Assembly (NCBI GenBank): GCA_946567425.1
Contig: CAMNXF010000001.1
Coordinates: forward strand, 1 to 64,000
Origin: an uncultured Clostridia bacterium
GTDB taxonomy: Bacteria; Bacillota; Clostridia; Oscillospirales; Ruminococcaceae
Direction: 5' to 3'
Length of the DNA stretch: 64,000 nucleotides
Below are positions 1 through 64,000 of the stretch, piece by piece. Numbering within the stretch: the first letter of the stretch is position 1; each line of letters begins with the position of its first letter. Both the position numbers and the translations under genes were made by a program. The notes below the pieces were generated by a model that saw only the letters and a program-made list of their open reading frames with translations, had not been told where the DNA came from and did no database searches.

Positions 1-61
1 CACCGAAGCGAAACGCAACAGATTTACAGTCTGCCCCCTTTGGCCACTCGGGAACGCGCCC
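1..61 (-). tRNA. tRNA-Tyr(GTA), 3' part cut off by window start
   Basis: The reverse strand reads CCCGAGTGGCCAAAGGGGGC, then an anticodon stem GCAGA/TCTGT around loop CTGTAAA with anticodon GTA, and then the start of a long class II variable arm. This is the usual layout of bacterial tRNA-Tyr. The 5' end is placed at base 61 to give a 7-nt acceptor strand. The T arm and 3' end lie outside the window. Confidence 0.85.
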
Positions 62-77
62 ATATATTAAAATAGAA

Positions 78-153
78 TGGAGCTGGTGAACGGACTCGAA
101 CCCCTGACCTGCTGATTACAAATCAGCTGCTCTACCAACTGAGCTACACCAGC
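78..153 (-). tRNA. tRNA-Thr(TGT)
   Basis: A cloverleaf can be drawn on the reverse strand. The acceptor GCTGGTG pairs with CACCAGC, the D arm is GCTC..GAGC, and the anticodon stem GCTGA/TCAGC encloses TTTGTAA with anticodon TGT (Thr, ACA codons). The 3' CCA is encoded. The T stem (AGGGG/CCGTT) has one G-G mismatch and one G-T pair, so it is slightly irregular. It probably shares a transcript with the neighbouring tRNA-Tyr. Confidence 0.93.
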
Positions 154-185
154 GTTTTCTCCATATCGCTATCAGCGACTAATAT

Positions 186-214
186 ATTATAGCACGTTCG
201 ATTGTATTTGTCAA
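186..214 (-). promoter_or_regulatory. Sigma-A promoter of the tRNA pair
   Basis: The reverse strand has TTGACA, a 17-nt spacer, then TATAAT, about 30 nt upstream of the tRNA-Thr 5' end. Both hexamers match the consensus and no other gene lies between, so it most likely drives the Thr-Tyr tRNA transcript. Confidence 0.85.
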
Positions 215-574
215 GCGGTTTTTTTAAAAAAATTTTGAGCGGAGAAAGGGCGAAGATGCTCTGATATGGCATAAAACGCCTTGTACAGCCATTTCGCGAG
301 TTTAGTCAAGATAAAAAATTTTTTTTATGTTTTTAGCATAAGAAAGTTGTATAACGCGAGATTGTGTATTATTCCCAATGGTTAGTTGCGGCTATCACAA
401 GTGGGTGTTTGGCAAACAAGTGGCAACCAAAGCAACCGCAAGATAAGGTATGCCGAAGACACATGACCACAAAGATATAGAGATAAAGTTTGTACAGTTT
501 AGACCTTGCAAATCTCTGTCAATAAGAGTTATAATAGCACCAGCAAAGCAAAAGAAAGACAGGAGGCTATGATA

Positions 575-1249
575 ATGAGGACACAGACGCTCAGGGTTGA
601 GCGTGAAATGACGGGTATCACGATAAAGACAGCATAAGAGGTTGCGGCTGCGTACTTCGGCACAGCAAGCGAGTACATAAGAAGCGGTTATGACAAATAT
701 GCCGCGAATGACGGCATGGGTCGGCTTTGGTGCTTTGTTTCGGATTTGTCCATTCATGTTGAGAGCAAAAGCGGTGGTCGAGCACAGGCGGGCAAAATGG
801 TAACGCCAATTCTGCACTATAAGGACATTGAAACCTTGCAGGAGCTTGTCTGCAAGCTGCGCAAAGCGGGCGCGATGGTAAATACAAGCTGCGGTATTCA
901 CATTCACATCGGCGCGGATCAACATAGCCCGAAGTCATTGTGGAACTTGGTAAAAATCTTCACGAATAAGCAGGACATTATTTTCAAGGCTTTAACGGTG
1001 GACTTCAATAGGCAAAGCTTCTGCAAGAAGTTGGAGAACAGGCTCTCCGAGAACTTAAACATGACGCGACCGAGCAGTATGAACAAGGTTGTGGATATCT
1101 GGTATAGAGGGTATTCCGGCGACAGAAACGCTCATTACAATTTAAGCCGCTATCACGCTGTAAATCTTCATTCAGTATTTACAAAGGTCACAGTCGAGTT
1201 CCGCTGCTTTAATTCCACACTTCCAAAGGGATTCCCAACAAGCCCGTAG
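575..1249 (+). pseudogene. Broken amidoligase-family gene (Amidoligase_2 type)
   Basis: The readable part matches the putative amidoligase family (ATP-grasp/COOH-NH2 ligase type) often carried by phages and plasmids of Firmicutes; seen are SCGIHIHIGAD, the conserved histidine-rich strand, and VTVEFRCFNSTL near the C-terminus. The frame starts at ATG 575, eight bases after AGGAGG, and runs through REMTGIT before an in-frame TAA at 635-637. It then continues in the same frame to 1249, where it ends early. So the N-terminus has a nonsense mutation and the C-terminus is truncated. The family assignment is from memory of the motif, not a search. It sits beside tRNA genes with other decayed fragments, which suggests a worn-out mobile island. 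Confidence 0.62.
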
Positions 1250-1319
1250 GAAACGGACAGCACGGTACGGCGAGGTATGCAACCAAAGGGGAAGTTGCCA
1301 AGTCCTACAAACATATTCC

Positions 1320-1361
1320 CTACTCTCGTTTCGCCGCTTTTGCTTCTTCACTTAGTGCCAT
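1320..1361 (-). pseudogene. Stub of a small phage-type protein (MALSEEAKAAKRE)
   Basis: The reverse strand encodes MALSEEAKAAKRE and then a stop. The opening resembles the N-terminus of short (about 45 aa) basic proteins common in clostridial mobile elements, which normally continue after KRE with a Trp/Arg-rich helix. Only 13 codons remain, so this is at best a relic. No ribosome site was judged. Low confidence. Confidence 0.25.
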
Positions 1362-1567
1362 TTTGTACCACTTCTTTCCGTTTTTTATAATATCACAAGC
1401 GAGGCAACTTTTCAATTTGCCCAAAATTACAAAACCACGTTGCTATGCGGTTTTATAGCATATTTGTGTGCAAGCGATACGTGATATTTTTGCAAAATGA
1501 CCATTGTGTAGAAAATTGTGTTCTTTATGCATTGTTAACCAAATAACTTTTCGCAATTTTTCTGCGC

Positions 1568-1596
1568 TTGCTTTTTTTTGCAAAACGTGATATAAT
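1568..1596 (+). promoter_or_regulatory. Sigma-A promoter before decayed gene
   Basis: TTGCTT, a 17-nt spacer and a perfect TATAAT. A GAGAAGGG ribosome site and an ATG at 1631 follow. The promoter looks intact although the reading frame behind it is not. Confidence 0.6.
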
Positions 1597-1630
1597 ATAC
1601 CTAAACCAATTAGAGAAGGGAATACCTATT

Positions 1631-1970
1631 ATGTTTAAGTTTGGTGGCGAAGACTGCCTGACTTCGGAAGACTTTCTTCTCGAGAGCTAAAAGGAAATTC
1701 ATCAGTGGCGGAACTGAAAAACACGCGGAACTCTACTGCAAGGAAATCAGGAGTGGTACGAGATAAGGGAATGGAGATACTTAATGTTGTTAAAGGTATT
1801 TTCCGATCCGATGCTCATACTCCCGCATAGAAAGAATATAATACCAAAAAGATAGCAAAGAGTATTGCAAGTTTTTGGGATATGACGCTAAAGACAACCC
1901 GGCTATAAACAAAGACAGCGGTGGTATTAAGATACCCAGGTCAAAAAACAATTGGGTAGAGAGGTGCTAA
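1631..1970 (+). pseudogene. Decayed unidentified gene
   Basis: After the promoter, ATG 1631 opens a 19-codon frame (MFKFGGEDCLTSEDFLLES) that stops at 1688-1690. Coding-like sequence then continues in other frames, for example KHAELYCKEI and later KDSKEYCKFLGYDAKDNPA up to a stop at 1968-1970. This is the picture of one gene broken by indels. I do not recognise the family. It belongs to the same accessory patch as the amidoligase remnant. Confidence 0.35.
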
Positions 1971-1973
1971 ACT

Positions 1974-2204
1974 ATGCTTAATCTGAAAAACACTTCAATC
2001 GCGGCAAACATTATCTCAGCACTTGTTCTTATCGAATGTGACGAGAATAGAGCATATGAACTGCCCGTTGATGCGAGCACCGAGTGGTATTTGGTAGTAA
2101 AGACGAATATTCCTACCGATGACAGAATATATGAACGTCAAGCTAAAACGGCATTACGGCAATACAAAGGCAAAGACATACCCGGTGAAATCGTATCTGC
2201 GTAG
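1974..2204 (+). CDS. Small hypothetical protein, 76 aa
   Basis: An intact 76-codon frame starts 3 bases after the end of the decayed fragment, with a GAGAGGTG ribosome-like site. The product (MLNLKNTSIAANII...) is soluble, with no membrane segment or recognised motif. It probably belonged to the same operon as the broken gene upstream. A 21-aa frame (MSTQAAIWRFYMLYKRAKKGL, 2212-2277) follows and may be another remnant. Function unknown; it may itself be a fragment. Confidence 0.4.
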   Translation: MLNLKNTSIAANIISALVLIECDENRAYELPVDASTEWYLVVKTNIPTDDRIYERQAKTALRQYKGKDIPGEIVSA

Positions 2205-2426
2205 GTTTAAGATGTCTACCCAAGCAGCCATTTGGCGATTTTACATGCTTTACAAGCGAGCGAAAAAAGGACTTTAAACGGTGTAGATAAAGGAAACCGT
2301 CAAGGAGAAGCCCGCCTTGATGATTTTGCTGTAAGTCATAGTACCTTATAGCTTTAGATCATACGGCGCGTCTGAGCCGCGCACGGGAAATTCAGATATG
2401 AGCGGTGAATTTTGAAGGGAGAAATT

Positions 2427-3497
2427 ATGAAAAATCAATGTCCGCAGTGCGGAAGAATAATTCGGTATAACGGGCTGTGCGCTAAATGCCGAACGGAAAA
2501 CGAGGAAAAGGAGATACTCGCGCTGAACGGCGAGGAGCTTGCGGCAAAGACCGCCGAGGTTATATCTAACGGATTTGACGAGGATATGTGCTGTAAGCTC
2601 ATACGGCTTCGCGGCATAAACACAGAGCAATTGGCTAAAGTGGCTTGGGAGAAAAGGCAGCTCAACTTCGCGCCTGTGTATAAGGACGCGTCGGAAAGCG
2701 TAACGTCCGAGATGATAGCAGAGCTTTTCCGCGACGATACGGACAGCCGGACAGCAAACAATCTGCTTGTGTGTCTTGCGCACAGGAGCGGAGATACCGT
2801 GCTTAAGGCGTTCCGCGAGCTTGAGGAAAATCCGCGCGAGTGGAGAAAAAAACTGTACGTCGACCCGCACGTTTACGCGAACGAGGGCGGCTGGACGTTT
2901 GACGGGAACGGCAAGGTCACCGAAACGGTGTTCCGCAAGTGTTATCCCGTTGTCCGCAAAACCACCGAGGAACGCGAAAAAAGTCCCGTTAAACTCATAA
3001 CGCCTGCCGAGGGAACGTGCGCAGGCTGCGGAACAAAGCTTGTAAATCTGATCGAACTTGACGGACACGACGAACGGCTTAAATTTCTCGGAATAGACGG
3101 AAAAATCGCGCTGAAGGGCTGCCTGAACTGTATTCCGTATAACGAGAACGGCTTTGTGCGTTTCGATCTCAACGGTTGGAGCGAGATAGTTCCGGAAAAG
3201 TGTTACGCCGAGGAAGCGGACGAACCGAATTGGACGGACGAGCTCACCGAAAATACGTTCGCGCTTGCGGACAGCCCCATGCCCGAGTACTTCCCGTTTT
3301 GTTGGGATACGGGTTCGGCGGTAGGCGGTTTCCCGTTCTGGATACACGACTGCATTATCAAGGATTGCCCCGACTGCGGAAAGCCGATGATATGTCTGGC
3401 GCAGCTCGGCGAGGACGCTCACGGCTACGACGCGAACGTAATAATTGAGGTGTGCCGCGAATGCAAGGTGGCGGCGGTGCTGTATCAGCAGACATAA
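2427..3497 (+). CDS. Zinc-ribbon protein of unknown function, 356 aa
   Basis: The start is ATG 2427, six bases after AAGGGAG; the ORF track's earlier TTG lies inside that ribosome site. The protein opens with a zinc ribbon (CPQCGR ... CAKC) and has further Cys pairs CAGCG...CLNC near the middle and CPDCGKP...CREC near the C-terminus, so several structural zinc sites are likely. The stretch VGGFPFWIHD ... MICLAQLGED near the end resembles the YwqG/DUF1963 type of strand order, which is only a hint. There is no signal peptide, so it is probably cytoplasmic. A lipoprotein gene follows 32 bases downstream on the same strand. Confidence 0.7.
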   Translation: MKNQCPQCGRIIRYNGLCAKCRTENEEKEILALNGEELAAKTAEVISNGFDEDMCCKLIRLRGINTEQLAKVAWEKRQLNFAPVYKDASESVTSEMIAELFRDDTDSRTANNLLVCLAHRSGDTVLKAFRELEENPREWRKKLYVDPHVYANEGGWTFDGNGKVTETVFRKCYPVVRKTTEEREKSPVKLITPAEGTCAGCGTKLVNLIELDGHDERLKFLGIDGKIALKGCLNCIPYNENGFVRFDLNGWSEIVPEKCYAEEADEPNWTDELTENTFALADSPMPEYFPFCWDTGSAVGGFPFWIHDCIIKDCPDCGKPMICLAQLGEDAHGYDANVIIEVCRECKVAAVLYQQT

Positions 3498-3529
3498 ACA
3501 CGGCTTTTTTTCTTAATGTAGGGAGAAAT

Positions 3530-4273
3530 ATGATGAAACACAAAATTATTTTATTGACAGCAATAGCCTTGGCAGCCGTATTATCAAGCGCTTGTTCGCT
3601 TTACAGATATACGGACAAATCCGAGACATCATCTGAAACGCACTCCGAAAGCTCAAGCTCGACGTATTCGGAGCCTATCCCCGTAGGCGGCATTGTTATT
3701 CCGACCGAATTCGGCAGTGACGATCTGTTTTTGCAGGATATTCTTATACAAAAAGCGCCGTTCGCCGTCGAATGCGCGATAACGTGGTTCAGCGGTATGA
3801 CCGCCGACTATATCGGCGAATGTGAGCTTATGGATTTCATTTTCGAGGGAAGTACCACGCCCGCGCCCTACTATTGTCTTGCGGAGACGTTTCCGCAAAC
3901 TGCCGAAGAAATGGAAAAGTATCTGAAACAATTTTTCACGTCAGAGGTTACGGCGCGATTTATGAAAAACGTGAGCCGCGGCACAATGATGGAAAATGCC
4001 GACGGCACGTATGCCGTTAAGATCGACGGCGGAGAAAGCCCCACACGGTTTATCGGGATAGACGGAAAGATGTATTGCTCCGAAAGCACCGCCGGCAGCG
4101 GACTGACCGCTAGCTATTGGAACACTGCCAAGGTCACTTCCCGCACGGACGATACGATCACCTTTACGTACATTTACGCCTATTACGGGGAACTGACCGA
4201 GGGCAAGGGATCGTTAAAAAAGGAAGACGGCGATTGGAAGTTCGAGCGCTGCGAATGTTGGCTGACGGATTAA
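3530..4273 (+). CDS. Putative lipoprotein, 247 aa
   Basis: Two adjacent ATGs (3530 and 3533) follow GGGAG; the ORF-track start further upstream overlaps the previous gene and lacks a signal. The N-terminus MMKHKIILLTAIALAAVLSS is a signal peptide ending in lipobox LSSAC, so the mature protein should be lipid-anchored on the outer face of the membrane. A Ser/Thr/Glu-rich linker (about residues 30-50) follows, then a soluble beta-rich domain I do not recognise. It ends just before a strong hairpin terminator. It may share a transcript with the zinc-ribbon gene upstream. Confidence 0.72.
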   Translation: MMKHKIILLTAIALAAVLSSACSLYRYTDKSETSSETHSESSSSTYSEPIPVGGIVIPTEFGSDDLFLQDILIQKAPFAVECAITWFSGMTADYIGECELMDFIFEGSTTPAPYYCLAETFPQTAEEMEKYLKQFFTSEVTARFMKNVSRGTMMENADGTYAVKIDGGESPTRFIGIDGKMYCSESTAGSGLTASYWNTAKVTSRTDDTITFTYIYAYYGELTEGKGSLKKEDGDWKFERCECWLTD

Positions 4274-4296
4274 ATTACCGACCCACTCAAAAAATA

Positions 4297-4334
4297 TACC
4301 TCCCGAGCCGCGGCACGGGAGGTAATTTTATTTT
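4297..4334. terminator. Bidirectional intrinsic terminator
   Basis: A 9-bp stem TACCTCCCG/CGGGAGGTA around a 10-nt loop, with A-rich sequence on the left and TAATTTTATTTT on the right. It can end both the lipoprotein gene (+) and the cadA operon (-), which converge here. Confidence 0.85.
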
Positions 4335-6214
4335 ATGCTCATACAACGCATAGCGTTAAGTATCGCGATGACCGAAACTCCCACGTCAGCGAAAACCGCC
4401 GCCCACATATTACCTAAGCCGAATACCGTAAGCACAAGTACCGCGAGCTTAACACCGAGCGCGAACACAATATTTTCGGTCACGATATGGCGCGTCTTTC
4501 GCGCTATGCGCACGGCAAGCGGAAGATTTTCGATGTTGTCGTTCATCAGCACGATATCCGCTGCCTCTATAGCCGCGTCCGAGCCGAGACCGCCCATTGC
4601 GATGCCGACGTCCGCGCGGGCGAGCGACGGCGCGTCGTTCATTCCATCGCCGACGTATGCAAGCGTGGAACCCGCAAGCTTATCACGGTAAAGCTCCTCA
4701 ACCGCCTTGACCTTGCCGTCCGGCAGAAGCTGCGACTGCACCTCATCAACGCCGACCGCCTTTGCAACGGCGTTCGCGGTGATCTTACGGTCGCCCGTCA
4801 GCATAACGGTGCGCTCCGCTCCGAGACGCTTCAGCTCAGCGAGCGCGGGCTTGGCGTTTTCCTTTACCTCGTCCGAGACCGTGATATATCCGCAGTACTT
4901 CCCGTCAACGGCGCAGTGAACTATCGTTCCCGCGCTTTTTTGTTCGGTGATCTTCGCGCCGATCTTCTCCATTAACCGCGCATTGCCGACCGCGATCTCT
5001 CTGCCGTCTATGACCGCTCTCACGCCGAAACCCGCGATCTCCTCCGCGTTATCCGCTTTGGGAACGCCGCCGAAAGCTTTTGCGGCATTGATGATCGAAA
5101 CGGCGATAGGGTGATTGGAGATCTGCTCCGCCGCCGCGCAGTATGACAGAAGCTCATTCTCCGAAATGCCCTGCGGACACTTTTCCGATACCGCAAAGCT
5201 GCCTTTTGTAAGCGTTCCCGTTTTGTCGAAAACGAACGTCTGCGCTTTCGCGAGAGCCTCCAGATAATTCGCGCCCTTTATCATAATTCCGTGCCGCGAC
5301 GCTCCGCCAATGCCGCCGAAATATGACAGCGGCACGGAGATCACCAGCGCGCACGGACAGCTCACAACAAGGAACGTCAGCGCCTTGTATATCCAGTCGT
5401 TCCACAACCCGCCGTTCATTCCGCTCGAAAGTCCGATAACAAGCGGCGGAACAACAGCCAGCAGCAACGCCGAGATAACCACGATAGGCGTGTACACTCT
5501 CGCGAAACGTGTGATAAAGTTTTCCGTTTTCGCCTTGTTGTCAGAGGAATTTTCGACAAGCTCCAGTATCTTCGAGACCGTGGAATCGGAGTACGGCTTG
5601 GAAACGCGTATCTTCAGCAGACCGTTCGTGTTGACGCTGCCGCTTATCACCTCGTCGCCGACCGCGACCCCGCGCAGCGCGCTCTCGCCCGTCAGCGCGG
5701 CAGTGTTCAATTCGCTTGCTCCGAAGATCACCTCGCCGTCCAGCGGAACACGCTCGCCCGGCTTGATAACAACTGTTTCGCCAACCTTCACCTCGTCCGG
5801 CTCGACCTCGGTGATTTCACCGTCACGCTCGACGTTCGCGTACTCGGGATTGATGTCCATCATGTCCGAAATGTTTTTGCGAGATTTGCCGACCGCCACT
5901 GACTGGAACAGCTCGCCGACCTGATAAAAGATCATTACCGCGACGCCCTCGGAATATTCGCCGATTATCATTGCGCCTATCGACGCTATCGCCATAAGGA
6001 AGTTCTCGTCAAAAACCTGTCCGTGCGCGATGTTGCGGACGGCTTTCCAGAGGATATCCCAGCCCGCCGCAAAATACGCGCCGAGGAACACCGCAAGCCG
6101 CACGAACCACAACACCGAGAACGTTTCTTCCGTTTCGGGAATAAACAATCCCGCCGCGAAAACGACTGCCGCGATTATTATACGGACAAGCATTTTCTTT
6201 TGTTTTCTGCTCAT
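4328..6214 (-). CDS. cadA: Heavy-metal P1B-type ATPase (Cd/Zn/Pb exporter type)
   Basis: This membrane pump couples ATP hydrolysis to export of soft divalent metals. Seen in order: N-terminal membrane helices, the actuator loop TGES, the metal-binding CPC motif in SCPCALVISVP, the phosphorylation site DKTGTLTKG, the hinge GDGMNDAPS, and two C-terminal helices. At 628 aa it lacks the usual N-terminal HMA domain, which is instead a separate gene just upstream (6238-6459). Its start ATG 6214 follows GGAGG. It is the last gene of an operon headed by an ArsR/CadC-type repressor, which fits Cd/Zn/Pb rather than copper (the CPC motif and neighbour regulator are the basis). Exact metal is inferred. 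Confidence 0.92.
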   Translation of the reverse strand: MSRKQKKMLVRIIIAAVVFAAGLFIPETEETFSVLWFVRLAVFLGAYFAAGWDILWKAVRNIAHGQVFDENFLMAIASIGAMIIGEYSEGVAVMIFYQVGELFQSVAVGKSRKNISDMMDINPEYANVERDGEITEVEPDEVKVGETVVIKPGERVPLDGEVIFGASELNTAALTGESALRGVAVGDEVISGSVNTNGLLKIRVSKPYSDSTVSKILELVENSSDNKAKTENFITRFARVYTPIVVISALLLAVVPPLVIGLSSGMNGGLWNDWIYKALTFLVVSCPCALVISVPLSYFGGIGGASRHGIMIKGANYLEALAKAQTFVFDKTGTLTKGSFAVSEKCPQGISENELLSYCAAAEQISNHPIAVSIINAAKAFGGVPKADNAEEIAGFGVRAVIDGREIAVGNARLMEKIGAKITEQKSAGTIVHCAVDGKYCGYITVSDEVKENAKPALAELKRLGAERTVMLTGDRKITANAVAKAVGVDEVQSQLLPDGKVKAVEELYRDKLAGSTLAYVGDGMNDAPSLARADVGIAMGGLGSDAAIEAADIVLMNDNIENLPLAVRIARKTRHIVTENIVFALGVKLAVLVLTVFGLGNMWAAVFADVGVSVIAILNAMRCMSIK

Positions 6215-6237
6215 AAATTACCTCCAAGCAGCATAGA

Positions 6238-6459
6238 TCACTTCACAACGATCTCGCAGTCGGGCTCTACCTTTTTGCAGACCTTGACCGCCTCCCTTAC
6301 AATATCGTCAAAGCGCGCGTCGTCCGCTTCGATAGTCATTTTCTGACTCATAAAGCTAACCGACGCGTCGGTAACGCCGTCGATCTTTTTGATCGCGGTC
6401 TCCATTTTTGCGGCGCAGTTTGCGCAGTCCAGATCGATCAGTTTAAATGTCTTTTTCAT
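6238..6459 (-). CDS. Stand-alone heavy-metal-associated (HMA) domain protein
   Basis: A 73-aa ferredoxin-like HMA domain. The metal site is seen as DLDCANCAAKME (CxxC near residue 13), followed by the usual VSFMSQKMTIEAD strand. It probably binds the toxic metal and hands it to the CadA-type ATPase encoded 23 bases downstream, replacing the N-terminal domain that pump lacks. Most CadA proteins carry this domain fused, so the split arrangement is notable. It is co-transcribed with the methyltransferase and repressor genes upstream. Confidence 0.88.
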   Translation of the reverse strand: MKKTFKLIDLDCANCAAKMETAIKKIDGVTDASVSFMSQKMTIEADDARFDDIVREAVKVCKKVEPDCEIVVK

Positions 6460-6472
6460 ATCGGTACCCCTT

Positions 6473-7081
6473 TCAATCTTTTATAATTACCGCGTAACAA
6501 CACGGCACAGTGCCCTTTATCAGCTTGCTTTTGACCTCGCCTACATTGCAGTTTTTCAGCATTTCGACGTATTCCCCGGGAGAGTACTCCGTGTTTGGAC
6601 TGAACCCCAGCTTGCCGTACACCTTTAACAGCGTCTCCGAAATCGCCGCCTTATGCTTTGTCATAAAGGTCGGCAGCAGAATTTTCCCACCGCACTTGGT
6701 TACACGGCAAAGCTCACGAACCGCTTTTTCGGGATCGTTCAGCAAATGCAGAACGTTCCCCGCGATGACGATGTCGAACGTTTCGTCCGCATAGTCAAGG
6801 CGGAAAATATTCGCGCGCTCGAACTCTATATTAACAAATCCGCGTTTTTTCGCCTTTTTCCGCGCGACGTTAAGCATCTCTTCCGAATAGTCGGTGCAGA
6901 CGACGCTTTTTGCTTTTCTCGCGGCGGCAAGCGAAAGCTCACCCGTACCCGCCGCGCAGTCAAGAACAGCCGCTCCATGCGGAACGAGCCGCAGCGTAAC
7001 GCTCACCATTTCACGGTAGACCTTGCCGTTGAGTGCCTCGGCAACATCGTAAAATCTCGCAAACGTACTCCAGAAATCCAT
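6473..7081 (-). CDS. Class I SAM-dependent methyltransferase
   Basis: This 202-aa protein has a Rossmann methyltransferase fold. The SAM-binding motif I is VLDCAAGTGELSLA, followed by CTDYSEEML and the motif near IVIAGNVLHLL, the set found in the Methyltransf_11/UbiE-like group. The substrate cannot be read from sequence. Its position between the CadC-like repressor (3-base gap, ribosome site inside the end of the repressor gene) and the HMA/CadA genes suggests a role in metal or metalloid handling, but this is inference; it has no arsenite methyltransferase cysteine signature that I can see. Confidence 0.85.
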   Translation of the reverse strand: MDFWSTFARFYDVAEALNGKVYREMVSVTLRLVPHGAAVLDCAAGTGELSLAAARKAKSVVCTDYSEEMLNVARKKAKKRGFVNIEFERANIFRLDYADETFDIVIAGNVLHLLNDPEKAVRELCRVTKCGGKILLPTFMTKHKAAISETLLKVYGKLGFSPNTEYSPGEYVEMLKNCNVGEVKSKLIKGTVPCCYAVIIKD

Positions 7082-7083
7082 AA

Positions 7084-7443
7084 CTACTCCTCGTTTATAT
7101 GCTCAAAGCCCTGCTCCAGAATGGTGTTGACATGACCGTCCGCAAGCGAATAAAACACTGTTTTTCCCTCGCGGCGAAAGCTCACAAGCTCCGCGTTTTT
7201 CAGAATTTTCAGCTGATGCGAAACAGCGCTGCTCGTCATTCCGACCGCCGTTGAAATATCACAGACACACAGCTCTCCGCCCGAAAGCGCGCTCAATATC
7301 TTAATGCGCGTCGAGTCGCCGAACACCTTGAACAGCTCCGCAACATCAATAAGCGTGTCGTCGTCCGGCATATTCGCCGTGATCTTTTCAATTGTATCGG
7401 GGTGCGCGTGCATAAATTCGCAATGCGGAATATCGTTTATCAT
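7084..7443 (-). CDS. ArsR/SmtB-family metal-responsive repressor, CadC-like
   Basis: A 119-aa winged-helix repressor. ELCVCDI in the alpha-3 region matches the metal-sensing motif of ArsR/CadC proteins, and MTSSAVSHQLKILKNAELV is the recognition helix; an N-terminal His/Cys-containing stretch (HCEFMHAH) may supply further ligands. I place the start at ATG 7443 after AGGAG; the ORF-track start upstream overlaps the operator. It heads the operon with the methyltransferase, HMA and CadA genes, and should repress its own promoter until metal binds. A palindromic operator and promoter lie directly upstream. Confidence 0.9.
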   Translation of the reverse strand: MINDIPHCEFMHAHPDTIEKITANMPDDDTLIDVAELFKVFGDSTRIKILSALSGGELCVCDISTAVGMTSSAVSHQLKILKNAELVSFRREGKTVFYSLADGHVNTILEQGFEHINEE

Positions 7444-7470
7444 AAAAACTCCTTTCATTCGCTTTTCGAT

Positions 7471-7500
7471 CAAACAATTGAACAACTGTTCATTTGTTTG
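7471..7500. promoter_or_regulatory. ArsR/CadC-type operator palindrome
   Basis: A 30-bp imperfect palindrome with arms CAAACAAttGAAC and its complement (one mismatch in 13), centred on AACT. The core TGAAC-N4-GTTCA is the known SmtB/CadC operator layout. It lies just downstream of the -10 box, over the likely transcription start, where bound repressor would block the metal operon. Confidence 0.8.
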
Positions 7501-7505
7501 ACTGT

Positions 7506-7534
7506 ATTATACACCCTTTACGAAATTTTGTCAA
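7506..7534 (-). promoter_or_regulatory. Sigma-A promoter of the metal-resistance operon
   Basis: The reverse strand has TTGACA, 17 nt, TATAAT, both perfect. It sits immediately upstream of the CadC-type operator, so the operon would be strongly expressed when de-repressed. Confidence 0.9.
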
Positions 7535-7831
7535 GGGGTTTTTTGAAATTTTTTTAATTATTTCCGAAAGTTTTCAGTACTAAGAGCATGTGTTCATAGA
7601 CGTTTTAAGATGGAGAAGGCATGAGAAATAATAACCATGCACTCAGCAGAGCATGAAGAAACTTCATAATCTTTGGATAATCTGCTTAAAAGGTTTATTC
7701 AAGCAAAAGTTTGTTCAAGACCTAGGCACTCTGGAAAATTTTGTGTAAAAGCAAATCCGAAAATAATTAAATCGGTTAACGATAACGACTTCACCATCCA
7801 ACACTTCTTGTGTTGCTTTTAAAATAACAAA
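7535..7831. other. Gene-free stretch left of the IS element
   Basis: About 300 bases with no intact frame. A forward frame around 7670-7820 gives coding-like text (LLKRFIQAKVC ... KANPKIIKSVNDND) broken by stops, which may be an old gene remnant. I do not recognise it. Confidence 0.4.
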
Positions 7832-7852
7832 AGCTCCCCGTTACGGGGAGCT
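7832..7852. repeat. Left copy of 21-bp palindromic direct repeat flanking the IS
   Basis: AGCTCCCCGTTACGGGGAGC plus T, itself a near-perfect palindrome, occurs here and again at 9385-9405 in the same orientation. It fits a target duplication made by insertion into a terminator hairpin; AT-rich flanks (AACAA, TTTCAG) on the outer sides support an original terminator. Confidence 0.8.
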
Positions 7853-7867
7853 CAGCCTGTCGAAAAA

Positions 7868-7891
7868 GTCAGCCGAAAGGCTGGCTTTTTT
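7868..7891 (+). terminator. Terminator at the left end of the IS
   Basis: GTCAGCC, loop GAAA, GGCTGGC, then TTTTTT. A 7-bp stem with one G-T pair just inside the left inverted repeat. It would stop transcription entering the transposase from outside. Confidence 0.6.
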
Positions 7892-7930
7892 AATAGAGAT
7901 GAAGTATAATAGAAATAGAGGTGAAGAGAA

Positions 7931-9332
7931 ATGTTGAGCAAGAATAGGAAAGAAACAAAACAGGGAGAGATAGTGTTTATAGAGGATTTGGTACCGGAGG
8001 AACATCTTCTGCGAAAGATAGAAGCAGCGGTAGATTTCACAAAAAATATATGACATAGTCGGCGGGTTATACAGTGCGAACAACGGCAGACCAAGCACCG
8101 ACCCTGTTGTGCTGTTCAGGAGTGCAATAATTCAGCACATCTATGGTATTCCATCACTGCGACGAACCGCGGATGAAATCAGCTTGAATATTGCATATCG
8201 GTGGTTTCTTGGCTATTCGCTTACAGAGAAAACACCGCATTTCTCAACGTTCAGCTACAATTTCAGCCACCGATTCACCGAAGAGATTGTGCAGCAGGTG
8301 TTCGATTGGATTTTGAACGAAATTAACGACGCAGGCTATTTGTCACCCGAGACTGTATTCATTGACGGAACACATATCAAAGCGAATGCCAACATCAAAA
8401 AAGCTATTCGTAAAGCGGTTCCCGAGGCTTCAAAAATCTATTCCGAGCAGCTTCTGAACGAGATAAATCAAGACCGTGACGACCACGGCAAAAAGCCGTT
8501 TGACGGTGGCAGAGAGCCGAAAGAAAAGGTTATCACCGAATCCAAAACCGACCCCGAATGCGGAGTTTTTCACAAGGGAGAGCACAAGAAATGCTTTGCT
8601 TATGCGGCACAAACCGCTTGTGATAAAAACGGATACATACTTGATGTAACAGTCAATCCCGGCAATGTTCATGACAGCGTGGCTTTTGACGGATTCTACG
8701 AACGTCTGAAACGGTTTGCGGCAATGCGTTATGTGGTTGCAAACGCAGGATACAAGACCCCTTGGATATGCAAAAGAGTGATTGACGACGGTAAAATCCC
8801 TGTTCTTCCATACAAGCGACCCATGGGAAAAGACGGCTTTTTCAGACCCTATGAGTACATTTTCGATGAATATTTTAACTGCGTTTTATGCCCTGAAAAT
8901 CAAGCTTTAAGCTATTCCACAACCACTCGTGAAGGTTACCGAGAATTCAAAAGCTGTCCTCAAATCTGTGAAAACTGCCCCTCGCTCAGCAAATGCACCG
9001 AAAACAAAATGCACATAAAAACCGTTCAAAAACACATTTGGTTAGATTACCTTGAGCTTGCCGAGGATTACCGCCACATTCCCGAGCTTCGCAAGCTTTA
9101 TGATCGGCGCAAGGAAACGATTGAGCGTGTTTTTGCCGACGCAAAAGAAAAGTGCGCAATGAGATTTACATATCTTCGCAGCTTGACTCGTGTCACTAAT
9201 TGGGTCAGGCTTAAATTTGCTGCTATGAATCTCAAAAAGTATGCGATACACAAGTGGCATCGCTTGCTTTTTTCACTTTTGCGTCCTCTTTTTCTTCGCA
9301 ACGATTTTTCTTTGTTGATTTCCGCCGCTTAA
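7931..9332 (+). pseudogene. IS1182-family transposase, frameshifted
   Basis: A DDE-type transposase. The N-terminus MLSKNRKETKQGEIVFIEDL starts at ATG 7931 after a GAGGTGA ribosome site and a TATAAT at 7905-7910. After AAVDFTK the frame is lost: the sequence has six A's at 8041-8046, and with five it would continue DFTKIYDIVGGLYSANNGRPS into the long downstream frame (407 aa from 8109). That frame holds the family's FIDGTHIKANAN segment (first catalytic Asp), VVANAGYKTPW (second Asp region, where family members usually read ADAGY) and ERVFADAKEKCAMRFT near the end. The needed shift is +1 relative to the N-terminus, so this is an indel, a slippage site or a sequence error. The Zn-binding CPENQ...CPQICENCPSLSKC region is intact. 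Confidence 0.85.
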
Positions 9333-9384
9333 ATATCTAAACCGCCGTTTCCACGAGAGAAAATGACCGTTTTTCGACAGACTG

Positions 9385-9405
9385 AGCTCCCCGTTACGGG
9401 GAGCT
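9385..9405. repeat. Right copy of 21-bp palindromic direct repeat flanking the IS
   Basis: Identical in sequence and orientation to 7832-7852. It lies 20 bases beyond the stop of the minus-strand NYN gene, so before insertion the palindrome probably served as that gene's terminator. Confidence 0.8.
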
Positions 9406-9425
9406 TTCAGTCAGTAAAACCCGAT

Positions 9426-11339
9426 TTAATCCACCGCGACGACATGATACCTGTCCGTGCGCACGCCGTCTATCGCGTTGAGAAAATCGGAGAACCGCGC
9501 GTAACCGTACTCCGCGAAATCAAAGCCCTGAAAGTTTTTCTTGATCTGCGCGCTGAGCGCCTTTATGCTGTGGCTGCCCTCACTGCGCGCAAAGTCGTTG
9601 ACGAACTGCTCTATCCGCTCGGTACGTTCAAGGAAATCCTCGTCGATAACGACGACATTGTTCTTCACGCTCACGCCGATAACGGACGCGATGAGCTTTT
9701 TCATCGTCGTGAACCCAAGCTCTTTCAGATAACCTCTGCCGTACTTTTTCGTGAAATACCCTCCCAGAACGGCAAGCGAACCTTTGTTCTCGTTCTGCAC
9801 CGCAAACGCGTGAACCTCGCGGATAATGGAGCATATATCGGGTTTTTGCGGCGCGGCGGATCCTTCGGGCTGTTCGGTTTCGACAACCTCAACAGGAATT
9901 TCAACGGGCTTTTCCTCGGTTTTCGCGGACTGCTCAACGTTTTTGGGCTTTCTGCCGCGCTTTTTGGGCTGATTTTCGGAGCTCTCGATCTTTTCGGTCT
10001 TTTCGGTTTTTTCGGCAATCACGGGTTTGTCGGCGATTTTCGCCTTTTCGGGCTTTTCAACTTTAGCCGTGTACACGAGATTTTTCTTCGCGGTTACTCC
10101 CGAAACGGACGCTACCGCCGCCGCAAAATCGGCAAATCCAAGCTCCGCAATGTAATTCTTCCCGTACTTGTCGAGCAGCATATTGTTAAGCTGACCGAGA
10201 TTTCCTCCGTTCGGCATATTCTCCGCAGCGTACTTCTGCACCTCCATGGTGAATATCTGCGGATTTATGTGTATCGTCTTAACAGGAGCGCTCGGAGCGG
10301 CAGAAGCGGCAACGGGCTTGGGCTGCCTTTTCGCGATCTTCTCGACGATCTCCTCAATAGGCTTGCCCGATATTTTCTCGACGAGCTCGACGGGCTTTTC
10401 GGGAGCTTTCTCCGTCTTTTCGGGAACGCTCTCCGCGGTATTCAGTGCAACCGTATTGTTGACGCGCTTCAACGCGGACTGCTTGTCGATAAACTTCGCG
10501 AAACGCTTAGAGCCGAACCGCGAAAAGTCGATCTTCCCGAAGCTGCGCGTAACGTGCTCCGCGACGCGTGAAATATCGTCTCTGCCGCCGTTCTGCCGTC
10601 CGAGGTATTCAACGATAACGTTGGTGATGTCCTTTTCCGCGGGAACATTCTCGGCGGCAGCGGGTTTTGCCTTGACCGCCGCGCCCTTGCGGAGTGTAAC
10701 GTAGTTGCTGTTGCGGCGAAGCTCGGGAAAGCTGCTTATAAACATGGACAGCCGATTGTAGCCAAGTGCCGCATAGTCGATGTTCCCGTAGCGCGATGTA
10801 AGATAGGAGTCGATCTTCATAAGGTCGAGCCGTCCATCGTCGTTCTCGCGGACAAAATCCAGCACCGCCCTGCGGAGCGTTTTCTCGTCGTATTCATCGC
10901 CGACGTTCGCGCAAATACGGTTGAGGTAGCTGAACTTATGGCAGCTCGACGTAAACGCGAGCGGCGTTTTCACCTCGCCGATACCGATAACCAGCTTTCC
11001 CGCCTCGCGCAGACGGATAGCGAGCCGCGTGAAGTCGCTGTCGCTCGTAACCAACACAAAGCCGTCGACGTTATAGGTATACAGAATATCCATAGCGTCG
11101 ATTATCATCGAGAAATCCGTGGCGTTCTTACCCGCAATATAGCTGTTCTGCTGAACGGGCATAATGGAGTTGTTCATGGCGGGTATTCTCCAGCCCGTGT
11201 TGTTCTTTTCCCAGTCTCCGTAAATGCGCTTTATCGTCAGCTCGCCGTACTTCGACGCCTCCTGGACGATAAACTGCGCGTACTTCGCGGAAACATTGTC
11301 GCTGTCTATAAGCAGCGCTAATTTTTTTTCTTCCGACAT
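9426..11339 (-). CDS. NYN-domain RNase-like protein with five LOTUS/OST-HTH-like repeats
   Basis: Residues 1-145 form an NYN (PIN-like) nuclease domain with acidic residues in LLIDSDNV, TDFSMIIDAMD and LVTSDSDF. Five similar modules follow, at roughly 150-220, 235-300, 365-435, 505-570 and 575-637, each with the pattern of a short helix, a KYG-type turn (SRYGNIDYAALGY, KYGKNYIAELGF, KYGRGYLKELGF) and a hydrophobic wing; this is the OST-HTH/LOTUS layout. A basic AT-hook-like KKRGRKPKN lies in a charged linker. Start ATG 11339 follows AGAGGAC; an ATGATG overlapping the thyA stop at 11408 lacks a ribosome site. The likely role is RNA binding and cleavage (known for the domains; inferred here). 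It is the last gene of the lysC operon. Confidence 0.83.
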   Translation of the reverse strand: MSEEKKLALLIDSDNVSAKYAQFIVQEASKYGELTIKRIYGDWEKNNTGWRIPAMNNSIMPVQQNSYIAGKNATDFSMIIDAMDILYTYNVDGFVLVTSDSDFTRLAIRLREAGKLVIGIGEVKTPLAFTSSCHKFSYLNRICANVGDEYDEKTLRRAVLDFVRENDDGRLDLMKIDSYLTSRYGNIDYAALGYNRLSMFISSFPELRRNSNYVTLRKGAAVKAKPAAAENVPAEKDITNVIVEYLGRQNGGRDDISRVAEHVTRSFGKIDFSRFGSKRFAKFIDKQSALKRVNNTVALNTAESVPEKTEKAPEKPVELVEKISGKPIEEIVEKIAKRQPKPVAASAAPSAPVKTIHINPQIFTMEVQKYAAENMPNGGNLGQLNNMLLDKYGKNYIAELGFADFAAAVASVSGVTAKKNLVYTAKVEKPEKAKIADKPVIAEKTEKTEKIESSENQPKKRGRKPKNVEQSAKTEEKPVEIPVEVVETEQPEGSAAPQKPDICSIIREVHAFAVQNENKGSLAVLGGYFTKKYGRGYLKELGFTTMKKLIASVIGVSVKNNVVVIDEDFLERTERIEQFVNDFARSEGSHSIKALSAQIKKNFQGFDFAEYGYARFSDFLNAIDGVRTDRYHVVAVD

Positions 11340-11404
11340 AATGTCCTCTTTTCCCGTAATTGTGTTCTTTTCAAATGCTGCCTTTAAACAGTCCTTGAAC
11401 GGCA

Positions 11405-12232
11405 TCATATTGCGACGGGAATAGTCTCGTCAAACTCATGATACCGATAGTTCTCCGCCGTAAAGCTGTAACGCGTGAACCTGTAAAAATCCGTGATATC
11501 CTCCACTCTCATTTCGGGGGCGGGAAACGGCTCTTTTTCGATAAGACGCTTTATAATATCGACGTGACGGTCGTAAATATGCGCGTCAGCGATAACGTGC
11601 ACCAGCTCGCCCGCCTCCAGTCCGCTCGACTTCGCAAACATTATCAGCAGCGCCGCGTACTGGCAGACATTCCAGTTGTTCGCCGCCAGCATATCCTGCG
11701 AGCGCTGATTAAGTATCGCGTTGAGCCTGCCGCCGCTCACGTTCAGCGTGAACGAATATGCGCACGGAGCAAGCGCCATTTCGTTCAGGTCGGCGTAATT
11801 GTACATATTCAGCATTATCCGCCTTGAAGCAGGGTCGTTTTTCAGGTCGTGCAGCACTTTGTCGACCTGATCCATTTTGCCCTCGGGGAAATTATGCTTA
11901 ACGCTCATTTGATAGCCGTAAGCTTTGCCGATAGAGCCGTTTTCGTCCGCCCAAGCATCCCAGATATGCGTTGTCAGCTCGCGGACGTTGTTGGACTTTT
12001 TCTGATATATCCACAGCACCTCGTCTATCGCCGAGCGGTAGTACACGCGCCGCAGGGTCATAAGCGGAAATTCCTTGCCGACGTTATACCTGTTCACCAC
12101 GCCGAATTTCTTTACCGTATGTGCGGGCGTGCCGTCCTCCCAGTGAGGGCGGACGTTCATATCCGCGTCGGATACGCCGTTCTCCAGAATTTCACGGCAA
12201 TTCTGTATGAAGACGTCGTCTGCTCTGCTCAT
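11405..12232 (-). CDS. thyA: Thymidylate synthase, ThyA type
   Basis: Converts dUMP to dTMP with methylenetetrahydrofolate, in the cytosol. The catalytic cysteine is in LAPCAYSF, followed by LNAILNQRSQDMLAANNWNV (nucleotide-binding QRSxD) and HIYDRHVD near the C-terminus. The PCAY rather than PCH form and the ANNWN segment are typical of the Firmicutes subgroup. The length (275 aa) is normal, and the C-terminus ends in VAI as in many ThyA. Start ATG 12232 follows AAAGGAG; the ORF-track extension of 88 residues reads antisense-like basic text and is dropped. It lies between an unknown gene and the NYN gene. Confidence 0.93.
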   Translation of the reverse strand: MSRADDVFIQNCREILENGVSDADMNVRPHWEDGTPAHTVKKFGVVNRYNVGKEFPLMTLRRVYYRSAIDEVLWIYQKKSNNVRELTTHIWDAWADENGSIGKAYGYQMSVKHNFPEGKMDQVDKVLHDLKNDPASRRIMLNMYNYADLNEMALAPCAYSFTLNVSGGRLNAILNQRSQDMLAANNWNVCQYAALLIMFAKSSGLEAGELVHVIADAHIYDRHVDIIKRLIEKEPFPAPEMRVEDITDFYRFTRYSFTAENYRYHEFDETIPVAI

Positions 12233-12249
12233 AAGATCTCCTTTCAGCG

Positions 12250-13230
12250 TTATTTGAAAATTTTCTGCCTTTCCTTTTCCTTTTTGTCGAAATACTTCCG
12301 CAGCTTTTTTGCTGTTCGCGTATCTCCCGCGCGCTCCGCAGCGGCAAGCAGCACATCGCGGTTTGCGGGAGCGACCATGCCGTTCTTCATATCGGTGTTT
12401 ATATGCGGCAGAATATCCGCCCATATCCTTTCGGAAGTGTCCGCGCCGTCCTCGATAAGCCGCGCGCCGAGCGTGTAAAAACTGCGCTTGTTCCAACTAA
12501 GCCGCTCCTTATGCTCATTAAAAACCGAAAGCGCGTTTGCGGTCTCGCTCTTTTCAAGCAGCGTTTCCGCATAGTCGTATACCGCGTAAAACACGTCCTG
12601 TTCGTCAAACATTTCCGGCGATTTTTGAAATAATTCGTATATTTTTGTTGCGGCATATTCTTTATCGCCCGGGCGTTTAGTGTGCCATTTCGCGATAGAC
12701 TTCACTTGCTTAAGCCCTTTAAGGTTAAGCTCTCCGCTTTTGAATTCGTCGGTCAGCCTGCACGCGCACTCGGTCTCCCCGAGGTCGGACAGAGTGTATA
12801 TACATTCGTAAGGCGTAAATTCGTCAAGCGGAACAGGCTTGATAACGCGCGGCTCATAGCCGCACGCGCAGTCGAAATTCGCGTTTTTTGTGCGGACGAA
12901 AAGTTCGCTTTTAAGCGGTTCGCCAAGCTCCACGAGCATACTCGTCAGCATTTCGAGATTATCCCCGATACCCTGAAACGAGTTTGTTTCGCGATCCTTC
13001 AGCTCCTCCTCAAACAGCTCGCGCACGAGCGCCGCCTTGTCGGGAACCTCGCATACATTATAATACAGCGCGTAGCAAAGCCGCATACGGCGCGCGTAAT
13101 TTTTATCGGACGTTCCCCATTCCTCGGAATGCTGTTCGCAGTAAACGTAGTCTGCCTTATCGCCCGACAGGTATTGCCGCACATCGGCGGCGTACCCGAA
13201 AATAACGCGCTTAAGTTCCCCGACATACAT
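12250..13230 (-). CDS. Hypothetical protein, 326 aa
   Basis: A soluble, mostly helical protein, with no signal peptide or membrane segment. A CACGYEP pair near residue 120 could bind metal, and the second half (KIYELFQKSPEMFDEQDVFYAVYDYAETLLEKSETANALSVF) has the helical-pair rhythm of TPR-like repeats. I do not recognise a family. The start ATG overlaps the lysC stop (TAATG), so the two are translationally coupled; thyA follows after 17 bases. Context gives no function. Confidence 0.7.
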   Translation of the reverse strand: MYVGELKRVIFGYAADVRQYLSGDKADYVYCEQHSEEWGTSDKNYARRMRLCYALYYNVCEVPDKAALVRELFEEELKDRETNSFQGIGDNLEMLTSMLVELGEPLKSELFVRTKNANFDCACGYEPRVIKPVPLDEFTPYECIYTLSDLGETECACRLTDEFKSGELNLKGLKQVKSIAKWHTKRPGDKEYAATKIYELFQKSPEMFDEQDVFYAVYDYAETLLEKSETANALSVFNEHKERLSWNKRSFYTLGARLIEDGADTSERIWADILPHINTDMKNGMVAPANRDVLLAAAERAGDTRTAKKLRKYFDKKEKERQKIFK

Positions 13231-14561
13231 TATTTCTCCCCCTGTTCGCTCAGTATGAACATATCGTAAATGACGCGGATAGCCTTTTCAAAGTCCTTTT
13301 CGTCAATGCCGACAATGATGTTCAGCTCGCTTGAGCCCTGATCGATCATTCTGATGTTGATATCCGCGTGAGAGAGCGCCGCGAAGACTCTTGTCGCCGT
13401 GCCCTTTGCGGACTTCATTCCGCGGCCGACGACCGCTATCAGCGCCAGTCCGTCGATTATCTCGAAATGGTCGGGACGCGCCACCTCTTTCAGCCGCTGA
13501 GCGAGCTTCTCGCGCTGCCCGTCAAGCTCGTGCGAATTTACGACAACGGAAACCGTGTCAATACCCGTCGGCATGTGCTCGGGGAAAATGCCGTGGTTCT
13601 CGAGAACCTGCAGCATTCTGCGCATAAAGCCCTTTTCGGAGTTCATTCTGTCCTTTTCGATCGAGATTACCGAAAAGTCCTTTTTACCCGCGATACCCGT
13701 TATCAGATACTTTGCGGGAGCGTTCTTCGCGCTCGGAACAATCAGCGTTCCCGCGTCGTCGGGAGCGTTGGTGTTCTTGATGTTGATCGGAATATTCGCG
13801 CTTCTTACGGGGAATATCGCGTCCTCGTGGAGCACGCCCGCGCCCATGTACGACAGCTCGCGCAGCTCCGAGTATGTGATGACCTCGATGCCCTCGGGCT
13901 TGTCGACTATCCTCGGGTCGGCAACGAGAAAGCCGCTTACGTCCGTCCAGTTTTCGTACAGCGAAGCCCCCGCCGCCTTAGCGACTACCGAGCCCGTGAA
14001 ATCGCTGCCGCCGCGCGAAAACGTCTTGATCGAGCCGTCGGGCATTGCGCCGTAAAATCCCGGAATGACCGCTTTTGGGGTTTTCTCGAGGATAGCACCG
14101 AGACAAGCGTTTGTGATATCGCTGTCGAAATTGCCCTTGTTGTCGAAGAAAATGCCCTTAGCCGCGTCGACGAACTTGTAGCCGAGGTAATCCGCGAGGA
14201 TAATGCCGTTGAGGTACTCGCCGCGTGAAGCCGCGTAATCGCGGTTTGCGCCGTTTCGGAAATCTGTGCCGATCTTGACGTACTCCTCCTCAAGCGAGAG
14301 CGACAGACCGAGCTCTGCGATAATGCCGTCAAAACGTTCGCGGACGGGCTGAAACGCCTTTGCGAAATCCTCTCCCGTGAGTGTGCGCTCATAGCACTGA
14401 TACAGCAGGTCGGTGACCTTTGTGTCGTCCGAGAAGCGCTTTCCGGGCGCGCTCGGCACGACGTAAACGCGCTCGGAGTCGGCACGGATAATGTCCGCGA
14501 CTTTCTTGAACTGCTTTGCGTCGGCAAGCGAGCTGCCGCCGAACTTAACTACTTTACTCAT
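13230..14561 (-). CDS. lysC: Aspartate kinase
   Basis: Phosphorylates aspartate, the first step to lysine, threonine, methionine and diaminopimelate for the cell wall. The N-terminus VVKFGGSSLA is the ATP-binding motif; GGSDFTG and the ENWTDVSGF segment are conserved kinase elements. From about residue 300 there are two ACT domains (FSVISIEKDRMNSEKGF ... LALIAVVGRGM ... INIRMIDQGSSELNIIVGI) for feedback control. Length 443 aa is normal for a monofunctional enzyme. Start ATG 14561 follows AAAGG. It heads an operon with an unknown gene, thyA and the NYN gene, behind a clear promoter. Confidence 0.94.
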   Translation of the reverse strand: MSKVVKFGGSSLADAKQFKKVADIIRADSERVYVVPSAPGKRFSDDTKVTDLLYQCYERTLTGEDFAKAFQPVRERFDGIIAELGLSLSLEEEYVKIGTDFRNGANRDYAASRGEYLNGIILADYLGYKFVDAAKGIFFDNKGNFDSDITNACLGAILEKTPKAVIPGFYGAMPDGSIKTFSRGGSDFTGSVVAKAAGASLYENWTDVSGFLVADPRIVDKPEGIEVITYSELRELSYMGAGVLHEDAIFPVRSANIPINIKNTNAPDDAGTLIVPSAKNAPAKYLITGIAGKKDFSVISIEKDRMNSEKGFMRRMLQVLENHGIFPEHMPTGIDTVSVVVNSHELDGQREKLAQRLKEVARPDHFEIIDGLALIAVVGRGMKSAKGTATRVFAALSHADINIRMIDQGSSELNIIVGIDEKDFEKAIRVIYDMFILSEQGEK

Positions 14562-14594
14562 AAAACCATACCTTTCAGATAATATATACATTTT

Positions 14595-14623
14595 ATTGTA
14601 CCATAAATCGCGTTAAATTGCAA
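14595..14623 (-). promoter_or_regulatory. Sigma-A promoter of the lysC operon
   Basis: The reverse strand reads TTGCAA, 17 nt, TACAAT, about 35 bases before the lysC start codon. No riboswitch-like structure is evident in the short leader. Confidence 0.72.
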
Positions 14624-14699
14624 TAGGTTAAAGAAAAAAAGCACCCGTGAGCGCTTTCGGTGTTCGGTGACAATTTCCGACAAATGTGGTATAATAAAA

Positions 14700-14835
14700 A
14701 TACCGCTATGCGGGCGCTGATTTGCCTGTGTGAGCATCGACTGATCTGCCTGCTTCCGAATATTGCACTTTATGCAGTTCATCATCTCGCTTGCCATATC
14801 GGTGCCGCGGATGTTGGACTCTGCCCCGGTCAGTG
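14700..14835 (-). pseudogene. Remnant of a flagellin 3' end, inverted relative to the flagellin gene
   Basis: The reverse strand encodes AESNIRGTDMASEMMNCIKC and then NIRKQADQSMLTQANQRP, which lines up with the last 40 residues of the intact flagellin at 15165-16688 (AESNIRDTDMASEMMNYTKY, NILQQAAQSMLAQANQQP). The similarity stops before the usual QSILQLLG end, and nothing flagellin-like remains upstream. A hairpin with T-run at about 14637-14660 on the same strand may be its old terminator. It is a dead flagellin copy or the debris of a recombination event. Confidence 0.8.
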
Positions 14836-15014
14836 CGTTTCAGTTGTGTTGTACTTGCGGCACAACTGAAAATAACACAAAAAACACTATCTCTAACCGT
14901 TGAAGAAATGTACATTTCTTTGCATTTTGTGATTCTTCAAATCAAAACAAGGCTATATTATAATAGGAAACAATGAGAAAACTTAAAAAATCCAAAAAAA
15001 TTTCAGAAAAAAGC

Positions 15015-15041
15015 TAAAGTTTCTGAAAAATGAGCCGATAT
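15015..15041 (+). promoter_or_regulatory. Sigma-28 (SigD) promoter of the flagellin gene
   Basis: TAAA, 15 nt, GCCGATAT matches the B. subtilis sigma-D consensus exactly. A leader of about 115 nt with a strong AAGGAGG follows. Late-class flagellar control by FliA/SigD and FlgM is therefore expected. Confidence 0.9.
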
Positions 15042-15164
15042 AATATTTGTGACAGCTGAAAAGCTGAAATTCCTTAAGTCGACAACAAGGAAAAAACCAT
15101 TAAAACATGCCCTTCGGAATGATTCCGTAATACGGGGCAACCAAATTCAAGGAGGATTTTTACT

Positions 15165-16688
15165 ATGGGAATGGTAGTACAACACAACCTTAACGCGTTG
15201 ACCGCGTACAACAAGCTGAACACCAACGTAGCAGGTCTTAAGAAGAGCTCCGAGAAGCTCGCTTCCGGCTACAGAATCAACCGTGCAGGCGACGACGCTG
15301 CAGGTCTGGCTATTTCCGAGAAGATGAGATCTCAGATCCGCGGTTTGAACCAGGCAGTTCGTAACTCTCAGGACGGTATCAACATGATCCAGACCTACGA
15401 GGGCGCTGCTCAGGAGACCCAGAACATTCTTCAGAGAATGAAGGAGCTTGCTTCCGAGTCCGCTAACGGTACTTATGATAACACCACTGACCGTGATGCT
15501 ATCCAGCTCGAGTTCGATCAGCTCAACGACGAGTTGAACCAGATCGCTGACACCGACTTCAACGGTCGTCTCGCTCTGAACGGCGGTACTATGGCTGACG
15601 GTTCTGTTGCTGCAAACAATAAGACTATTGCAGGCAAACCCGCTGTTGCTACAAATGCTGTTGACGATCCCGCTTCCGCTGTATCCTATAAGGGCGGCGT
15701 AAACGGCTTTGTTGACTGGGGCGGAAACGGTACCATCAACGTTGACGGCGTTTCGATTACTGTTAAGGGCGGTCAGTTCCAGACAGTTACCAACGGTACG
15801 CTGACAAACGGCACTGTTTCAGTTGGTGATACAACTTATTCTGCTACAACAGCTATTTCTGCTACCGGCAGCACTCTCGCTCAGGGTGGCGTTATTTGGG
15901 CTGGTGCAATTACAGCAACCACAAAGCTGGCTATTAATGAAGACACCTCTGAGGTTACAATTTATGGTCAGAAATTCAACGTTCAGTGGAAGAACGATGG
16001 TACAATAAGTGCTATTGTTAATGGAACCGGTAGTGCTATGACAACTATGGACACCGGTGCTAAGATTACATTTGGCGGTACTGCAACCGGCGGATTTAGC
16101 GTTGTTGTTGCCCAGACATATCACTTGGGTACCGGCGGCGTTGTAACTGCTGGCGGTATTACAGCGACCGCTCCGGTTGTTGGTCATATCAACCTTAAGA
16201 AGGGCGTTTCTGTTTCCGATGCATTTGAGCACGGCAGACGTAACCTCACCTACTCCGACAGCATTACTCTCCAGACAGGCGCTCGCTCCAAGGACGCTGT
16301 TGACTTTACGTTCGAGTATGTTACCTCCGGTATCGGCGATTTGAACGCTGACCTCGATATCTCCGCTCGCGGTCTTGGTACTGCACAGCTTTCTCTTGTA
16401 ACTGCTGAAAAGTCTAACGAAGCTATTGACCACATTGATAACGCTATCAATAAGGTTTCTATGGTTCGTGCTACATTCGGTGCTATGCAGAACAGACTTG
16501 AGCACAAGATCGACAACCTGACCACGACTGCCACCAACCTGCAGGAAGCAGAGTCCAACATCCGCGATACCGATATGGCATCCGAGATGATGAACTACAC
16601 CAAGTACAACATTCTGCAGCAGGCTGCACAGTCTATGCTCGCACAGGCAAATCAGCAGCCGCAGAGCATTCTTCAGCTCTTGGGTTAA
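15165..16688 (+). CDS. hag: Flagellin
   Basis: The flagellar filament subunit, secreted through the flagellar type III apparatus. The N-terminal D0/D1 region (MGMVVQHNLNALTAYNKLNT ... LASGYRINRAGDDAAGLAIS ... LASESANGTYDNTTDR, residues 1-145) and C-terminal D1/D0 (about 420-507, ending QQPQSILQLLG) are canonical. The roughly 270 residues between are a Gly/Thr/Ala/Val-rich variable domain, exposed on the filament and rich in Ser/Thr that could carry O-glycans. Start ATG 15165 follows AAGGAGG. The codon use is highly biased in the conserved ends, as expected for an abundant protein. The glycan genes begin directly downstream. Confidence 0.97.
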   Translation: MGMVVQHNLNALTAYNKLNTNVAGLKKSSEKLASGYRINRAGDDAAGLAISEKMRSQIRGLNQAVRNSQDGINMIQTYEGAAQETQNILQRMKELASESANGTYDNTTDRDAIQLEFDQLNDELNQIADTDFNGRLALNGGTMADGSVAANNKTIAGKPAVATNAVDDPASAVSYKGGVNGFVDWGGNGTINVDGVSITVKGGQFQTVTNGTLTNGTVSVGDTTYSATTAISATGSTLAQGGVIWAGAITATTKLAINEDTSEVTIYGQKFNVQWKNDGTISAIVNGTGSAMTTMDTGAKITFGGTATGGFSVVVAQTYHLGTGGVVTAGGITATAPVVGHINLKKGVSVSDAFEHGRRNLTYSDSITLQTGARSKDAVDFTFEYVTSGIGDLNADLDISARGLGTAQLSLVTAEKSNEAIDHIDNAINKVSMVRATFGAMQNRLEHKIDNLTTTATNLQEAESNIRDTDMASEMMNYTKYNILQQAAQSMLAQANQQPQSILQLLG

Positions 16689-16781
16689 TCAAATTGAATT
16701 GTTACGCAATTCAAACCTCGCGTTTTGTTTCGCAAAATGCGGTTATCATAGCTGCATAGCGGCGTGATAGTTTGACAATTG

Positions 16782-16810
16782 CGCCCTCTCCTGCGGGGGA
16801 GGGCGTTTTT
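16782..16810 (+). terminator. Flagellin terminator
   Basis: CGCCCTC, 10-nt loop, GAGGGCG, then TTTTT. It is preceded by further hairpins, such as TTGAATTG/CAATTCAA at 16694-16714. It should separate the abundant flagellin transcript from the glycosylation genes. Confidence 0.82.
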
Positions 16811-16854
16811 GTGAAATTATCATACTAAATTATCATATTTTCAGGGAGGATATT

Positions 16855-18951
16855 ATGGTACTGTCGATAGGAATGATTGTCAAAAATGAGGAGAAGTATC
16901 TGGAGCAGTGTCTGACTGCTTTACAGCCGCTCCTTAACGCAGTTGACAGCGAACTTATTATTGCCGATACAGGCTCGACCGACAGAACTGTTGAGATAGC
17001 AAAAAAATTCACTGATAATGTTTTTCATTTTGAGTGGATAAATGATTTTGCAGCCGCGCGCAATTCCACATTTGACAGAGCGCAGGGCGAATGGTATATG
17101 TTTATCGATGCAGACGAGATCGCGCAGGATTGCTCGGGCATTATCAGGTTTTTCAAAAACGGAGAATATATGCGGTATCAATCGGCCACCTACCTGATCC
17201 GTTCTTTGGGAACCGAGGGAGCAGATAACGCATACTTGGATTTTCATGCCAATCGGCTTACAAGACGCAATGGCGTGACCAGATTTGTTCACGCTATCCA
17301 CGAGGGTCTTTACCCGTTTATGGAACCCGTAAAAAAACTTGACTTTTCTGTTGTGCATTACGGATATGTGTATGCAAAACAAGACGGCACTCCTACGGAT
17401 TTGGCGCATAAAAAGGTTCAAAGAAACCTTGAAATGCTGTTTGACGAATTGGATAATCCTCCTTCAACGGGCGTAAATCAGCTTGTTTATGATCAGATTG
17501 CGGACTGCTATGATGTTATAGGCGAAATTGATAATTCATTGAAATACCTGAATATAGGTCTTGAAGAAATATCTCACGAAAACTATCCGATTATTGCTTA
17601 TTACACGCATAAACTTAAAATTCTGGTTTTAAAAGAGGATTTTAACGGTATAATAGATCTGGCGCATGAATATTTTGACAAAACTGTCAATCCGTTTCAC
17701 ACAAAAGATTTTGCCAACGACTGTTATATCAGGGCTTGGGAGGGATACTCGCAATATAAAAAACATCTATATGCCGATGCTGTTGACACTTTAGCGGAAT
17801 TTATCAGACTGTACAGCAGATATAAAAATGGTCGTTTGGAAACTTACGATTTAACATTAGGTCCCTTTAGATTAGAGCAGACAACTATTCAAGCGGATTA
17901 TGACATTTTCTTCCGCTGCTGTTACCATGAGAAAAAGTTTGGATTGGCAAATGAATACGCACGTGCAATTCATCTCAAAGACTATTTTGGCAACGAAAGT
18001 TTTATGAGAAATCATTTGAATATCCGCATGGAGATCATGGAAAATGTCGGATACAACGGTTGGAACTCGCTTTACAAAGAGTTGGATGATTTTGGAAAAG
18101 GTCATCTTCTTTCGCGAACCCGCAGCAAACTTTTTACCACTACTCCTGAAAAACGAACAATTTTATTGAAGAAGATGGCCTCAGTTGGTGGAATCGGAGC
18201 AGAACTTGCGGAATTTTATGCGGGATATTTTAACGGCAAAACAGATTTTGAGATGATTACGGCATTTCTGGAAAAACACGGTTCGGAAAACAGTGAGGAC
18301 ATGCTGTATATTCTGCTTGAAAAACAAGCTGATATCACGCCTTTTTTGCTGACACACGACTTTTTCGCAGACAGAGCCGTGCAAATGCTGCTCGGAAATT
18401 ATCCGGGAGCGGACGATTTGTTGGAACGCTATAATATAAATGTTATTTCAAACGAGGGATTGCTTAATGCGGTAAGCGTTTACGGGTGGGTTATGCTGAG
18501 ATTTGCTGAACATAACCGAACAGTTTCGAAGGTGTTTGAAATGTACGGACAACTCGGTATGATGTGGCGAAAAGCATTCTCGGATGAAGCGAATATACCC
18601 GGAGATATTCGCGCGGCAACTATGGTTTACAACGTAGCGGTTGAAAGGGCAAAAGGCGATTATGCTTTGTTCAAAGCAGCTATTAAAAAACTTACAGATA
18701 ATGTGAGGGATATATCACCCGTTGCCGGAACGTACGAAAGAGAAAACAGAAGCAAATTTAAGGCACGGTATCTTAATCCGGAAATGCAGCGGCTTGCGGA
18801 TCAGGCGAAACAAAACATCCGCAATTTAATTAGCGATGGGCATTTGGTTGCTGCTCAGTCTCTTGTGGACGAACTTGAGGGCATAAGCCCCTGTGATCCT
18901 GAAATTTCGGAACTTCATGAAGAAATTGAAAGGCAAAACGCTCTTCAATAA
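16855..18951 (+). CDS. Family 2 glycosyltransferase with helical repeat tail
   Basis: Residues 1-180 are a GT-A glycosyltransferase: LSIGMIVKNEEKYLEQCL, DTGSTDRTVEIAKKF and the metal-binding DxD in MFIDADE. The remaining 500 residues are mostly helical and TPR-like (DQIADCYDVIGEIDNSLKYL), a layout seen in SunS-type protein glycosyltransferases and in enzymes beside flagellins. Placed right after the flagellin terminator with GGGAGG before ATG 16855, it is the best candidate for the transferase that puts the first sugar on flagellin Ser/Thr; that is inference. A second glycosyltransferase gene starts 66 bases downstream. Confidence 0.85.
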   Translation: MVLSIGMIVKNEEKYLEQCLTALQPLLNAVDSELIIADTGSTDRTVEIAKKFTDNVFHFEWINDFAAARNSTFDRAQGEWYMFIDADEIAQDCSGIIRFFKNGEYMRYQSATYLIRSLGTEGADNAYLDFHANRLTRRNGVTRFVHAIHEGLYPFMEPVKKLDFSVVHYGYVYAKQDGTPTDLAHKKVQRNLEMLFDELDNPPSTGVNQLVYDQIADCYDVIGEIDNSLKYLNIGLEEISHENYPIIAYYTHKLKILVLKEDFNGIIDLAHEYFDKTVNPFHTKDFANDCYIRAWEGYSQYKKHLYADAVDTLAEFIRLYSRYKNGRLETYDLTLGPFRLEQTTIQADYDIFFRCCYHEKKFGLANEYARAIHLKDYFGNESFMRNHLNIRMEIMENVGYNGWNSLYKELDDFGKGHLLSRTRSKLFTTTPEKRTILLKKMASVGGIGAELAEFYAGYFNGKTDFEMITAFLEKHGSENSEDMLYILLEKQADITPFLLTHDFFADRAVQMLLGNYPGADDLLERYNINVISNEGLLNAVSVYGWVMLRFAEHNRTVSKVFEMYGQLGMMWRKAFSDEANIPGDIRAATMVYNVAVERAKGDYALFKAAIKKLTDNVRDISPVAGTYERENRSKFKARYLNPEMQRLADQAKQNIRNLISDGHLVAAQSLVDELEGISPCDPEISELHEEIERQNALQ

Positions 18952-19017
18952 AACGTGACTGTACGAACAGACCTACTCAATATCAAAGCGGTTGATTATA
19001 ACTATTTGGAGGCTTTT

Positions 19018-20544
19018 ATGCATGAGATATATGAAATAAATATTGATACAAAAACTTACTCCGACGAGGCTGCCTCGTTATATAAAGAACGCATAAAAGT
19101 TTCCGAGTTAGTTGCGTCCTCCAAGAAATATTCGTCGGAAGTTTCAATCGTGGTAACGGCTTATAACCGACTTGACAAAACAAAAGAATGTGTGGAAAGC
19201 GTTTTGAAATACTCGCAAAATGTGGATTTTGACCTTATTCTTGTAGATAACGGATCAAGCGATGGCACATTTGAATACTTTAGATCCGTACCGCATAATA
19301 AAGTCCGAATTGTCAGGATTTCCAAAAATGTTGACCAGCGTTTTGCATTATGCTGTATTGAACTAAACTGGATCTCACAATATGTCGTGCTTGTTCCAAA
19401 CGATATTATCGTTACCGAAAATTGGCTTTATAATTTGCTTGCCGTTGCGAAATCTGACCCGAAAATCGGAATGGTAAATCCGGTTTGTTCTAATGTCAGC
19501 AACTTACAGCAGGTAGATTTGGATTTTCAAAACCGTGAAGAAATGCAGAAAAAGGCTGCCGCTTACAATAAGACCGATCCGGCAAAATGGCACGAGCGAC
19601 TGCGGCTTATTACCCTTGGAACGCTGTTTAAAACAGCTTGCCTGTATGCTGTCGGAATGCCGCTTTTTGACGTAGGCTTTGTTCATGATTTTGCAGACGA
19701 CGACATAACATTTCGAGTTAGACGAGCAGGCTACAAGGCTGTTCTTGCGGGGGATACATGGATCCACCATAACCATGATTTTAGAAATATGGAGGATAAA
19801 GATCCCCAAAAATTTATGGAAACGCTTCAAGCGGGAAGAAGTTATTTCAAGGAAAAGTACTACGGAATTGACGCTTGGGATGATGTAAATGAATACATTT
19901 GTAACTATTTATGTGACAGCATTACACCTCCCGTTAAAAAAGAAAACGTTAAAATTCTGGGAATTGAAACGAAATGCGGAACGCCTGCTCTTGACATAAA
20001 GAATGTTATCAGAAGATACGGTATTTATAATGCTCAAATTTCCGCGTTTACGAGTGACGCGAAATATTACACTGATCTAAAGACGATCTGTGAGGGAAAC
20101 GTGGTCTGCGCCAATATTGAATTGCTGCGCAGCAGTTTTCAACCGGATCATTTTGATTATATAATTATACATAAAAATATAAATGAGTTTAATAATTATG
20201 AGGAGGTTATAGAGACCGCCTTATCGTTGCTGAAAAAAGGAGGCCAGCTCTTTTTACCGCTCAAAAACGTGTATGACGTTAACGCCATTCTTTTAATGTT
20301 CGGGTATAACGACCAAACTTCAGCAAACGCGTTTGCTTTAAGCGAGGAACAATTTGTTCAGCAGGTCAAAGGACTTGGAGTTAAAGCCGTTCATAAGGTT
20401 GCCGTTATTCCTTATCAGGTTGCGGAAGATGTTATGGAATTTATAAACTTGCTGGTCGATTCTTCAAAAGAGACCAGCATATCGACACAAAAGCTTGTCG
20501 GTAATCTTCTGACCGAAAAAGCCTTTTTTAAAATTATTAAATAA
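19018..20544 (+). CDS. Family 2 glycosyltransferase fused to a methyltransferase-like domain
   Basis: I start at ATG 19018, five bases after GGAGG; the ORF-track GTG at 18955 lacks a ribosome site. Residues 40-270 are a GT-A domain (VSIVVTAYNRLDKTKECVES, ILVDNGSSDGTFEYF, VPNDIIV, then FADDDITFRVRRAGY). From about residue 310 a Rossmann-like module follows (ILGIETKCGTPALDIKNVI ... HFDYIIIHKNINEF ... LLKKGGQLFLPLKNVYD) that has the order of a methyltransferase but an unusual glycine motif, so it may be inactive or bind something else. A paralogue with the same architecture lies at 24000. Probably extends the flagellin glycan. Confidence 0.83.
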   Translation: MHEIYEINIDTKTYSDEAASLYKERIKVSELVASSKKYSSEVSIVVTAYNRLDKTKECVESVLKYSQNVDFDLILVDNGSSDGTFEYFRSVPHNKVRIVRISKNVDQRFALCCIELNWISQYVVLVPNDIIVTENWLYNLLAVAKSDPKIGMVNPVCSNVSNLQQVDLDFQNREEMQKKAAAYNKTDPAKWHERLRLITLGTLFKTACLYAVGMPLFDVGFVHDFADDDITFRVRRAGYKAVLAGDTWIHHNHDFRNMEDKDPQKFMETLQAGRSYFKEKYYGIDAWDDVNEYICNYLCDSITPPVKKENVKILGIETKCGTPALDIKNVIRRYGIYNAQISAFTSDAKYYTDLKTICEGNVVCANIELLRSSFQPDHFDYIIIHKNINEFNNYEEVIETALSLLKKGGQLFLPLKNVYDVNAILLMFGYNDQTSANAFALSEEQFVQQVKGLGVKAVHKVAVIPYQVAEDVMEFINLLVDSSKETSISTQKLVGNLLTEKAFFKIIK

Positions 20545-20650
20545 AGCAGCAAATCTGCTAAGGCATTCTTAATTATTACAATGTATATTTTGATGGTAAG
20601 AGCAATTTGAGCGACTGATTTTGTCGGAACTTTTCGAAATGAGGCCGGAA

Positions 20651-21571
20651 ATGAAAAGAATTATTATAACAGGCGCTAACGGATTTATCGGACGTTGGTT
20701 GGTAAAGAGCTTTGCATCGGACGGGTATGAAGTTATTGCGGTTGTCCGCAATAAATCATCTGATGTTTCTGCCATTGAAAATATAAGCGGCGTAAAAATT
20801 TGTTATTGTGAACTTAATAAAATCGAAATGCTTCCGGAAATAATTTCGGAAAAATGTGATTTGTTTTTACATTTTGCATGGAAAGCGACAGTCGGTGCGG
20901 ATCTAAGCAACTTTGATGTTCAAACAGAAAATTATTCAGCAGCTTGTGCAGCGGTCAAAGCAGCAAAAAAAATCGGTTGTCAACGATTTGTGACCGCAAA
21001 CAGTATTAAATCATACGAAGCAAAAGAGTATGTGCTGAATGATAAAGCAGTGCCTTCCCCTGCATATTGTTACAGTATTACAAAACTCATGGTTTCAATG
21101 ATGACAAAAACATTGGCGGCGTCATTGGGCATTGAACATATTGATGCCGTAATATCCAATTGTTACGGTACAGGAAAGAGTGCTCCCTTTTTTATGAATC
21201 GCCTGGCGCGCTCTATAATCAACAACGAACATCTGAAACTCACAACCTGTGAACAACTTTATGATTTCGTATTTGTTTCAGATGTTGCAGAAGCAGTAAA
21301 GATCGCCGCTATAAAAGGCGAACCATTCTGTATGTATTATATTGGCAATGAGGAGCAATATCCGTTAAAGCAGTTTGTGTTGGAAGCAGCCGAAATTCTT
21401 AATCCTGATGTTAAGATTGATTTTGGAGCTGTTCCGTTTAACGGCATTTATTATAATTACCACAGCCTGTTTGATACATATAAGCTTTCAAAACTCGGCT
21501 TTCAACCGAAAGTTAGTTTTCGAGAGGGAATTAAAATGCTTGCAGATGAGATACGGGGGAGTAAAAAATGA
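20651..21571 (+). CDS. NAD(P)-dependent epimerase/dehydratase (extended SDR)
   Basis: A 306-aa nucleotide-sugar SDR. Cofactor motif IIITGANGFIGRWL at the N-terminus and the catalytic YSITK (YxxxK) near residue 142 are present. The substrate domain suggests a 4-ketoreductase or epimerase of a 6-deoxysugar, but the exact step cannot be read. Of the candidate starts, ATG 20651 gives the standard N-terminus; TTG 20621 in the track is unlikely. Its stop overlaps the rfbF start by four bases (ATGA), so it is coupled to the CDP-glucose genes. It resembles the SDR at 29984 in size and role. Confidence 0.83.
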   Translation: MKRIIITGANGFIGRWLVKSFASDGYEVIAVVRNKSSDVSAIENISGVKICYCELNKIEMLPEIISEKCDLFLHFAWKATVGADLSNFDVQTENYSAACAAVKAAKKIGCQRFVTANSIKSYEAKEYVLNDKAVPSPAYCYSITKLMVSMMTKTLAASLGIEHIDAVISNCYGTGKSAPFFMNRLARSIINNEHLKLTTCEQLYDFVFVSDVAEAVKIAAIKGEPFCMYYIGNEEQYPLKQFVLEAAEILNPDVKIDFGAVPFNGIYYNYHSLFDTYKLSKLGFQPKVSFREGIKMLADEIRGSKK

Positions 21572-22347
21572 AAGTCGTATTGCTTGCCGGCGGATACGGA
21601 ACGCGGATTTCCGAAGAATCAAGTATAAAGCCGAAACCAATGATTGAGATCGGCGGAATGCCGATTTTATGGCACATTATGAAAGAATATTCCTATTATG
21701 GGTTTAACGAATTTATCATATGCGCGGGTTATCGGCAACATATGATAAAAGAATGGTTTGCAGATTATTTTCTGTATACTTCTGATGTAACCTTTGATTT
21801 TACAGAGGAAAACCGCACAGAAATTCACGACAGACGTACCGAACCATGGCGTGTGACAATCGTTGATACCGGACTTGAAACAATGACGGGCGGGCGTATT
21901 AAGCGAATACAAAAATACACGGAAAACGAGCCATTCATGATGACCTATGGTGACGGCGTTTGCGACGTAAATATTGCAGAACTTGTTAAGTTTCACAAAA
22001 GCCATGGGAAAATTGCTACCCTGACGTCCGTTATTCCCAAGCAGGAAAAGGGTATTCTGGAAATAAGCGCGGACAATTCCGTACACTCCTTCCGTGAGAA
22101 AAATGCGACAGACAGTGCGCCGATAAACGCGGGATATATGGTGCTTAACCCTGAAGTTTTTGATTATATCAGCGATGATAACACAATTTTTGAGCGCGCT
22201 CCGCTTGAAAAGCTGGCAGAGGAAGGCGAGCTTATGTCTTATGCCCACAACGGCTTTTGGCAATGTATGGACACAAAGCGCGAAATGGAAATGTTGGAGC
22301 GACTTTATTCATCAGGTCAAGCGCCATGGAAAAAGTGGAAGGATTAA
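21568..22347 (+). CDS. rfbF: Glucose-1-phosphate cytidylyltransferase
   Basis: Makes CDP-glucose from CTP and glucose-1-phosphate, the entry to CDP-deoxysugars. The nucleotidyltransferase signature LAGGYGTRISEESSIKPKPM and the EIGGMPILWHIM segment are those of RfbF, as are the long YFLYTSDVTFDF insert and GFWQCMDTKREME near the end. Length 259 aa is normal. It is followed after four bases by rfbG, as in the usual rfbFG pair. No rfbH (the enzyme for 3,6-dideoxysugars) is present, so the CDP route here must lead elsewhere. Confidence 0.93.
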   Translation: MKVVLLAGGYGTRISEESSIKPKPMIEIGGMPILWHIMKEYSYYGFNEFIICAGYRQHMIKEWFADYFLYTSDVTFDFTEENRTEIHDRRTEPWRVTIVDTGLETMTGGRIKRIQKYTENEPFMMTYGDGVCDVNIAELVKFHKSHGKIATLTSVIPKQEKGILEISADNSVHSFREKNATDSAPINAGYMVLNPEVFDYISDDNTIFERAPLEKLAEEGELMSYAHNGFWQCMDTKREMEMLERLYSSGQAPWKKWKD

Positions 22348-22351
22348 AAAG

Positions 22352-23419
22352 ATGAATTTGGCAGAATTCTATAAAGGAAAAAATGTTCTTATAACAGGAC
22401 ACACCGGATTTAAAGGTGCTTGGTTGTGTGAAATTTTAAAGTTGCTTGGTGCGGCTGTCACGGGCTATTCGCTTGAGGCCCCGACTGAGCCGTCTATGTT
22501 TAATCTTTGCGAAATCGAAAAAGGCATGACTTCTATAATCGGCGATATACGCGACTTAAACAAGTTGAGATCCGTTTTTGAACAATATAAACCGGAGATT
22601 ATTTTTCACCTTGCTGCACAGCCGATCGTTCGCGAGGGCTACAAAAATCCCGTGCAGACTTTTGAAACAAACGTTATGGGTACGGTAAACGTGCTTGAAT
22701 GCGTTCGGCAAACAGAATGCGTAAAATCATTATTAAACGTCACTACCGACAAGGTTTACCGTAATAACGAATGGACTTGGGGGTACCGCGAAAACGACGA
22801 ATTGTGCGGCAGCGACCCATATTCAAATTCAAAATCCTGCTCGGAGTTGGTGACCTTTTCATATATGAAAAGTTTTTTGTCAAACGATAAAAAAGCAGTT
22901 TCAACAGCACGCGCAGGAAACGTTATCGGCGGAGGAGATTTTGCGGCTGACAGAATCATCCCGGACTGCGTGAGAGCTGCGCAAAACCGCAAAGATATAA
23001 TTGTACGAAATCCAAAATCCACAAGACCGTACCAACACGTTTTGGACGCGCTTTTCGGGTATCTTTTGATTGCTCAGAAACAATTTGAGGATATTTCATT
23101 TGCCGATAACTATAACATCGGTCCCGACAACGACGGGTGCTGCGAAACCGGAAAATTGGTCGATTTGTTTGCGGAAAAATGGGGTGGTTTAAAACGAATC
23201 GACAAGTCTGACAATTGGTGTCACGAAGCTAATTTCCTTAAACTCGACTGCTCAAAGATCAAAGCGAGATTAGACTGGAAACCTGTGTGGGGCTTGGAAA
23301 CTGCGATTACAAAAACGGTTGAGTGGAGCAAGCTGTTCGTGGACGGCAGTTCAACTGATAAATTAAAGGTTTGCGCCGACAAACAAATTAACGAATTTAT
23401 TTTGGCGGGAGGGCATTAA
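22352..23419 (+). CDS. rfbG: CDP-glucose 4,6-dehydratase
   Basis: Converts CDP-glucose to CDP-4-keto-6-deoxyglucose using bound NAD. The cofactor loop VLITGHTGFKGAWL is the RfbG form, the catalytic motif is YSNSK, and NVTTDKVYRNNEW carries the active-site Asp-Lys pair typical of RfbG. Start ATG 22352 is chosen because the track's extension reads out of the rfbF gene in another frame. Length 355 aa is normal. The product would feed the 2,3-dehydratase or epimerases encoded downstream. Confidence 0.93.
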   Translation: MNLAEFYKGKNVLITGHTGFKGAWLCEILKLLGAAVTGYSLEAPTEPSMFNLCEIEKGMTSIIGDIRDLNKLRSVFEQYKPEIIFHLAAQPIVREGYKNPVQTFETNVMGTVNVLECVRQTECVKSLLNVTTDKVYRNNEWTWGYRENDELCGSDPYSNSKSCSELVTFSYMKSFLSNDKKAVSTARAGNVIGGGDFAADRIIPDCVRAAQNRKDIIVRNPKSTRPYQHVLDALFGYLLIAQKQFEDISFADNYNIGPDNDGCCETGKLVDLFAEKWGGLKRIDKSDNWCHEANFLKLDCSKIKARLDWKPVWGLETAITKTVEWSKLFVDGSSTDKLKVCADKQINEFILAGGH

Positions 23420-23420
23420 A

Positions 23421-23984
23421 ATGCAAAATTTCTCTTTTGAAGAAAATCCGCAAATCGAAGGACTTAAAATTATTGCTCCATTCGTTTTTAACGATGAACG
23501 CGGTTGTTTCCGCAAGACTTACGAGCATAATATTTTTAAAGCAAACGGCTTGGATCTGGAAATATCGGAGATTGACGAGTCGGTTTCCCAAAAAGGCGTT
23601 TTACGCGGAATGCACATGCAGCATACCGCACCGCAGCACAAGCTGATACGATGCATAAGCGGCGAGATTTTCGATGTAGCGGTGGACGCACGAAAAGGTT
23701 CTCCTACATTTGGAAAGTACGCGTCGGTCATTCTAAGCGCGGAAAATCAAAAAATGTTCTACATTCCCGCAGGTTTTTTTCACGGGTTTCTGGCGCTTCA
23801 GGATAATACCGTTGTGAATTATGTGTGTTCGGGAGATTATATAAAAGAATTCGACAGCGGCATTTGCTATAATGATAAAGATATTGATATAGCTTGGCCT
23901 TTGGACAAGGTCGATAAGTTAATTATCTCTGATAAGGACAAAAAAGCACTAACACTTAGGGATTTTTGTGAAAAATATTTGTAA
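23421..23984 (+). CDS. NDP-4-keto-6-deoxyhexose 3,5-epimerase (RmlC-like), copy 1
   Basis: A cupin epimerase of the RmlC family, 187 aa. RGMHMQ carries the catalytic His (RGLHxQ in the family), followed by the AGFFHGFLAL loop and a Tyr/Asp segment SGICYND. It starts one base after rfbG, so it probably works on CDP-4-keto-6-deoxyglucose, epimerising C3 and/or C5 to give an L-sugar or an epimer. A second family member lies at 28171; the two differ clearly in sequence, which points to different substrates. Confidence 0.87.
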   Translation: MQNFSFEENPQIEGLKIIAPFVFNDERGCFRKTYEHNIFKANGLDLEISEIDESVSQKGVLRGMHMQHTAPQHKLIRCISGEIFDVAVDARKGSPTFGKYASVILSAENQKMFYIPAGFFHGFLALQDNTVVNYVCSGDYIKEFDSGICYNDKDIDIAWPLDKVDKLIISDKDKKALTLRDFCEKYL

Positions 23985-23999
23985 TAACAGGAGGTTGTT

Positions 24000-25553
24000 A
24001 TGAAGTCATTTGAGGTAGAGCCTATAATTTATGAACGTGCGTACGACGATGAACTGCAGCCCATAAATTCAACCAACAGAACTTATGTAGCACATGAAGT
24101 ATACATGGCTTCAAAACCGAAAGGCGCGCCAAAGCTCAGCATTTGCGTACTTGCTTATCATCATCTCGATCAAACCAAACGCTGCATTGACAGCATTTTG
24201 CGTTATATTGACGACGTAGATTATGAGATGATTTTGGTGGACAACGCTTCCAACGATGATAACGCAACACTTGATTTTTTTCAGTCGGTTCCCGTATCAC
24301 GCAAAAAAATCATACAAGTCGCAAAACCGATCGGCAGATATTATGGAGCTATATTTGGTTCTCAGCTGATGTTTCATTATGCTTCGGGAGATATCTTTCT
24401 GATGGTAATGAATGATGAAATATTTACCAAAAACGCAATTCAGAATTTGATCGCATGTTTGGATTCAAGTCCGGACATTGGCTCTGCAACTCCTATGGCG
24501 TCAAATACTTGGATGCTGCAAAATCCCGGGATCCCCTATAACAGCTATGAAGAAATCTTTGAGATAGGAGAAAAAGTAAATCATCACGACCCGCGAAAAT
24601 GGGAAGAACGAATGATCGTTACACTGATAGGCACTGCATTCAAACGAGAAGCGTTGCTGTCCTTTGGTTATTACGACTATTTCTGGGGAGGCGATGAATG
24701 CGTTTCAAACCGTCTGCGGTTAAGCGGCTATCGAAATATGTTTTTGGGTGATACTTGGATCTGCCATGACCATATTACCGGAGAGAAAAAAGACAATCAC
24801 GGATTACACGATCAGACCGATATAGGGCGTATGATGAAAAAAAATCGCACGGCTATGCTCGAAGAGACGCTCGGCGGGATGGATCAGTTTGGCGACGTTT
24901 TGCACTTTGAAAAAGAATTGACAGGCATGCTTGCCGAAAATCTATCACGAAAAGAGAATCCGGATATTCTTGCCGTTGATGTAAGATGTGGGCAAGGACT
25001 GTTGGATGTGAGAAACAGACTGCGTAATTTTGGAATTTTTTCAACCAATTCCACAGCGTTCACCTCAAAGTTCAAATATGTCAAACACCTAGATTCGGTC
25101 GCAGATGAGGTTTTTTGTGACAGAATCGAATTTATAGACGATAGCCTTGCAGGATGCCGGTTTGACTACATTATTGTCGGAGAACCGATAAATATGTATA
25201 TGGAACCCATAAAAGTCCTGGAAAGACTTTTATCATATCTTTCGCCCAAAGGGCAAATGTTATTTAAGATCCGCAACACCACAGATTTGCAGGCTCTGAG
25301 AAAAATGTTTGGGCAAGATCGTAATGTTGATCCGGAAATGCCGGTGCATATCACCGTTTACAGTGTTCTTGATTGCCTTAAGTTAATGGGAATAACAAAC
25401 GTCAACGTGGTAAAAGTGATCAACCAGTTGCCTCCTGAAACCGAGCAGCTTCTCTTATCAACCATTAAATCACTGGGAATGACACAAAATATCAACGAAA
25501 CAGCCACAGACATTTTAACGCAGGATTATCTGGTTCATATAATAAACGAGTGA
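24000..25553 (+). CDS. Family 2 glycosyltransferase fused to a methyltransferase-like domain, paralogue
   Basis: It has the same architecture as the gene at 19018. The GT-A domain at residues 45-270 shows SICVLAYHHLDQTKRCIDSI, ILVDNASNDDN and MVMNDEIF in place of a classic DxD. The C-terminal Rossmann-like part follows (ILAVDVRCGQGLLDVRNRL ... FDYIIVGEPINMY ... LSPKGQMLFKIRNTTD). Shared residues such as FGIFSTNSTAFTSKFKYV versus YGIYNAQISAFTSDAKYY show that the pair arose by duplication. ATG 24000 follows AGGAGG. The DxD variation suggests a different donor or acceptor. It probably adds another glycan residue. Confidence 0.82.
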   Translation: MKSFEVEPIIYERAYDDELQPINSTNRTYVAHEVYMASKPKGAPKLSICVLAYHHLDQTKRCIDSILRYIDDVDYEMILVDNASNDDNATLDFFQSVPVSRKKIIQVAKPIGRYYGAIFGSQLMFHYASGDIFLMVMNDEIFTKNAIQNLIACLDSSPDIGSATPMASNTWMLQNPGIPYNSYEEIFEIGEKVNHHDPRKWEERMIVTLIGTAFKREALLSFGYYDYFWGGDECVSNRLRLSGYRNMFLGDTWICHDHITGEKKDNHGLHDQTDIGRMMKKNRTAMLEETLGGMDQFGDVLHFEKELTGMLAENLSRKENPDILAVDVRCGQGLLDVRNRLRNFGIFSTNSTAFTSKFKYVKHLDSVADEVFCDRIEFIDDSLAGCRFDYIIVGEPINMYMEPIKVLERLLSYLSPKGQMLFKIRNTTDLQALRKMFGQDRNVDPEMPVHITVYSVLDCLKLMGITNVNVVKVINQLPPETEQLLLSTIKSLGMTQNINETATDILTQDYLVHIINE

Positions 25554-25763
25554 AACCAAACAATATAAGTGGTTGTGTATTTAAAATTAGCACATGATTT
25601 TTCAAACACGTTTTATGCACATCTTTTCAAATTGACGTGTACAATTCATAAAACATATGCGTTTATAAGGTTTCCTATATTCTGATATTTGGATAAATCT
25701 CTCAGGAAGCGTTTCTATGCTGTAAATTGAAAGGCATTATCGACCGTTCAAAAAGGAGAAATT
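25554..25763. other. AT-rich gap inside the glycosylation island
   Basis: This is the longest non-coding stretch in the island, about 210 bases. TTGACG is seen at 25633 without a convincing -10 box at the right distance. An internal promoter is possible but not supported. Confidence 0.4.
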
Positions 25764-27155
25764 ATGTCAAACACTGTTTTACGTCAACTGATAAAATCGT
25801 GGAAAACCGTATTTACAGACTCCGAACGCCAAAGAGTTCTTGAATGGATCTCAGAGAAAAATCAAAGTATAAAAACTGTTATAAAGAAAATACCTTTATC
25901 AAAAAGCGGCTTTTGGTTTTATGACGAAGAGCGGGGCGAGATCCGAAATAAAAACAATTCCTTTTTCCAGATTACAGGTCTGCAAAAATATAATGGTGGG
26001 GAGATAGTTGCCGAGCAGCCGATCATAATTCAAAAGGAAATCGGTTTCCTGGGAATATTATGCAAAGAGATCGACGGCGTTTTGAAATTTCTTGTGCAGG
26101 CAAAAATTGAACCGGGAAATGTTAATAAAATTCAAATTTCCCCTACTATTCAAGCGACAAAAAGCAACTTTCTTCAAAGGCACGGCGGGTCTAAACCTGC
26201 ATATTTAAACTATTTTCTGAATGCAGAAAACAGCACTGTCATTGTCGATCAAATTCAATCCGAGCAGTCCTCGCGTTTTTTGGGTAAACGCAACCGCAAC
26301 ATCATTATAAAGACCAATGACGATATCGAAGTACTGCCCAGTCACATGTGGCTTACATTGGGACAACTGAAAGAGCTCCTGAAAATTGATAATCTTGTAA
26401 ACATGGACACACGAACGGTTATTTCGTGTTTGCCGTTTTCAATGTTTAATCTTGACGAATCTGAAAAGGAGGAACTTCAGCAATCATTCCGTGACAAAAC
26501 TCTGTTTCATTCAATATTTGACGAACCCGAATACAATGATTTTGTCTGTGCATATCGATACGTAAATGATTACAAAATGTTTCAATGCTGCGAAAACCGA
26601 TTGGTTCCGCTTAAAGAGTTAAAATCATGGCACTTTACGGATGAGGAAATCTCACATCAAGAACAAAAGAACTTCTGCGTGATATTCTGCGATATCCAAA
26701 TAGAGGGGCGAGAGGTCTCGCATTGGTCACAGCCGATGTTTGAGGCTCTTGGCAGTGCAGTTTTCGGACTGATAACCGCTGAGATAGACGGCAAAAAAAA
26801 GTTCCTGGTTCACGCGCTGCCGGAATCGGGATGTTTTGACCAGATCGAATTTGCGCCAACTGTTCAAATTGAACCCGGTGAAATGCCAAAGCATTTTGAC
26901 CCGATAGCAAAACTGTTTTTTGAACTTCTTGAAAATAAATCTTACGTTAAAGCTGATATAATCCTTTCGGAAGAGGGCGGGCGCTTTTATTGCGAACAAA
27001 ACCGCAACATAATTCTTGACGTTCCGAAACAAGCAGTCAAAGAACTTCCCGCAGGTTATTTCTGGCTGGATTTCAAAACGTTGAATCGAATGGTGCAATT
27101 TAATAATTGTTTGAATATTCAACTGCGAAATCTGATATCATTATTGGAGATATAA
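25764..27155 (+). CDS. NDP-hexose 2,3-dehydratase
   Basis: This enzyme removes water from NDP-4-keto-6-deoxyglucose to start 2-deoxygenation and is known from antibiotic sugar pathways (TylX3, EvaA, SpnO, OleV). The protein is two similar halves. Each has the family pattern: QSEQSSRFLGKRNRNIIIKT and MWLTLGQLKELLKIDNLVNM in the first, SEEGGRFYCEQNRNIILDV and YFWLDFKTLNRMVQFNNCLN in the second. Length 463 aa matches the family. AAAGGAG precedes ATG 25764. The 3-ketoreductase it needs is the next gene, two bases away. It is unusual outside actinobacterial antibiotic clusters. Confidence 0.88.
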   Translation: MSNTVLRQLIKSWKTVFTDSERQRVLEWISEKNQSIKTVIKKIPLSKSGFWFYDEERGEIRNKNNSFFQITGLQKYNGGEIVAEQPIIIQKEIGFLGILCKEIDGVLKFLVQAKIEPGNVNKIQISPTIQATKSNFLQRHGGSKPAYLNYFLNAENSTVIVDQIQSEQSSRFLGKRNRNIIIKTNDDIEVLPSHMWLTLGQLKELLKIDNLVNMDTRTVISCLPFSMFNLDESEKEELQQSFRDKTLFHSIFDEPEYNDFVCAYRYVNDYKMFQCCENRLVPLKELKSWHFTDEEISHQEQKNFCVIFCDIQIEGREVSHWSQPMFEALGSAVFGLITAEIDGKKKFLVHALPESGCFDQIEFAPTVQIEPGEMPKHFDPIAKLFFELLENKSYVKADIILSEEGGRFYCEQNRNIILDVPKQAVKELPAGYFWLDFKTLNRMVQFNNCLNIQLRNLISLLEI

Positions 27156-27157
27156 TT

Positions 27158-28168
27158 ATGGAGAGAATTAAAATAGGCGTGCTTTGCCCGTCGGAAATTG
27201 CATTCCGCAGGTTTATGCCGGCACTAAGGAAGCTCGACGAATTTGAATATGTTGGTATTGCCGTTGCATCTAAAAACGAGTGGAATGGAGATATTTCCGA
27301 CGACATGGTTTCAAGGGAACATGAAAAAGCCGAAAAATTCGTTTTGGAATACGGAGGAAAAATATTTAACAGTTATACGGAACTAATAACTTCTGACAAG
27401 GTAACTTCGGTTTATATCCCCCTGCCGCCCGCGCTGCACTATGAATGGGGAAACCTTGCACTGAAAAACGGAAAACACGTTTTGCTTGAAAAGCCCTTTA
27501 CAACCAATTTAAACGATACAAAAACGTTAATTGATACCGCCGCAAGTAATAATCTTGCGGTTCACGAAAATTACATGTTTGTTTTTCATTCTCAGTTGGA
27601 TTTTATCCGAAAGCAAACCGATAGTGGTATAATCGGAGACGTTCGGCTCATACGATCCGATTTCGGATTTCCTTTTCGCGGTGCAGATGATTTTCGCTAT
27701 GACAAAAAACTGGGCGGCGGGGCGTTGCTGGACTGCGGCGGATACACGCTTAAACTTGCGTCGTTATTGCTCGGAAATACGGCAAGAGTCACAACATCAC
27801 AGCTTAATTTTCTGGGAAACTTTGAAACGGATATTTACGGAAGCGCAACACTTGTAAATGACAGCGGATCAACCATGCAAGTCTCATTCGGTATGGATAA
27901 CAGCTATCGATGCAGTCTCGATATTTGGGGCAGCAGAGGATCAATCTACACCAATAGAATTTTAACTGCTCCGGAGGGATATGAGCCGATTATCGAAGTA
28001 AAAAATGCAGACGGCGAAAGACATATAAACGTCCCTCCTGATGATACGTTCAGAAAATCTCTTGAAAAATTCGAGCGTTGCATTGCAGATAAACATGAGA
28101 GAAATAGCAACTACAGTGATATTTTGCGACAAAGCGAATTACTTGACGAATTTGAAAGGAGATCGTAA
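27158..28168 (+). CDS. Gfo/Idh/MocA oxidoreductase, probable NDP-sugar 3-ketoreductase
   Basis: An NAD(P)-dependent oxidoreductase of 336 aa. The N-terminal Rossmann strand is IKIGVLCPSEIAFRRFMPAL, and LLEKPFTTN contains the catalytic Lys of the family's EKP motif. Antibiotic sugar 3-ketoreductases such as KijD10 belong to this family and act right after 2,3-dehydratases to reduce the unstable 3,4-diketo product. Gene order (dehydratase first, two-base gap) strongly supports that role. Start ATG 27158 follows TTGGAGA; the track's extension runs into the previous gene. It is followed by an epimerase after two bases. Confidence 0.85.
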   Translation: MERIKIGVLCPSEIAFRRFMPALRKLDEFEYVGIAVASKNEWNGDISDDMVSREHEKAEKFVLEYGGKIFNSYTELITSDKVTSVYIPLPPALHYEWGNLALKNGKHVLLEKPFTTNLNDTKTLIDTAASNNLAVHENYMFVFHSQLDFIRKQTDSGIIGDVRLIRSDFGFPFRGADDFRYDKKLGGGALLDCGGYTLKLASLLLGNTARVTTSQLNFLGNFETDIYGSATLVNDSGSTMQVSFGMDNSYRCSLDIWGSRGSIYTNRILTAPEGYEPIIEVKNADGERHINVPPDDTFRKSLEKFERCIADKHERNSNYSDILRQSELLDEFERRS

Positions 28169-28170
28169 AA

Positions 28171-28725
28171 ATGCCGTTGCCTAAAGTGACAGAATTAGAA
28201 CTGAATGAAATCAAAATAATTGAACCGAAAGTTTTTTGTGACGCAAGGGGCTATAGCTGTGAAATGTTTTCAAGCGCAGATTTGAAAGCTGTCGGAATTG
28301 ATTGCAAGTTCGTTTTGGACTATCAATCATACAGCGAAAAAAAGGGAACTTTGCGTGGAATACATTTTCAGAACGCACCAAGTGCACAAGCGAAAATAAT
28401 GCGCGTTCTTACCGGCAGCCTGCGTGATGTGGTGGTGGATCTGAGGAAAAATTCACCTAATTACGGAAAATGGACAAGCATCGTTCTTTCTGCTTCGGAT
28501 TTTAAACAGATTTTTATCCCGCGCGGTTTTGGTCATGGCTTCGTAACACTTGAGGATAACACGACCGTACTTTATAAACTTGATGACTATTATAATTCGG
28601 AGACGGCGCGTACAATCAGATGGAACGATCCGGAAATTGCAATAAACTGGCAAATTGATAAACCCATAATTTCTGAAAGAGATGCCAATGCCGTCTCTTT
28701 AAATGAGTGCGACATTTGTTTTTGA
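28171..28725 (+). CDS. NDP-4-keto-6-deoxyhexose 3,5- or 5-epimerase (RmlC-like), copy 2
   Basis: An RmlC-family cupin, 184 aa. Seen are TLRGIHFQ with the catalytic His, PRGFGHGFVTLEDNTTVLYK, and DDYYNSETARTIRWNDPEI with the Tyr acid. It matches classic RmlC better than the copy at 23421. In a 2,6-dideoxysugar pathway it would act as the 5-epimerase, making an L-sugar after C-methylation (the EvaD/TylK role). It is tightly packed between the ketoreductase and the C-methyltransferase, whose ribosome site overlaps its end. Confidence 0.88.
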   Translation: MPLPKVTELELNEIKIIEPKVFCDARGYSCEMFSSADLKAVGIDCKFVLDYQSYSEKKGTLRGIHFQNAPSAQAKIMRVLTGSLRDVVVDLRKNSPNYGKWTSIVLSASDFKQIFIPRGFGHGFVTLEDNTTVLYKLDDYYNSETARTIRWNDPEIAINWQIDKPIISERDANAVSLNECDICF

Positions 28726-28738
28726 AAGGAGAATTATC

Positions 28739-29968
28739 ATGAATAGAAAATGCAGATTTTGCGGAAAAGAATTGGAAACAGATTTTGCTGATTTGGGTCT
28801 GTCTCCTGTTTCAACGGAATACCTTTCCGTTGAAAACAGCCTTAAGGGCGAGATGTTTTATCCGCTTCACGTTAGAGTATGTTCGGAGTGTTTTTTAGTT
28901 CAGGCCGATGTGTATTCGTCACCGGAAAAGATATTTAACGACTACAAATATCTCAGCTCAAACTCGCAGGCGTGGCTTAAACACGCGGAAACGTACGTTG
29001 ATATGATAACTGAAAAGCTGGCGCTTAATGAAAATTCCCTGATAACCGAAATTGCCTGCAACGACGGATATCTTTTGCAGTACTTTAACAAACGCGGTTT
29101 AAAGAACTATGGCGTGGAACCCGCGGAAAATGTTGCTGATATTGCAAGAGAAAAAGGCGTTGATGTCGAATGTGAATTTTTTGGAGCCGACTTTGCCAAA
29201 GAACTTGTTCAAAAGCGCGGCAAATCCGACCTGATCCTGGGAAACAATGTGCTTGCTCATGTTCCCGATATAAACAGCTTTGTTGAGGGAATACAAATTC
29301 TTTTAAAGAAATCCGGAACTGTTACAATGGAATTTCCGCACTTGTTGAATTTAATCAAGCAAATGCAATTTGACACGATTTATCACGAACATTTTTCGTA
29401 TTTTTCGTTATATACGGTTATAAACATTTTTAAAAGTCACAATCTGAAAATTTACGACGTTGAAAAGCTGAATACTCACGGAGGCTCACTGCGCATTTAC
29501 GCGGCGCATTCGGATAACGACGAGTTAAACATAAGTTCCCGTGTGACAGATCTGATTGATGAGGAAAAGGCGTTTGGAATTTCTGACATTAAAACATACG
29601 AGGGCTTTCAAAGAAAGATACGTGCAATAAAATACAACACGCTCAAAACGTTGTCGGAGTTGGTTCTTGACGGGAAAAAAATAATAGCTTACGGTGCGGC
29701 GGCAAAGGGAAACACGTTTCTAAACTATTGCGGCTTGGGAAAAGAGTTTTTTGAATGTATTGTTGACGTTACTCCGGAAAAGCAAGGTTTAAAGCTTCCC
29801 GGAACGTTGATCGACATTGTAGGCGAGGAAGTCATTGAGAAAATTCGTCCGGATTATATTGCCGTTTTGCCATGGAACTGGAAAGATGAGATAACCAAAA
29901 GGCTGGAATTCACAAGAAAATGGGGCTGCAAACTGATTACGTTTATCCCTGAGATAAATATATTCTGA
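28739..29968 (+). CDS. NDP-sugar C-methyltransferase (TylC3/EvaC type)
   Basis: A three-part enzyme that adds a methyl group from SAM to a sugar carbon. The N-terminal zinc domain has CRFCGKEL and VRVCSECFLVQ. The middle SAM domain has LITEIACNDGYLLQYF (motif I) and YGVEPAENVADIA. The C-terminal domain has THGGSLRIYAAH and IIAYGAAAKGNTFLNYC, as in the Methyltransf_13/14 architecture of TylC3, EvaC and CloU. It fits C3-methylation of NDP-4-keto-2,6-dideoxyhexose, giving mycarose-type branched sugars; the position on the ring is inferred. Start ATG 28739 follows AAAGGAG. Length 409 aa is normal for the family. Confidence 0.9.
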   Translation: MNRKCRFCGKELETDFADLGLSPVSTEYLSVENSLKGEMFYPLHVRVCSECFLVQADVYSSPEKIFNDYKYLSSNSQAWLKHAETYVDMITEKLALNENSLITEIACNDGYLLQYFNKRGLKNYGVEPAENVADIAREKGVDVECEFFGADFAKELVQKRGKSDLILGNNVLAHVPDINSFVEGIQILLKKSGTVTMEFPHLLNLIKQMQFDTIYHEHFSYFSLYTVINIFKSHNLKIYDVEKLNTHGGSLRIYAAHSDNDELNISSRVTDLIDEEKAFGISDIKTYEGFQRKIRAIKYNTLKTLSELVLDGKKIIAYGAAAKGNTFLNYCGLGKEFFECIVDVTPEKQGLKLPGTLIDIVGEEVIEKIRPDYIAVLPWNWKDEITKRLEFTRKWGCKLITFIPEINIF

Positions 29969-29983
29969 TATTGGGAGTTGATT

Positions 29984-30889
29984 ATGAAAAAAGCAATAAT
30001 CACCGGTGCAGGCGGATTTATCGGTAAAGCTCTTACCCAAAGACTGCTCAAAGAAAACTACGAGGTCTGGGGAATTGATGTTAACCCCAACTTATTTAAG
30101 GAACAGGACTGTCCGGCGAACTTTCATTACTTGATCACCGCTATGCCAAATTACATGGATGTTTTGGAAAAGCTCCCGCGCGGTACGGATCTTTTTTACC
30201 ATTTTGCATGGGAGGGAATTTCCTCAAGGAAATACGACGAATTGGATCTTCAGCGGCGCAATTTTTTGGCGGCAACAAACGCCGCCGAAATGGCTGTGAA
30301 AATTGAATGCAAAAAGTTTATCTTCATTGGAAGCAGCCATGAAAATCTTGTTGGCATAAATACGGTTGACAGCAGTGAAACAAACGGAAACATATACGGG
30401 GTTGCCAAAAAGTGCGCACGTATTTTCTGCGAATTTATATGTAAGGATAAAATCGCATTTAATTCCACAGCATTTACAAACGTTTTCGGTGAGGGCGACT
30501 ATTCTAAGAGAACAACAAACACGTTTATTCATAAGATGCTTTTAGGCGAGACAATAGATCTCATTGAGGGCGACAATTTGTACGATTGGGTATATATTGA
30601 CGACGCGGTTGAAGGTTTGTATCTGGTAGGAATTAAGGGCGTTGGTTCAAAGCAGTATTATATTGGAAGCAAACGACCTCGCACGTTCAAATGCATAATA
30701 TCGCAGGTCAGAGATATCGTAAACCCAAGCGTAGAATTGCGTTTCGGAGCATATTCCGATAATACGTATATTGACTACTCTAAATTTGATCTGGACGCTT
30801 TGCGAAAAGATACCGGATTTGAGTTTAGGTGCGATTTCAGGGGAAGCATTCTTAAAACGGCAGAATGGATAAAAACTTTAAGTTTTTAA
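29984..30889 (+). CDS. SDR-family NDP-sugar 4-ketoreductase/epimerase
   Basis: A 301-aa extended SDR with cofactor loop KAIITGAGGFIGKAL and catalytic YGVAK. Position after the C-methyltransferase suggests it is the 4-ketoreductase that finishes the branched dideoxysugar; the family alone does not prove this. ATG 29984 follows GGGAG; the track's TTG six bases earlier is less likely. It resembles the product of 20651 in length and in the IYYNYHSLFDTYKLSKLGF / TYIDYSKFDLDALRKDTGF stretch near the end, so the two probably share ancestry and one may serve each nucleotide branch. Confidence 0.83.
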   Translation: MKKAIITGAGGFIGKALTQRLLKENYEVWGIDVNPNLFKEQDCPANFHYLITAMPNYMDVLEKLPRGTDLFYHFAWEGISSRKYDELDLQRRNFLAATNAAEMAVKIECKKFIFIGSSHENLVGINTVDSSETNGNIYGVAKKCARIFCEFICKDKIAFNSTAFTNVFGEGDYSKRTTNTFIHKMLLGETIDLIEGDNLYDWVYIDDAVEGLYLVGIKGVGSKQYYIGSKRPRTFKCIISQVRDIVNPSVELRFGAYSDNTYIDYSKFDLDALRKDTGFEFRCDFRGSILKTAEWIKTLSF

Positions 30890-30917
30890 CATACAATTTA
30901 CATTTGGAGGATTTACT

Positions 30918-32034
30918 ATGGATAAGAAAAATGAAACAATTCTGAATTTAATTTCAGAGAAGACCTGCAGGCAAAATGAATTGATCAACGAACTGAGAGT
31001 CGCTCAAACCCATATATATATATATATATATATATGGGGCGGGTATGATCGCGGGAGAAGCAGCGCGTGTGCTTAAAGAAAACGGAGTGAGTTATGAATG
31101 TATGCTCGTTGACAATGAATATGGCTGTGACGGTGAAAAGGTAAAGCATTTAGATGATGTGCTTGGATCGGCTCATGAAAAAGTTAATGTCATTGTCGCG
31201 TTTAATTATTTTGACAACTCCAAACTTGATAGATTTTCCAATGTGATAAATAAGGTTTATTATTTTGAAACTGGTTTGGGAAACAACACCATCGATGGCG
31301 AATATATGACGTTTAATTGGGTAACCTCACATTCCAATGAACTTCAAACTTTTTACAATGAGCTTAGTGATGAAATATCGCGAAGAACATTGCTTGCTTT
31401 TTTAAATCAGCGTATCTCAAGATTAAGCGGTTTTGTCGCCATGGTTAAAAGCGCAAATAATCAATATTTTGAACCCGATATCATAAAACTCACAGATGAT
31501 GAGGTTTTTGTCGACTGTGGCGCATATACCGGCGATACCGCATCAATATTTATAAACGAGCTGAAAAAGAGGGGCATAGATTTGCCGACCAAGATCGTTT
31601 GTTTTGAACCGGATGAGAAGAATTTTCGTAAATTGGTTGAGCGAAAAATTCCAAACGCGGTGTGCCTGAAAAAGGGAACGTCCGATAAAGCCGAAACGGT
31701 ACATTTTTCACAAAAAGGCACCAGCGCAAGTATGGTTTCCGATGATGGCGACATAGTCATCGAAACAGACACGATCGACAATGTTCTTGACGGAAAAAAG
31801 GCGACTCTTATAAAAATGGATATTGAGGGCGCGGAACTTTCGACTTTAAAGGGCGCAGCGAAAACCATAAAAAAGTATAAACCATCTCTTGCAATCTGCA
31901 TTTATCACAAAAAAGCGGATCTGTACGAAATTCCGCAATATATACACAGCCTAGTTGCAGAGTACAGATTTTATGTGAGAATATATTCGCACAATTCGCA
32001 CGAACTTGTATTATACGCAATTCCTCAAAAATAA
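30918..32034 (+). CDS. FkbM-family methyltransferase with (AT)12 frameshift tract, probably phase-variable
   Basis: ATG 30918 follows TTGGAGG and reads [20 protein letters not shown], reaching an (AT)12 run at 31012-31035. In this copy the frame then hits TAA at 31074. The rest lies in another frame (31045-32034) and reads [13 protein letters not shown], then a SAM motif [24 protein letters not shown] and [15 protein letters not shown], the FkbM methyltransferase signature. With 7, 10 or 13 AT units the frame would be continuous, giving about 370 aa with [12 protein letters not shown], a natural Rossmann strand and glycine loop. So the gene is off here but one slippage event from on. Its likely task is O-methylation of the flagellin glycan (inferred from the location). 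Confidence 0.85.
31012..31035. repeat. (AT)12 dinucleotide tract inside the FkbM gene
   Basis: Twelve uninterrupted AT units lie within coding sequence, 94 bases after the start codon. Dinucleotide runs of this length are prone to slipped-strand changes. Units 10 and 13 restore the frame; 11 and 12 do not. Confidence 0.97.
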
Positions 32035-32051
32035 CGAATGAAGGTGATTTG

Positions 32052-32930
32052 ATGAAAGGCATAATTCTGGCAGGAGGGCGCGGCACAAGGCTCTATCCGA
32101 GCACAATAGCCGTAAGCAAGCAGCTTCTTCCGATATACGACAAACCGCTGATATATTATCCGCTTTCGGTGTTGCTGCTAGCGGGAATAAATGATATAAT
32201 GATAATATCAACGCCCGATGATACGCCGATATATGAAAAACTGCTTGGCGACGGCAGCCGCATAGGAATACATATCGAATATAAAGTTCAGGATAAGCCT
32301 CGCGGTCTTGCAGACGCGTTTATTCTGGGAGAGGATTTCATAGGCAGCGACAGCGTTTGCCTGGCGTTGGGCGATAATATTTTTTACGGACAAAATTTCA
32401 GCGAGATTTTGCAAAACGCACAAAATCGTGTTAAAAACGGAGGAGCGGCAATTTTCGGTTATCCCGTAAAAAATCCGACGGAATTCGGTGTTGTTGAATT
32501 TGACGAAAATCACCGCGTAATTTCGATTGAGGAAAAACCGCATAAACCAAAATCAAACTATGCGGTGCCGGGACTCTATTTTTATGACAATGAGGTCGTC
32601 ACGATCGCCAAAAACGTTAAGCCGTCCGCACGGGGAGAAATAGAGATAACGTCAATAAATAACGATTATCTGAAACGCGGAAAATTGTCCGTAAGTCTTA
32701 TGGGGCGCGGCATGGCATGGCTTGATACAGGTTCGCCGCGCGGAATGTTAAAAGCATCGGAATTTGTTCATACCGTTCAGGATATGCAGGGCTTTTACAT
32801 ATCTTGCATTGAGGAATTGGCTTGGCGGCGCGGTTTTATAACTACAAAGCAACTGAGAGAATTGGGCGAAGAATTAAAAATGACAGATTACGGTAAATAT
32901 ATTATTTCGCTTGCGGAGGATACAAAATGA
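32052..32930 (+). CDS. rfbA: Glucose-1-phosphate thymidylyltransferase
   Basis: Makes dTDP-glucose, the entry to dTDP-deoxysugars. The signature [20 protein letters not shown] is followed by [20 protein letters not shown] and ALGDNIFYG, as in RfbA/RmlA. Length 292 aa is normal. ATG 32052 lies after AAGGTG. Its stop overlaps the rfbB start by four bases. With rfbB it gives a second nucleotide-sugar branch next to the CDP branch at 21568; the antibiotic-type 2,3-dehydratases that are known act on dTDP sugars. Confidence 0.95.
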
Positions 32931-33928
32931 AAATAATCGTAACAGGCGGCGCGGGTTTTATAGGCGGAAATTTTGTGCATTATATGTTAAAGAAGTATCC
33001 CGATTACAAGATAATTTGCGTTGACTGCCTTACTTACGCAGGTAATCTGGAAACATTGAAGACGGTTATAGATAATCGGAATTTCCGCTTCTGCAAAATT
33101 GATATAACTGACCGGGAAAGCATTTACGGGTTATTTGAGGAAGAATGCCCCGATATAGTTGTAAATTTTGCGGCAGAAAGCCATGTTGACCGCTCGATAG
33201 ATGATCCGGAAATATTTTTAAAAACGAACGTAATCGGTACGGGAGTTTTAATGGATGCCTGCAGAAAATACGGAACAGTACGTTTTCATCAAGTGTCAAC
33301 TGACGAGGTATATGGCGATTTACCGCTTGACAGACCCGATCTTTTTTTCACGGAAACAACTCCCGTGCACACCAGTTCTCCGTATTCCGCTTCAAAGGCA
33401 GGAGCCGATCTTTTGACGCTGGCATACCACAGAACGTATAACTTACCCGCTACAATTTCTAGATGTTCAAATAATTACGGAGCGTATCAATTTCCCGAGA
33501 AGCTGATCCCGCTGATGATTTCAAACGCTCTGAACAACAAGCCGCTGCCTGTTTACGGCAAAGGAGAGAACGTGCGGGATTGGCTTTATGTCGATGATCA
33601 TTGCCGCGCAATTGACTTGATTATTCATAAGGGAACGATCGGAGAGATATATAATATCGGCGGTCATAACGAGATGAAAAATATTGATATCGTGAAAATA
33701 ATCTGTCAGAAGCTTGGCAAACCCGAAAGCCTGATAACTTTTGTCACCGATCGAAAGGGGCACGATATGCGTTACGCAATTGACCCGTCAAAAATACATA
33801 ACGAACTCGGATGGCTGCCCGAAACGAAATTTGCGGAAGGGATCGAAAAAACAATAGATTGGTATCTTGACAACAGCTTATGGCTTGAAACAATAAAAAG
33901 CGACAAGAATAAAAAGGAGAACTTATAA
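32927..33928 (+). CDS. rfbB: dTDP-glucose 4,6-dehydratase
   Basis: Converts dTDP-glucose to dTDP-4-keto-6-deoxyglucose. Seen are [44 protein letters not shown] with the catalytic Asp-Glu pair, and [11 protein letters not shown] with the YxxxK motif. These are textbook RfbB/RmlB features, and 333 aa is normal. Translationally coupled to rfbA by an ATGA overlap and to the acyltransferase gene by TAATG. Its product is the common substrate for RmlC-type epimerases and for the 2,3-dehydratase. Confidence 0.96.
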
Positions 33929-34953
33929 TGTACTTTAATCTTGTTGTTCCCGCTTATCAGAACAATACCACAACAAATTACAAAATTAACATCGGCAACA
34001 AACAATTTAAGACCCTAACAATCGGCAAAGACAGTTATATTGTAGGTGCAAACGTCGAAACAGGATTGGGCATTGACGGCGAACTGTATCGGAACTATGG
34101 ATGCTATAATCTTCAAATAGGAAAGTACTGTGCTCTTGCCGAGGATATTTTGTTTATGATAAATATGAACCATGATTTTAATTCGGTTGCGCAGGGCTGC
34201 TTTACAGAGTTTAAAGAAAAGCCTATACCAACAAAAATTAAACGCAAGGGGCAAGTTATCATTGAAAACGATGTGTGGATCGGTCACGGCGCAACGATTA
34301 TGAACGGCGTAACAATACACAACGGCGCTGTTGTCGCGGCGAATTCGGTTGTAACAAAGGAAGTGCCGCCTTACGCGATAGTGGGTGGAAATCCCGCAAA
34401 AGTAATACGGTACAGATTTCCAGAGGATATAGTCGAAAAGCTGCTGAAGATATCGTGGTGGAATTGGACCAGTGAAGAAATTTCCTCTCGGTATGAAGAT
34501 TTTGCAGGTGATACGGTCGCTTTTACCGAAAAATACTTTCCTGCTGCCGAAGAAGAATTTCTGCGCGCAAAATCAGCGCAGACACCAGTAGAAATGAAAA
34601 GCGGAGAAAACTTTCTTTTTGCCATTGACTATGACGATGAATTTCCGCTTTATAAAAAGATTATTCGTGAGTTCTGCAACATGAACAACAAAACACAAAA
34701 CCAACTGATATTGATGTTAGACGGTGATGAAATTACAGTAAAGAAAATGTTTAATGAGATAAGCAAAGAACTTGATAAATATAACGAAAAAGACGTTTTT
34801 ATTTATATTTACACCGGCTTGCCCGAAAATCTGGTGCCGCATATCGATACTTATATAACAGGGCGGATAAACACGAATATTTATCTTATGGAACTTGCAG
34901 AGAAATTCGGCAAGAGAATTATATCCGGTGTAGATCTGCCGCTATTTAATTAA
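33928..34953 (+). CDS. Hexapeptide-repeat acyltransferase with extra C-terminal domain
   Basis: Residues 25-175 form a left-handed beta-helix of the CatB/LbH xenobiotic acyltransferase type: [75 protein letters not shown]. It likely acetylates a sugar hydroxyl. After about residue 220 comes an extra domain of about 115 residues ([17 protein letters not shown] ... [18 protein letters not shown] ... [18 protein letters not shown]) that looks like an alpha/beta Rossmann-like unit; I do not recognise it, though it may be a glycosyltransferase-related tail. It is the last gene of the island before a terminator. Confidence 0.82.
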
Positions 34954-34975
34954 AGCGCCGTCAAACAAAAAGCTT

Positions 34976-35000
34976 GAAGCTCCCTCTTTCAGGGAGCTTC
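34976..35000. terminator. Terminator between glycan island and MBL gene
   Basis: A perfect 10-bp stem GAAGCTCCCT/AGGGAGCTTC with a 5-nt loop. The T-rich side (reverse-strand AAGCTTTTTG) favours ending the minus-strand serpin operon. It also lies 22 bases past the acyltransferase stop. Confidence 0.7.
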
Positions 35001-35016
35001 CTCATTTAAAACAAGT

Positions 35017-35871
35017 CTAAAATTCCAAAGCCTCGCCGCCGCCCAGATACAGTATTCTGTCGCCGAGCATTTCGTCCATGATATCGAAACCGCGCAGTCC
35101 CGTGCAGTGGCAGGTGTAGACCTTTTCCGCGCCCGAGAGCTTTATCGCGCGCGACTGCGCGGTAATATACTCGGCGGAACAGTTGATCGACTTGGGATTG
35201 CTCCCCGCGAAATGAAACCCTCCGATGACCGCGAGTATTGGAATATCATGCCAGCGCCGCTGAACCGTCTCTAACATATTCGCCGCGCCGCAGTGGAAGC
35301 AGCCGCCGATAAGCACTAACCCGTCCGCCTTGCGCTTTTTCGGGAAGATGACCGCAAAGCTCTCGTCCGAAAAGTCAAACGGCTGCGGCTTTTTCTCTTC
35401 CTCGGAATTTACGAAATAGCTGCGGTCGGGATTGACGCTCTTTTCGTCGAAGTCCTCGCAGCTCGCCAGATAAAAGCCCTCGCATATCTCGGAAAAGCTG
35501 TTGAATAAAATCAGGTTGTCGGCGTACTTTTTAAAGAAACCTTTGCCCTGACCCACGGGCGTTTTAAACAGACCGTTTTTCTTAAACACCTCGCGCTTCG
35601 CCCCCGCGCGCAGATAGATCTCCGCCCGCGGATTGAGCTTCATGACCTGATCGATGCCGCCCGTATGCGCCAGATGACTGTGCGTAAGCACGACCGCGTC
35701 AATCTCGTTTATCGGCAGCCGCATACGCTTCGCGTTCTCGACCGCCTTTCCCGTAAGCCCGGTGTCGATAAGGTAATTTCTGCCGCCGTATTCAACAAAC
35801 AGCGACAAACCCTCCTCAAAAAACAGCTTGTCGTTAGCTGCCGTGTTTTCGATAAGACAAATTATCTTCAA
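35017..35871 (-). CDS. Metallo-beta-lactamase-fold hydrolase
   Basis: A 284-aa MBL-fold protein. The metal motif is THSHLAHTGG, where the family's HxHxDH has Ala in place of Asp; LIGGCFHCGAANML and GGFHFAGS supply the later histidines, and CHCTG a final one. The overall order (FVEYGGRNYLIDTGL, then GGIDQVMKL) matches the RfaP-synthase-like/DHPPP group of MBL proteins. The missing Asp may mean one metal or altered chemistry. I start at TTG 35871 after GGGGGA, because the track's longer start lies inside the serpin gene. It is last in the serpin operon, and its role there is unknown. Confidence 0.82.
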   Translation of the reverse strand: MKIICLIENTAANDKLFFEEGLSLFVEYGGRNYLIDTGLTGKAVENAKRMRLPINEIDAVVLTHSHLAHTGGIDQVMKLNPRAEIYLRAGAKREVFKKNGLFKTPVGQGKGFFKKYADNLILFNSFSEICEGFYLASCEDFDEKSVNPDRSYFVNSEEEKKPQPFDFSDESFAVIFPKKRKADGLVLIGGCFHCGAANMLETVQRRWHDIPILAVIGGFHFAGSNPKSINCSAEYITAQSRAIKLSGAEKVYTCHCTGLRGFDIMDEMLGDRILYLGGGEALEF

Positions 35872-35888
35872 AAAGCATTCCCCCGATT

Positions 35889-37232
35889 TTATGGATTTGT
35901 GACCTTGCCTAAAAATACTATCTGATTTTCCGTACTGTCGTAGATCATAAACGCGAACGGACGGTCGAGCGTGACTTCCCTTTTCTCGCGCTCCTCGGGC
36001 ATTGCGCACGTATCTGCCGTTATCACGGTTGCCGCAGCCGCCTTTGTTCCGTTTTCGTCAAGCTCCAGCTTGGTCTTTTGCAAAACGTCCGAAACGAACA
36101 TCGGCACATCCGAGATACCCGAAAGATCCGCCTTATAACGGTCAAAAATATCCGACAGCCCGAACGCTTTCAGCGCGTTTGTGAGCGGAATATCTGTCTC
36201 AAAATTCAGTCTCGGCATGCTCACACTAACATCGTATTGATAGCACTCGCTCTCGAGCAGAGACGGAATATCCAAGCTCTCGATAGTAAAACCGCCCGTC
36301 TCCTTCGGCAGTATACCGATAAACTCCAGCCCGTTCAGATAACCGCACCCGAAAGCCGTCGCCGCGTCGTTTTCGTAGTAATTATTGACGACATTATGCA
36401 TAAGCGGTATTTCCTTGGCCGAGCCGTCGGGCAGCGTAAACGGCTGCGTCATATTCTCGTATATCGACCACTCGTCTCGCCACGCCGATTCAAAGTATAT
36501 TGTGTTGATGAGCACCGCCGCGATATCGTCCGAATAGTCATCAAGTGCCTTCGGTATCATCCTGTGCGTTTTGTCGCTCACCCAGCCGTTTATCTCGCTG
36601 AGCGCCTTTTCCTTGTCGGCGAAGTCAAGATTGCGCACCTCCGCCTTGAACTTCTCCGCCAGAGTGTTCCCGTAATCCTCCTTGAACGGCAAATTCTTAT
36701 TCGCCCAAAACGAATTGGCGATCTCGAAAACGTTCTTCCAGCCGTCGCTATAATCCGAAACATAGTTGTAGCGGCTCTCGACTATCTGCATATAGCCGTT
36801 CGCAAAGTCCGAATAATTGTCCGTGCCTAGGTACTTGTCGAGCGCCTCTTTTGAAGCGCCGCCTGCGCCCTCGGCAAGCAGTCCGAGCGCCATATTCAGT
36901 GACAGCGGACTGAACATACTGTTCTCCTTGTCCCCGCTGATAACGTCGAACAGCTTCACGGAGGTCAGCATATTATCGGCGGTTATCTCAACAGGAGGAA
37001 TATCAACATTTTCAACGCTGCTGCCCACCTCGACGGTAGACTGCGAGCTGCTCTCCGTTGAGGACAAGCTTTCGGGTTCTGAGCCGCTCTGCAAACCGGT
37101 CGAATCGGTTGAACTTGTGGAACTGTCGGACGATTGTTCGCCGTTAGCCGTCGAGCCGCCGTTATCCGAGCACCCCGTCAACATTGCGACCGCAAGTAAA
37201 AACGCAAACGCGGAAATAATTCTTTTTTTCAT
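35889..37232 (-). CDS. Serpin lipoprotein A
   Basis: A secreted serine/cysteine protease inhibitor anchored by lipid: signal peptide with lipobox MLTGC, a 60-residue Ser/Thr-rich linker, then the serpin domain (MFSPLSLNMALGLLAEGA, NSFWANKNLPF, NTIYFESAWRDEW, LDRPFAFMIYDS). The hinge DENGTKAAAATV is small-residue rich, as needed for an inhibitory serpin. Counting from Glu as P17 places Cys at P1 (ITADTCAMP), unusual and only an estimate. ATG 37232 follows GGGGGGA; a GTG one codon earlier is possible. Third of three tandem serpins; the linker is longer than in the other two. Confidence 0.93.
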   Translation of the reverse strand: MKKRIISAFAFLLAVAMLTGCSDNGGSTANGEQSSDSSTSSTDSTGLQSGSEPESLSSTESSSQSTVEVGSSVENVDIPPVEITADNMLTSVKLFDVISGDKENSMFSPLSLNMALGLLAEGAGGASKEALDKYLGTDNYSDFANGYMQIVESRYNYVSDYSDGWKNVFEIANSFWANKNLPFKEDYGNTLAEKFKAEVRNLDFADKEKALSEINGWVSDKTHRMIPKALDDYSDDIAAVLINTIYFESAWRDEWSIYENMTQPFTLPDGSAKEIPLMHNVVNNYYENDAATAFGCGYLNGLEFIGILPKETGGFTIESLDIPSLLESECYQYDVSVSMPRLNFETDIPLTNALKAFGLSDIFDRYKADLSGISDVPMFVSDVLQKTKLELDENGTKAAAATVITADTCAMPEEREKREVTLDRPFAFMIYDSTENQIVFLGKVTNP

Positions 37233-37244
37233 CACTATCCCCCC

Positions 37245-38480
37245 TTAAGGCTCTGTTACCTTGCCCAGAAATACTATCTGATTTTCCTCGCTGTCGTAGA
37301 TCATAAACGCGAACGGACGGTCGAGAACGACCGTTCTCTTCTCGCGCGGCATACCCGCCCCCGCAGCAAGTTCAGCCGTTACAGCCGAGGCTCTTGTTCC
37401 GTATTCATCAAGCTCCAGACTTGTTTTTTGCAGAACGTCCGAAATATAAAGCGGAAAAGACGGAACGTTGGCAATACGCGTAAGGTCGACTTTATCGACA
37501 TCGAACAGCTCCGACAATCCCGCCGCCGAAAGCGCTTCCGTAAGCGGCAGATTTGTATCGAATTTCAATCTCGGCATACGTGCGTATACGTCGTAATCGT
37601 ATGTCTCGCTCTCCAACAGCGACGGAATATCAAGGCTTTCTACCGTAAAATCTCCCGTTTCTTTCGGCAGTATCCCGATAAAGTCCAGCCCGTTTTGGTA
37701 TCCGTATCTGAACGCGGTAGCCGCGTTATTCTCAAAGTAGCTGTAAACGTGCTGCCGCATAAGCGGAAGCTCCTTTGACGAGCCGTCAAGCATAGTGAAC
37801 GTTTCCTTGTCGTTTTCAACGACTGTCCACTCGCTGCCCCAGCGTGATTCAAAATATATCGTGTTAATAAGCACCGCCGCGATAATCTTCTCGTCATAAT
37901 CGCTGATTATAGACGGTATCATTTTATGCGTTTTTTCCTTGACCCAGCCGTTTATTTCTTTGAGCGTACCGTTTTTGTCAGCGAAGTCGATATTACGCAC
38001 CTCCGCGCCAAATTTCTGCGTTATATCACTCTTGTAGCTCTCGTTGAACGTAATATTCTTATTCGCCCAGAACGAATTGGCGATCTCAAAGACGTTCTTG
38101 TATTTGTCCTCGTAGCCCGAGGGAGCGTTGTAATCGCTGATAACTTTCATATAGCTTTCGGCGAACGCTCCGTAGTCGTCCGTACCAAGATACTTGTTAA
38201 GCGCCTCCTTTGAAGTACCACCCGCGCCCTCGGCGAGCAGTCCGAGCGCCATATTCAGCGACAGAGGACTGAACATACTGTTCGCCATGTCCTCGCTCAC
38301 CGCGTCAAAAACGCGTATCGAATTTTGAACATTGTCGTCTGTTATCTCGATTGGCGACAGCACTGTGAACTTTCTTTGTCCGATAACCATATCTCCCTCT
38401 TTCGAGCCTCTCTCCGAACAGCCCGTCAATATCGCGAACGCAAGCGAAATCGCAACCGCGGAAATAATTCTTTTTTTCAT
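37245..38480 (-). CDS. Serpin lipoprotein B
   Basis: The signal peptide ends in lipobox ILTGC, and the serpin domain follows after a short linker. Family landmarks are MFSPLSLNMALGLLAEGAGG, NSFWANKNITF, NTIYFESRWGSEW and VVLDRPFAFMIYDSEEN. The hinge DEYGTRASAVTAE is suitable for loop insertion; the count from P17 Glu puts Ala-Gly at P1-P1' (ELAAGAGMP), which would suit elastase- or subtilisin-like proteases (inference). ATG 38480 follows AAGGAGG; 12 bases separate its stop from serpin A. High identity to its two neighbours shows tandem duplication with change focused on the reactive loop. Confidence 0.94.
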   Translation of the reverse strand: MKKRIISAVAISLAFAILTGCSERGSKEGDMVIGQRKFTVLSPIEITDDNVQNSIRVFDAVSEDMANSMFSPLSLNMALGLLAEGAGGTSKEALNKYLGTDDYGAFAESYMKVISDYNAPSGYEDKYKNVFEIANSFWANKNITFNESYKSDITQKFGAEVRNIDFADKNGTLKEINGWVKEKTHKMIPSIISDYDEKIIAAVLINTIYFESRWGSEWTVVENDKETFTMLDGSSKELPLMRQHVYSYFENNAATAFRYGYQNGLDFIGILPKETGDFTVESLDIPSLLESETYDYDVYARMPRLKFDTNLPLTEALSAAGLSELFDVDKVDLTRIANVPSFPLYISDVLQKTSLELDEYGTRASAVTAELAAGAGMPREKRTVVLDRPFAFMIYDSEENQIVFLGKVTEP

Positions 38481-38492
38481 AGAAGTACCTCC

Positions 38493-39731
38493 TTACGGCT
38501 CAGTGACCTTGCCCATGAACACTATAAGCTCCTGTGCGGGGTCGTATATCACGAACGCAAACGGACGGTCAAGAAATACCTCTTTGCGTATTCTCAACTC
38601 CTCGGACGGGGCGGCACTGCCGTTCATCATTATCCCCGTAGCCGCGGCAGCCTTTGTCTTGTGTTCGTCAAGCTCCAGCCGCGTCTTTTGCAGAACGTCC
38701 GACACCCAAAGCTCCTCGTCGGACATACCCGAAAAGTCCGCTTTACCGCTATCGAATATCTCCGACAGCCCCGCCGCCGAAAGCGCATTGGCAAGCGGTA
38801 GCTCGGTATCGAACGTCAACTTCGGCATACGCGCGTAAACGTCGTAGTCGTAGGTCTCGCTCTCCAGCAGCGACGGAATATCCAGCCCCTCAAGCGTAAA
38901 TTCGCCCGTCTCTTTCGGCAGTATCCCGATAAACTCAAGCCCGCTCTTGTAACGGCTGCTGAAAGCGGTCGCCTTATCGTTCTCAAAGTACGCGCCGCCG
39001 CTGTTCCGCATAAGCGCAAGCTCCTTTACCGAGCCGTCGGGGAGGGTAAACTCGTCCTTGCGGTCGGCATCGTAATCCCAATCTTCTGTCCAAGCGCTCT
39101 CGAAATAAAAGGTGTTGACGAGTATCGCGGCGGTCCCGTCGGCAACATCATTGAGCATTCTCGGTATCATCTTATGGGTCTTGTCAGACACCCAGCGGTT
39201 GACCTCGCCGACCACCCTGCTCTTGTCGCCGAAGTCCATATTGCGTATCTCCGCGCCGAATTTCTGCTTCACCGCGTCCGTGTAGTCGCGCTTGAATGGG
39301 AAAGCGTCGTCGCCCCAGAACGAATTCGCGATCTCAAAATAATTCTCGTCCTTGCCGCCTTTGCCGTTGTAGTTTTCTTTCGCGAGCTTCATATAGCTCT
39401 CGGAGAACGCTCCATAATCGTCCGTGCCGAGATACTTACCGAGCACCTCTTTTGTGCTGCCCTCCGCGCCCTCGGCGAGCATTCCGAGCGCCATATTCAG
39501 CGACAGCGGACTGAACATACTGTTCGCCTTGTCCGCGCACACTGCGTCAAACAGCCGAACGGAATTAAGCACGTTGTCCTCCGTCACCTCGATAGGCGAC
39601 AGCATATTCCGCTCGCGAATGCCCGCGACCATTCCGCCGCTCCCGGTGTTTTCACCGCAATCGGTACTGCAAGCCGTAAGCGACAGCAGCGAAAGCGCCG
39701 CCGTCACTGCCGCGATAATACTCTTTTTCAT
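38493..39731 (-). CDS. Serpin lipoprotein C
   Basis: The first serpin of the cluster in the direction of transcription. Signal peptide with lipobox SLTAC, then the serpin domain (MFSPLSLNMALGMLAEGA, NSFWGDDAFPF, NTFYFESAWTEDW, FLDRPFAFVIYDP). In the hinge, DEHKTKAAAATG has Lys where the P15 Gly is normal, and the loop is several residues longer (IMMNGSAAPSEELRIRKE), so the estimated P1 is Ser. Start ATG 39731 follows GGGGG. The DtxR-type regulator gene ends 42 bases upstream, with no terminator seen between. Confidence 0.93.
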   Translation of the reverse strand: MKKSIIAAVTAALSLLSLTACSTDCGENTGSGGMVAGIRERNMLSPIEVTEDNVLNSVRLFDAVCADKANSMFSPLSLNMALGMLAEGAEGSTKEVLGKYLGTDDYGAFSESYMKLAKENYNGKGGKDENYFEIANSFWGDDAFPFKRDYTDAVKQKFGAEIRNMDFGDKSRVVGEVNRWVSDKTHKMIPRMLNDVADGTAAILVNTFYFESAWTEDWDYDADRKDEFTLPDGSVKELALMRNSGGAYFENDKATAFSSRYKSGLEFIGILPKETGEFTLEGLDIPSLLESETYDYDVYARMPKLTFDTELPLANALSAAGLSEIFDSGKADFSGMSDEELWVSDVLQKTRLELDEHKTKAAAATGIMMNGSAAPSEELRIRKEVFLDRPFAFVIYDPAQELIVFMGKVTEP

Positions 39732-39773
39732 TCGGTATACCCCCTTCATATATGGAAATACCGACAATAAGAG

Positions 39774-40163
39774 CTATTTCGGCATTCCCTCTCCGTGCTT
39801 ATGCACGTACTTCTTTATCGCCGCATAGCTCTCTGCGCTGAGGCAGTGCTCGATCCGGCACGCGTCCTCAGCCGCTATATCCTCGGGAACTCCCATTGAG
39901 GTAAGCCAGCTCGTAAACAGCAAATGCCGTTCGTAAACGCGCTCCGCGATCTCTCGCCCCGTTCTCGTAAGCGTGATATACCCGTTTTTGTCAACAGAGA
40001 TGCACCCCTCCTCGCGGAGGTTCTTCATTGCGACGCTCACCGACGGCTTAGAAAATTCCATTTCTGCGGCAATATCAACCGAGCGCACCTCGCCGTTGCG
40101 ATTATGCAAAATCAAAATCGTCTCAAGATAATCTTCCTTGGATTCAAAAATTCTGTCTTTCAT
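39774..40163 (-). CDS. DtxR/MntR-family metal-dependent regulator
   Basis: A 129-aa winged-helix regulator with a metal-binding dimer domain. Seen are ESKEDYLETIL, whose Asp and Glu match MntR D8 and E11, the helix-turn-helix FSKPSVSVAMKNLREEG, and EDACRIEHCLS, which matches the DtxR/MntR ligand stretch (Glu, Cys, Glu-His). There is no C-terminal SH3 domain, as in MntR. It would repress target promoters when Mn(II) or Fe(II) is bound. It is the first gene before three serpins and may control the operon, which would link protease defence to metal supply (inference). Confidence 0.87.
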   Translation of the reverse strand: MKDRIFESKEDYLETILILHNRNGEVRSVDIAAEMEFSKPSVSVAMKNLREEGCISVDKNGYITLTRTGREIAERVYERHLLFTSWLTSMGVPEDIAAEDACRIEHCLSAESYAAIKKYVHKHGEGMPK

Positions 40164-40201
40164 AGTTCCGCCTTTTCATAGATAGTCTTTTGCTTACACT
40201 T

Positions 40202-40230
40202 ATTGTACCACTTTTCAGCAAATTAGTCAA
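40202..40230 (-). promoter_or_regulatory. Sigma-A promoter of the regulator-serpin operon
   Basis: The reverse strand reads TTGACT, 17 nt, TACAAT, 39 bases before the regulator start codon. This is the only strong promoter seen upstream of the three serpins. Confidence 0.72.
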
Positions 40231-40274
40231 GTGTTGTCGGGATCGTTGTATGAAATCGGCGAATTGCGCTCTTG

Positions 40275-40435
40275 GAACTTGTTCTCATAGCCGCTCAACG
40301 CTTGTCTTGCAGCAAATTATTCCGATTACGTCGTCAAAACTCCTTGACGTACATAAAGTACGTCTGCGAACTTTTCCTCGTACTCGAGAAAATTTGCTTT
40401 GCAATCCGAGCATTTCGGGCTATGAGAACAAGTTC
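40275..40435. repeat. Long intergenic inverted-repeat element
   Basis: The ends are perfect 18-bp inverted repeats (GAACTTGTTCTCATAGCC and its complement). Inside, further paired pieces such as GACGTAC/GTACGTC and TTGCA..GCAAATT/AAATTTGC..TGCAA would let most of the 161 bases fold into one cruciform. It fills the otherwise gene-free gap between the regulator promoter and the ABC permease gene; it resembles a non-coding MITE or REP-like element. Confidence 0.75.
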
Positions 40436-40540
40436 TTACAACTAAAACCCGATAACTTACGAAAATGCTGCACAAATATGCAGTTTTTTAAAAAATTTCG
40501 CGCCGCTTTCTTCAATTCACGGAAAGCGGCGCGTAACGCA

Positions 40541-43500
40541 TTATTCCACCGACTTTAAGGATTCAACCATGCTTATTTTTTTCAGAACCCTTGTCATTAT
40601 CAGATTAACGATCAGCGAAAACGCCACGGTCACGAGCAGCGCCCAGATATAGCTCGGAAAATGAATACTTCGCCCGAACATTACCTCGTCAATCTCCGCC
40701 GTCTGAATGACGAACATACAAAGCGCGTACCCGAGAAACAGCCCTACAAAGCCGCCCATTACCGACAAAACGATATTTTCGCGAAACACATAGCTCGAGA
40801 CCTCCGCGTCATAAAAGCCGAGAACCTTAAGCGTCGCAATCTCCCGAATGCGTTCGGTAATGTTTACGTTTGTGAGATTATACAGCACCACAAACGCCAG
40901 CGCCGCCGCCGAGACGATAAGCACCACCGTCACAAGGTCCATAATTTGCAGCGTATCATTCACGCTTGACAGAGAACTTGCGTTCATGATGACGGCAAGA
41001 ACGTTTTCATTTTTAAGGACGTGCTCCGTAAAGCTGTTCTGTACGTCCTTGTCGCGGGAGATCCCGTTGTCAAAATACAACATATTGTAGTACGGTTCGC
41101 CGCCGAAAACCTCCTTGTACAAGTCCTCGGCAATGTACAGGTAGTGGCTTGTGTATTGCTCGGTAATGCCTGCTATTTTCACCTTTCTGTTTACACCGTC
41201 GCTCACCTGAACCGTTATCTCATCGCCCACGCCCGCGTTCAGCAGCTTTGCCGCTTTTTCGGTGATCACTGCGCCGCCGTTCAGCGTCAGCTTTTCACGC
41301 GAAACGCGCTCGTGCAGATCGACAAACGTTTCAAACAGTTCCACGTTCTCCACAGCGGTAACATACACCTGAACGCTGTTCCCCGAAAATTCCGTGCCGT
41401 ATTGCTTTATCAGCGCACGGGTGTATTTTGTGTTCCCGTCATAATCGAGAAGAGTATCGTAAATGCTGTTCAGCTCTGAAGGCTTTATTTCGTCATCGAA
41501 CGCAAGATAGCCGCTGTATTTGTATATCTGATTATATTGCAGGTCAACTATATCGGTAATCGAATTTTTCAGTCCGAAGCCCGTCAGCGAAAGCGCCGTG
41601 CAGCCCGCAATGCCGACAATCGTCATAAACATTCTGCGCTTGTAGCGGAACAGATTACGTCCGCTCACCTTTGCGAAGAAATTCATATTGTTCCATAGGA
41701 ACGGTATTCGCTCGATAAGCACGCGCTTTCCCGCCTTGGGAGCCTTTGGTCTCATAAGCGACGCAGGAGTTTCCTGCAAAGCCTTGTTGCAGCTGAAGAA
41801 CACCGTAGCCGCAATAGCAAGAACCATAGAGCCTATCGATACTATCATATTTTCGGGAGTGAACAGGTAGTGTATATCGGTGATTATGTACATCATCGAA
41901 TACGCGTACACGATAACGCTCGGGAAAAGGAAGCAGCCGCCAATCGCACCGATAATTCCTCCCGCCGCCGCGCCCGATACCGCGTACGTCATATAGTGCC
42001 GCATGATCGCGCTGTTCGAGTAGCCGAGAGCTTTCAGCGTTCCGACCTGAGTTCGCTGTTCCTCGACCATTCTTGACATGGTCGTAAGGCAGACCAATCC
42101 CGCAACCAGCAAAAAGAACACCGGAAAGATCGCCGCTATCTTGTTGATACGCTCAGAATTTGAGTCGTATTCTGCGTAGCCCGTGTTGTCGTCGCGCTTG
42201 AAGATATACCACTCTGCGTTGCCGATGTCGGATATCTTCTCTTTCGCGTCCACGATTTTTTTCTCCGCGTCTGCTATCTCCCTATTGAATGTATATACAC
42301 CGTCCTCGTAGTCGCGCAGACCATCCTCGTATTTCCTCTTCGCGTCCTCGATCTCGATAAGCCCTTGCTCGTACTGATCGACGCCGTCATCGAGTTCGCC
42401 GCGCTTTTCGTTGAGCGTGAGCATACCCTCGTAATATTGCTTCTCGCCGTCTTCTATCTTGGCAAGACCGTCGGTGTACTGCTCCAGACCGTCCAGATAT
42501 TCCCGCAGACCCTCGTCATATTCACGTCTGCCGTCTGCGAGCAACTCCGCGTTTTTAATGTATTCCGCGAGGCCTTCCTCATACTGCGCCTTGCCCTCTT
42601 CGAACGTTTTCCTGCCCTCGTCAAGCTGCTGCTGTCCGTCCTCGAGCTGTTTTTCGCCGTCCGCAAGCTGTTTCAGACCGTCGTCGATCTGTTTCTGCGC
42701 CTCCGCAAGCTGAGCCTCTCCGTCCGCGATCTTCTCCTCGTTTACAGCAATCTCCCGCTCGCCCGCCTCCAGTTGAGCCAGTGCGTTGTCAAGTTGCGTC
42801 TTGCCCTCGTCAAGCTGCGTTTTCATCTGCGCCAACGCATCGCGCGAAGCCTGTATCGCCTGCTGCATAACGGTCAGCCATTCGCTGTCGGGATTTTCCG
42901 CCGCAAATTTCTCATACTCCTCCTCCGCTCTGCTGAACAGCTCGGCGGCTTGCTCGTACTGCTCCAGACCTGTTTCGTATTCTTCCAGACCGCTGCGGTA
43001 TTGCTCCCAACCGTTTGCAATCTCCACTTTCGCAAGCTCTATCTGATTTTTTCCGTCCTCAAGCTCCGCCTTGTTTTTGTCTATTTCCGCTTGACCGTCT
43101 TCGAGCAGCTTACGGTTCTTTTCGATCTCTGTGCGGGAATCGTCCAGCAGCTTTTGCGAATCTTCGATCTCCTTTTGCGACTCGTCAATCTGAACCTTGG
43201 CTTCATCGAGCGTTTTCTTTCCGTCCGCGAGCTGCCGTTCGCCATCCTCTATCTCCTTTAACGCGTCCTCTAACTGTTTCTTCGCGTCGTCGAGCGTCGG
43301 TTTGTTTTCGGCAAGCTCGCGCTTACCATCCTCTATTTCCTTTTTTGCGTCGGCAAGTTCCTTTTCCGCATCAGCAAGCTGAACCTTTCCGTCCGCGATA
43401 TCGTCCTTTGCTTCTTGAAGTTCGCGTTCGCCGTCCTCGATCTGCTGCTTTGCGTCGTCAAGCTGCTTCTTCGCGTCGTCAAGCTCCTTTTGCCCGTCCG

Positions 43501-44320
43501 CCTTTGCCTCGGCGAGCTCTTTTTCTCCCTTGTCTATCTCCGCCTGTGCGTCGCCGATAACCTCGTTATAACGAATGACGCTCCTGTCTTTTCCGAGACT
43601 TTCCAGCTTGTCGGAAATTTCGTCGCGCAGTGTTTTGTATTCGTCGGAGTAGCTTTGCAAATTTTTTAGTTTGTCCGACTTTATATATATCTCGGTGTAC
43701 ACCTCTTGTGTAAAATGCTCCTCGGGAACTATCATAAACGCGTCCAACGCGCCGTCGCCGATATTGGTGCTGCCGCGCTGCGTTTTGGAAATGTACATTG
43801 GGGTGTTGTATATACCGACGACCTTGTACTCCGTCCGCTTTAACGGAAACTCCTCCGCTTCTGTAAGATCCGTAAGCGTTACTGTATCGCCGACGCTTAT
43901 TCCTCCTCCAAGAATATTGTAGCTGACGATACATTCATCGTCCGCGGACGGAGCTTCGCCCTCGAAAATGTCAACGGTATTGATCTCATCGGACGTTTTT
44001 GAGTAGACGCGCGTTAAATATTCCTTTTCGTTATCATGCATGGCAAGGTCGGTATACTTCGACGTATACACTCCGTCAACGCCGTCCGTTTCCGCGATAG
44101 CCTTTGCGTCGTCATCCGTCAACCCGAAAGTCGACAGCACACGCAGGTCGAACAAGTTATGCGCGTCGTAGTAATCGTCCGCTGTGACCTTCATTATTTC
44201 ACAGGTCGCGCGCACTCCGCTGAAAAATCCCACACCGATCGCGCATATTAGAAATATCGACAGAAAACGGTTTCTCGATTTGGATATTTCGCGGATCGTA
44301 TTTTTATTGACAGCTCTCAT
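40541..44320 (-). CDS. FtsX-type ABC transporter permease with giant heptad-repeat region
   Basis: A 1259-aa membrane protein. TM1 is near residue 20 (RFLSIFLICAIGVGFFSG), an extracytoplasmic MacB-like domain follows, then about 430 residues (250-690) of repeats of the type DGxxQLxxAxxxIxDG, a long coiled coil. After that come FtsX core helices (FPVFFLLVAGLVCLTTMSRM, YAVSGAAAGGIIGAIGG, and more near 930, 1130 and 1220). The two FtsX units and the hairpin-like stalk fit a MacB/LolCDE-like mechanotransmitter. The permease is coupled to the ATPase gene 10 bases upstream. Substrate unknown; lipoprotein, peptide or cell-wall processes are options. Confidence 0.9.
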   Translation of the reverse strand: MRAVNKNTIREISKSRNRFLSIFLICAIGVGFFSGVRATCEIMKVTADDYYDAHNLFDLRVLSTFGLTDDDAKAIAETDGVDGVYTSKYTDLAMHDNEKEYLTRVYSKTSDEINTVDIFEGEAPSADDECIVSYNILGGGISVGDTVTLTDLTEAEEFPLKRTEYKVVGIYNTPMYISKTQRGSTNIGDGALDAFMIVPEEHFTQEVYTEIYIKSDKLKNLQSYSDEYKTLRDEISDKLESLGKDRSVIRYNEVIGDAQAEIDKGEKELAEAKADGQKELDDAKKQLDDAKQQIEDGERELQEAKDDIADGKVQLADAEKELADAKKEIEDGKRELAENKPTLDDAKKQLEDALKEIEDGERQLADGKKTLDEAKVQIDESQKEIEDSQKLLDDSRTEIEKNRKLLEDGQAEIDKNKAELEDGKNQIELAKVEIANGWEQYRSGLEEYETGLEQYEQAAELFSRAEEEYEKFAAENPDSEWLTVMQQAIQASRDALAQMKTQLDEGKTQLDNALAQLEAGEREIAVNEEKIADGEAQLAEAQKQIDDGLKQLADGEKQLEDGQQQLDEGRKTFEEGKAQYEEGLAEYIKNAELLADGRREYDEGLREYLDGLEQYTDGLAKIEDGEKQYYEGMLTLNEKRGELDDGVDQYEQGLIEIEDAKRKYEDGLRDYEDGVYTFNREIADAEKKIVDAKEKISDIGNAEWYIFKRDDNTGYAEYDSNSERINKIAAIFPVFFLLVAGLVCLTTMSRMVEEQRTQVGTLKALGYSNSAIMRHYMTYAVSGAAAGGIIGAIGGCFLFPSVIVYAYSMMYIITDIHYLFTPENMIVSIGSMVLAIAATVFFSCNKALQETPASLMRPKAPKAGKRVLIERIPFLWNNMNFFAKVSGRNLFRYKRRMFMTIVGIAGCTALSLTGFGLKNSITDIVDLQYNQIYKYSGYLAFDDEIKPSELNSIYDTLLDYDGNTKYTRALIKQYGTEFSGNSVQVYVTAVENVELFETFVDLHERVSREKLTLNGGAVITEKAAKLLNAGVGDEITVQVSDGVNRKVKIAGITEQYTSHYLYIAEDLYKEVFGGEPYYNMLYFDNGISRDKDVQNSFTEHVLKNENVLAVIMNASSLSSVNDTLQIMDLVTVVLIVSAAALAFVVLYNLTNVNITERIREIATLKVLGFYDAEVSSYVFRENIVLSVMGGFVGLFLGYALCMFVIQTAEIDEVMFGRSIHFPSYIWALLVTVAFSLIVNLIMTRVLKKISMVESLKSVE

Positions 44321-44330
44321 ATCCCCTCCG

Positions 44331-45032
<702 letters not shown>

Positions 45033-45123
45033 AATCTGCTCCTCACTTAAAACAAGACTTTTCGCAGCCGATACTTCCGCACGGGCAATCGCCGGCGGCA
45101 CACGGAACGTGCCGAAAGCGGAA

Positions 45124-45263
45124 GGCGTTTCGTCGGCTGCTCCTACGGAGCGACCTCCGAAACGCCGCGGCTTGCCCGCCTTTTCCGCTGACGCGGAAAA
45201 GCGCCGTTCGCTGCACTCGCGGCGAATTCGCTCACTATGTTCGCGAATTGCGGGCAAGCCGCC
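45124..45263. repeat. GC-rich nested palindromic element
   Basis: Stacked inverted repeats: GGCGTTTCG/CGAAACGCC (45124-45166), CTTTTCCGC-TGAC-GCGGAAAAG, a GCGAATTCGC/CGCGAATT pair, and an outer GCGGCTTGCCCGC/GCGGGCAAGCCGC (45167-45263). It is far more GC-rich than its surroundings and non-coding. It sits upstream of the ABC operon and may be a mobile repeat or a structured leader. Confidence 0.7.
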
Positions 45264-45302
45264 GTCTTTACAGCGATACAGCCGCATTTAACGAAACGGA
45301 AA

Positions 45303-45328
45303 CGGCACCGCACAGCTGTACGGTGCCG
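45303..45328 (-). terminator. Terminator after serS
   Basis: CGGCACCG/CGGTGCCG stem with a 10-nt loop; the reverse strand continues TTTCCGTTTCG, a weak T-run. It lies about 90 bases past the serS stop. Confidence 0.55.
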
Positions 45329-45416
45329 AATGGATCATTTCAGCTACATATAATTATTGTACATTTTCACACCGAAAATTATGTGTTGCTTTGTTGAATT
45401 ATGGGTGAAAAAGAGC

Positions 45417-46697
45417 CTATCCACCTATTTTGTCCTTGCCGCCCATATACGGACGGAGCACCTCGGGAATGTTGACCGTGCCGTCCGCGTTGAGGTTGTT
45501 CTCAAGGAACGCGATAAGCATTCTCGGCGGCGCGACAACGGTATTGTTTAGCGTGTGCGCGAAGTACTTGCCGTCCTTGCCGTTCACGCGTATCTTCAGA
45601 CGGCGCGCTTGCGCGTCGCCGAGGTTTGAGCACGAGCCGACCTCAAAATACTTCTTCTGGCGCGGCGACCAAGCCTCAACATCATAGCTTTTAACCTTAA
45701 GATCTGCAAGGTCTCCCGAGCAGCACTCAATAGTGCGCACGGGAATATCCATGCTGCGGAACAGATCAACGGTGTTCTGCCAGAGCTTTTCAAACCACAT
45801 TGGCGACTCCTCGGGCTTGCAGACCACAATCATCTCTTGCTTTTCAAACTGGTGAATGCGGTACACGCCGCGCTCTTCAATACCGTGCGCGCCTTTTTCC
45901 TTGCGGAAGCACGGAGAGTAGCTCGTAAGCGTTCTCGGCAAAGTATTTTCATCTAAGATTGTATCAATGAACTTACCTATCATCGAATGCTCGGAGGTAC
46001 CGATAAGATACAAATCCTCACCCTCAATTTTGTACATCATAGCATCCATTTCCGCAAAACTCATAACACCCGTAACGACATTGGAGCGAATCATAAACGG
46101 CGGTACGCAGTAAGTGAATCCTCTGTCAATCATAAAATCGCGCGCATACGAAATTACTGCGGAATGCAGCCGCGCGATATCGCCCATAAGGTAGTAAAAT
46201 CCGTTGCCCGCAACCTTACGCGCCGAATCCAGATCGATACCGTTCAGTCTCTCCATAATATCGCTGTGGTACGGAACTTCAAAATCGGGCACAATAGGCT
46301 CGCCGTAGCGCTTTATCTCGACATTCTCGCTGTCGTCCTTGCCGATAGGCACGGACGGGTCGATAATGTTCGGGATAGTCATCATAATTTTATTGATCTT
46401 TTCATCAATTATCGGCTCTTGTTTTTCAAGCTCCGCAAGCTCCTTTGCGAACTCCGCGACCTGCGCCTTTGCCTTTTCCGCGTCGTCCTTTTGACCGTTC
46501 GCCATAAACTTGCCTATCTCCTTGGAAATGCGGTTCTTGTCAGCGCGGAGAGCCTCTGCGCGCTGCAATGTCTTTCGGCGCTCAAGATCGAGCTCGATCA
46601 CCTCATCGACCAGCGGCAGCTTGCTGTCCTGAAACTTCTTCTTGATGTTTTCCTTCACCGCGTCGGGATTTTCCCTTAAAAATTTAATATCAATCAT
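45417..46697 (-). CDS. serS: Seryl-tRNA synthetase
   Basis: Charges tRNA-Ser with serine. The N-terminal helical hairpin (residues 30-110) is the tRNA-binding coiled coil. Motif 2 is in FRKEKGAHGIEERGVYRIHQFEKQEM and motif 3 in VNGKDGKYFAHTLNNTVVAPPRMLIAFLEN; LIGTSEHSM supplies the serine pocket. Length 426 aa is normal. Start ATG 46695-46697 follows GGAGA. It is last in the noc-parA-parB-serS gene order, as near the origin of many Firmicutes. Confidence 0.96.
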   Translation of the reverse strand: MIDIKFLRENPDAVKENIKKKFQDSKLPLVDEVIELDLERRKTLQRAEALRADKNRISKEIGKFMANGQKDDAEKAKAQVAEFAKELAELEKQEPIIDEKINKIMMTIPNIIDPSVPIGKDDSENVEIKRYGEPIVPDFEVPYHSDIMERLNGIDLDSARKVAGNGFYYLMGDIARLHSAVISYARDFMIDRGFTYCVPPFMIRSNVVTGVMSFAEMDAMMYKIEGEDLYLIGTSEHSMIGKFIDTILDENTLPRTLTSYSPCFRKEKGAHGIEERGVYRIHQFEKQEMIVVCKPEESPMWFEKLWQNTVDLFRSMDIPVRTIECCSGDLADLKVKSYDVEAWSPRQKKYFEVGSCSNLGDAQARRLKIRVNGKDGKYFAHTLNNTVVAPPRMLIAFLENNLNADGTVNIPEVLRPYMGGKDKIGG

Positions 46698-46709
46698 TGT
46701 TCCGTCTCC

Positions 46710-47570
46710 TTAATTTTCCTGAAAATGCCTGAGTATCCCCTCAAGCTGTTCCTTATCGCCAAAGCTGATCTGCAGCGTATTCCCGCTTTTGCCCTCAGAA
46801 ATCTTGACCTTTGTGCCAAGCTGTTCCGCAAGGCTTACCTCGACCTCGGTGTAGTAGGTCATACGCGGCTTTATATCACGCGGTCTGTTCTCGAGTTCCT
46901 CTTGTAAGCGCTTTGTTTCACGCTTTGCAATCGCCTCCACCTGACGCACCGAAAGCTCGCCCTCGGCGGTCTTGTGGGCAAGCTCTATCATCAGAGCCTC
47001 GTCCTTTATCTTTTTAAGCGCCTTGCAGTGCCCCGCCGACAAGCTTCCGTTCCTCAAAAGCTCCTGTACGCCGTTCGGCATCGCCAACAAGCCCAAACTG
47101 TTCGCAATTGATGAACGCGCTTTGCCGAGCGCCTTTGCCAGCTTGTCCTGCGTCATATCGTACTTGTCGATAAGTTCTTTGTAGCCGAGCGCTTCTTCGA
47201 TCGGATTGAGGTTTTCGCGCTGCAAATTTTCAATCATCGCGATCTGCATTGCCTGTTCCTCAGAAATATCATCGCGCACAACAACGGGTATTTCGGAAAG
47301 CCCCGCCATTTTTGCCGCTCTCCAGCGGCGCTCCCCCGCGATTATCTGATAATTTCCGCTCGACAATGAGCGCACGATAAGCGGTTGTATAACTCCGTGC
47401 TCTGTTATCGACTCGGCGAGCTGTTTAAGACCTTCGCTGTCGAAGCTCTTGCGCGGCTGATCCTTATTCGGCTCGATCTCGCTTAACCGCAGCATTGTGC
47501 CGTTCTCCGCGCTTTCAACGCTGTTGTCGAAGAACAGATCGTTAAAGCTGCTTTCAGTTTTTCTTGACAT
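46710..47570 (-). CDS. parB: Chromosome-partitioning protein ParB (Spo0J)
   Basis: A CTP-dependent DNA clamp that loads at parS and spreads. The ParB N-terminal domain holds the IAGERRWRAAKMAGL motif (CTP-binding GERRxRA), followed by ENLQRENLNPIEEALGYKEL and the helix-turn-helix MTQDKLAKALGKARSSIANSLGLL that reads parS. The C-terminal dimer domain follows. It starts inside the parA end (ATG 47570, 17-base overlap) with GGAG. Two parS sites lie at 48434-48490. It should work with ParA for origin segregation and SMC loading. Confidence 0.95.
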   Translation of the reverse strand: MSRKTESSFNDLFFDNSVESAENGTMLRLSEIEPNKDQPRKSFDSEGLKQLAESITEHGVIQPLIVRSLSSGNYQIIAGERRWRAAKMAGLSEIPVVVRDDISEEQAMQIAMIENLQRENLNPIEEALGYKELIDKYDMTQDKLAKALGKARSSIANSLGLLAMPNGVQELLRNGSLSAGHCKALKKIKDEALMIELAHKTAEGELSVRQVEAIAKRETKRLQEELENRPRDIKPRMTYYTEVEVSLAEQLGTKVKISEGKSGNTLQISFGDKEQLEGILRHFQEN

Positions 47571-48351
47571 TTACTTTCTCCATTTCACGGCATTTTGTTA
47601 ATACTTCCTTTGACAATTTCGCGTAGGTCTCCGCACCCTTTGAGCTTTTATCGTAAAAGATTACAGGTTCGCCGTGGCTTTGCGCCTCGGAAATGCGGAC
47701 GTTGCGCGGTATCTCTGTCTTGAAGATCGCCTTTTTATCAAACGCCGATTTAATATCGTCTTTTATTTCGCTTGAAGAAAGAAGGCGCTTATCCACCATT
47801 GTAAACACAATTCCCATTATCGTCAGATCGCGGTTGTACTTCTGCTTGACGTTTTTTATCGTATACATAAGCTGCGCCAGACCCTCGCGCGCGAAATGCT
47901 CGCAAACCATAGGCACGATAATCGTATCGCACGCCACCAAAGTATTCACCGCCAATACGCCAAGCGACGGCAGACTGTCAACGATGATTATGTCGTACTC
48001 GCTGCGTATCTGCAATACCGCCTTACGAAGCTGCATATTTTTCTGCTCCATATTTGTCAGCGCGGGCTCTGCGTCGCTGAGTTTAGGATTAGCAGGCATT
48101 ATCCAGATATTCTTGTAGCGCGTTGGAATTATTGCCTCGGCGGGACGGCAATTTCCCGTAACGACATCGTATGTAGTATAGTCGAGCGTTTTCTTTTTAA
48201 TTCCAAACCCCGTCGTCGAATTGCCTTGCGGATCAAAGTCGATCAGCAGAACCTTTTTTCCGAGCGCTCCCAGACCTGCGGCAATGTTCACGGCAGTTGT
48301 CGTCTTGCCGACGCCTCCCTTTTGATTTACAACTCCAATTACTATTCCCAA
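47554..48351 (-). CDS. parA: Chromosome-partitioning ATPase ParA (Soj)
   Basis: A deviant Walker ATPase that positions the origin and controls DnaA. The P-loop is NQKGGVGKTTTAVNIAAGL, with the signature Lys at KGG, and the Walker B-like segment is DIIIVDSLPSLG (Ser in place of the usual Cys-Pro). Length 265 aa is typical of the short Soj form without an N-terminal helix-turn-helix. The start is TTG 48351, after GAGGGGG. Two parS copies lie just upstream in the leader. Confidence 0.95.
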   Translation of the reverse strand: MGIVIGVVNQKGGVGKTTTAVNIAAGLGALGKKVLLIDFDPQGNSTTGFGIKKKTLDYTTYDVVTGNCRPAEAIIPTRYKNIWIMPANPKLSDAEPALTNMEQKNMQLRKAVLQIRSEYDIIIVDSLPSLGVLAVNTLVACDTIIVPMVCEHFAREGLAQLMYTIKNVKQKYNRDLTIMGIVFTMVDKRLLSSSEIKDDIKSAFDKKAIFKTEIPRNVRISEAQSHGEPVIFYDKSSKGAETYAKLSKEVLTKCREMEKVNVKKN

Positions 48352-48433
48352 GTTTTTTCCCCCTCATTCAGAAAATTAACCTGTCTTTATTATATCACAC
48401 TTATTTATAAAATAAAAGCCCTTTTTAAAAAAA

Positions 48434-48449
48434 TGTTCCACGTGGAACA
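48434..48449. promoter_or_regulatory. parS site 1
   Basis: TGTTCCACGTGGAACA, a perfect 16-bp palindrome and a one-base variant of the B. subtilis parS consensus. It lies in the parA leader. Confidence 0.93.
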
Positions 48450-48474
48450 TTTTTTCGGCGAATTGACCGAAAAA

Positions 48475-48490
48475 TGTTCTACGTGGAACA
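48475..48490. promoter_or_regulatory. parS site 2
   Basis: TGTTCTACGTGGAACA, one mismatch from a perfect palindrome, 25 bases from site 1. The pair lies between noc and parA. Confidence 0.9.
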
Positions 48491-48515
48491 TTTGATAATT
48501 GATATTGTATAATTT

Positions 48516-49328
48516 TCAGATATTTATTGGGAATTTTATCGTATACTCATAGAACATTTCCGACTTTTCGGTTGTAAGTTCGCACGGAACCTTGTCCTCT
48601 TTAATGCGCTTAAGCAGCGCATTCAGCGAGTTCATGTACAGTCTGGGCGGCGCGGTTATCGGCAGCTTTTTGCGTTGTATTTTCTCACGCTTTACCGTTC
48701 CTTTAACCACCTGTTCAACAAGCTCTTCCGTCTGCTTCAGGTCGAGATTTTTTGTAACTACCCTTTCGATCGTGTTTAACCGCAGTTGCACGTTCTCTAT
48801 ACGGACAAGCGCGCGAGCCTGTCGTTCGTTAAGATTACCCATTAGCAGCATACGCCGCTCCGTGTCGGTAAACTTTAGAAGCCGCAGCTTATTTGCAATT
48901 GTGGATTGCGCCTTTCCAAGACGAGCGGCGGCACTCTCCTGAGTTAATCCATAGTAGGTAATCAACTTTTCAATAGCCAAAGCCTCCTCAAAGTAACTCA
49001 GGTCTTTGCGCTGAATATTCTCAATGAGCGCAAGCACCGCCGATTGCTCGTCATCAACCGTCATTACAATACACGGAACTTCATTTAACCCTGCAAGCCG
49101 AGCCGCACGTGTTCTGCGCTCGCCGCTGATTATTTCGTAAACAGCCCCTTTCTTCCGCACGCATATCGGCTGGATTATACCGTTCTCCTTGATACTTTGC
49201 GAGAGCGATAAAAGCTGCTCCTCGCTGAACTCTCGGCGCGGCTGCGACTTATTCGGGGTAAGCTCGTTTAGTTCAAGCATAACAATCTGCCCCGCAACCT
49301 TCTCCTTTTGTTTAAAAAAACTTGTCAT
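48516..49328 (-). CDS. noc: ParB-like nucleoid occlusion protein Noc
   Basis: A ParB paralogue of 270 aa that in Firmicutes binds its own sites and the membrane to block division over the nucleoid. Seen are GERRTRAARLAGLNEVPC (CTP-binding), ENIQRKDLSYFEEALAIEKL and the helix-turn-helix LTQESAAARLGKAQSTIANKLRLL. The N-terminus MTSFFKQKEKVAGQ is an amphipathic-like leader, as in membrane-binding Noc. ATG 49328 follows AGGAGG. Gene order rsmG-noc-parA-parB is the Bacillus arrangement. It could instead be a second ParB, but N-terminus and position favour Noc. Confidence 0.88.
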   Translation of the reverse strand: MTSFFKQKEKVAGQIVMLELNELTPNKSQPRREFSEEQLLSLSQSIKENGIIQPICVRKKGAVYEIISGERRTRAARLAGLNEVPCIVMTVDDEQSAVLALIENIQRKDLSYFEEALAIEKLITYYGLTQESAAARLGKAQSTIANKLRLLKFTDTERRMLLMGNLNERQARALVRIENVQLRLNTIERVVTKNLDLKQTEELVEQVVKGTVKREKIQRKKLPITAPPRLYMNSLNALLKRIKEDKVPCELTTEKSEMFYEYTIKFPINI

Positions 49329-49350
49329 AATTTCCACCTCCTGTAAACCT

Positions 49351-49403
49351 ATTGTAACACAGTCGGGAAATTATTTCCACAGTGACTTATCGCATTTCCC
49401 GAC
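49351..49403 (-). promoter_or_regulatory. noc promoter with 10-bp inverted repeat
   Basis: The reverse strand has TGGAAA, 17 nt, TACAAT (49351-49379). A perfect inverted repeat GTCGGGAAAT (49362-49371) and ATTTCCCGAC (49394-49403) has one arm in the promoter spacer. The arms contain the half-site ATTTCCC/GGGAAAT of the B. subtilis Noc binding site, though in the outward order. Confidence 0.55.
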
Positions 49404-49422
49404 ACCAACCACTTCGGAGCAA

Positions 49423-49452
49423 CAAAAAAAGCCCCCTCAAAGAGGCTTTTTT
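49423..49452 (-). terminator. Terminator after rsmG
   Basis: AAAAAAGCC/GGCTTTTTT with a 10-nt loop, overlapping the last codons of rsmG; the reverse strand ends in GCTTTTTTTG. Confidence 0.75.
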
Positions 49453-50129
49453 GTGATATTGGCGTAGCTGCGCGGATATTTTGTCGGAGTCTGCGATATT
49501 TTTCTGACAACGACCAGTCGTCTGTCATCTCCGTTCGGGAGCTTGTAATTGAGCGACATTTTTTGTTTGCCGCCCAACAGCTTAACCGCGTTCTGTGCTG
49601 CGAAAGTGTCCTCATTTACGGATTTCAGTGCGATAAACTCCCCACCTACTTTAACAAACGGCAGACAAAGCTCCGTTAAAACGGGGAGCGCCGCAACAGC
49701 CCGCGCCATTGCGAGGTCATACTGTTCGCGCCGTTTACGTCCAAGCTCCTCGCCGCGCGCGTGAATTATCTCGGGGCTTACTCCGATTTTGCCACACGCA
49801 AGCTCCAGATAGGTACACCGTTTCCCGAGACTGTCACAAAGCGTACCTTTAAGCGTCGGATACATTATCAGCAGCGGCAATGAAGGAAAACCCGCGCCTG
49901 TTCCCACATCAATAAAACTCGCGGTCTCATCCAATTCAAGCATAGTAAACGGAAGAACGCTGTCAACAAAGTGCTTTATCACAACGTTGTCAAATTCGGT
50001 AATAGATGTTAAATTCACGTTTCTGTTATACTCGATCATAAACTCATACAGCACACGGAATTGCTCAGCCTGACGCTCCGAAATTTCTATCTCCGCAGAC
50101 TTGAAAACCTTGATTATCTTAGTTTCCAT
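49437..50129 (-). CDS. rsmG: 16S rRNA (guanine-527-N7)-methyltransferase
   Basis: Methylates G527 of 16S rRNA with SAM. The motif [20 protein letters not shown] is the RsmG SAM loop, preceded by [19 protein letters not shown], a family signature. The later [22 protein letters not shown] segment is also typical. I start at ATG 50129, length 230 aa, rather than the track's ATG seven codons upstream; it overlaps the end of mnmG by 11 bases. Standard mnmG-rsmG pair. Confidence 0.94.
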
Positions 50130-52002
50130 TGCGCTCCCCCTTCCCCGCAAGCCAGATCAGCAGCACCTGAACGTCCGCGGGATTTACTCCCGAAATGCGC
50201 CCTGCCTGTCCGACATTCAACGGCTTGTGCTTGTTGAGCTTCTCCTGAGCTTCCAGCCGTAACCCTTTTATCGTCTTGTAGTCAATGTCCGTTGGAAGCT
50301 TTTTCTCCTCCAGACGACGCATTTTCTCGATCTGTTCAAGCTGAATTTTAATATATCCCGAGTACTTCATCTCGATCTCCAGCTTATTTATCAGCGAGAA
50401 TTTCAGCTTAGGACGCTCCGTGTCAAACTCTGCGAAGTCCAAATAATTGAGTTGCGGACGTTTCAATAATTCATAAAGGCGAATTCCCGCAGTAATTGGA
50501 GAAGTACCCTTTGCGGTGAGCAACGCGTTGACTTCTTTGGTCGGGTGAATTGTAACTCCCTTGATACGCGCCAACTCATCATCTACGGCTTTGCAATCCT
50601 CCTTAAAACGTTTAAAACGCTTGTCGGAAACCAGACCGACCTCATGACCTATAGGCAAAAGCCTTTCGGGCGCATTATCCTGCCGAAGGACCAACCGATA
50701 CTCGCTGCGCGAAGTCATCATACGGTACGGCTCGGAACAGCCCTTAGTCACCAGATCGTCAATAAGTGTGCCGATATAGCTTGTTGCGCGGTCAAGAATT
50801 ATCGGCTTTTTTCCCGTTATCTTCCGCGCGGCGTTTATCCCCGCGATAATTCCCTGCGCTGCTGCTTCTTCGTAACCCGAGGTACAGTTGAATTGTCCCG
50901 CGCCGTACAATCCCGAGATTTTCTTAAATTCCAATGTTGGCAAAAGCTCCAGCGGATCGCAGCAATCGTATTCGATAGCGTACGCCGGGCGCATTATCTC
51001 CACATTTTCCAAGCCCTTTATCGTCCTTAGAAATTTTATTTGAACGTCCTCGGGCAAGCTGCTGCTCATTCCCTGTAAATAATACTCATCAGTGTCCAGA
51101 CCCATAGGCTCAACAAAAAGCTGATGCCGCTCCTTGTCCTTAAAACGCACAATCTTGTCCTCAATACTCGGACAATAACGCGGACCAACACCCTCAATTC
51201 TCCCTGAATATAACGGCGAGCGGTCAAGATTTTCCAGAATAACGCGGTGAGTTTCCTTGTTCGTATAAGTAACGTAGCACTCGGCAGCGTTCCGCATTTC
51301 GCGCGTATTGTCGAACGAAAATGGGATAATATCTTCGTCGCCCTCCTGTTTCTCCATAACCGAAAAATCTATCGAGCGCTTATGAACACGCGCAGGAGTT
51401 CCCGTCTTGAACCGCCGCATTGATACCCCGAGAACTCTTAAACACTCGGTTAGCTCCGTGCTGGGCAGTACATTATCGGGACCAGCCGCATAATTCAGCT
51501 CACCGATATGAATTTTTCCGTTAAGATACGTTCCCGTTGTAATTACCGCCGCCTTGCACGGATAAATCGCTCCAAGCTTTGTCCGAACGGCGATCACTCT
51601 CCCGTCCTCAACGTCAACAGCCGTCACCTCGGCTTGCTTGATGAATAAATTCGGCGTATTTTCCAACGTCTGCTTCATATATGTGTGATATTTCACGCGG
51701 TCGCTCTGCACACGCAGACTGTGGACAGCGGGACCTTTTCCGCGGTTTAATATCCGCGACTGAATAAAAGTTGTGTCCGCTGCTCTGCCCATTTCGCCGC
51801 CAAGCGCATCAATCTCACAGACGATTTGCCCCTTAGCCGAGCCGCCGACACACGGATTGCACGGCATATTTGCGATACAGTCCAGCGAAAGCGTAAACAC
51901 CACGGTTTTCAGCCCCAACCGAGCCGCCGCCAAAGCCGCTTCGCACCCCGCATGACCCGCACCGATCACACAAACATCATATTCTTCAAGATAATAGCTC
52001 AT
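50119..52002 (-). CDS. mnmG: tRNA uridine-34 carboxymethylaminomethyl-modification enzyme MnmG (GidA)
   Basis: Works with MnmE to make cmnm5U34 in tRNA. The N-terminal FAD loop is [21 protein letters not shown], followed by [28 protein letters not shown], the hallmark GidA motif with the active Cys pair. Later [12 protein letters not shown] and [22 protein letters not shown] are conserved, as is the C-terminal [11 protein letters not shown] region. Length 627 aa is normal. ATG 52002 follows GGAG. No mnmE gene is seen adjacent in this window. Confidence 0.96.
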
Positions 52003-52005
52003 AGC

Positions 52006-52452
52006 TTAACTCCACTCCGCCTTATTGCTCCCCGTCTCATAACTAAACGGAGAGATATGCGGATAATTATCCTCGTCGTCATTATGCTTCAATGCCCAAG
52101 CTCTTGCGGGAACATATAAGATCGCCTCAAACTCGTAATTCCAAATATCCTTATCAGCTTTGCCCTTAAGCGCTTTTTTATAAAATCCCTCGCCGTTTAT
52201 CAACGCAACACATCTCGAATACAAAAAAGAATCATCTGAGCAGTACTTTTCGTATTTTGAAGCAACATCAAAATTTCTCTTTGTATCAAGAGCATATAAA
52301 AGCTCTGCCATAATATCGTCAAAAGCAAATATATCCTCGTCCGATAATTTTGACAAATACTTTATCAAAGGCGCAAGCACTTTTTCATCATTTCCCTGCT
52401 CGTCCCAATTGCATATATCCATAATACAGTCAAAAAATTTCTGTCTGTCCAT
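52006..52452 (-). CDS. DUF4240-like protein, 148 aa
   Basis: The opening MDRQKFFDCIMDICNWDEQGNDEKVLAPL, followed by LSDEDIFAFDDIMAELLYALD, resembles the DUF4240 family, whose members start with an F-W-x-I-I-x-like helix and are often found near toxin or immunity genes. It is soluble and acidic. ATG 52452 follows GGAGG. It lies between a parS site and mnmG; it might be a recent insertion in the otherwise conserved origin order. Function unknown. Confidence 0.65.
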   Translation of the reverse strand: MDRQKFFDCIMDICNWDEQGNDEKVLAPLIKYLSKLSDEDIFAFDDIMAELLYALDTKRNFDVASKYEKYCSDDSFLYSRCVALINGEGFYKKALKGKADKDIWNYEFEAILYVPARAWALKHNDDEDNYPHISPFSYETGSNKAEWS

Positions 52453-52521
52453 AAAAACCTCCATAGAAATATTAAGAATGCTTAACAGTGAACTGCTTCA
52501 CGTGTAAATTTACTTTGTAAA

Positions 52522-52537
52522 TGTTCCACGTGGAACA
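52522..52537. promoter_or_regulatory. parS site 3
   Basis: TGTTCCACGTGGAACA, identical to site 1, in the gyrA to DUF4240-like intergenic gap about 4 kb from the parA leader. Confidence 0.93.
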
Positions 52538-52553
52538 TTTACAAATACGCAAA

Positions 52554-52585
52554 AATTTTTCCCGAACCACAGCTCGGGAAAAATT
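52554..52585 (-). terminator. Terminator after gyrA
   Basis: A 12-bp stem AATTTTTCCCGA/TCGGGAAAAATT with an 8-nt loop, 10 bases beyond the gyrA stop, with T-rich sequence on the reverse strand. Confidence 0.88.
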
Positions 52586-52594
52586 ACAGTCGGA

Positions 52595-55225
52595 TCACTC
52601 CTCCTCGTTGTTGGCGTTGTCCTCGCCGCCGTCCTCAGGTTCATCATCAGCGGGCTCGTCATCCGGAATAACCTCGGCAGCCTCCTCTTTGAGCGAAGCC
52701 TCAACTTCCTCCTCGGAAACAACCTCAACCTCCTCGGTCTTTTCCTCATCGTCATGCTGAGTGCGCGAGAACGTCACAACTCTGTCCTCCGCGCCCAACC
52801 TCATAACGCGAACGCCAGAAGCGGTACGTCCCATAACGCGCAAATCGTTCGCACGGATACGGATAATAACGCCGTCCGCGCTTATCAGAATAACGTCGTC
52901 GTCTGGACCGAGCGTGCGAATACCGATAACCGCGCCCTTTTCCTCAGAAACGGGATAATTCTTTAACCCCATTCCGCCGCGCCGCTGTAAACGATAGCTT
53001 GCCGCCGCGCATCGTCTGCCCATTCCGCGCTCGGTAACGGTAAGTATCGTCGCGTTCTCGTCAAAGATCTTGGTAGCGCCGACAATATAGTCATTGCCGC
53101 GGAACTTTATCGCACGAACTCCGCGCGCCGTTCTTCCCATAACACGGATATCGTCCTCGTCAAAACGGATAGCCGCACCGTTCCGTGTCGCCGCCATGAC
53201 TGTGCAGTCGCCCTCGGTAAGAAAGCCGCCGGCAATCTCGTCACCGTCCACAAGCGTAATAGCGCGCAGACCCCCCCTGCGTATATTTTTAAACTCCGAG
53301 AGTTTAGTGCGCTTTACAAGACCGTTCTTGGTAAGGCAGATAAAGTATTTGTTCTCGGCAAAGTCGACAGTCGTCATCATCGCCGCGACTTTTTCTTCCT
53401 CGGCAAGCTGCAACAGATTAACAATATTCATCCCACGCGACTGCTTGCTGCCCTCGGGTATCTGATAGCATTTCAAGCGGAACATATTGCCCTTATTCGT
53501 GATAAACAGTATATTCTCATGTGAGCTTGCAATGAACATACTGTCCACAAAATCCTCGTCACGCTGCTTCATTCCAGAAACTCCGCGCCCGCCGCGTTTT
53601 TGGATATTGTAGACCTCGGCGGGCTGGCGCTTGATGTAGCCCATATTCGTAAACGTTACAACGCAGTCCTCCTCGGGGATAAGATCCTCAATATCGACCT
53701 CACCGCTAACAGGCTCGATAGCCGTGCGGCGCTCGTCGCCGAACTTCTTCTTGACTACGGAAAGCTCCTCGCCTATAAGGTGCAGCAGCTTGCTTCTGTC
53801 CGCGAGCAACTCCTCCATGGACTTTATAAGCTCGCGCTTCTCCATAAGCTCGTCGAAAACCTTACTCTTCTCCATACCCGTCAAAGCACCCAGCGTCATC
53901 TTGACGATAGCATCAGCCTGAACTTCGGTAAGCGAATACGTTGCCGCAGGGAAAATTCCCGTTGAGGAAACATCAACATCCTTAAAACGCTCAATAAGCC
54001 GTTCTTTACCCTCGGGAATATTCTTGCTTGAACGCATGATAGCGATAACCTCATCGATAAAGTCTATCGCGATCATCAAGCCCTCGAGAATATGCTCGCG
54101 TTCCTTTGCCTTGTCAAGATCGTACTGCGTGCGGCGCGTAACCACTTCAATCTGGTGATCGAGGTAGTATTTGAGCATATCCATAAGCGTAAGCGTCTTG
54201 GGCTGTCCGTCAACAAGCGCTATCATAATAACGCCGACCGTATCCTGCAATTGAGTATAGGTAAACAGCTTGTTCAGCACCACGTTCGCGTTTGCGTCGC
54301 GCTTAAGCTCGACAACTATGCGCATACCGTTTCTGTCCGACTCGTCGCGGACAAACGAAATGCCGTCAATGCGCTTGTCGCGGATAAGGTCGCCGATATT
54401 CGCAAGCATACGCGCCTTGTTCACCATATACGGAATTTCGCTTATGATGATACGCGTGTGGTTGTTTTCCTCAACTATTTCGGTACGACCACGCAGAATT
54501 ATCTTTCCGCGCCCCGTATAATACGCCGAGCGAATACCGCTGTAGCCCATAATAATGCCGCCCGTCGGGAAATCGGGTCCCTTAATGCAGCCCATTACCT
54601 CCTCAATAGTCACCTCGGGGTTATCTATCATAAGCAAAAGCGCGTCGATAACCTCGTTGAGATTATGCGGCGGAATATTCGTCGCCATGCCGACCGCGAT
54701 GCCGTTTGAGCCGTTCACCAGCAAATTCGGGAAACGCGACGGAAGCACCTTAGGCTCAAGCAGTTTATCGTCGTAATTCGTCTGAAAATCAACGACCTTT
54801 TTCCCAATATCCGAGGTCATCTCATTCGCAATTTTTGCCAACCGAGCCTCCGTGTAACGGTAAGCCGCGGGCGGGTCGCCGTCGATAGAACCGAAGTTTC
54901 CGTGACCGTCAATAAGCGGATAGCGCATTGAAAACGTCTGCGCCAGACGAACCAACGCGTCATAAACGGACGCGTCACCGTGCGGGTGGTATTTACCGAG
55001 AACCTCTCCGACCGTATACGCGCACTTGCGGAACGGCTTGTCCGAGGTATTCCCCGCCTCGTTCATCGTGTAAACGATACGGCGGTGAACGGGTTTAAAG
55101 CCGTCGCGCACGTCGGGGAGCGCTCTCGATGTGATTACCGCCATCGAGTACTCAATAAACGATTTTTTCATCGTTTCTTCAAGACCGATGTCATGAAGCT
55201 TTTCCAAACTGAAATCTATATCCAA
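52595..55225 (-). CDS. gyrA: DNA gyrase subunit A
   Basis: The DNA breakage-reunion subunit of gyrase. The catalytic Tyr lies in [18 protein letters not shown] (the AxxRYTE motif), and the quinolone-resistance region reads [18 protein letters not shown]. The C-terminal half has the beta-pinwheel with GyrA-box-like [11 protein letters not shown]. The C-terminal 60 residues are extremely acidic ([17 protein letters not shown]...). At 876 aa it is slightly longer than average because of that tail. Start TTG 55225 follows GGAGG. Ser usually at QRDR position 83 appears as Asp-Ala in this stretch, so susceptibility should not be inferred. Confidence 0.95.
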
Positions 55226-55239
55226 TATTTACCTCCGTT

Positions 55240-55809
55240 TTAACTCTCGTCGCTTTCCAGCTTCTTGTAAAGGAAATCGCGTACAGTGTTCTCCTGTTCC
55301 TTGGTCAGACAGCGTTTCGGAAAACAATAGAACTGTCTGCGGTTAAAGATCAGCAAAAGCGAATCCTCGTTCTCCGAAAAATTGAGCAGATCGTCGCCGA
55401 ATTTGAAAACCGTTTTCAGCGGCGTGATTATTTCCTCGTCCTTCTCCTCGTCGATTTTTACGTCGACCTCGTTTTCTTTCGGCTTAATTATCGTTTCCAG
55501 CTCTATTTTTTCGGGATAGATCGTGCAGTGATATTCCTCGGGATTCATATCCTTTAACGTGTTGATTATCTTTTTACGGGTACGTTTCTTATCCGTCAGA
55601 GTATACGCCATTCCCAGAATGCCGAAAACCAGCGCTATATATAACGGCACGGCGGTCGGGTTCATAACGATACCGATAACCACCGCCAGAAGCAACAGCG
55701 AATAAGCCGCAACCGACAGCCCGCTCCTTTTCTTCGCGAAACGCTGCTGAAAGCTTTTCATTGCTCCGTCGGTCTCGTCAAGGGTGTTGTCGTAGCTGAA
55801 GCTCGCCAA
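55240..55809 (-). CDS. Small membrane protein, YcxB-like
   Basis: A 189-aa protein with two adjacent helices (SVAAYSLLLLAVVIGIVM, AVPLYIALVFGILGMAYTL) after a 30-residue cytoplasmic start. The C-terminal part (VFKFGDDLLNFSENEDSLLLIFNRRQFYCFPKRCLTKEQ) looks like the YcxB C-terminal domain. The start is TTG 55809 after GGGAG; in-frame codons run upstream to the gyrB stop, but no better start codon is present. It sits between gyrB and gyrA. Function unknown. Confidence 0.7.
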   Translation of the reverse strand: MASFSYDNTLDETDGAMKSFQQRFAKKRSGLSVAAYSLLLLAVVIGIVMNPTAVPLYIALVFGILGMAYTLTDKKRTRKKIINTLKDMNPEEYHCTIYPEKIELETIIKPKENEVDVKIDEEKDEEIITPLKTVFKFGDDLLNFSENEDSLLLIFNRRQFYCFPKRCLTKEQENTVRDFLYKKLESDES

Positions 55810-55881
55810 AGGCTCTCCCTTTTTTGCTGTCTGTTCCTTATTAAGATCCGGTAATAAACTGCTTGAAATAACTATCCCCCC

Positions 55882-57864
55882 TCAGATATCAAGATTTTCG
55901 GCGAGCTTGGCGTTCGCCTCGATAAACTCGCGGCGCGGCTCAACCTTGTCGCCCATAAGAATTGTCATAATTTCGTCCGCCTTTGCCGCGTCCTCAACCG
56001 AAACACGCAGCATCGTGCGGGTCTCGGGGTTCATTGTTGTCTCCCAGAGCTGAATGGGATCCATCTCACCAAGACCTTTGTAGCGCTGAACGTCCACCTT
56101 TCCTCCATCTCCGCCAAGCTCGGCGATGTACGTGTCACGCTCCTCGTCGGAAAACGCGTAGCGCACCTGCTTGCCCTTCGCCACCTTGAAAAGCGGCGGC
56201 TGAGCGCAGTAAACGTGTCCTTGCTCTATCAGCGGTCTCATAAAGCGGAAGAAGAACGTCAGCATAAGCGTGCGGATATGCAGACCGTCAACATCGGCAT
56301 CCGCCATTATTATAACGCGCCCGTAGCGCAGCTTGGATATGTCAAATTCGTCCGCGATACCCGTGCCCAGAGCCTTAACGACGGGCAGCAGCTTTTCATT
56401 ATTGTAGACCTTGTCGACGCGCGCCTTTTCAACGTTCAGCATTTTACCCCAAAGTGCAAGAATAGCCTGAAAACGTCTGTCGCGCCCCTCTTTCGCGGAA
56501 CCGCCCGCCGAGTCTCCCTCGACGATATATATTTCGGTGTGAGCGGGATCGCTCTCCGAGCAGTCCGCGAGCTTTCCGGGCAAGCCGTTGCTGTCCATTA
56601 TGGACTTGCGCTTTGCCTCCATTGCCTTTTTGGCAGCGTCGCGCGCCGCCTGAGAATTTGCCGCCTTGTTGACGATTATCTGCGCGGTCTCGGGGTGCTC
56701 CTCAAAATAGTAGGTGAGCTGCTCTGTCGCAATTTTGTAGACCGCGGGCTGAACCTCGGGATTTCCGAGCTTGCCCTTTGTCTGCCCCTCAAACTCGCAT
56801 TTGTGGAGCTTCACGGCGATAACCGCGTTTATCGCCTCGCGGATAGCCTCGCCGCTGTAACCCGTAAAAGGCTTTTCCTCCTCGCCCTTTTTAACGGGCT
56901 TTTTCTTCGACTTGGACTTATCGTTTTCCTTATACGTCTTTGCAAAATCGTTGACTACCTTGCTCAGAGCGCGCTTAAATCCAAGCTCGTGCGAGCCTCC
57001 CTCGCCCGTGTGGATATCGTTCGCGAACGAACGGAAAACCTCGCTGTTGAAATCGGTGGTGTACTGAAACGCGACCTCCACCATAATATCGTCCGCTTTT
57101 CCGCTGATATAGATAATATCGGGGTGCAGAACCTCCGCGCCGCGCTTTTTATTGAGCCACGAAATATACTCGCGTATACCGCCCTCGTAGCACATTGTTT
57201 CCTCTTGAACGTTATTTTCATCGCGCAGATCGTGCAGCGTTATCTTCAGTCCCGCGTTTAGGAACGCCTTTTCGCGCATACGTTCATTCAGTGTTTCATA
57301 GCTGAATACCGTAGAATGGAATATCTCACCGTCGGGCTTGAACGTGACCTGCGTTCCCGTGTGGTCGGTCTCGCGTACTATCTTGATAGGCTCTTTATAC
57401 TCGCCGCGTTCAAAGTGCTGAAAATGCACGTTTTTGCCGTCGTGTATCTCGACCTCCAGCCACTCGGACAGCGCGTTTACAACTGACGCTCCGACGCCGT
57501 GCAGACCGCCCGAGACCTTATAACCGCCGCCGCCGAATTTTCCGCCCGCGTGAAGTATGGTGAAAACCATTGTCGCGGCGGAAATTCCCTCCGCGCGGTT
57601 TATTCCCGTAGGAATACCGCGTCCGTTGTCGATAACGCGGATAACGTCTCCTGGAAGTATAGACACGTCTATTGCGGTACAGTACCCCGCCAGCGCCTCG
57701 TCGACGGCGTTATCCACTATTTCGTAAACGAGATGATGAAGTCCGCCCTCACCCGTAGAACCTATATACATACCGGGGGTCTGCCGCACAGGTGCCAGAC
57801 CCTTAAGAGCTTGTATATCGTCCGCGCCGTAATTGCCGTCCTGAACCTTTTCTTCTTCTGCCAT
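55882..57864 (-). CDS. gyrB: DNA gyrase subunit B
   Basis: The ATPase subunit of gyrase. GHKL ATP site: EIVDNAVDEALAGYC and VIRVIDNGRGIPTGI, and the GGKFGGGGYKVSGGLHGVGASVVNALS lid. Toprim part: IYIVEGDSAGGSAKEGRDRRFQA and MADADVDGLHIRTLMLTFFFR. C-terminus: QRYKGLGEMDPIQLWETTMNP. Start ATG 57864 follows TTGGAGG; the 57-residue track extension crosses the promoter and is dropped. Length 660 aa. It heads the gyrB-ycxB-gyrA operon. Confidence 0.96.
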   Translation of the reverse strand: MAEEEKVQDGNYGADDIQALKGLAPVRQTPGMYIGSTGEGGLHHLVYEIVDNAVDEALAGYCTAIDVSILPGDVIRVIDNGRGIPTGINRAEGISAATMVFTILHAGGKFGGGGYKVSGGLHGVGASVVNALSEWLEVEIHDGKNVHFQHFERGEYKEPIKIVRETDHTGTQVTFKPDGEIFHSTVFSYETLNERMREKAFLNAGLKITLHDLRDENNVQEETMCYEGGIREYISWLNKKRGAEVLHPDIIYISGKADDIMVEVAFQYTTDFNSEVFRSFANDIHTGEGGSHELGFKRALSKVVNDFAKTYKENDKSKSKKKPVKKGEEEKPFTGYSGEAIREAINAVIAVKLHKCEFEGQTKGKLGNPEVQPAVYKIATEQLTYYFEEHPETAQIIVNKAANSQAARDAAKKAMEAKRKSIMDSNGLPGKLADCSESDPAHTEIYIVEGDSAGGSAKEGRDRRFQAILALWGKMLNVEKARVDKVYNNEKLLPVVKALGTGIADEFDISKLRYGRVIIMADADVDGLHIRTLMLTFFFRFMRPLIEQGHVYCAQPPLFKVAKGKQVRYAFSDEERDTYIAELGGDGGKVDVQRYKGLGEMDPIQLWETTMNPETRTMLRVSVEDAAKADEIMTILMGDKVEPRREFIEANAKLAENLDI

Positions 57865-57912
57865 TTTTTTCCTCCAATAATACATATATCTCAAATCACA
57901 TATATTATATAT

Positions 57913-57941
57913 AGTATACCACAAAACGGTAAAAATTTCAA
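57913..57941 (-). promoter_or_regulatory. Sigma-A promoter of gyrB
   Basis: The reverse strand has TTGAAA, 17 nt, TATACT, about 50 bases before the gyrB start; an AT-rich TATATATAAT run follows. Confidence 0.78.
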
Positions 57942-58078
57942 GCGTTTTACGGTTTTTTTGAAAGTTTTTAGGTTTATTTTTGCCTTTTGTCAAGCCAAAT
58001 TCCGCAATTTTTCGTGTCGTTTTCCGAGCTTTCATTCAACTGTTTTTTTAACATAAAACTTCCGATTTTCAAGAACAC

Positions 58079-58108
58079 TTGACTTTTGATATTCAAATAT
58101 GATATAAT
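58079..58108 (+). promoter_or_regulatory. Promoter/operator of the ribbon-helix-helix gene
   Basis: TTGACT, 18 nt, TATAAT. The spacer holds a small palindrome TTTGA-TAT-TCAAA. A near copy of the whole unit occurs at 58372-58401. Confidence 0.78.
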
Positions 58109-58136
58109 TATGTAGGACAAAAGTGAGGTGTATAAA

Positions 58137-58307
58137 ATGAGCCCTAGAACAGGCAGACCGACAGATAATCCAAAACCGTACAGAGTAAATGCACGTCTTG
58201 ATAAAAAGTGTAAAGAAATTCTTGATAAGTATTGTAAACAGGAAAATATTCCACAAATGGAAGCAGTAAGACGAGCAATAAAAAAACTTGAAGAAGATTT
58301 AAAATAA
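58137..58307 (+). CDS. Small ribbon-helix-helix (CopG/Arc-type) DNA-binding protein, 56 aa
   Basis: Not in the ORF track. ATG 58137 follows GAGGTG and encodes MSPRTGRPTDNPKPYRVNAR, then LDKKCKEILDKYCKQENIP and a second helix MEAVRRAIKKLEEDLK. The basic RVNARL strand followed by two helices is the ribbon-helix-helix fold of small repressors. Strong promoter in front, terminator behind. It probably represses its own promoter and possibly the look-alike one at 58372 (inference). Opposite strand to gyrB, so it is a lone small unit inserted between gyrB and secDF. Confidence 0.8.
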   Translation: MSPRTGRPTDNPKPYRVNARLDKKCKEILDKYCKQENIPQMEAVRRAIKKLEEDLK

Positions 58308-58320
58308 TATAACAAAATAG

Positions 58321-58349
58321 CGCTTTGCAAAATTGCAAGGCGTTTTTTT
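58321..58349 (+). terminator. Terminator after the ribbon-helix-helix gene
   Basis: CGCTTTGC/GCAAGGCG with loop AAAATT and one G-T pair, then TTTTTTT. Confidence 0.78.
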
Positions 58350-58371
58350 GTAAAAAAAATTTAAAAAACTA

Positions 58372-58401
58372 TTGACTTTTGGCAGTCAAATATGTTATAA
58401 T
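58372..58401 (+). promoter_or_regulatory. Second promoter/operator, look-alike of 58079-58108
   Basis: TTGACT, 18 nt, TATAAT. The spacer TTTGG-CAG-TCAAA followed by TATG matches the first unit at most positions (TTGACTTTTG....TCAAATATG.TATAAT). Confidence 0.75.
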
Positions 58402-58455
58402 ATTTTTGACATTCAGAATTAAGAAAGTAACTTAAATCTGAATATAAAACAAAAA

Positions 58456-58553
58456 TAAACCGCTGTCCCCCTACCAAGTCGACAACGGTTTATACAGAAA
58501 GGACAAGAAAAACTTATCCAAATCTATTATACTATGGAAAAGGCTTTCTTGTC
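58456..58553 (+). promoter_or_regulatory. Structured leader of the 78-aa gene
   Basis: Two hairpins lie between promoter and gene: TAAACCG-C-TGTC pairing with GACA-A-CGGTTTA (58456-58492), and GACAAGAAA pairing with TTTCTTGTC (58502-58553). Neither has a clear T-run, so they are more likely leader structure than terminators. Function unknown. Confidence 0.5.
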
Positions 58554-58580
58554 AAGTACATTTTGAAAGGAAGTTTTATT

Positions 58581-58817
58581 ATGACAGTCTGGAGTATGAT
58601 TTACAACCGCTATTGCGAGGGAGACCTTGAGATAAAGCCGCCCCTGCATTCGGTATTCAACGATCTGCGGCTTAGGAGGCTCGAAAACGAATTAGGCGTA
58701 TTCGGCGACAAGGCTCACGAAAAGCTCGAAAATGAAGTAGCAAATATGTGTATCGACGCGGAAAGACGAGGGTTCTACGCCGCCGTAAAGATAATGCTCC
58801 GTCTCATTTCCGAGTGA
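58581..58817 (+). CDS. Small hypothetical protein, 78 aa
   Basis: ATG 58581 follows GAAAGGAAG; the track's earlier start lies in that ribosome site. The sequence MTVWSMIYNRYCEGDLEIKP ... LENEVANMCIDAERRGFYAA is helical and soluble. Its pattern recalls the short DUF6809-like proteins of clostridial mobile elements (uncertain). It has its own promoter and structured leader and shares a promoter motif with the regulator gene upstream. Confidence 0.6.
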   Translation: MTVWSMIYNRYCEGDLEIKPPLHSVFNDLRLRRLENELGVFGDKAHEKLENEVANMCIDAERRGFYAAVKIMLRLISE

Positions 58818-58850
58818 GAAGTGCGCACAAAGTACATAAACCGGGATCTC

Positions 58851-58896
58851 AAAGGGATCGGTCCCTTTGGCGGGGGCACGGGGGCAGAGTCCCCGC
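58851..58896. repeat. GC-rich double-hairpin repeat
   Basis: AAAGGGA-TCGG-TCCCTTT followed by GCGGGG ... CCCCGC. Units of this type (a GATCGGTCCCTTTGG core with GGGGCAGAGTCCCC) are familiar as dispersed repeats in clostridial genomes. Non-coding. Confidence 0.6.
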
Positions 58897-58916
58897 ACTG
58901 ACTTTTCCAACTGAAA

Positions 58917-58943
58917 AAACGCCGCCCATAACAGGCGGCGTTT
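58917..58943 (-). terminator. Terminator after secDF
   Basis: AAACGCCGCC/GGCGGCGTTT with a 7-nt loop, 31 bases past the secDF stop; the reverse strand ends in TTTTTTC. Confidence 0.85.
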
Positions 58944-58973
58944 AAAGTTTTCAACATTCAACAGTTAAAAATG

Positions 58974-61379
58974 TTAAATATCTGCTTTTGCAGGCTTTGC
59001 GGGAACGGACTTGCTGCCTGACTTGCGCTCCTGCCACCAGATCCACAGCGGACCCGCGAGACAAAGCGACGAATAGAAGCCTACCAGCATACCGATAGCA
59101 AGCGGTATCGCAAAGGACAAAATCGACGTTACTCCCATAATCGAGCATACGATCGCGATAGATATCATCGCGGTTACGGTTGTCGCCGTTGTGATTATCG
59201 AACGCGAGAGCGTCTGATTTATCGAGAGATTTACCAGCTCGCGGTCGCCCGTTTTGCCGCCGTGCTTTGCGCGGTTTTCGCGGAGACGGTCGTAAATGAT
59301 GATAGTGTTGTTGATTGAGTAACCGAGCAGCGTCAATATTACCGCCATAAAGTTGGAGTCGAGCGCCATTCCCGTGAATACATACACCGCGTAGGTGAGT
59401 ATTACGTCGTGGAGCAGACAGCATATCGCGATAATACCCGCGCTCCAACCGCCTATCTTCTTGAAGCGGAACGCAATATAAATTACAAGCAGCACAAACG
59501 CGATAACAACCGCGATCAGACAGGATACGAAGAACTGCGAACCCGAGGACGCGGATACGTTGGTGGTGTCAACGCTCTTGATATCGTTATCGGGATAGGT
59601 CTCGATAAGCTTGTCCGTTACCTTTTGCAGAACCTCGTCGTTCATCTTTTCGTCTTGAGCGAACGAAACGCTTATTGTATTAAGTCCGCCCGTGAAGCTC
59701 GTACCCGTGGTTACGGTCGCGATAGGCGTGCCAACGGATTCCACCGTCGATTTGATGTCATTCGTGCTTACCTCTCCCATGTACGAATAGGTAAGAATAG
59801 TACCGCCCTTAAAGCGGATATCAACGTTTACTCCGATAATGAACGTGCACAGAACCGTTACCGCGATAAGCGCCGCGGAGATGATAACGAACACCTTTCT
59901 TCTGCCCACGAAATCAACGTCGGTCTTAGCCTTGACCTCGATATTCTGAACGGTATCCTTGCCCTTTTCGGTGTCGCCGACGATCTCAGCCTTGGAAACG
60001 CCGAACAGCGAGGGCTTTCTGAAGCACTTGAATTTCGAGAGCGAAACCGTCATAAGACGCGTCGCCCAGCAAGCCATAATAAAGTTCATGATAACGCCCG
60101 CCAGCAAGGTGTAGCCGAACGAGTAAACAGTACCCTCGGTGCTCGCGCCGAACCATGTGCCGAATACCGCCATAAGGATAAGCGCAACGATAATTACCGT
60201 AAGGTTGGAGTCGAGTATCGCGGTAAAGCCGCGCTGAAAGCCGTTCTTTACAGCGCCGTCTATGGTGCGTCCCGCTTTAAGCTCTTCTTTGATACGCTCG
60301 GCGGAAATTACGTTCGCGTCAACGCCCATACCTATCGACAGGATAATACCCGCGATACCGGGCAGCGTAAGCGACGAGGCGTTGTTGAAACCGAAAAATC
60401 CCGTAATAGCCGCGAACATTCCCGCAACCTGACCCGTAAGTGCGATGACCGCGACAAATCCGGGCAGACGGTAGTAAGCTATCATAAATATCGCGATAAG
60501 AATAAACGCGATAAGTCCCGCGAGCGCCATCGCGTTGCGCGCACCCGTACCCAGAATTGGCGATATAGTGGACAGAGTGTCAATCTCCAGCTTGAACGGA
60601 AGCGCGCCGCCGTTTATCTTGTTGGCGAGGTCGTTCGCCTCCTCCGCCGTGAAAGAACCCTCGATCTGGGCGCTGCTGTCGTTTATCTTCTTGCTGACGG
60701 TCGGGTGGCTTATGCACACGTCGTCCATCCAGATAGAGAGAACGTTGTCCGTGCCGTTGACGTTCTGAGACAGCTTTTCGGTTGCCTCTGCAAACTTGTC
60801 CTTACCCGAGTCCTTGAAGTTAAGCTGAACTATATACTGTCCCGAGGAGGAGCCGTCGCTCTTGATATAACCCGCCTTGGCACTCTCAACGTCCGCGCCC
60901 GTGAGGACTATGTTATCCTTGGTAACACCCTTCGGAAGTCCGTTTTCGTCTATCTCGTACTTCTCGCGGAAGGTAAGCATTGCGGTCTCGCCTATCTCGC
61001 GGACAGCCTGCTCCGGGTCGAACGACGTATCGTCGCTCTGCCACGGGAACTGCACGATTATCGAATTTGTCGCCGAGTCAACATACACATCATAGTCGTT
61101 GATGTTTTTATTGACGAGACGCTGCTCTATCATTGATTTCGCGCCGTTGAGGTCGTCCTCGGTTATCGTGTTTTCCTCTTCGTAATCCGCGGGAGGTTTG
61201 AATGTAACGTTCACGCCGCCGCGGATATCGATACCCCATCTGATGTCGTCAATTCCCCATATCCATGAAGTTTTGATATCGCCGTAATATGTGCGTATTC
61301 CCACAGTGGACAATAACGTAAATACTACGATCAGGAAAAAGACGATAAAAAACACGGGCTTTGTAATTTTGCTTTTCAA
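58974..61379 (-). CDS. secDF: SecD-SecF fusion, protein translocase accessory subunit
   Basis: Uses the proton gradient to help complete protein export through SecYEG. The SecD half has DIRWGIDIRGGVNVTF (the D1 motif), a large periplasmic-type domain and LPGIAGIILSIGMGVDANVI in TM4. The SecF half begins near residue 500 (VDFVGRRKVFVIISA) and has VDIRFKGGTILTYSYM and LTLLGYSINNTIIIYDRLREN, the conserved motif with the proton-pathway residues. Both halves are one 801-aa chain with about 12 helices, as in B. subtilis. Start TTG 61379 after GGAG is weak but the only in-frame option. It has its own promoter. Confidence 0.94.
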   Translation of the reverse strand: MKSKITKPVFFIVFFLIVVFTLLSTVGIRTYYGDIKTSWIWGIDDIRWGIDIRGGVNVTFKPPADYEEENTITEDDLNGAKSMIEQRLVNKNINDYDVYVDSATNSIIVQFPWQSDDTSFDPEQAVREIGETAMLTFREKYEIDENGLPKGVTKDNIVLTGADVESAKAGYIKSDGSSSGQYIVQLNFKDSGKDKFAEATEKLSQNVNGTDNVLSIWMDDVCISHPTVSKKINDSSAQIEGSFTAEEANDLANKINGGALPFKLEIDTLSTISPILGTGARNAMALAGLIAFILIAIFMIAYYRLPGFVAVIALTGQVAGMFAAITGFFGFNNASSLTLPGIAGIILSIGMGVDANVISAERIKEELKAGRTIDGAVKNGFQRGFTAILDSNLTVIIVALILMAVFGTWFGASTEGTVYSFGYTLLAGVIMNFIMACWATRLMTVSLSKFKCFRKPSLFGVSKAEIVGDTEKGKDTVQNIEVKAKTDVDFVGRRKVFVIISAALIAVTVLCTFIIGVNVDIRFKGGTILTYSYMGEVSTNDIKSTVESVGTPIATVTTGTSFTGGLNTISVSFAQDEKMNDEVLQKVTDKLIETYPDNDIKSVDTTNVSASSGSQFFVSCLIAVVIAFVLLVIYIAFRFKKIGGWSAGIIAICCLLHDVILTYAVYVFTGMALDSNFMAVILTLLGYSINNTIIIYDRLRENRAKHGGKTGDRELVNLSINQTLSRSIITTATTVTAMISIAIVCSIMGVTSILSFAIPLAIGMLVGFYSSLCLAGPLWIWWQERKSGSKSVPAKPAKADI

Positions 61380-61452
61380 ATGTTTTTCACTCCGTTCCTT
61401 TTTTGTGAATTGTGAATGGCATACACTGCCATTTTATAATCTACATCTATTT

Positions 61453-61481
61453 ATTATAATACAAATCGGTAAAATAGTCAA
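61453..61481 (-). promoter_or_regulatory. Sigma-A promoter of secDF
   Basis: The reverse strand has TTGACT, 17 nt, TATAAT, about 75 bases upstream of the secDF start. Confidence 0.85.
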
Positions 61482-61531
61482 GAGCTATTTGCGTTTTTAA
61501 TATGTATTTTTTCTGAAAATATATTTTTTGC

Positions 61532-61560
61532 TTGAATTATACAGCATTGTATGATATAAT
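61532..61560 (+). promoter_or_regulatory. Sigma-A promoter of the DUF2339-like gene
   Basis: TTGAAT, 17 nt, TATAAT, 42 bases before ATG 61603. Divergent from the secDF promoter. Confidence 0.82.
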
Positions 61561-61602
61561 TAAAGTGTAAAGATATGCGTTTTCACAGGAAAAGGAGTTT
61601 AT

Positions 61603-63627
61603 ATGAACGATCCCAATAATCACAGCAGTCAAGGATATCCTCAATATCAACAACAATATCCGCAGCCGTCTCAACCCGTTTCTCAGAAAAAAGGCGCGGT
61701 CTCGGGCGGGGAGATGTTTGTCGGGATAAATCTTCTCAGCAAGATCGGCGTTATATTCATAATCATCGGCGTTATCGCGTTTTCCGCGGCGTCGGAGGGA
61801 TTTATCCACATCGGGATACGAATGACCATGGTCATACTGCTCGGATTTATTATGCTGGCGGCGGGCGAGCTGTTTTACCGTAAAGGCTCAATAGTATTTG
61901 CGAACGCGCTTATCTTCGGAGGGGTCGCCGAGCTGTTCATCTGTTCGCTTATCGGATATCACGGCTTCGGATTGTTGAGAAGCATCGACTCTATCGGCAT
62001 AGGACTTGGAGCGGCTGCTGTCGGAATGCTGCTCTCGATACGCTACAAATCGCAGGGACTACTTATCGTCACGACGCTTTTTTCCGTGCTGCCGATATTC
62101 GTCGGAATGAATATGACCTCGCTTTGCGCCTCAGCCGTGTATTTTACTATCGTACACTGTGCCGCAGCAATAATCGCGCGTAAAAACAGCTATAACGCCG
62201 CATACGTCATCGGCATAATAACGGCGGTCATCGAAACTTTGCTCCTCGACGCAGCCTCGGGAAGTCTGGATACGGTCTACAGCTGGGCGAGAGCGTTCGT
62301 TATCGTTCTGTTTATTATATGCTGCTCAATGTGCTATGTCGGAGGTCTGATACTGAACGCTGTCCAAGAAAACGGAAAGCTCACATCCGCAGAAATTGTG
62401 ATCATCTGCATTATGCTCGGCTTTACCGTGCTTTTCGGGAACTCGTGCTTAAGCAATAACGCGTCGGAGCTTACCGCGGGTATCGCCATGCTCACCTTAG
62501 CCGTGATCTTTACTATAATCGTTATCGGCATATCTCTGCGCTTCGGTGACGACTGCGTGGCGGCGAACGTTTTGTTCAACTTTATATTTATAACGGTATT
62601 TTTCTCGCTGTTCAGCTTCTTCGGCGAGCTTGTAATACGGTACGCGGCTATTCATATTTTCGGTGCGGCGGCGCTTATCGCGGGACTTATATATAACCGC
62701 AGACTTTTTAACGGCTGGGGAACAGCGATCACCGCTTTTGCGGAATGTATGTTTCTCGGCGTGCTGTTCACAGTCGAACTTTCGGGCGGCGGACTGTTCG
62801 CAATAATCGTAAATCTTATACTGTGGTTCGGGATTATGGCTGTGTATATCGCAAAAAAGAAGCACGACACCTCGTTTTTCCGAGCATACACATTCGCAGT
62901 GCTGCTTAATACTGGAATAGTCTGTTCAAATCTGATAACTCGTTACATCACCAATCTTATTATAGTGAGAGAATTATGGAATAACGCGGCTGAACGCATT
63001 GCATTTTCCTCGCTGCTGTGTACAGTGCCTTGGCTCATTCTCGGATTTGTCGCGGGTAAGCTGAGATATATGAAAAAGCTTGCAATGATATCGTCGTTTA
63101 TTTTTTACGGAATAGGTTTTATTTGCCTTTTAACCGCAAACAACGTAAATTATATTAACGGAATGGTCGGCAAATACGAGCTTGGACTTGCCGCTGTTAT
63201 CGCAACAATCGCTGTAAACGCCGCTTCGGTGCTGCCGGTACTGGATATGGCGCTTCAAATTCAGAAAAGGGCTCCGAAATTTACAAAGGCGGTCGGGCTT
63301 ATCGTTTCGGGATACGCGCTTATGTCGCTCACCACTATACTCGGCACAAACGATTTTGTAACGTTCACCAGCTTTATCATCAGCATAATTTATATCGTCA
63401 CTGCGGCAGTCTGGATAATTATCGGCTTTAAACGGCTTAACGCGCTGCTGCGGTACTTCGGTCTGGCGCTCGCGCTGCTCTCCTCGGCTAAGCTGTTTCT
63501 GTTCGACTTCTCCAATATCAACGATATGGGCAGAACGCTGCTGTTTATCGGTTTCGGTATAACGCTGCTCTGTATTGCGTTCGGTTACGGTATTGCGGAA
63601 AAGAAGCTGAAAGAAAACAACAAATAA
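61603..63627 (+). CDS. Polytopic membrane protein, DUF2339-like
   Basis: A 674-aa protein with a Gln/Pro/Tyr-rich cytosolic start (GYPQYQQQYPQPSQP), then many short hydrophobic helices, about 18 in all. GEMFVGINLLSKIGVIFIIIGVIAF is the family's opening segment (G.NLLxKxGxxxLxxGVxFF in DUF2339 proteins), and the C-terminus YGIAEKKLKE ends cytosolic. DUF2339 proteins are membrane proteins without a known function. ATG 61603 follows GGAG. Single gene with its own promoter and terminator. Confidence 0.78.
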   Translation: MNDPNNHSSQGYPQYQQQYPQPSQPVSQKKGAVSGGEMFVGINLLSKIGVIFIIIGVIAFSAASEGFIHIGIRMTMVILLGFIMLAAGELFYRKGSIVFANALIFGGVAELFICSLIGYHGFGLLRSIDSIGIGLGAAAVGMLLSIRYKSQGLLIVTTLFSVLPIFVGMNMTSLCASAVYFTIVHCAAAIIARKNSYNAAYVIGIITAVIETLLLDAASGSLDTVYSWARAFVIVLFIICCSMCYVGGLILNAVQENGKLTSAEIVIICIMLGFTVLFGNSCLSNNASELTAGIAMLTLAVIFTIIVIGISLRFGDDCVAANVLFNFIFITVFFSLFSFFGELVIRYAAIHIFGAAALIAGLIYNRRLFNGWGTAITAFAECMFLGVLFTVELSGGGLFAIIVNLILWFGIMAVYIAKKKHDTSFFRAYTFAVLLNTGIVCSNLITRYITNLIIVRELWNNAAERIAFSSLLCTVPWLILGFVAGKLRYMKKLAMISSFIFYGIGFICLLTANNVNYINGMVGKYELGLAAVIATIAVNAASVLPVLDMALQIQKRAPKFTKAVGLIVSGYALMSLTTILGTNDFVTFTSFIISIIYIVTAAVWIIIGFKRLNALLRYFGLALALLSSAKLFLFDFSNINDMGRTLLFIGFGITLLCIAFGYGIAEKKLKENNK

Positions 63628-63632
63628 TAAAA

Positions 63633-63664
63633 TCCCGAAAGGCATTCACCTTTCGGGAATTTTT
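63633..63664. terminator. Bidirectional terminator
   Basis: A perfect 10-bp stem TCCCGAAAGG/CCTTTCGGGA with a 6-nt loop, A-rich on the left and ATTTTTA on the right. It serves the DUF2339-like gene and the converging comEA-like gene. Confidence 0.88.
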
Positions 63665-64000
63665 ATACAGTAATATAATCATGGATAGCCTCAAATATTA
63701 TCTCGTCTATCCCGCTGACGCGTTTTATATCATGAATGTTGACAAAATCGCCGTAACGCTCGCGGTATTCGATTATCGCCGCAGCTTTGTCCTCGCCTAT
63801 TCCCCAGAGAGTTTGCAGTTCCTCCGAGGACGCCGTGTTTATGTTGACAATATCGGGCTCGTCCGGTTCGATAAGCGGCGCGTCATTGGTTGATACGTCA
63901 GTCGATTGTACGGGCGGCTCGGACGTTGACGAAGATAAGGGTGCGCTTGTTGAAGTTGAGGATACGGTCGAACTCGACGAAGATATTGAAGAACTTACTG
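63663..64000 (-). CDS. ComEA-like helix-hairpin-helix protein, 5' part outside window
   Basis: Not in the ORF track because it runs off the window. The reverse strand reads a Ser/Thr-rich linker (STSAPLSSSTSEPPVQ), then VNINTASSEELQTLWGIGED and KAAAIIEYRERYGDFVNIHD, ending IFEAIHDYITV. The NINTAxxEEL and GIG..KA..II.YR segments are the ComEA helix-hairpin-helix domain, which binds incoming DNA at the outer face of the membrane for natural transformation. GIGEDKA (instead of GIGPxKA) is a small variation. The N-terminal anchor is not visible. Confidence 0.85.
   Translation of the reverse strand, partial: VSSSISSSSSTVSSTSTSAPLSSSTSEPPVQSTDVSTNDAPLIEPDEPDIVNINTASSEELQTLWGIGEDKAAAIIEYRERYGDFVNIHDIKRVSGIDEIIFEAIHDYITV

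Follow-up and report, generated by a model that had tools for sequence, protein, structure and literature searches.

A split-operon control cassette of probable phage origin, organized like P22 immI, in an uncultured Clostridia genome

We analyzed a stretch of 64,000 nucleotides from an uncultured gut Clostridia bacterium (the window) and found in it a cassette that joins a gene for a small ribbon-helix-helix (RHH) protein, a leader with a predicted antisense RNA, and a 78-aa output gene. We consider it likely that this is a solitary control cassette, probably of phage origin, that is organized like the P22 immI (arc-sar-ant) region and whose operon was split when a promoter was duplicated. 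The output gene appears to be double-locked by repressor and antisense RNA. The parts of the cassette, their conservation, and their association with antirepressors can be read from the sequences; from these we infer binding by the RHH protein and a phage origin. The features are as follows.

58079-58108, plus strand: P1, promoter of the RHH gene, TTGACT-N18-TATAAT, extended -10, 11/12
58083-58097, plus strand: P1 upstream operator half-site CTTTTGATATTCAAA, from the half-site pairing test
58137-58307, plus strand: 56-aa RHH repressor gene, stop included (coding 58137-58304); protein begins MSPRTGRPTDNPKPYRV; profile matches
58319-58349, plus strand: predicted intrinsic terminator of the RHH transcript, ahead of P2, from a sequence scan
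58372-58401, plus strand: P2, duplicated promoter for the leader and the 78-aa gene, TTGACT-N18-TATAAT, 11/12, TG before the -10
58376-58390, plus strand: P2 upstream operator half-site CTTTTGGCAGTCAAA, from sequence
58404-58415, plus strand: P2 downstream half-site TTTTGACATTCA, a direct repeat of the upstream one; family-wide test
58411-58443, plus strand: extra 5' hairpin of the P2 transcript, from folding
58443-58520, minus strand: predicted antisense RNA, ~75 nt, ends approximate, from promoter and terminator positions and a subthreshold Rfam match
58455-58493, no strand assigned: H1, putative antisense terminator hairpin and sense-leader target hairpin, from a stem permutation test and an A-rich flank
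58502-58553, plus strand: H2, hairpin of the leader, GACAAGAAA...TTTCTTGTC, with the antisense -10 inside it, from folding and an arm pairing test
58526-58555, minus strand: antisense promoter TTGACA-N18-TATAAT, 12/12, inside the 78-aa gene leader; same position class in relatives
58544-58573, plus strand: H3, predicted hairpin CTTTCTTgTCAA/TTGAAAGGAAG, an alternative to H2 that excludes it and sequesters the Shine-Dalgarno sequence, from folding
58581-58817, plus strand: 78-aa DUF6809-like output protein gene, stop included (coding 58581-58814), from remote profile similarity

Repressor gene, promoters, and operators

The 56-aa RHH gene proposed in the first-pass annotation corresponds to an ORF at 58137-58307 that is preceded by the Shine-Dalgarno sequence GTGAGGTG. 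Its product matches Pfam RHH_1 (CopG-like; 25.4 bits, above the cut-off of 20.5) and PHROG 876, “transcriptional repressor” (E=3e-13), and weakly an Arc-like PHROG (E=0.011). Its nearest solved chains include 2k9i (the ORF56 protein), which we take to be the copy-control protein of plasmid pRN1. In two related loci, L005 and L006, an ORF of ~49 aa (MTEKERQDTKMATIYQLRL...) lies 5' of the RHH gene, and in L006 it is continuous and in frame with it.

The two promoters with a common spacer core described in that annotation were confirmed: P1 and P2, whose outer ends delimit the annotated interval (58079-58401), are both 11/12 matches to TTGACT-N18-TATAAT, and their spacers are identical at 14 of 18 positions. 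The shared core TTTGRNNNTCAAATATG occurs exactly twice in the 2.9-Mb genome, at P1 and P2. The search for further copies that had been suggested was run across the whole genome with a 20-nt version of the core, allowing up to 3 mismatches, and returned no additional site with <3 mismatches.

In 62 RHH promoters, most of which share the promoter type of P1, we took the best direct or inverted match between the -35/-10 spacer and the 28 nt 3' of the -10. The half-site match was 10.2 within promoters and 5.9 between promoters, a difference that 0 of 5,000 permutations reproduced with as high a within-promoter value. Because the within-promoter match exceeds the cross-promoter match, the two half-sites that flank a -10 seem to form a pair specific to the RHH regulator concerned. 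The palindromic core once taken for the operator is thus probably its upstream half-site only, the family-wide operator being two half-sites around the -10. At P1, the second half-site is a weak inverted partner (CAAAAG, 58118-58123), and the pairing score of 7 is below that of most of the 62 promoters. By binding the half-sites that flank the -10 boxes at P1 and P2, the RHH protein would repress both its own gene and the output, a step for which half-site support is strong.

The predicted terminator at 58319-58349 precedes P2, and there should therefore be two transcription units. Most modules have the RHH and output genes in a single operon; in the window, a second copy of the RHH promoter and the terminator would together have divided it into two units under the same operator type. 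The P2 copy in L006 retains an RHH-type Shine-Dalgarno sequence and ATG, which suggests that P2 arose from an RHH promoter. This Shine-Dalgarno sequence and ATG (L006 is on G014:C175) open a short leader ORF across the antisense region, which could couple translation to the switch. The two sites proved to be related in other strains: L004 and L005 carry both promoters with the same type of core, and L006 carries P2 only. These sequence features support the earlier idea of a small autoregulatory switch with one RHH protein and two matching operator/promoters. They do not favor a two-gene switch built on one palindrome, in place of which we propose an RHH protein, half-sites around the -10, and an antisense RNA controlling a single output gene.

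Antisense RNA and leader hairpins

An antisense promoter and RNA in the leader of the 78-aa gene had been overlooked in the first-pass annotation. The promoter, at 58555-58526, is the strongest in the region and the only 12/12 match there. A hairpin with a U-tract (H1) lies ~75 nt downstream of it, and Rfam ctRNA_pT181 (RF00242) matches the same stretch and strand below threshold (36.6 bits versus a gathering score of 56). Because the minus-strand promoter, the hairpin with its U-tract, and this weak match coincide, we propose that an antisense RNA is transcribed from the minus strand of the leader. Every Rfam family scored below its gathering score on the predicted RNA, and 12 related loci gave no match.

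In the first 200 nt past the RHH stop codon, a limit that leaves out the leader of the four split-operon copies because P2 pushes it further out, 35 of 65 genome and phage loci had an antisense promoter scoring 11/12 or better versus 2 of 325 shuffled controls, mostly in a tight interval 62 to 81 nt past the stop. Among 111 RHH genes on viral contigs, 67 had an antisense promoter scoring at least 10 (versus 27 of 333 shuffles), nearly all 60 to 79 nt past the stop; the controls of both scans were single-base shuffles that preserve base composition alone, so the fixed position weighs as much as the score. All eight genes of the 78-aa type show the same succession of H1, H2 with the antisense -10, and GAAAGG with a start codon.

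Hairpin stems differ in sequence among leaders, and we therefore compared pairing within and across loci; a MAFFT alignment of 21 divergent leaders yielded no consensus fold, and the YUNR loop motif was not enriched in the leaders. For H1, the stem score was 9.46 within loci versus 4.72 across loci (52 leaders; 0 of 2,000 permutations), and an A-rich flank, corresponding to the antisense U-tract, was present in 44 of the 52. For H2, the mean z was -3.6 across 42 leaders, and its arms paired better within than across loci (0 of 2,000 permutations). This within-locus complementarity of H1 and H2 amounts, in effect, to covariation. The signal for H3 was modest (7.45 within loci versus 6.69 across), because the Shine-Dalgarno sequence and the -35 complement are similar in every locus.

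Masking the part of the leader covered by the antisense RNA raised mean Shine-Dalgarno pairing from 0.51 to 0.87 in 42 leaders (up in 32, down in 0); in the window leader, it rose from 0.23 when free to 0.97 with the 5' arm of H2 masked. Runs of U are frequent 3' of H3. Based on these predicted folds, we infer an H2/H3 switch in the leader; the folding alone would fit either Shine-Dalgarno sequestration, as in pSK41, or termination, as in pT181.

The free leader would fold H2 and leave the Shine-Dalgarno sequence open. The promoter on the minus strand, presumably constitutive, would produce the ~75-nt antisense RNA ending at H1, a step for which promoter and terminator are conserved across many loci. 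This RNA would pair with H1 and the 5' arm of H2, whereupon the 3' arm would pair with the Shine-Dalgarno sequence (H3) and translation would be blocked; transcription may be blocked as well, given the frequent U-runs after H3. With RHH repression added to the antisense block, the output would be silent unless loss or dilution of the RHH protein coincides with an excess of leader transcripts over antisense RNA, for example, upon entry of a new copy into a cell.

Output genes and distribution

The 78-aa protein is soluble and charged, and its family has a weak but recurrent profile similarity to DUF6809 (PF20648): the window protein itself was unmatched, and 2 of 8 close relatives matched below the gathering score (best E=0.12). 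Profile searches with the 78-aa protein matched no antirepressor domain, Rep initiator, or known toxin family, and tblastn with a relative (L036) found no match in phages and plasmids. An AlphaFold model of the family suggests, with low confidence, an all-helical protein (pLDDT, 68; pTM, 0.42) and was too weak for a fold search. Of 197 genomes of the order, 87 encode DUF6809. Since 28 of 30 DUF6809 loci lack an RHH gene and leader upstream, we rejected a general association of this domain with RHH/antisense control. In many of the DUF6809 loci read (L115 to L144), the gene follows an ORF ending ...MNNIRNRAEEIVL..., unrelated to the RHH cassette.

In phage and prophage copies, such as Streptococcus phage Javan119 and Clostridioides difficile phiCDIF1296T, a Bro-N/ANT, ORF6N, or AntA antirepressor (Pfam) often lies directly 3' of the leader or past 1 or 2 small ORFs, and an antirepressor match was found within 1.6 kb in 52 of 111 viral RHH loci. 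The window genome has a cassette copy with a Bro-N/ANT antirepressor (L027, at G000:C11:23677), which is probably a prophage. Chromosomal copies have a single small output gene, some of them a clear DUF6809. These two kinds of output are connected by two viral contigs, L283 and L168, each of which carries the RHH gene, the leader, and one or more DUF6809-like small genes, followed by an ORF6N or AntA antirepressor. The antirepressor of phage copies stands in, or next after, the position of the DUF6809-like output. The phage- or plasmid-derived module proposed earlier agrees, as regards phages, with the occurrence of this kind of cassette in them. On one fecal phage contig, a skipping-rope RNA (RF02924, 60 bits; L079:966-1045) lies just 5' of the cassette.

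The same cassette recurs in many Gram-positive phages and genomes. Of 394 genomes of the order, 29 encode relatives of the RHH protein, and two single-protein RHH queries detected such relatives on 139 to 159 viral-contig stretches. PLSDB contained only 4, of which 3 lie in C. difficile elements of ~130 kb that resemble the phage records. Conservation of the pair was checked in relatives: RHH and 78-aa homologues co-occur in 4 of 61 genomes searched, the window genome included, and most genus relatives have no counterpart of the cassette. The module is directly upstream of gyrB in three genomes, and the fourth, on a short contig, has the same flanking sequence; the other gyrB loci examined, several of them short, lack it. 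The placement between gyrB and secDF noted earlier is correct for the window, the only genome among those read with the secDF neighbor. In G020, the far neighbor resembles instead the remB/DUF370-like gene that flanks gyrB in module-free relatives, and the module there therefore looks inserted.

The window genome has a second chromosomal module on G000:C17 (L017, L022, L040), with two tandem RHH genes, a leader, and a 77-aa homologue, adjoining a trpA-like gene. On G020:C14 (L021, 1300-2800), there are four tandem RHH-leader units, three of which have no output gene; these three have lost the Shine-Dalgarno sequence and kept the antisense promoter, H1, and H2. They look like orphan immunity units.

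Tandem units without an output, in G020:C14 and G014:C95, also resemble orphan antidotes, as would be expected of a toxin-antitoxin-like locus in which the 78-aa protein is toxic and the RHH protein and antisense RNA are a double antidote. The double lock and the patchy distribution are in keeping with such a locus, but we consider it improbable: the RHH protein has just 56 aa and no toxin-binding tail, the soluble, charged output is unlike typical type I toxins, and known toxin families went unmatched.

Relation to known circuits and implications

The textbook circuit for the preferred reading, a probably phage-derived cassette, is arc-sar-ant, with which Salmonella phage P22 controls its antirepressor. 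The P22 record BK000583 is annotated with an arc operator at the promoter, arc, the sar antisense RNA in the gap between arc and ant, a terminator at the end of arc, and then ant. immI has been described, and the region in which it lies called a moron of P22-like phages (PMC2629481). Judged on DNA features alone, the cassette likewise has a small RHH gene with an operator at its promoter, an antisense RNA that occupies the gap and terminates where the RHH gene ends, and the output next; its operator is seen as paired half-sites at the -10, the pairing at P1 of the window being weak. Several differences are evident. The sar promoter overlaps the start of ant, whereas the antisense promoter here lies ~25 to 55 nt upstream of the output start; unlike in P22, the predicted RNA stops short of the Shine-Dalgarno sequence, and the leader switch would act at a distance. 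The P22 output is ant, and that of the window is the DUF6809-like protein, without the antirepressor domain found in many relatives. The cassette has no mnt, and the window copy has two promoters.

CopG is likewise an RHH protein. In pMV158, the copG-RNAII-repB region is under the dual control of the Cop repressor and an antisense RNA (PMC5703833), and the same three parts stand in the same order as in the cassette, without a Rep output here. In pT181 (stem-loop IV) and pSK41, a stem-loop that buries the Shine-Dalgarno sequence is the off state (PMC5703833). The cassette resembles these in its ~80-nt antisense RNA and in this predicted off state; pT181 and pSK41 have no RHH protein, the cassette has no Rep, and RF00242 is below its gathering score. 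These likenesses, with ctRNA_pT181 as the only Rfam lead and 2k9i among the nearest RHH chains, would fit a plasmid copy-control remnant of pMV158 or pT181 type (copG, antisense RNA, rep) that lost rep and gained another gene. We rate this slightly lower still than a toxin-antitoxin-like locus, since no rep was recognized among the downstream genes examined, many of which are antirepressors, and the few RHH relatives in PLSDB are mostly in phage-like elements. It is very unlikely that only the RHH/operator pair is functional, with an incidental antisense promoter and hairpins that are ordinary mRNA folding: the region is AT rich and chance promoter-like matches are common (mean of 3.1 in shuffles), but the match is 12/12, and its position and terminator hairpin are conserved across many divergent loci.

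Beyond the phage-derived cassette of the window, we tentatively raise a broader possibility, in which a widespread Gram-positive class of cassettes combines an RHH protein and a leader antisense RNA into a zygotic-induction switch, silent in residents and on in naive cells. Phages would use it for antirepressors, and chromosomes would keep solitary copies with a DUF6809-like output, as well as outputless tandem RHH-antisense units that give immunity to incoming elements. Our literature search, which could not reach most subscription papers, found no description of a Gram-positive counterpart of arc-sar-ant. If our reading is right, many streptococcal, clostridial, and gut phages would have their antirepressors, and through these their induction as prophages, governed by an unannotated antisense RNA, and chromosomes would have retained this cassette with a small output protein. 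The cassette would offer a direct handle on the role of DUF6809-like proteins.
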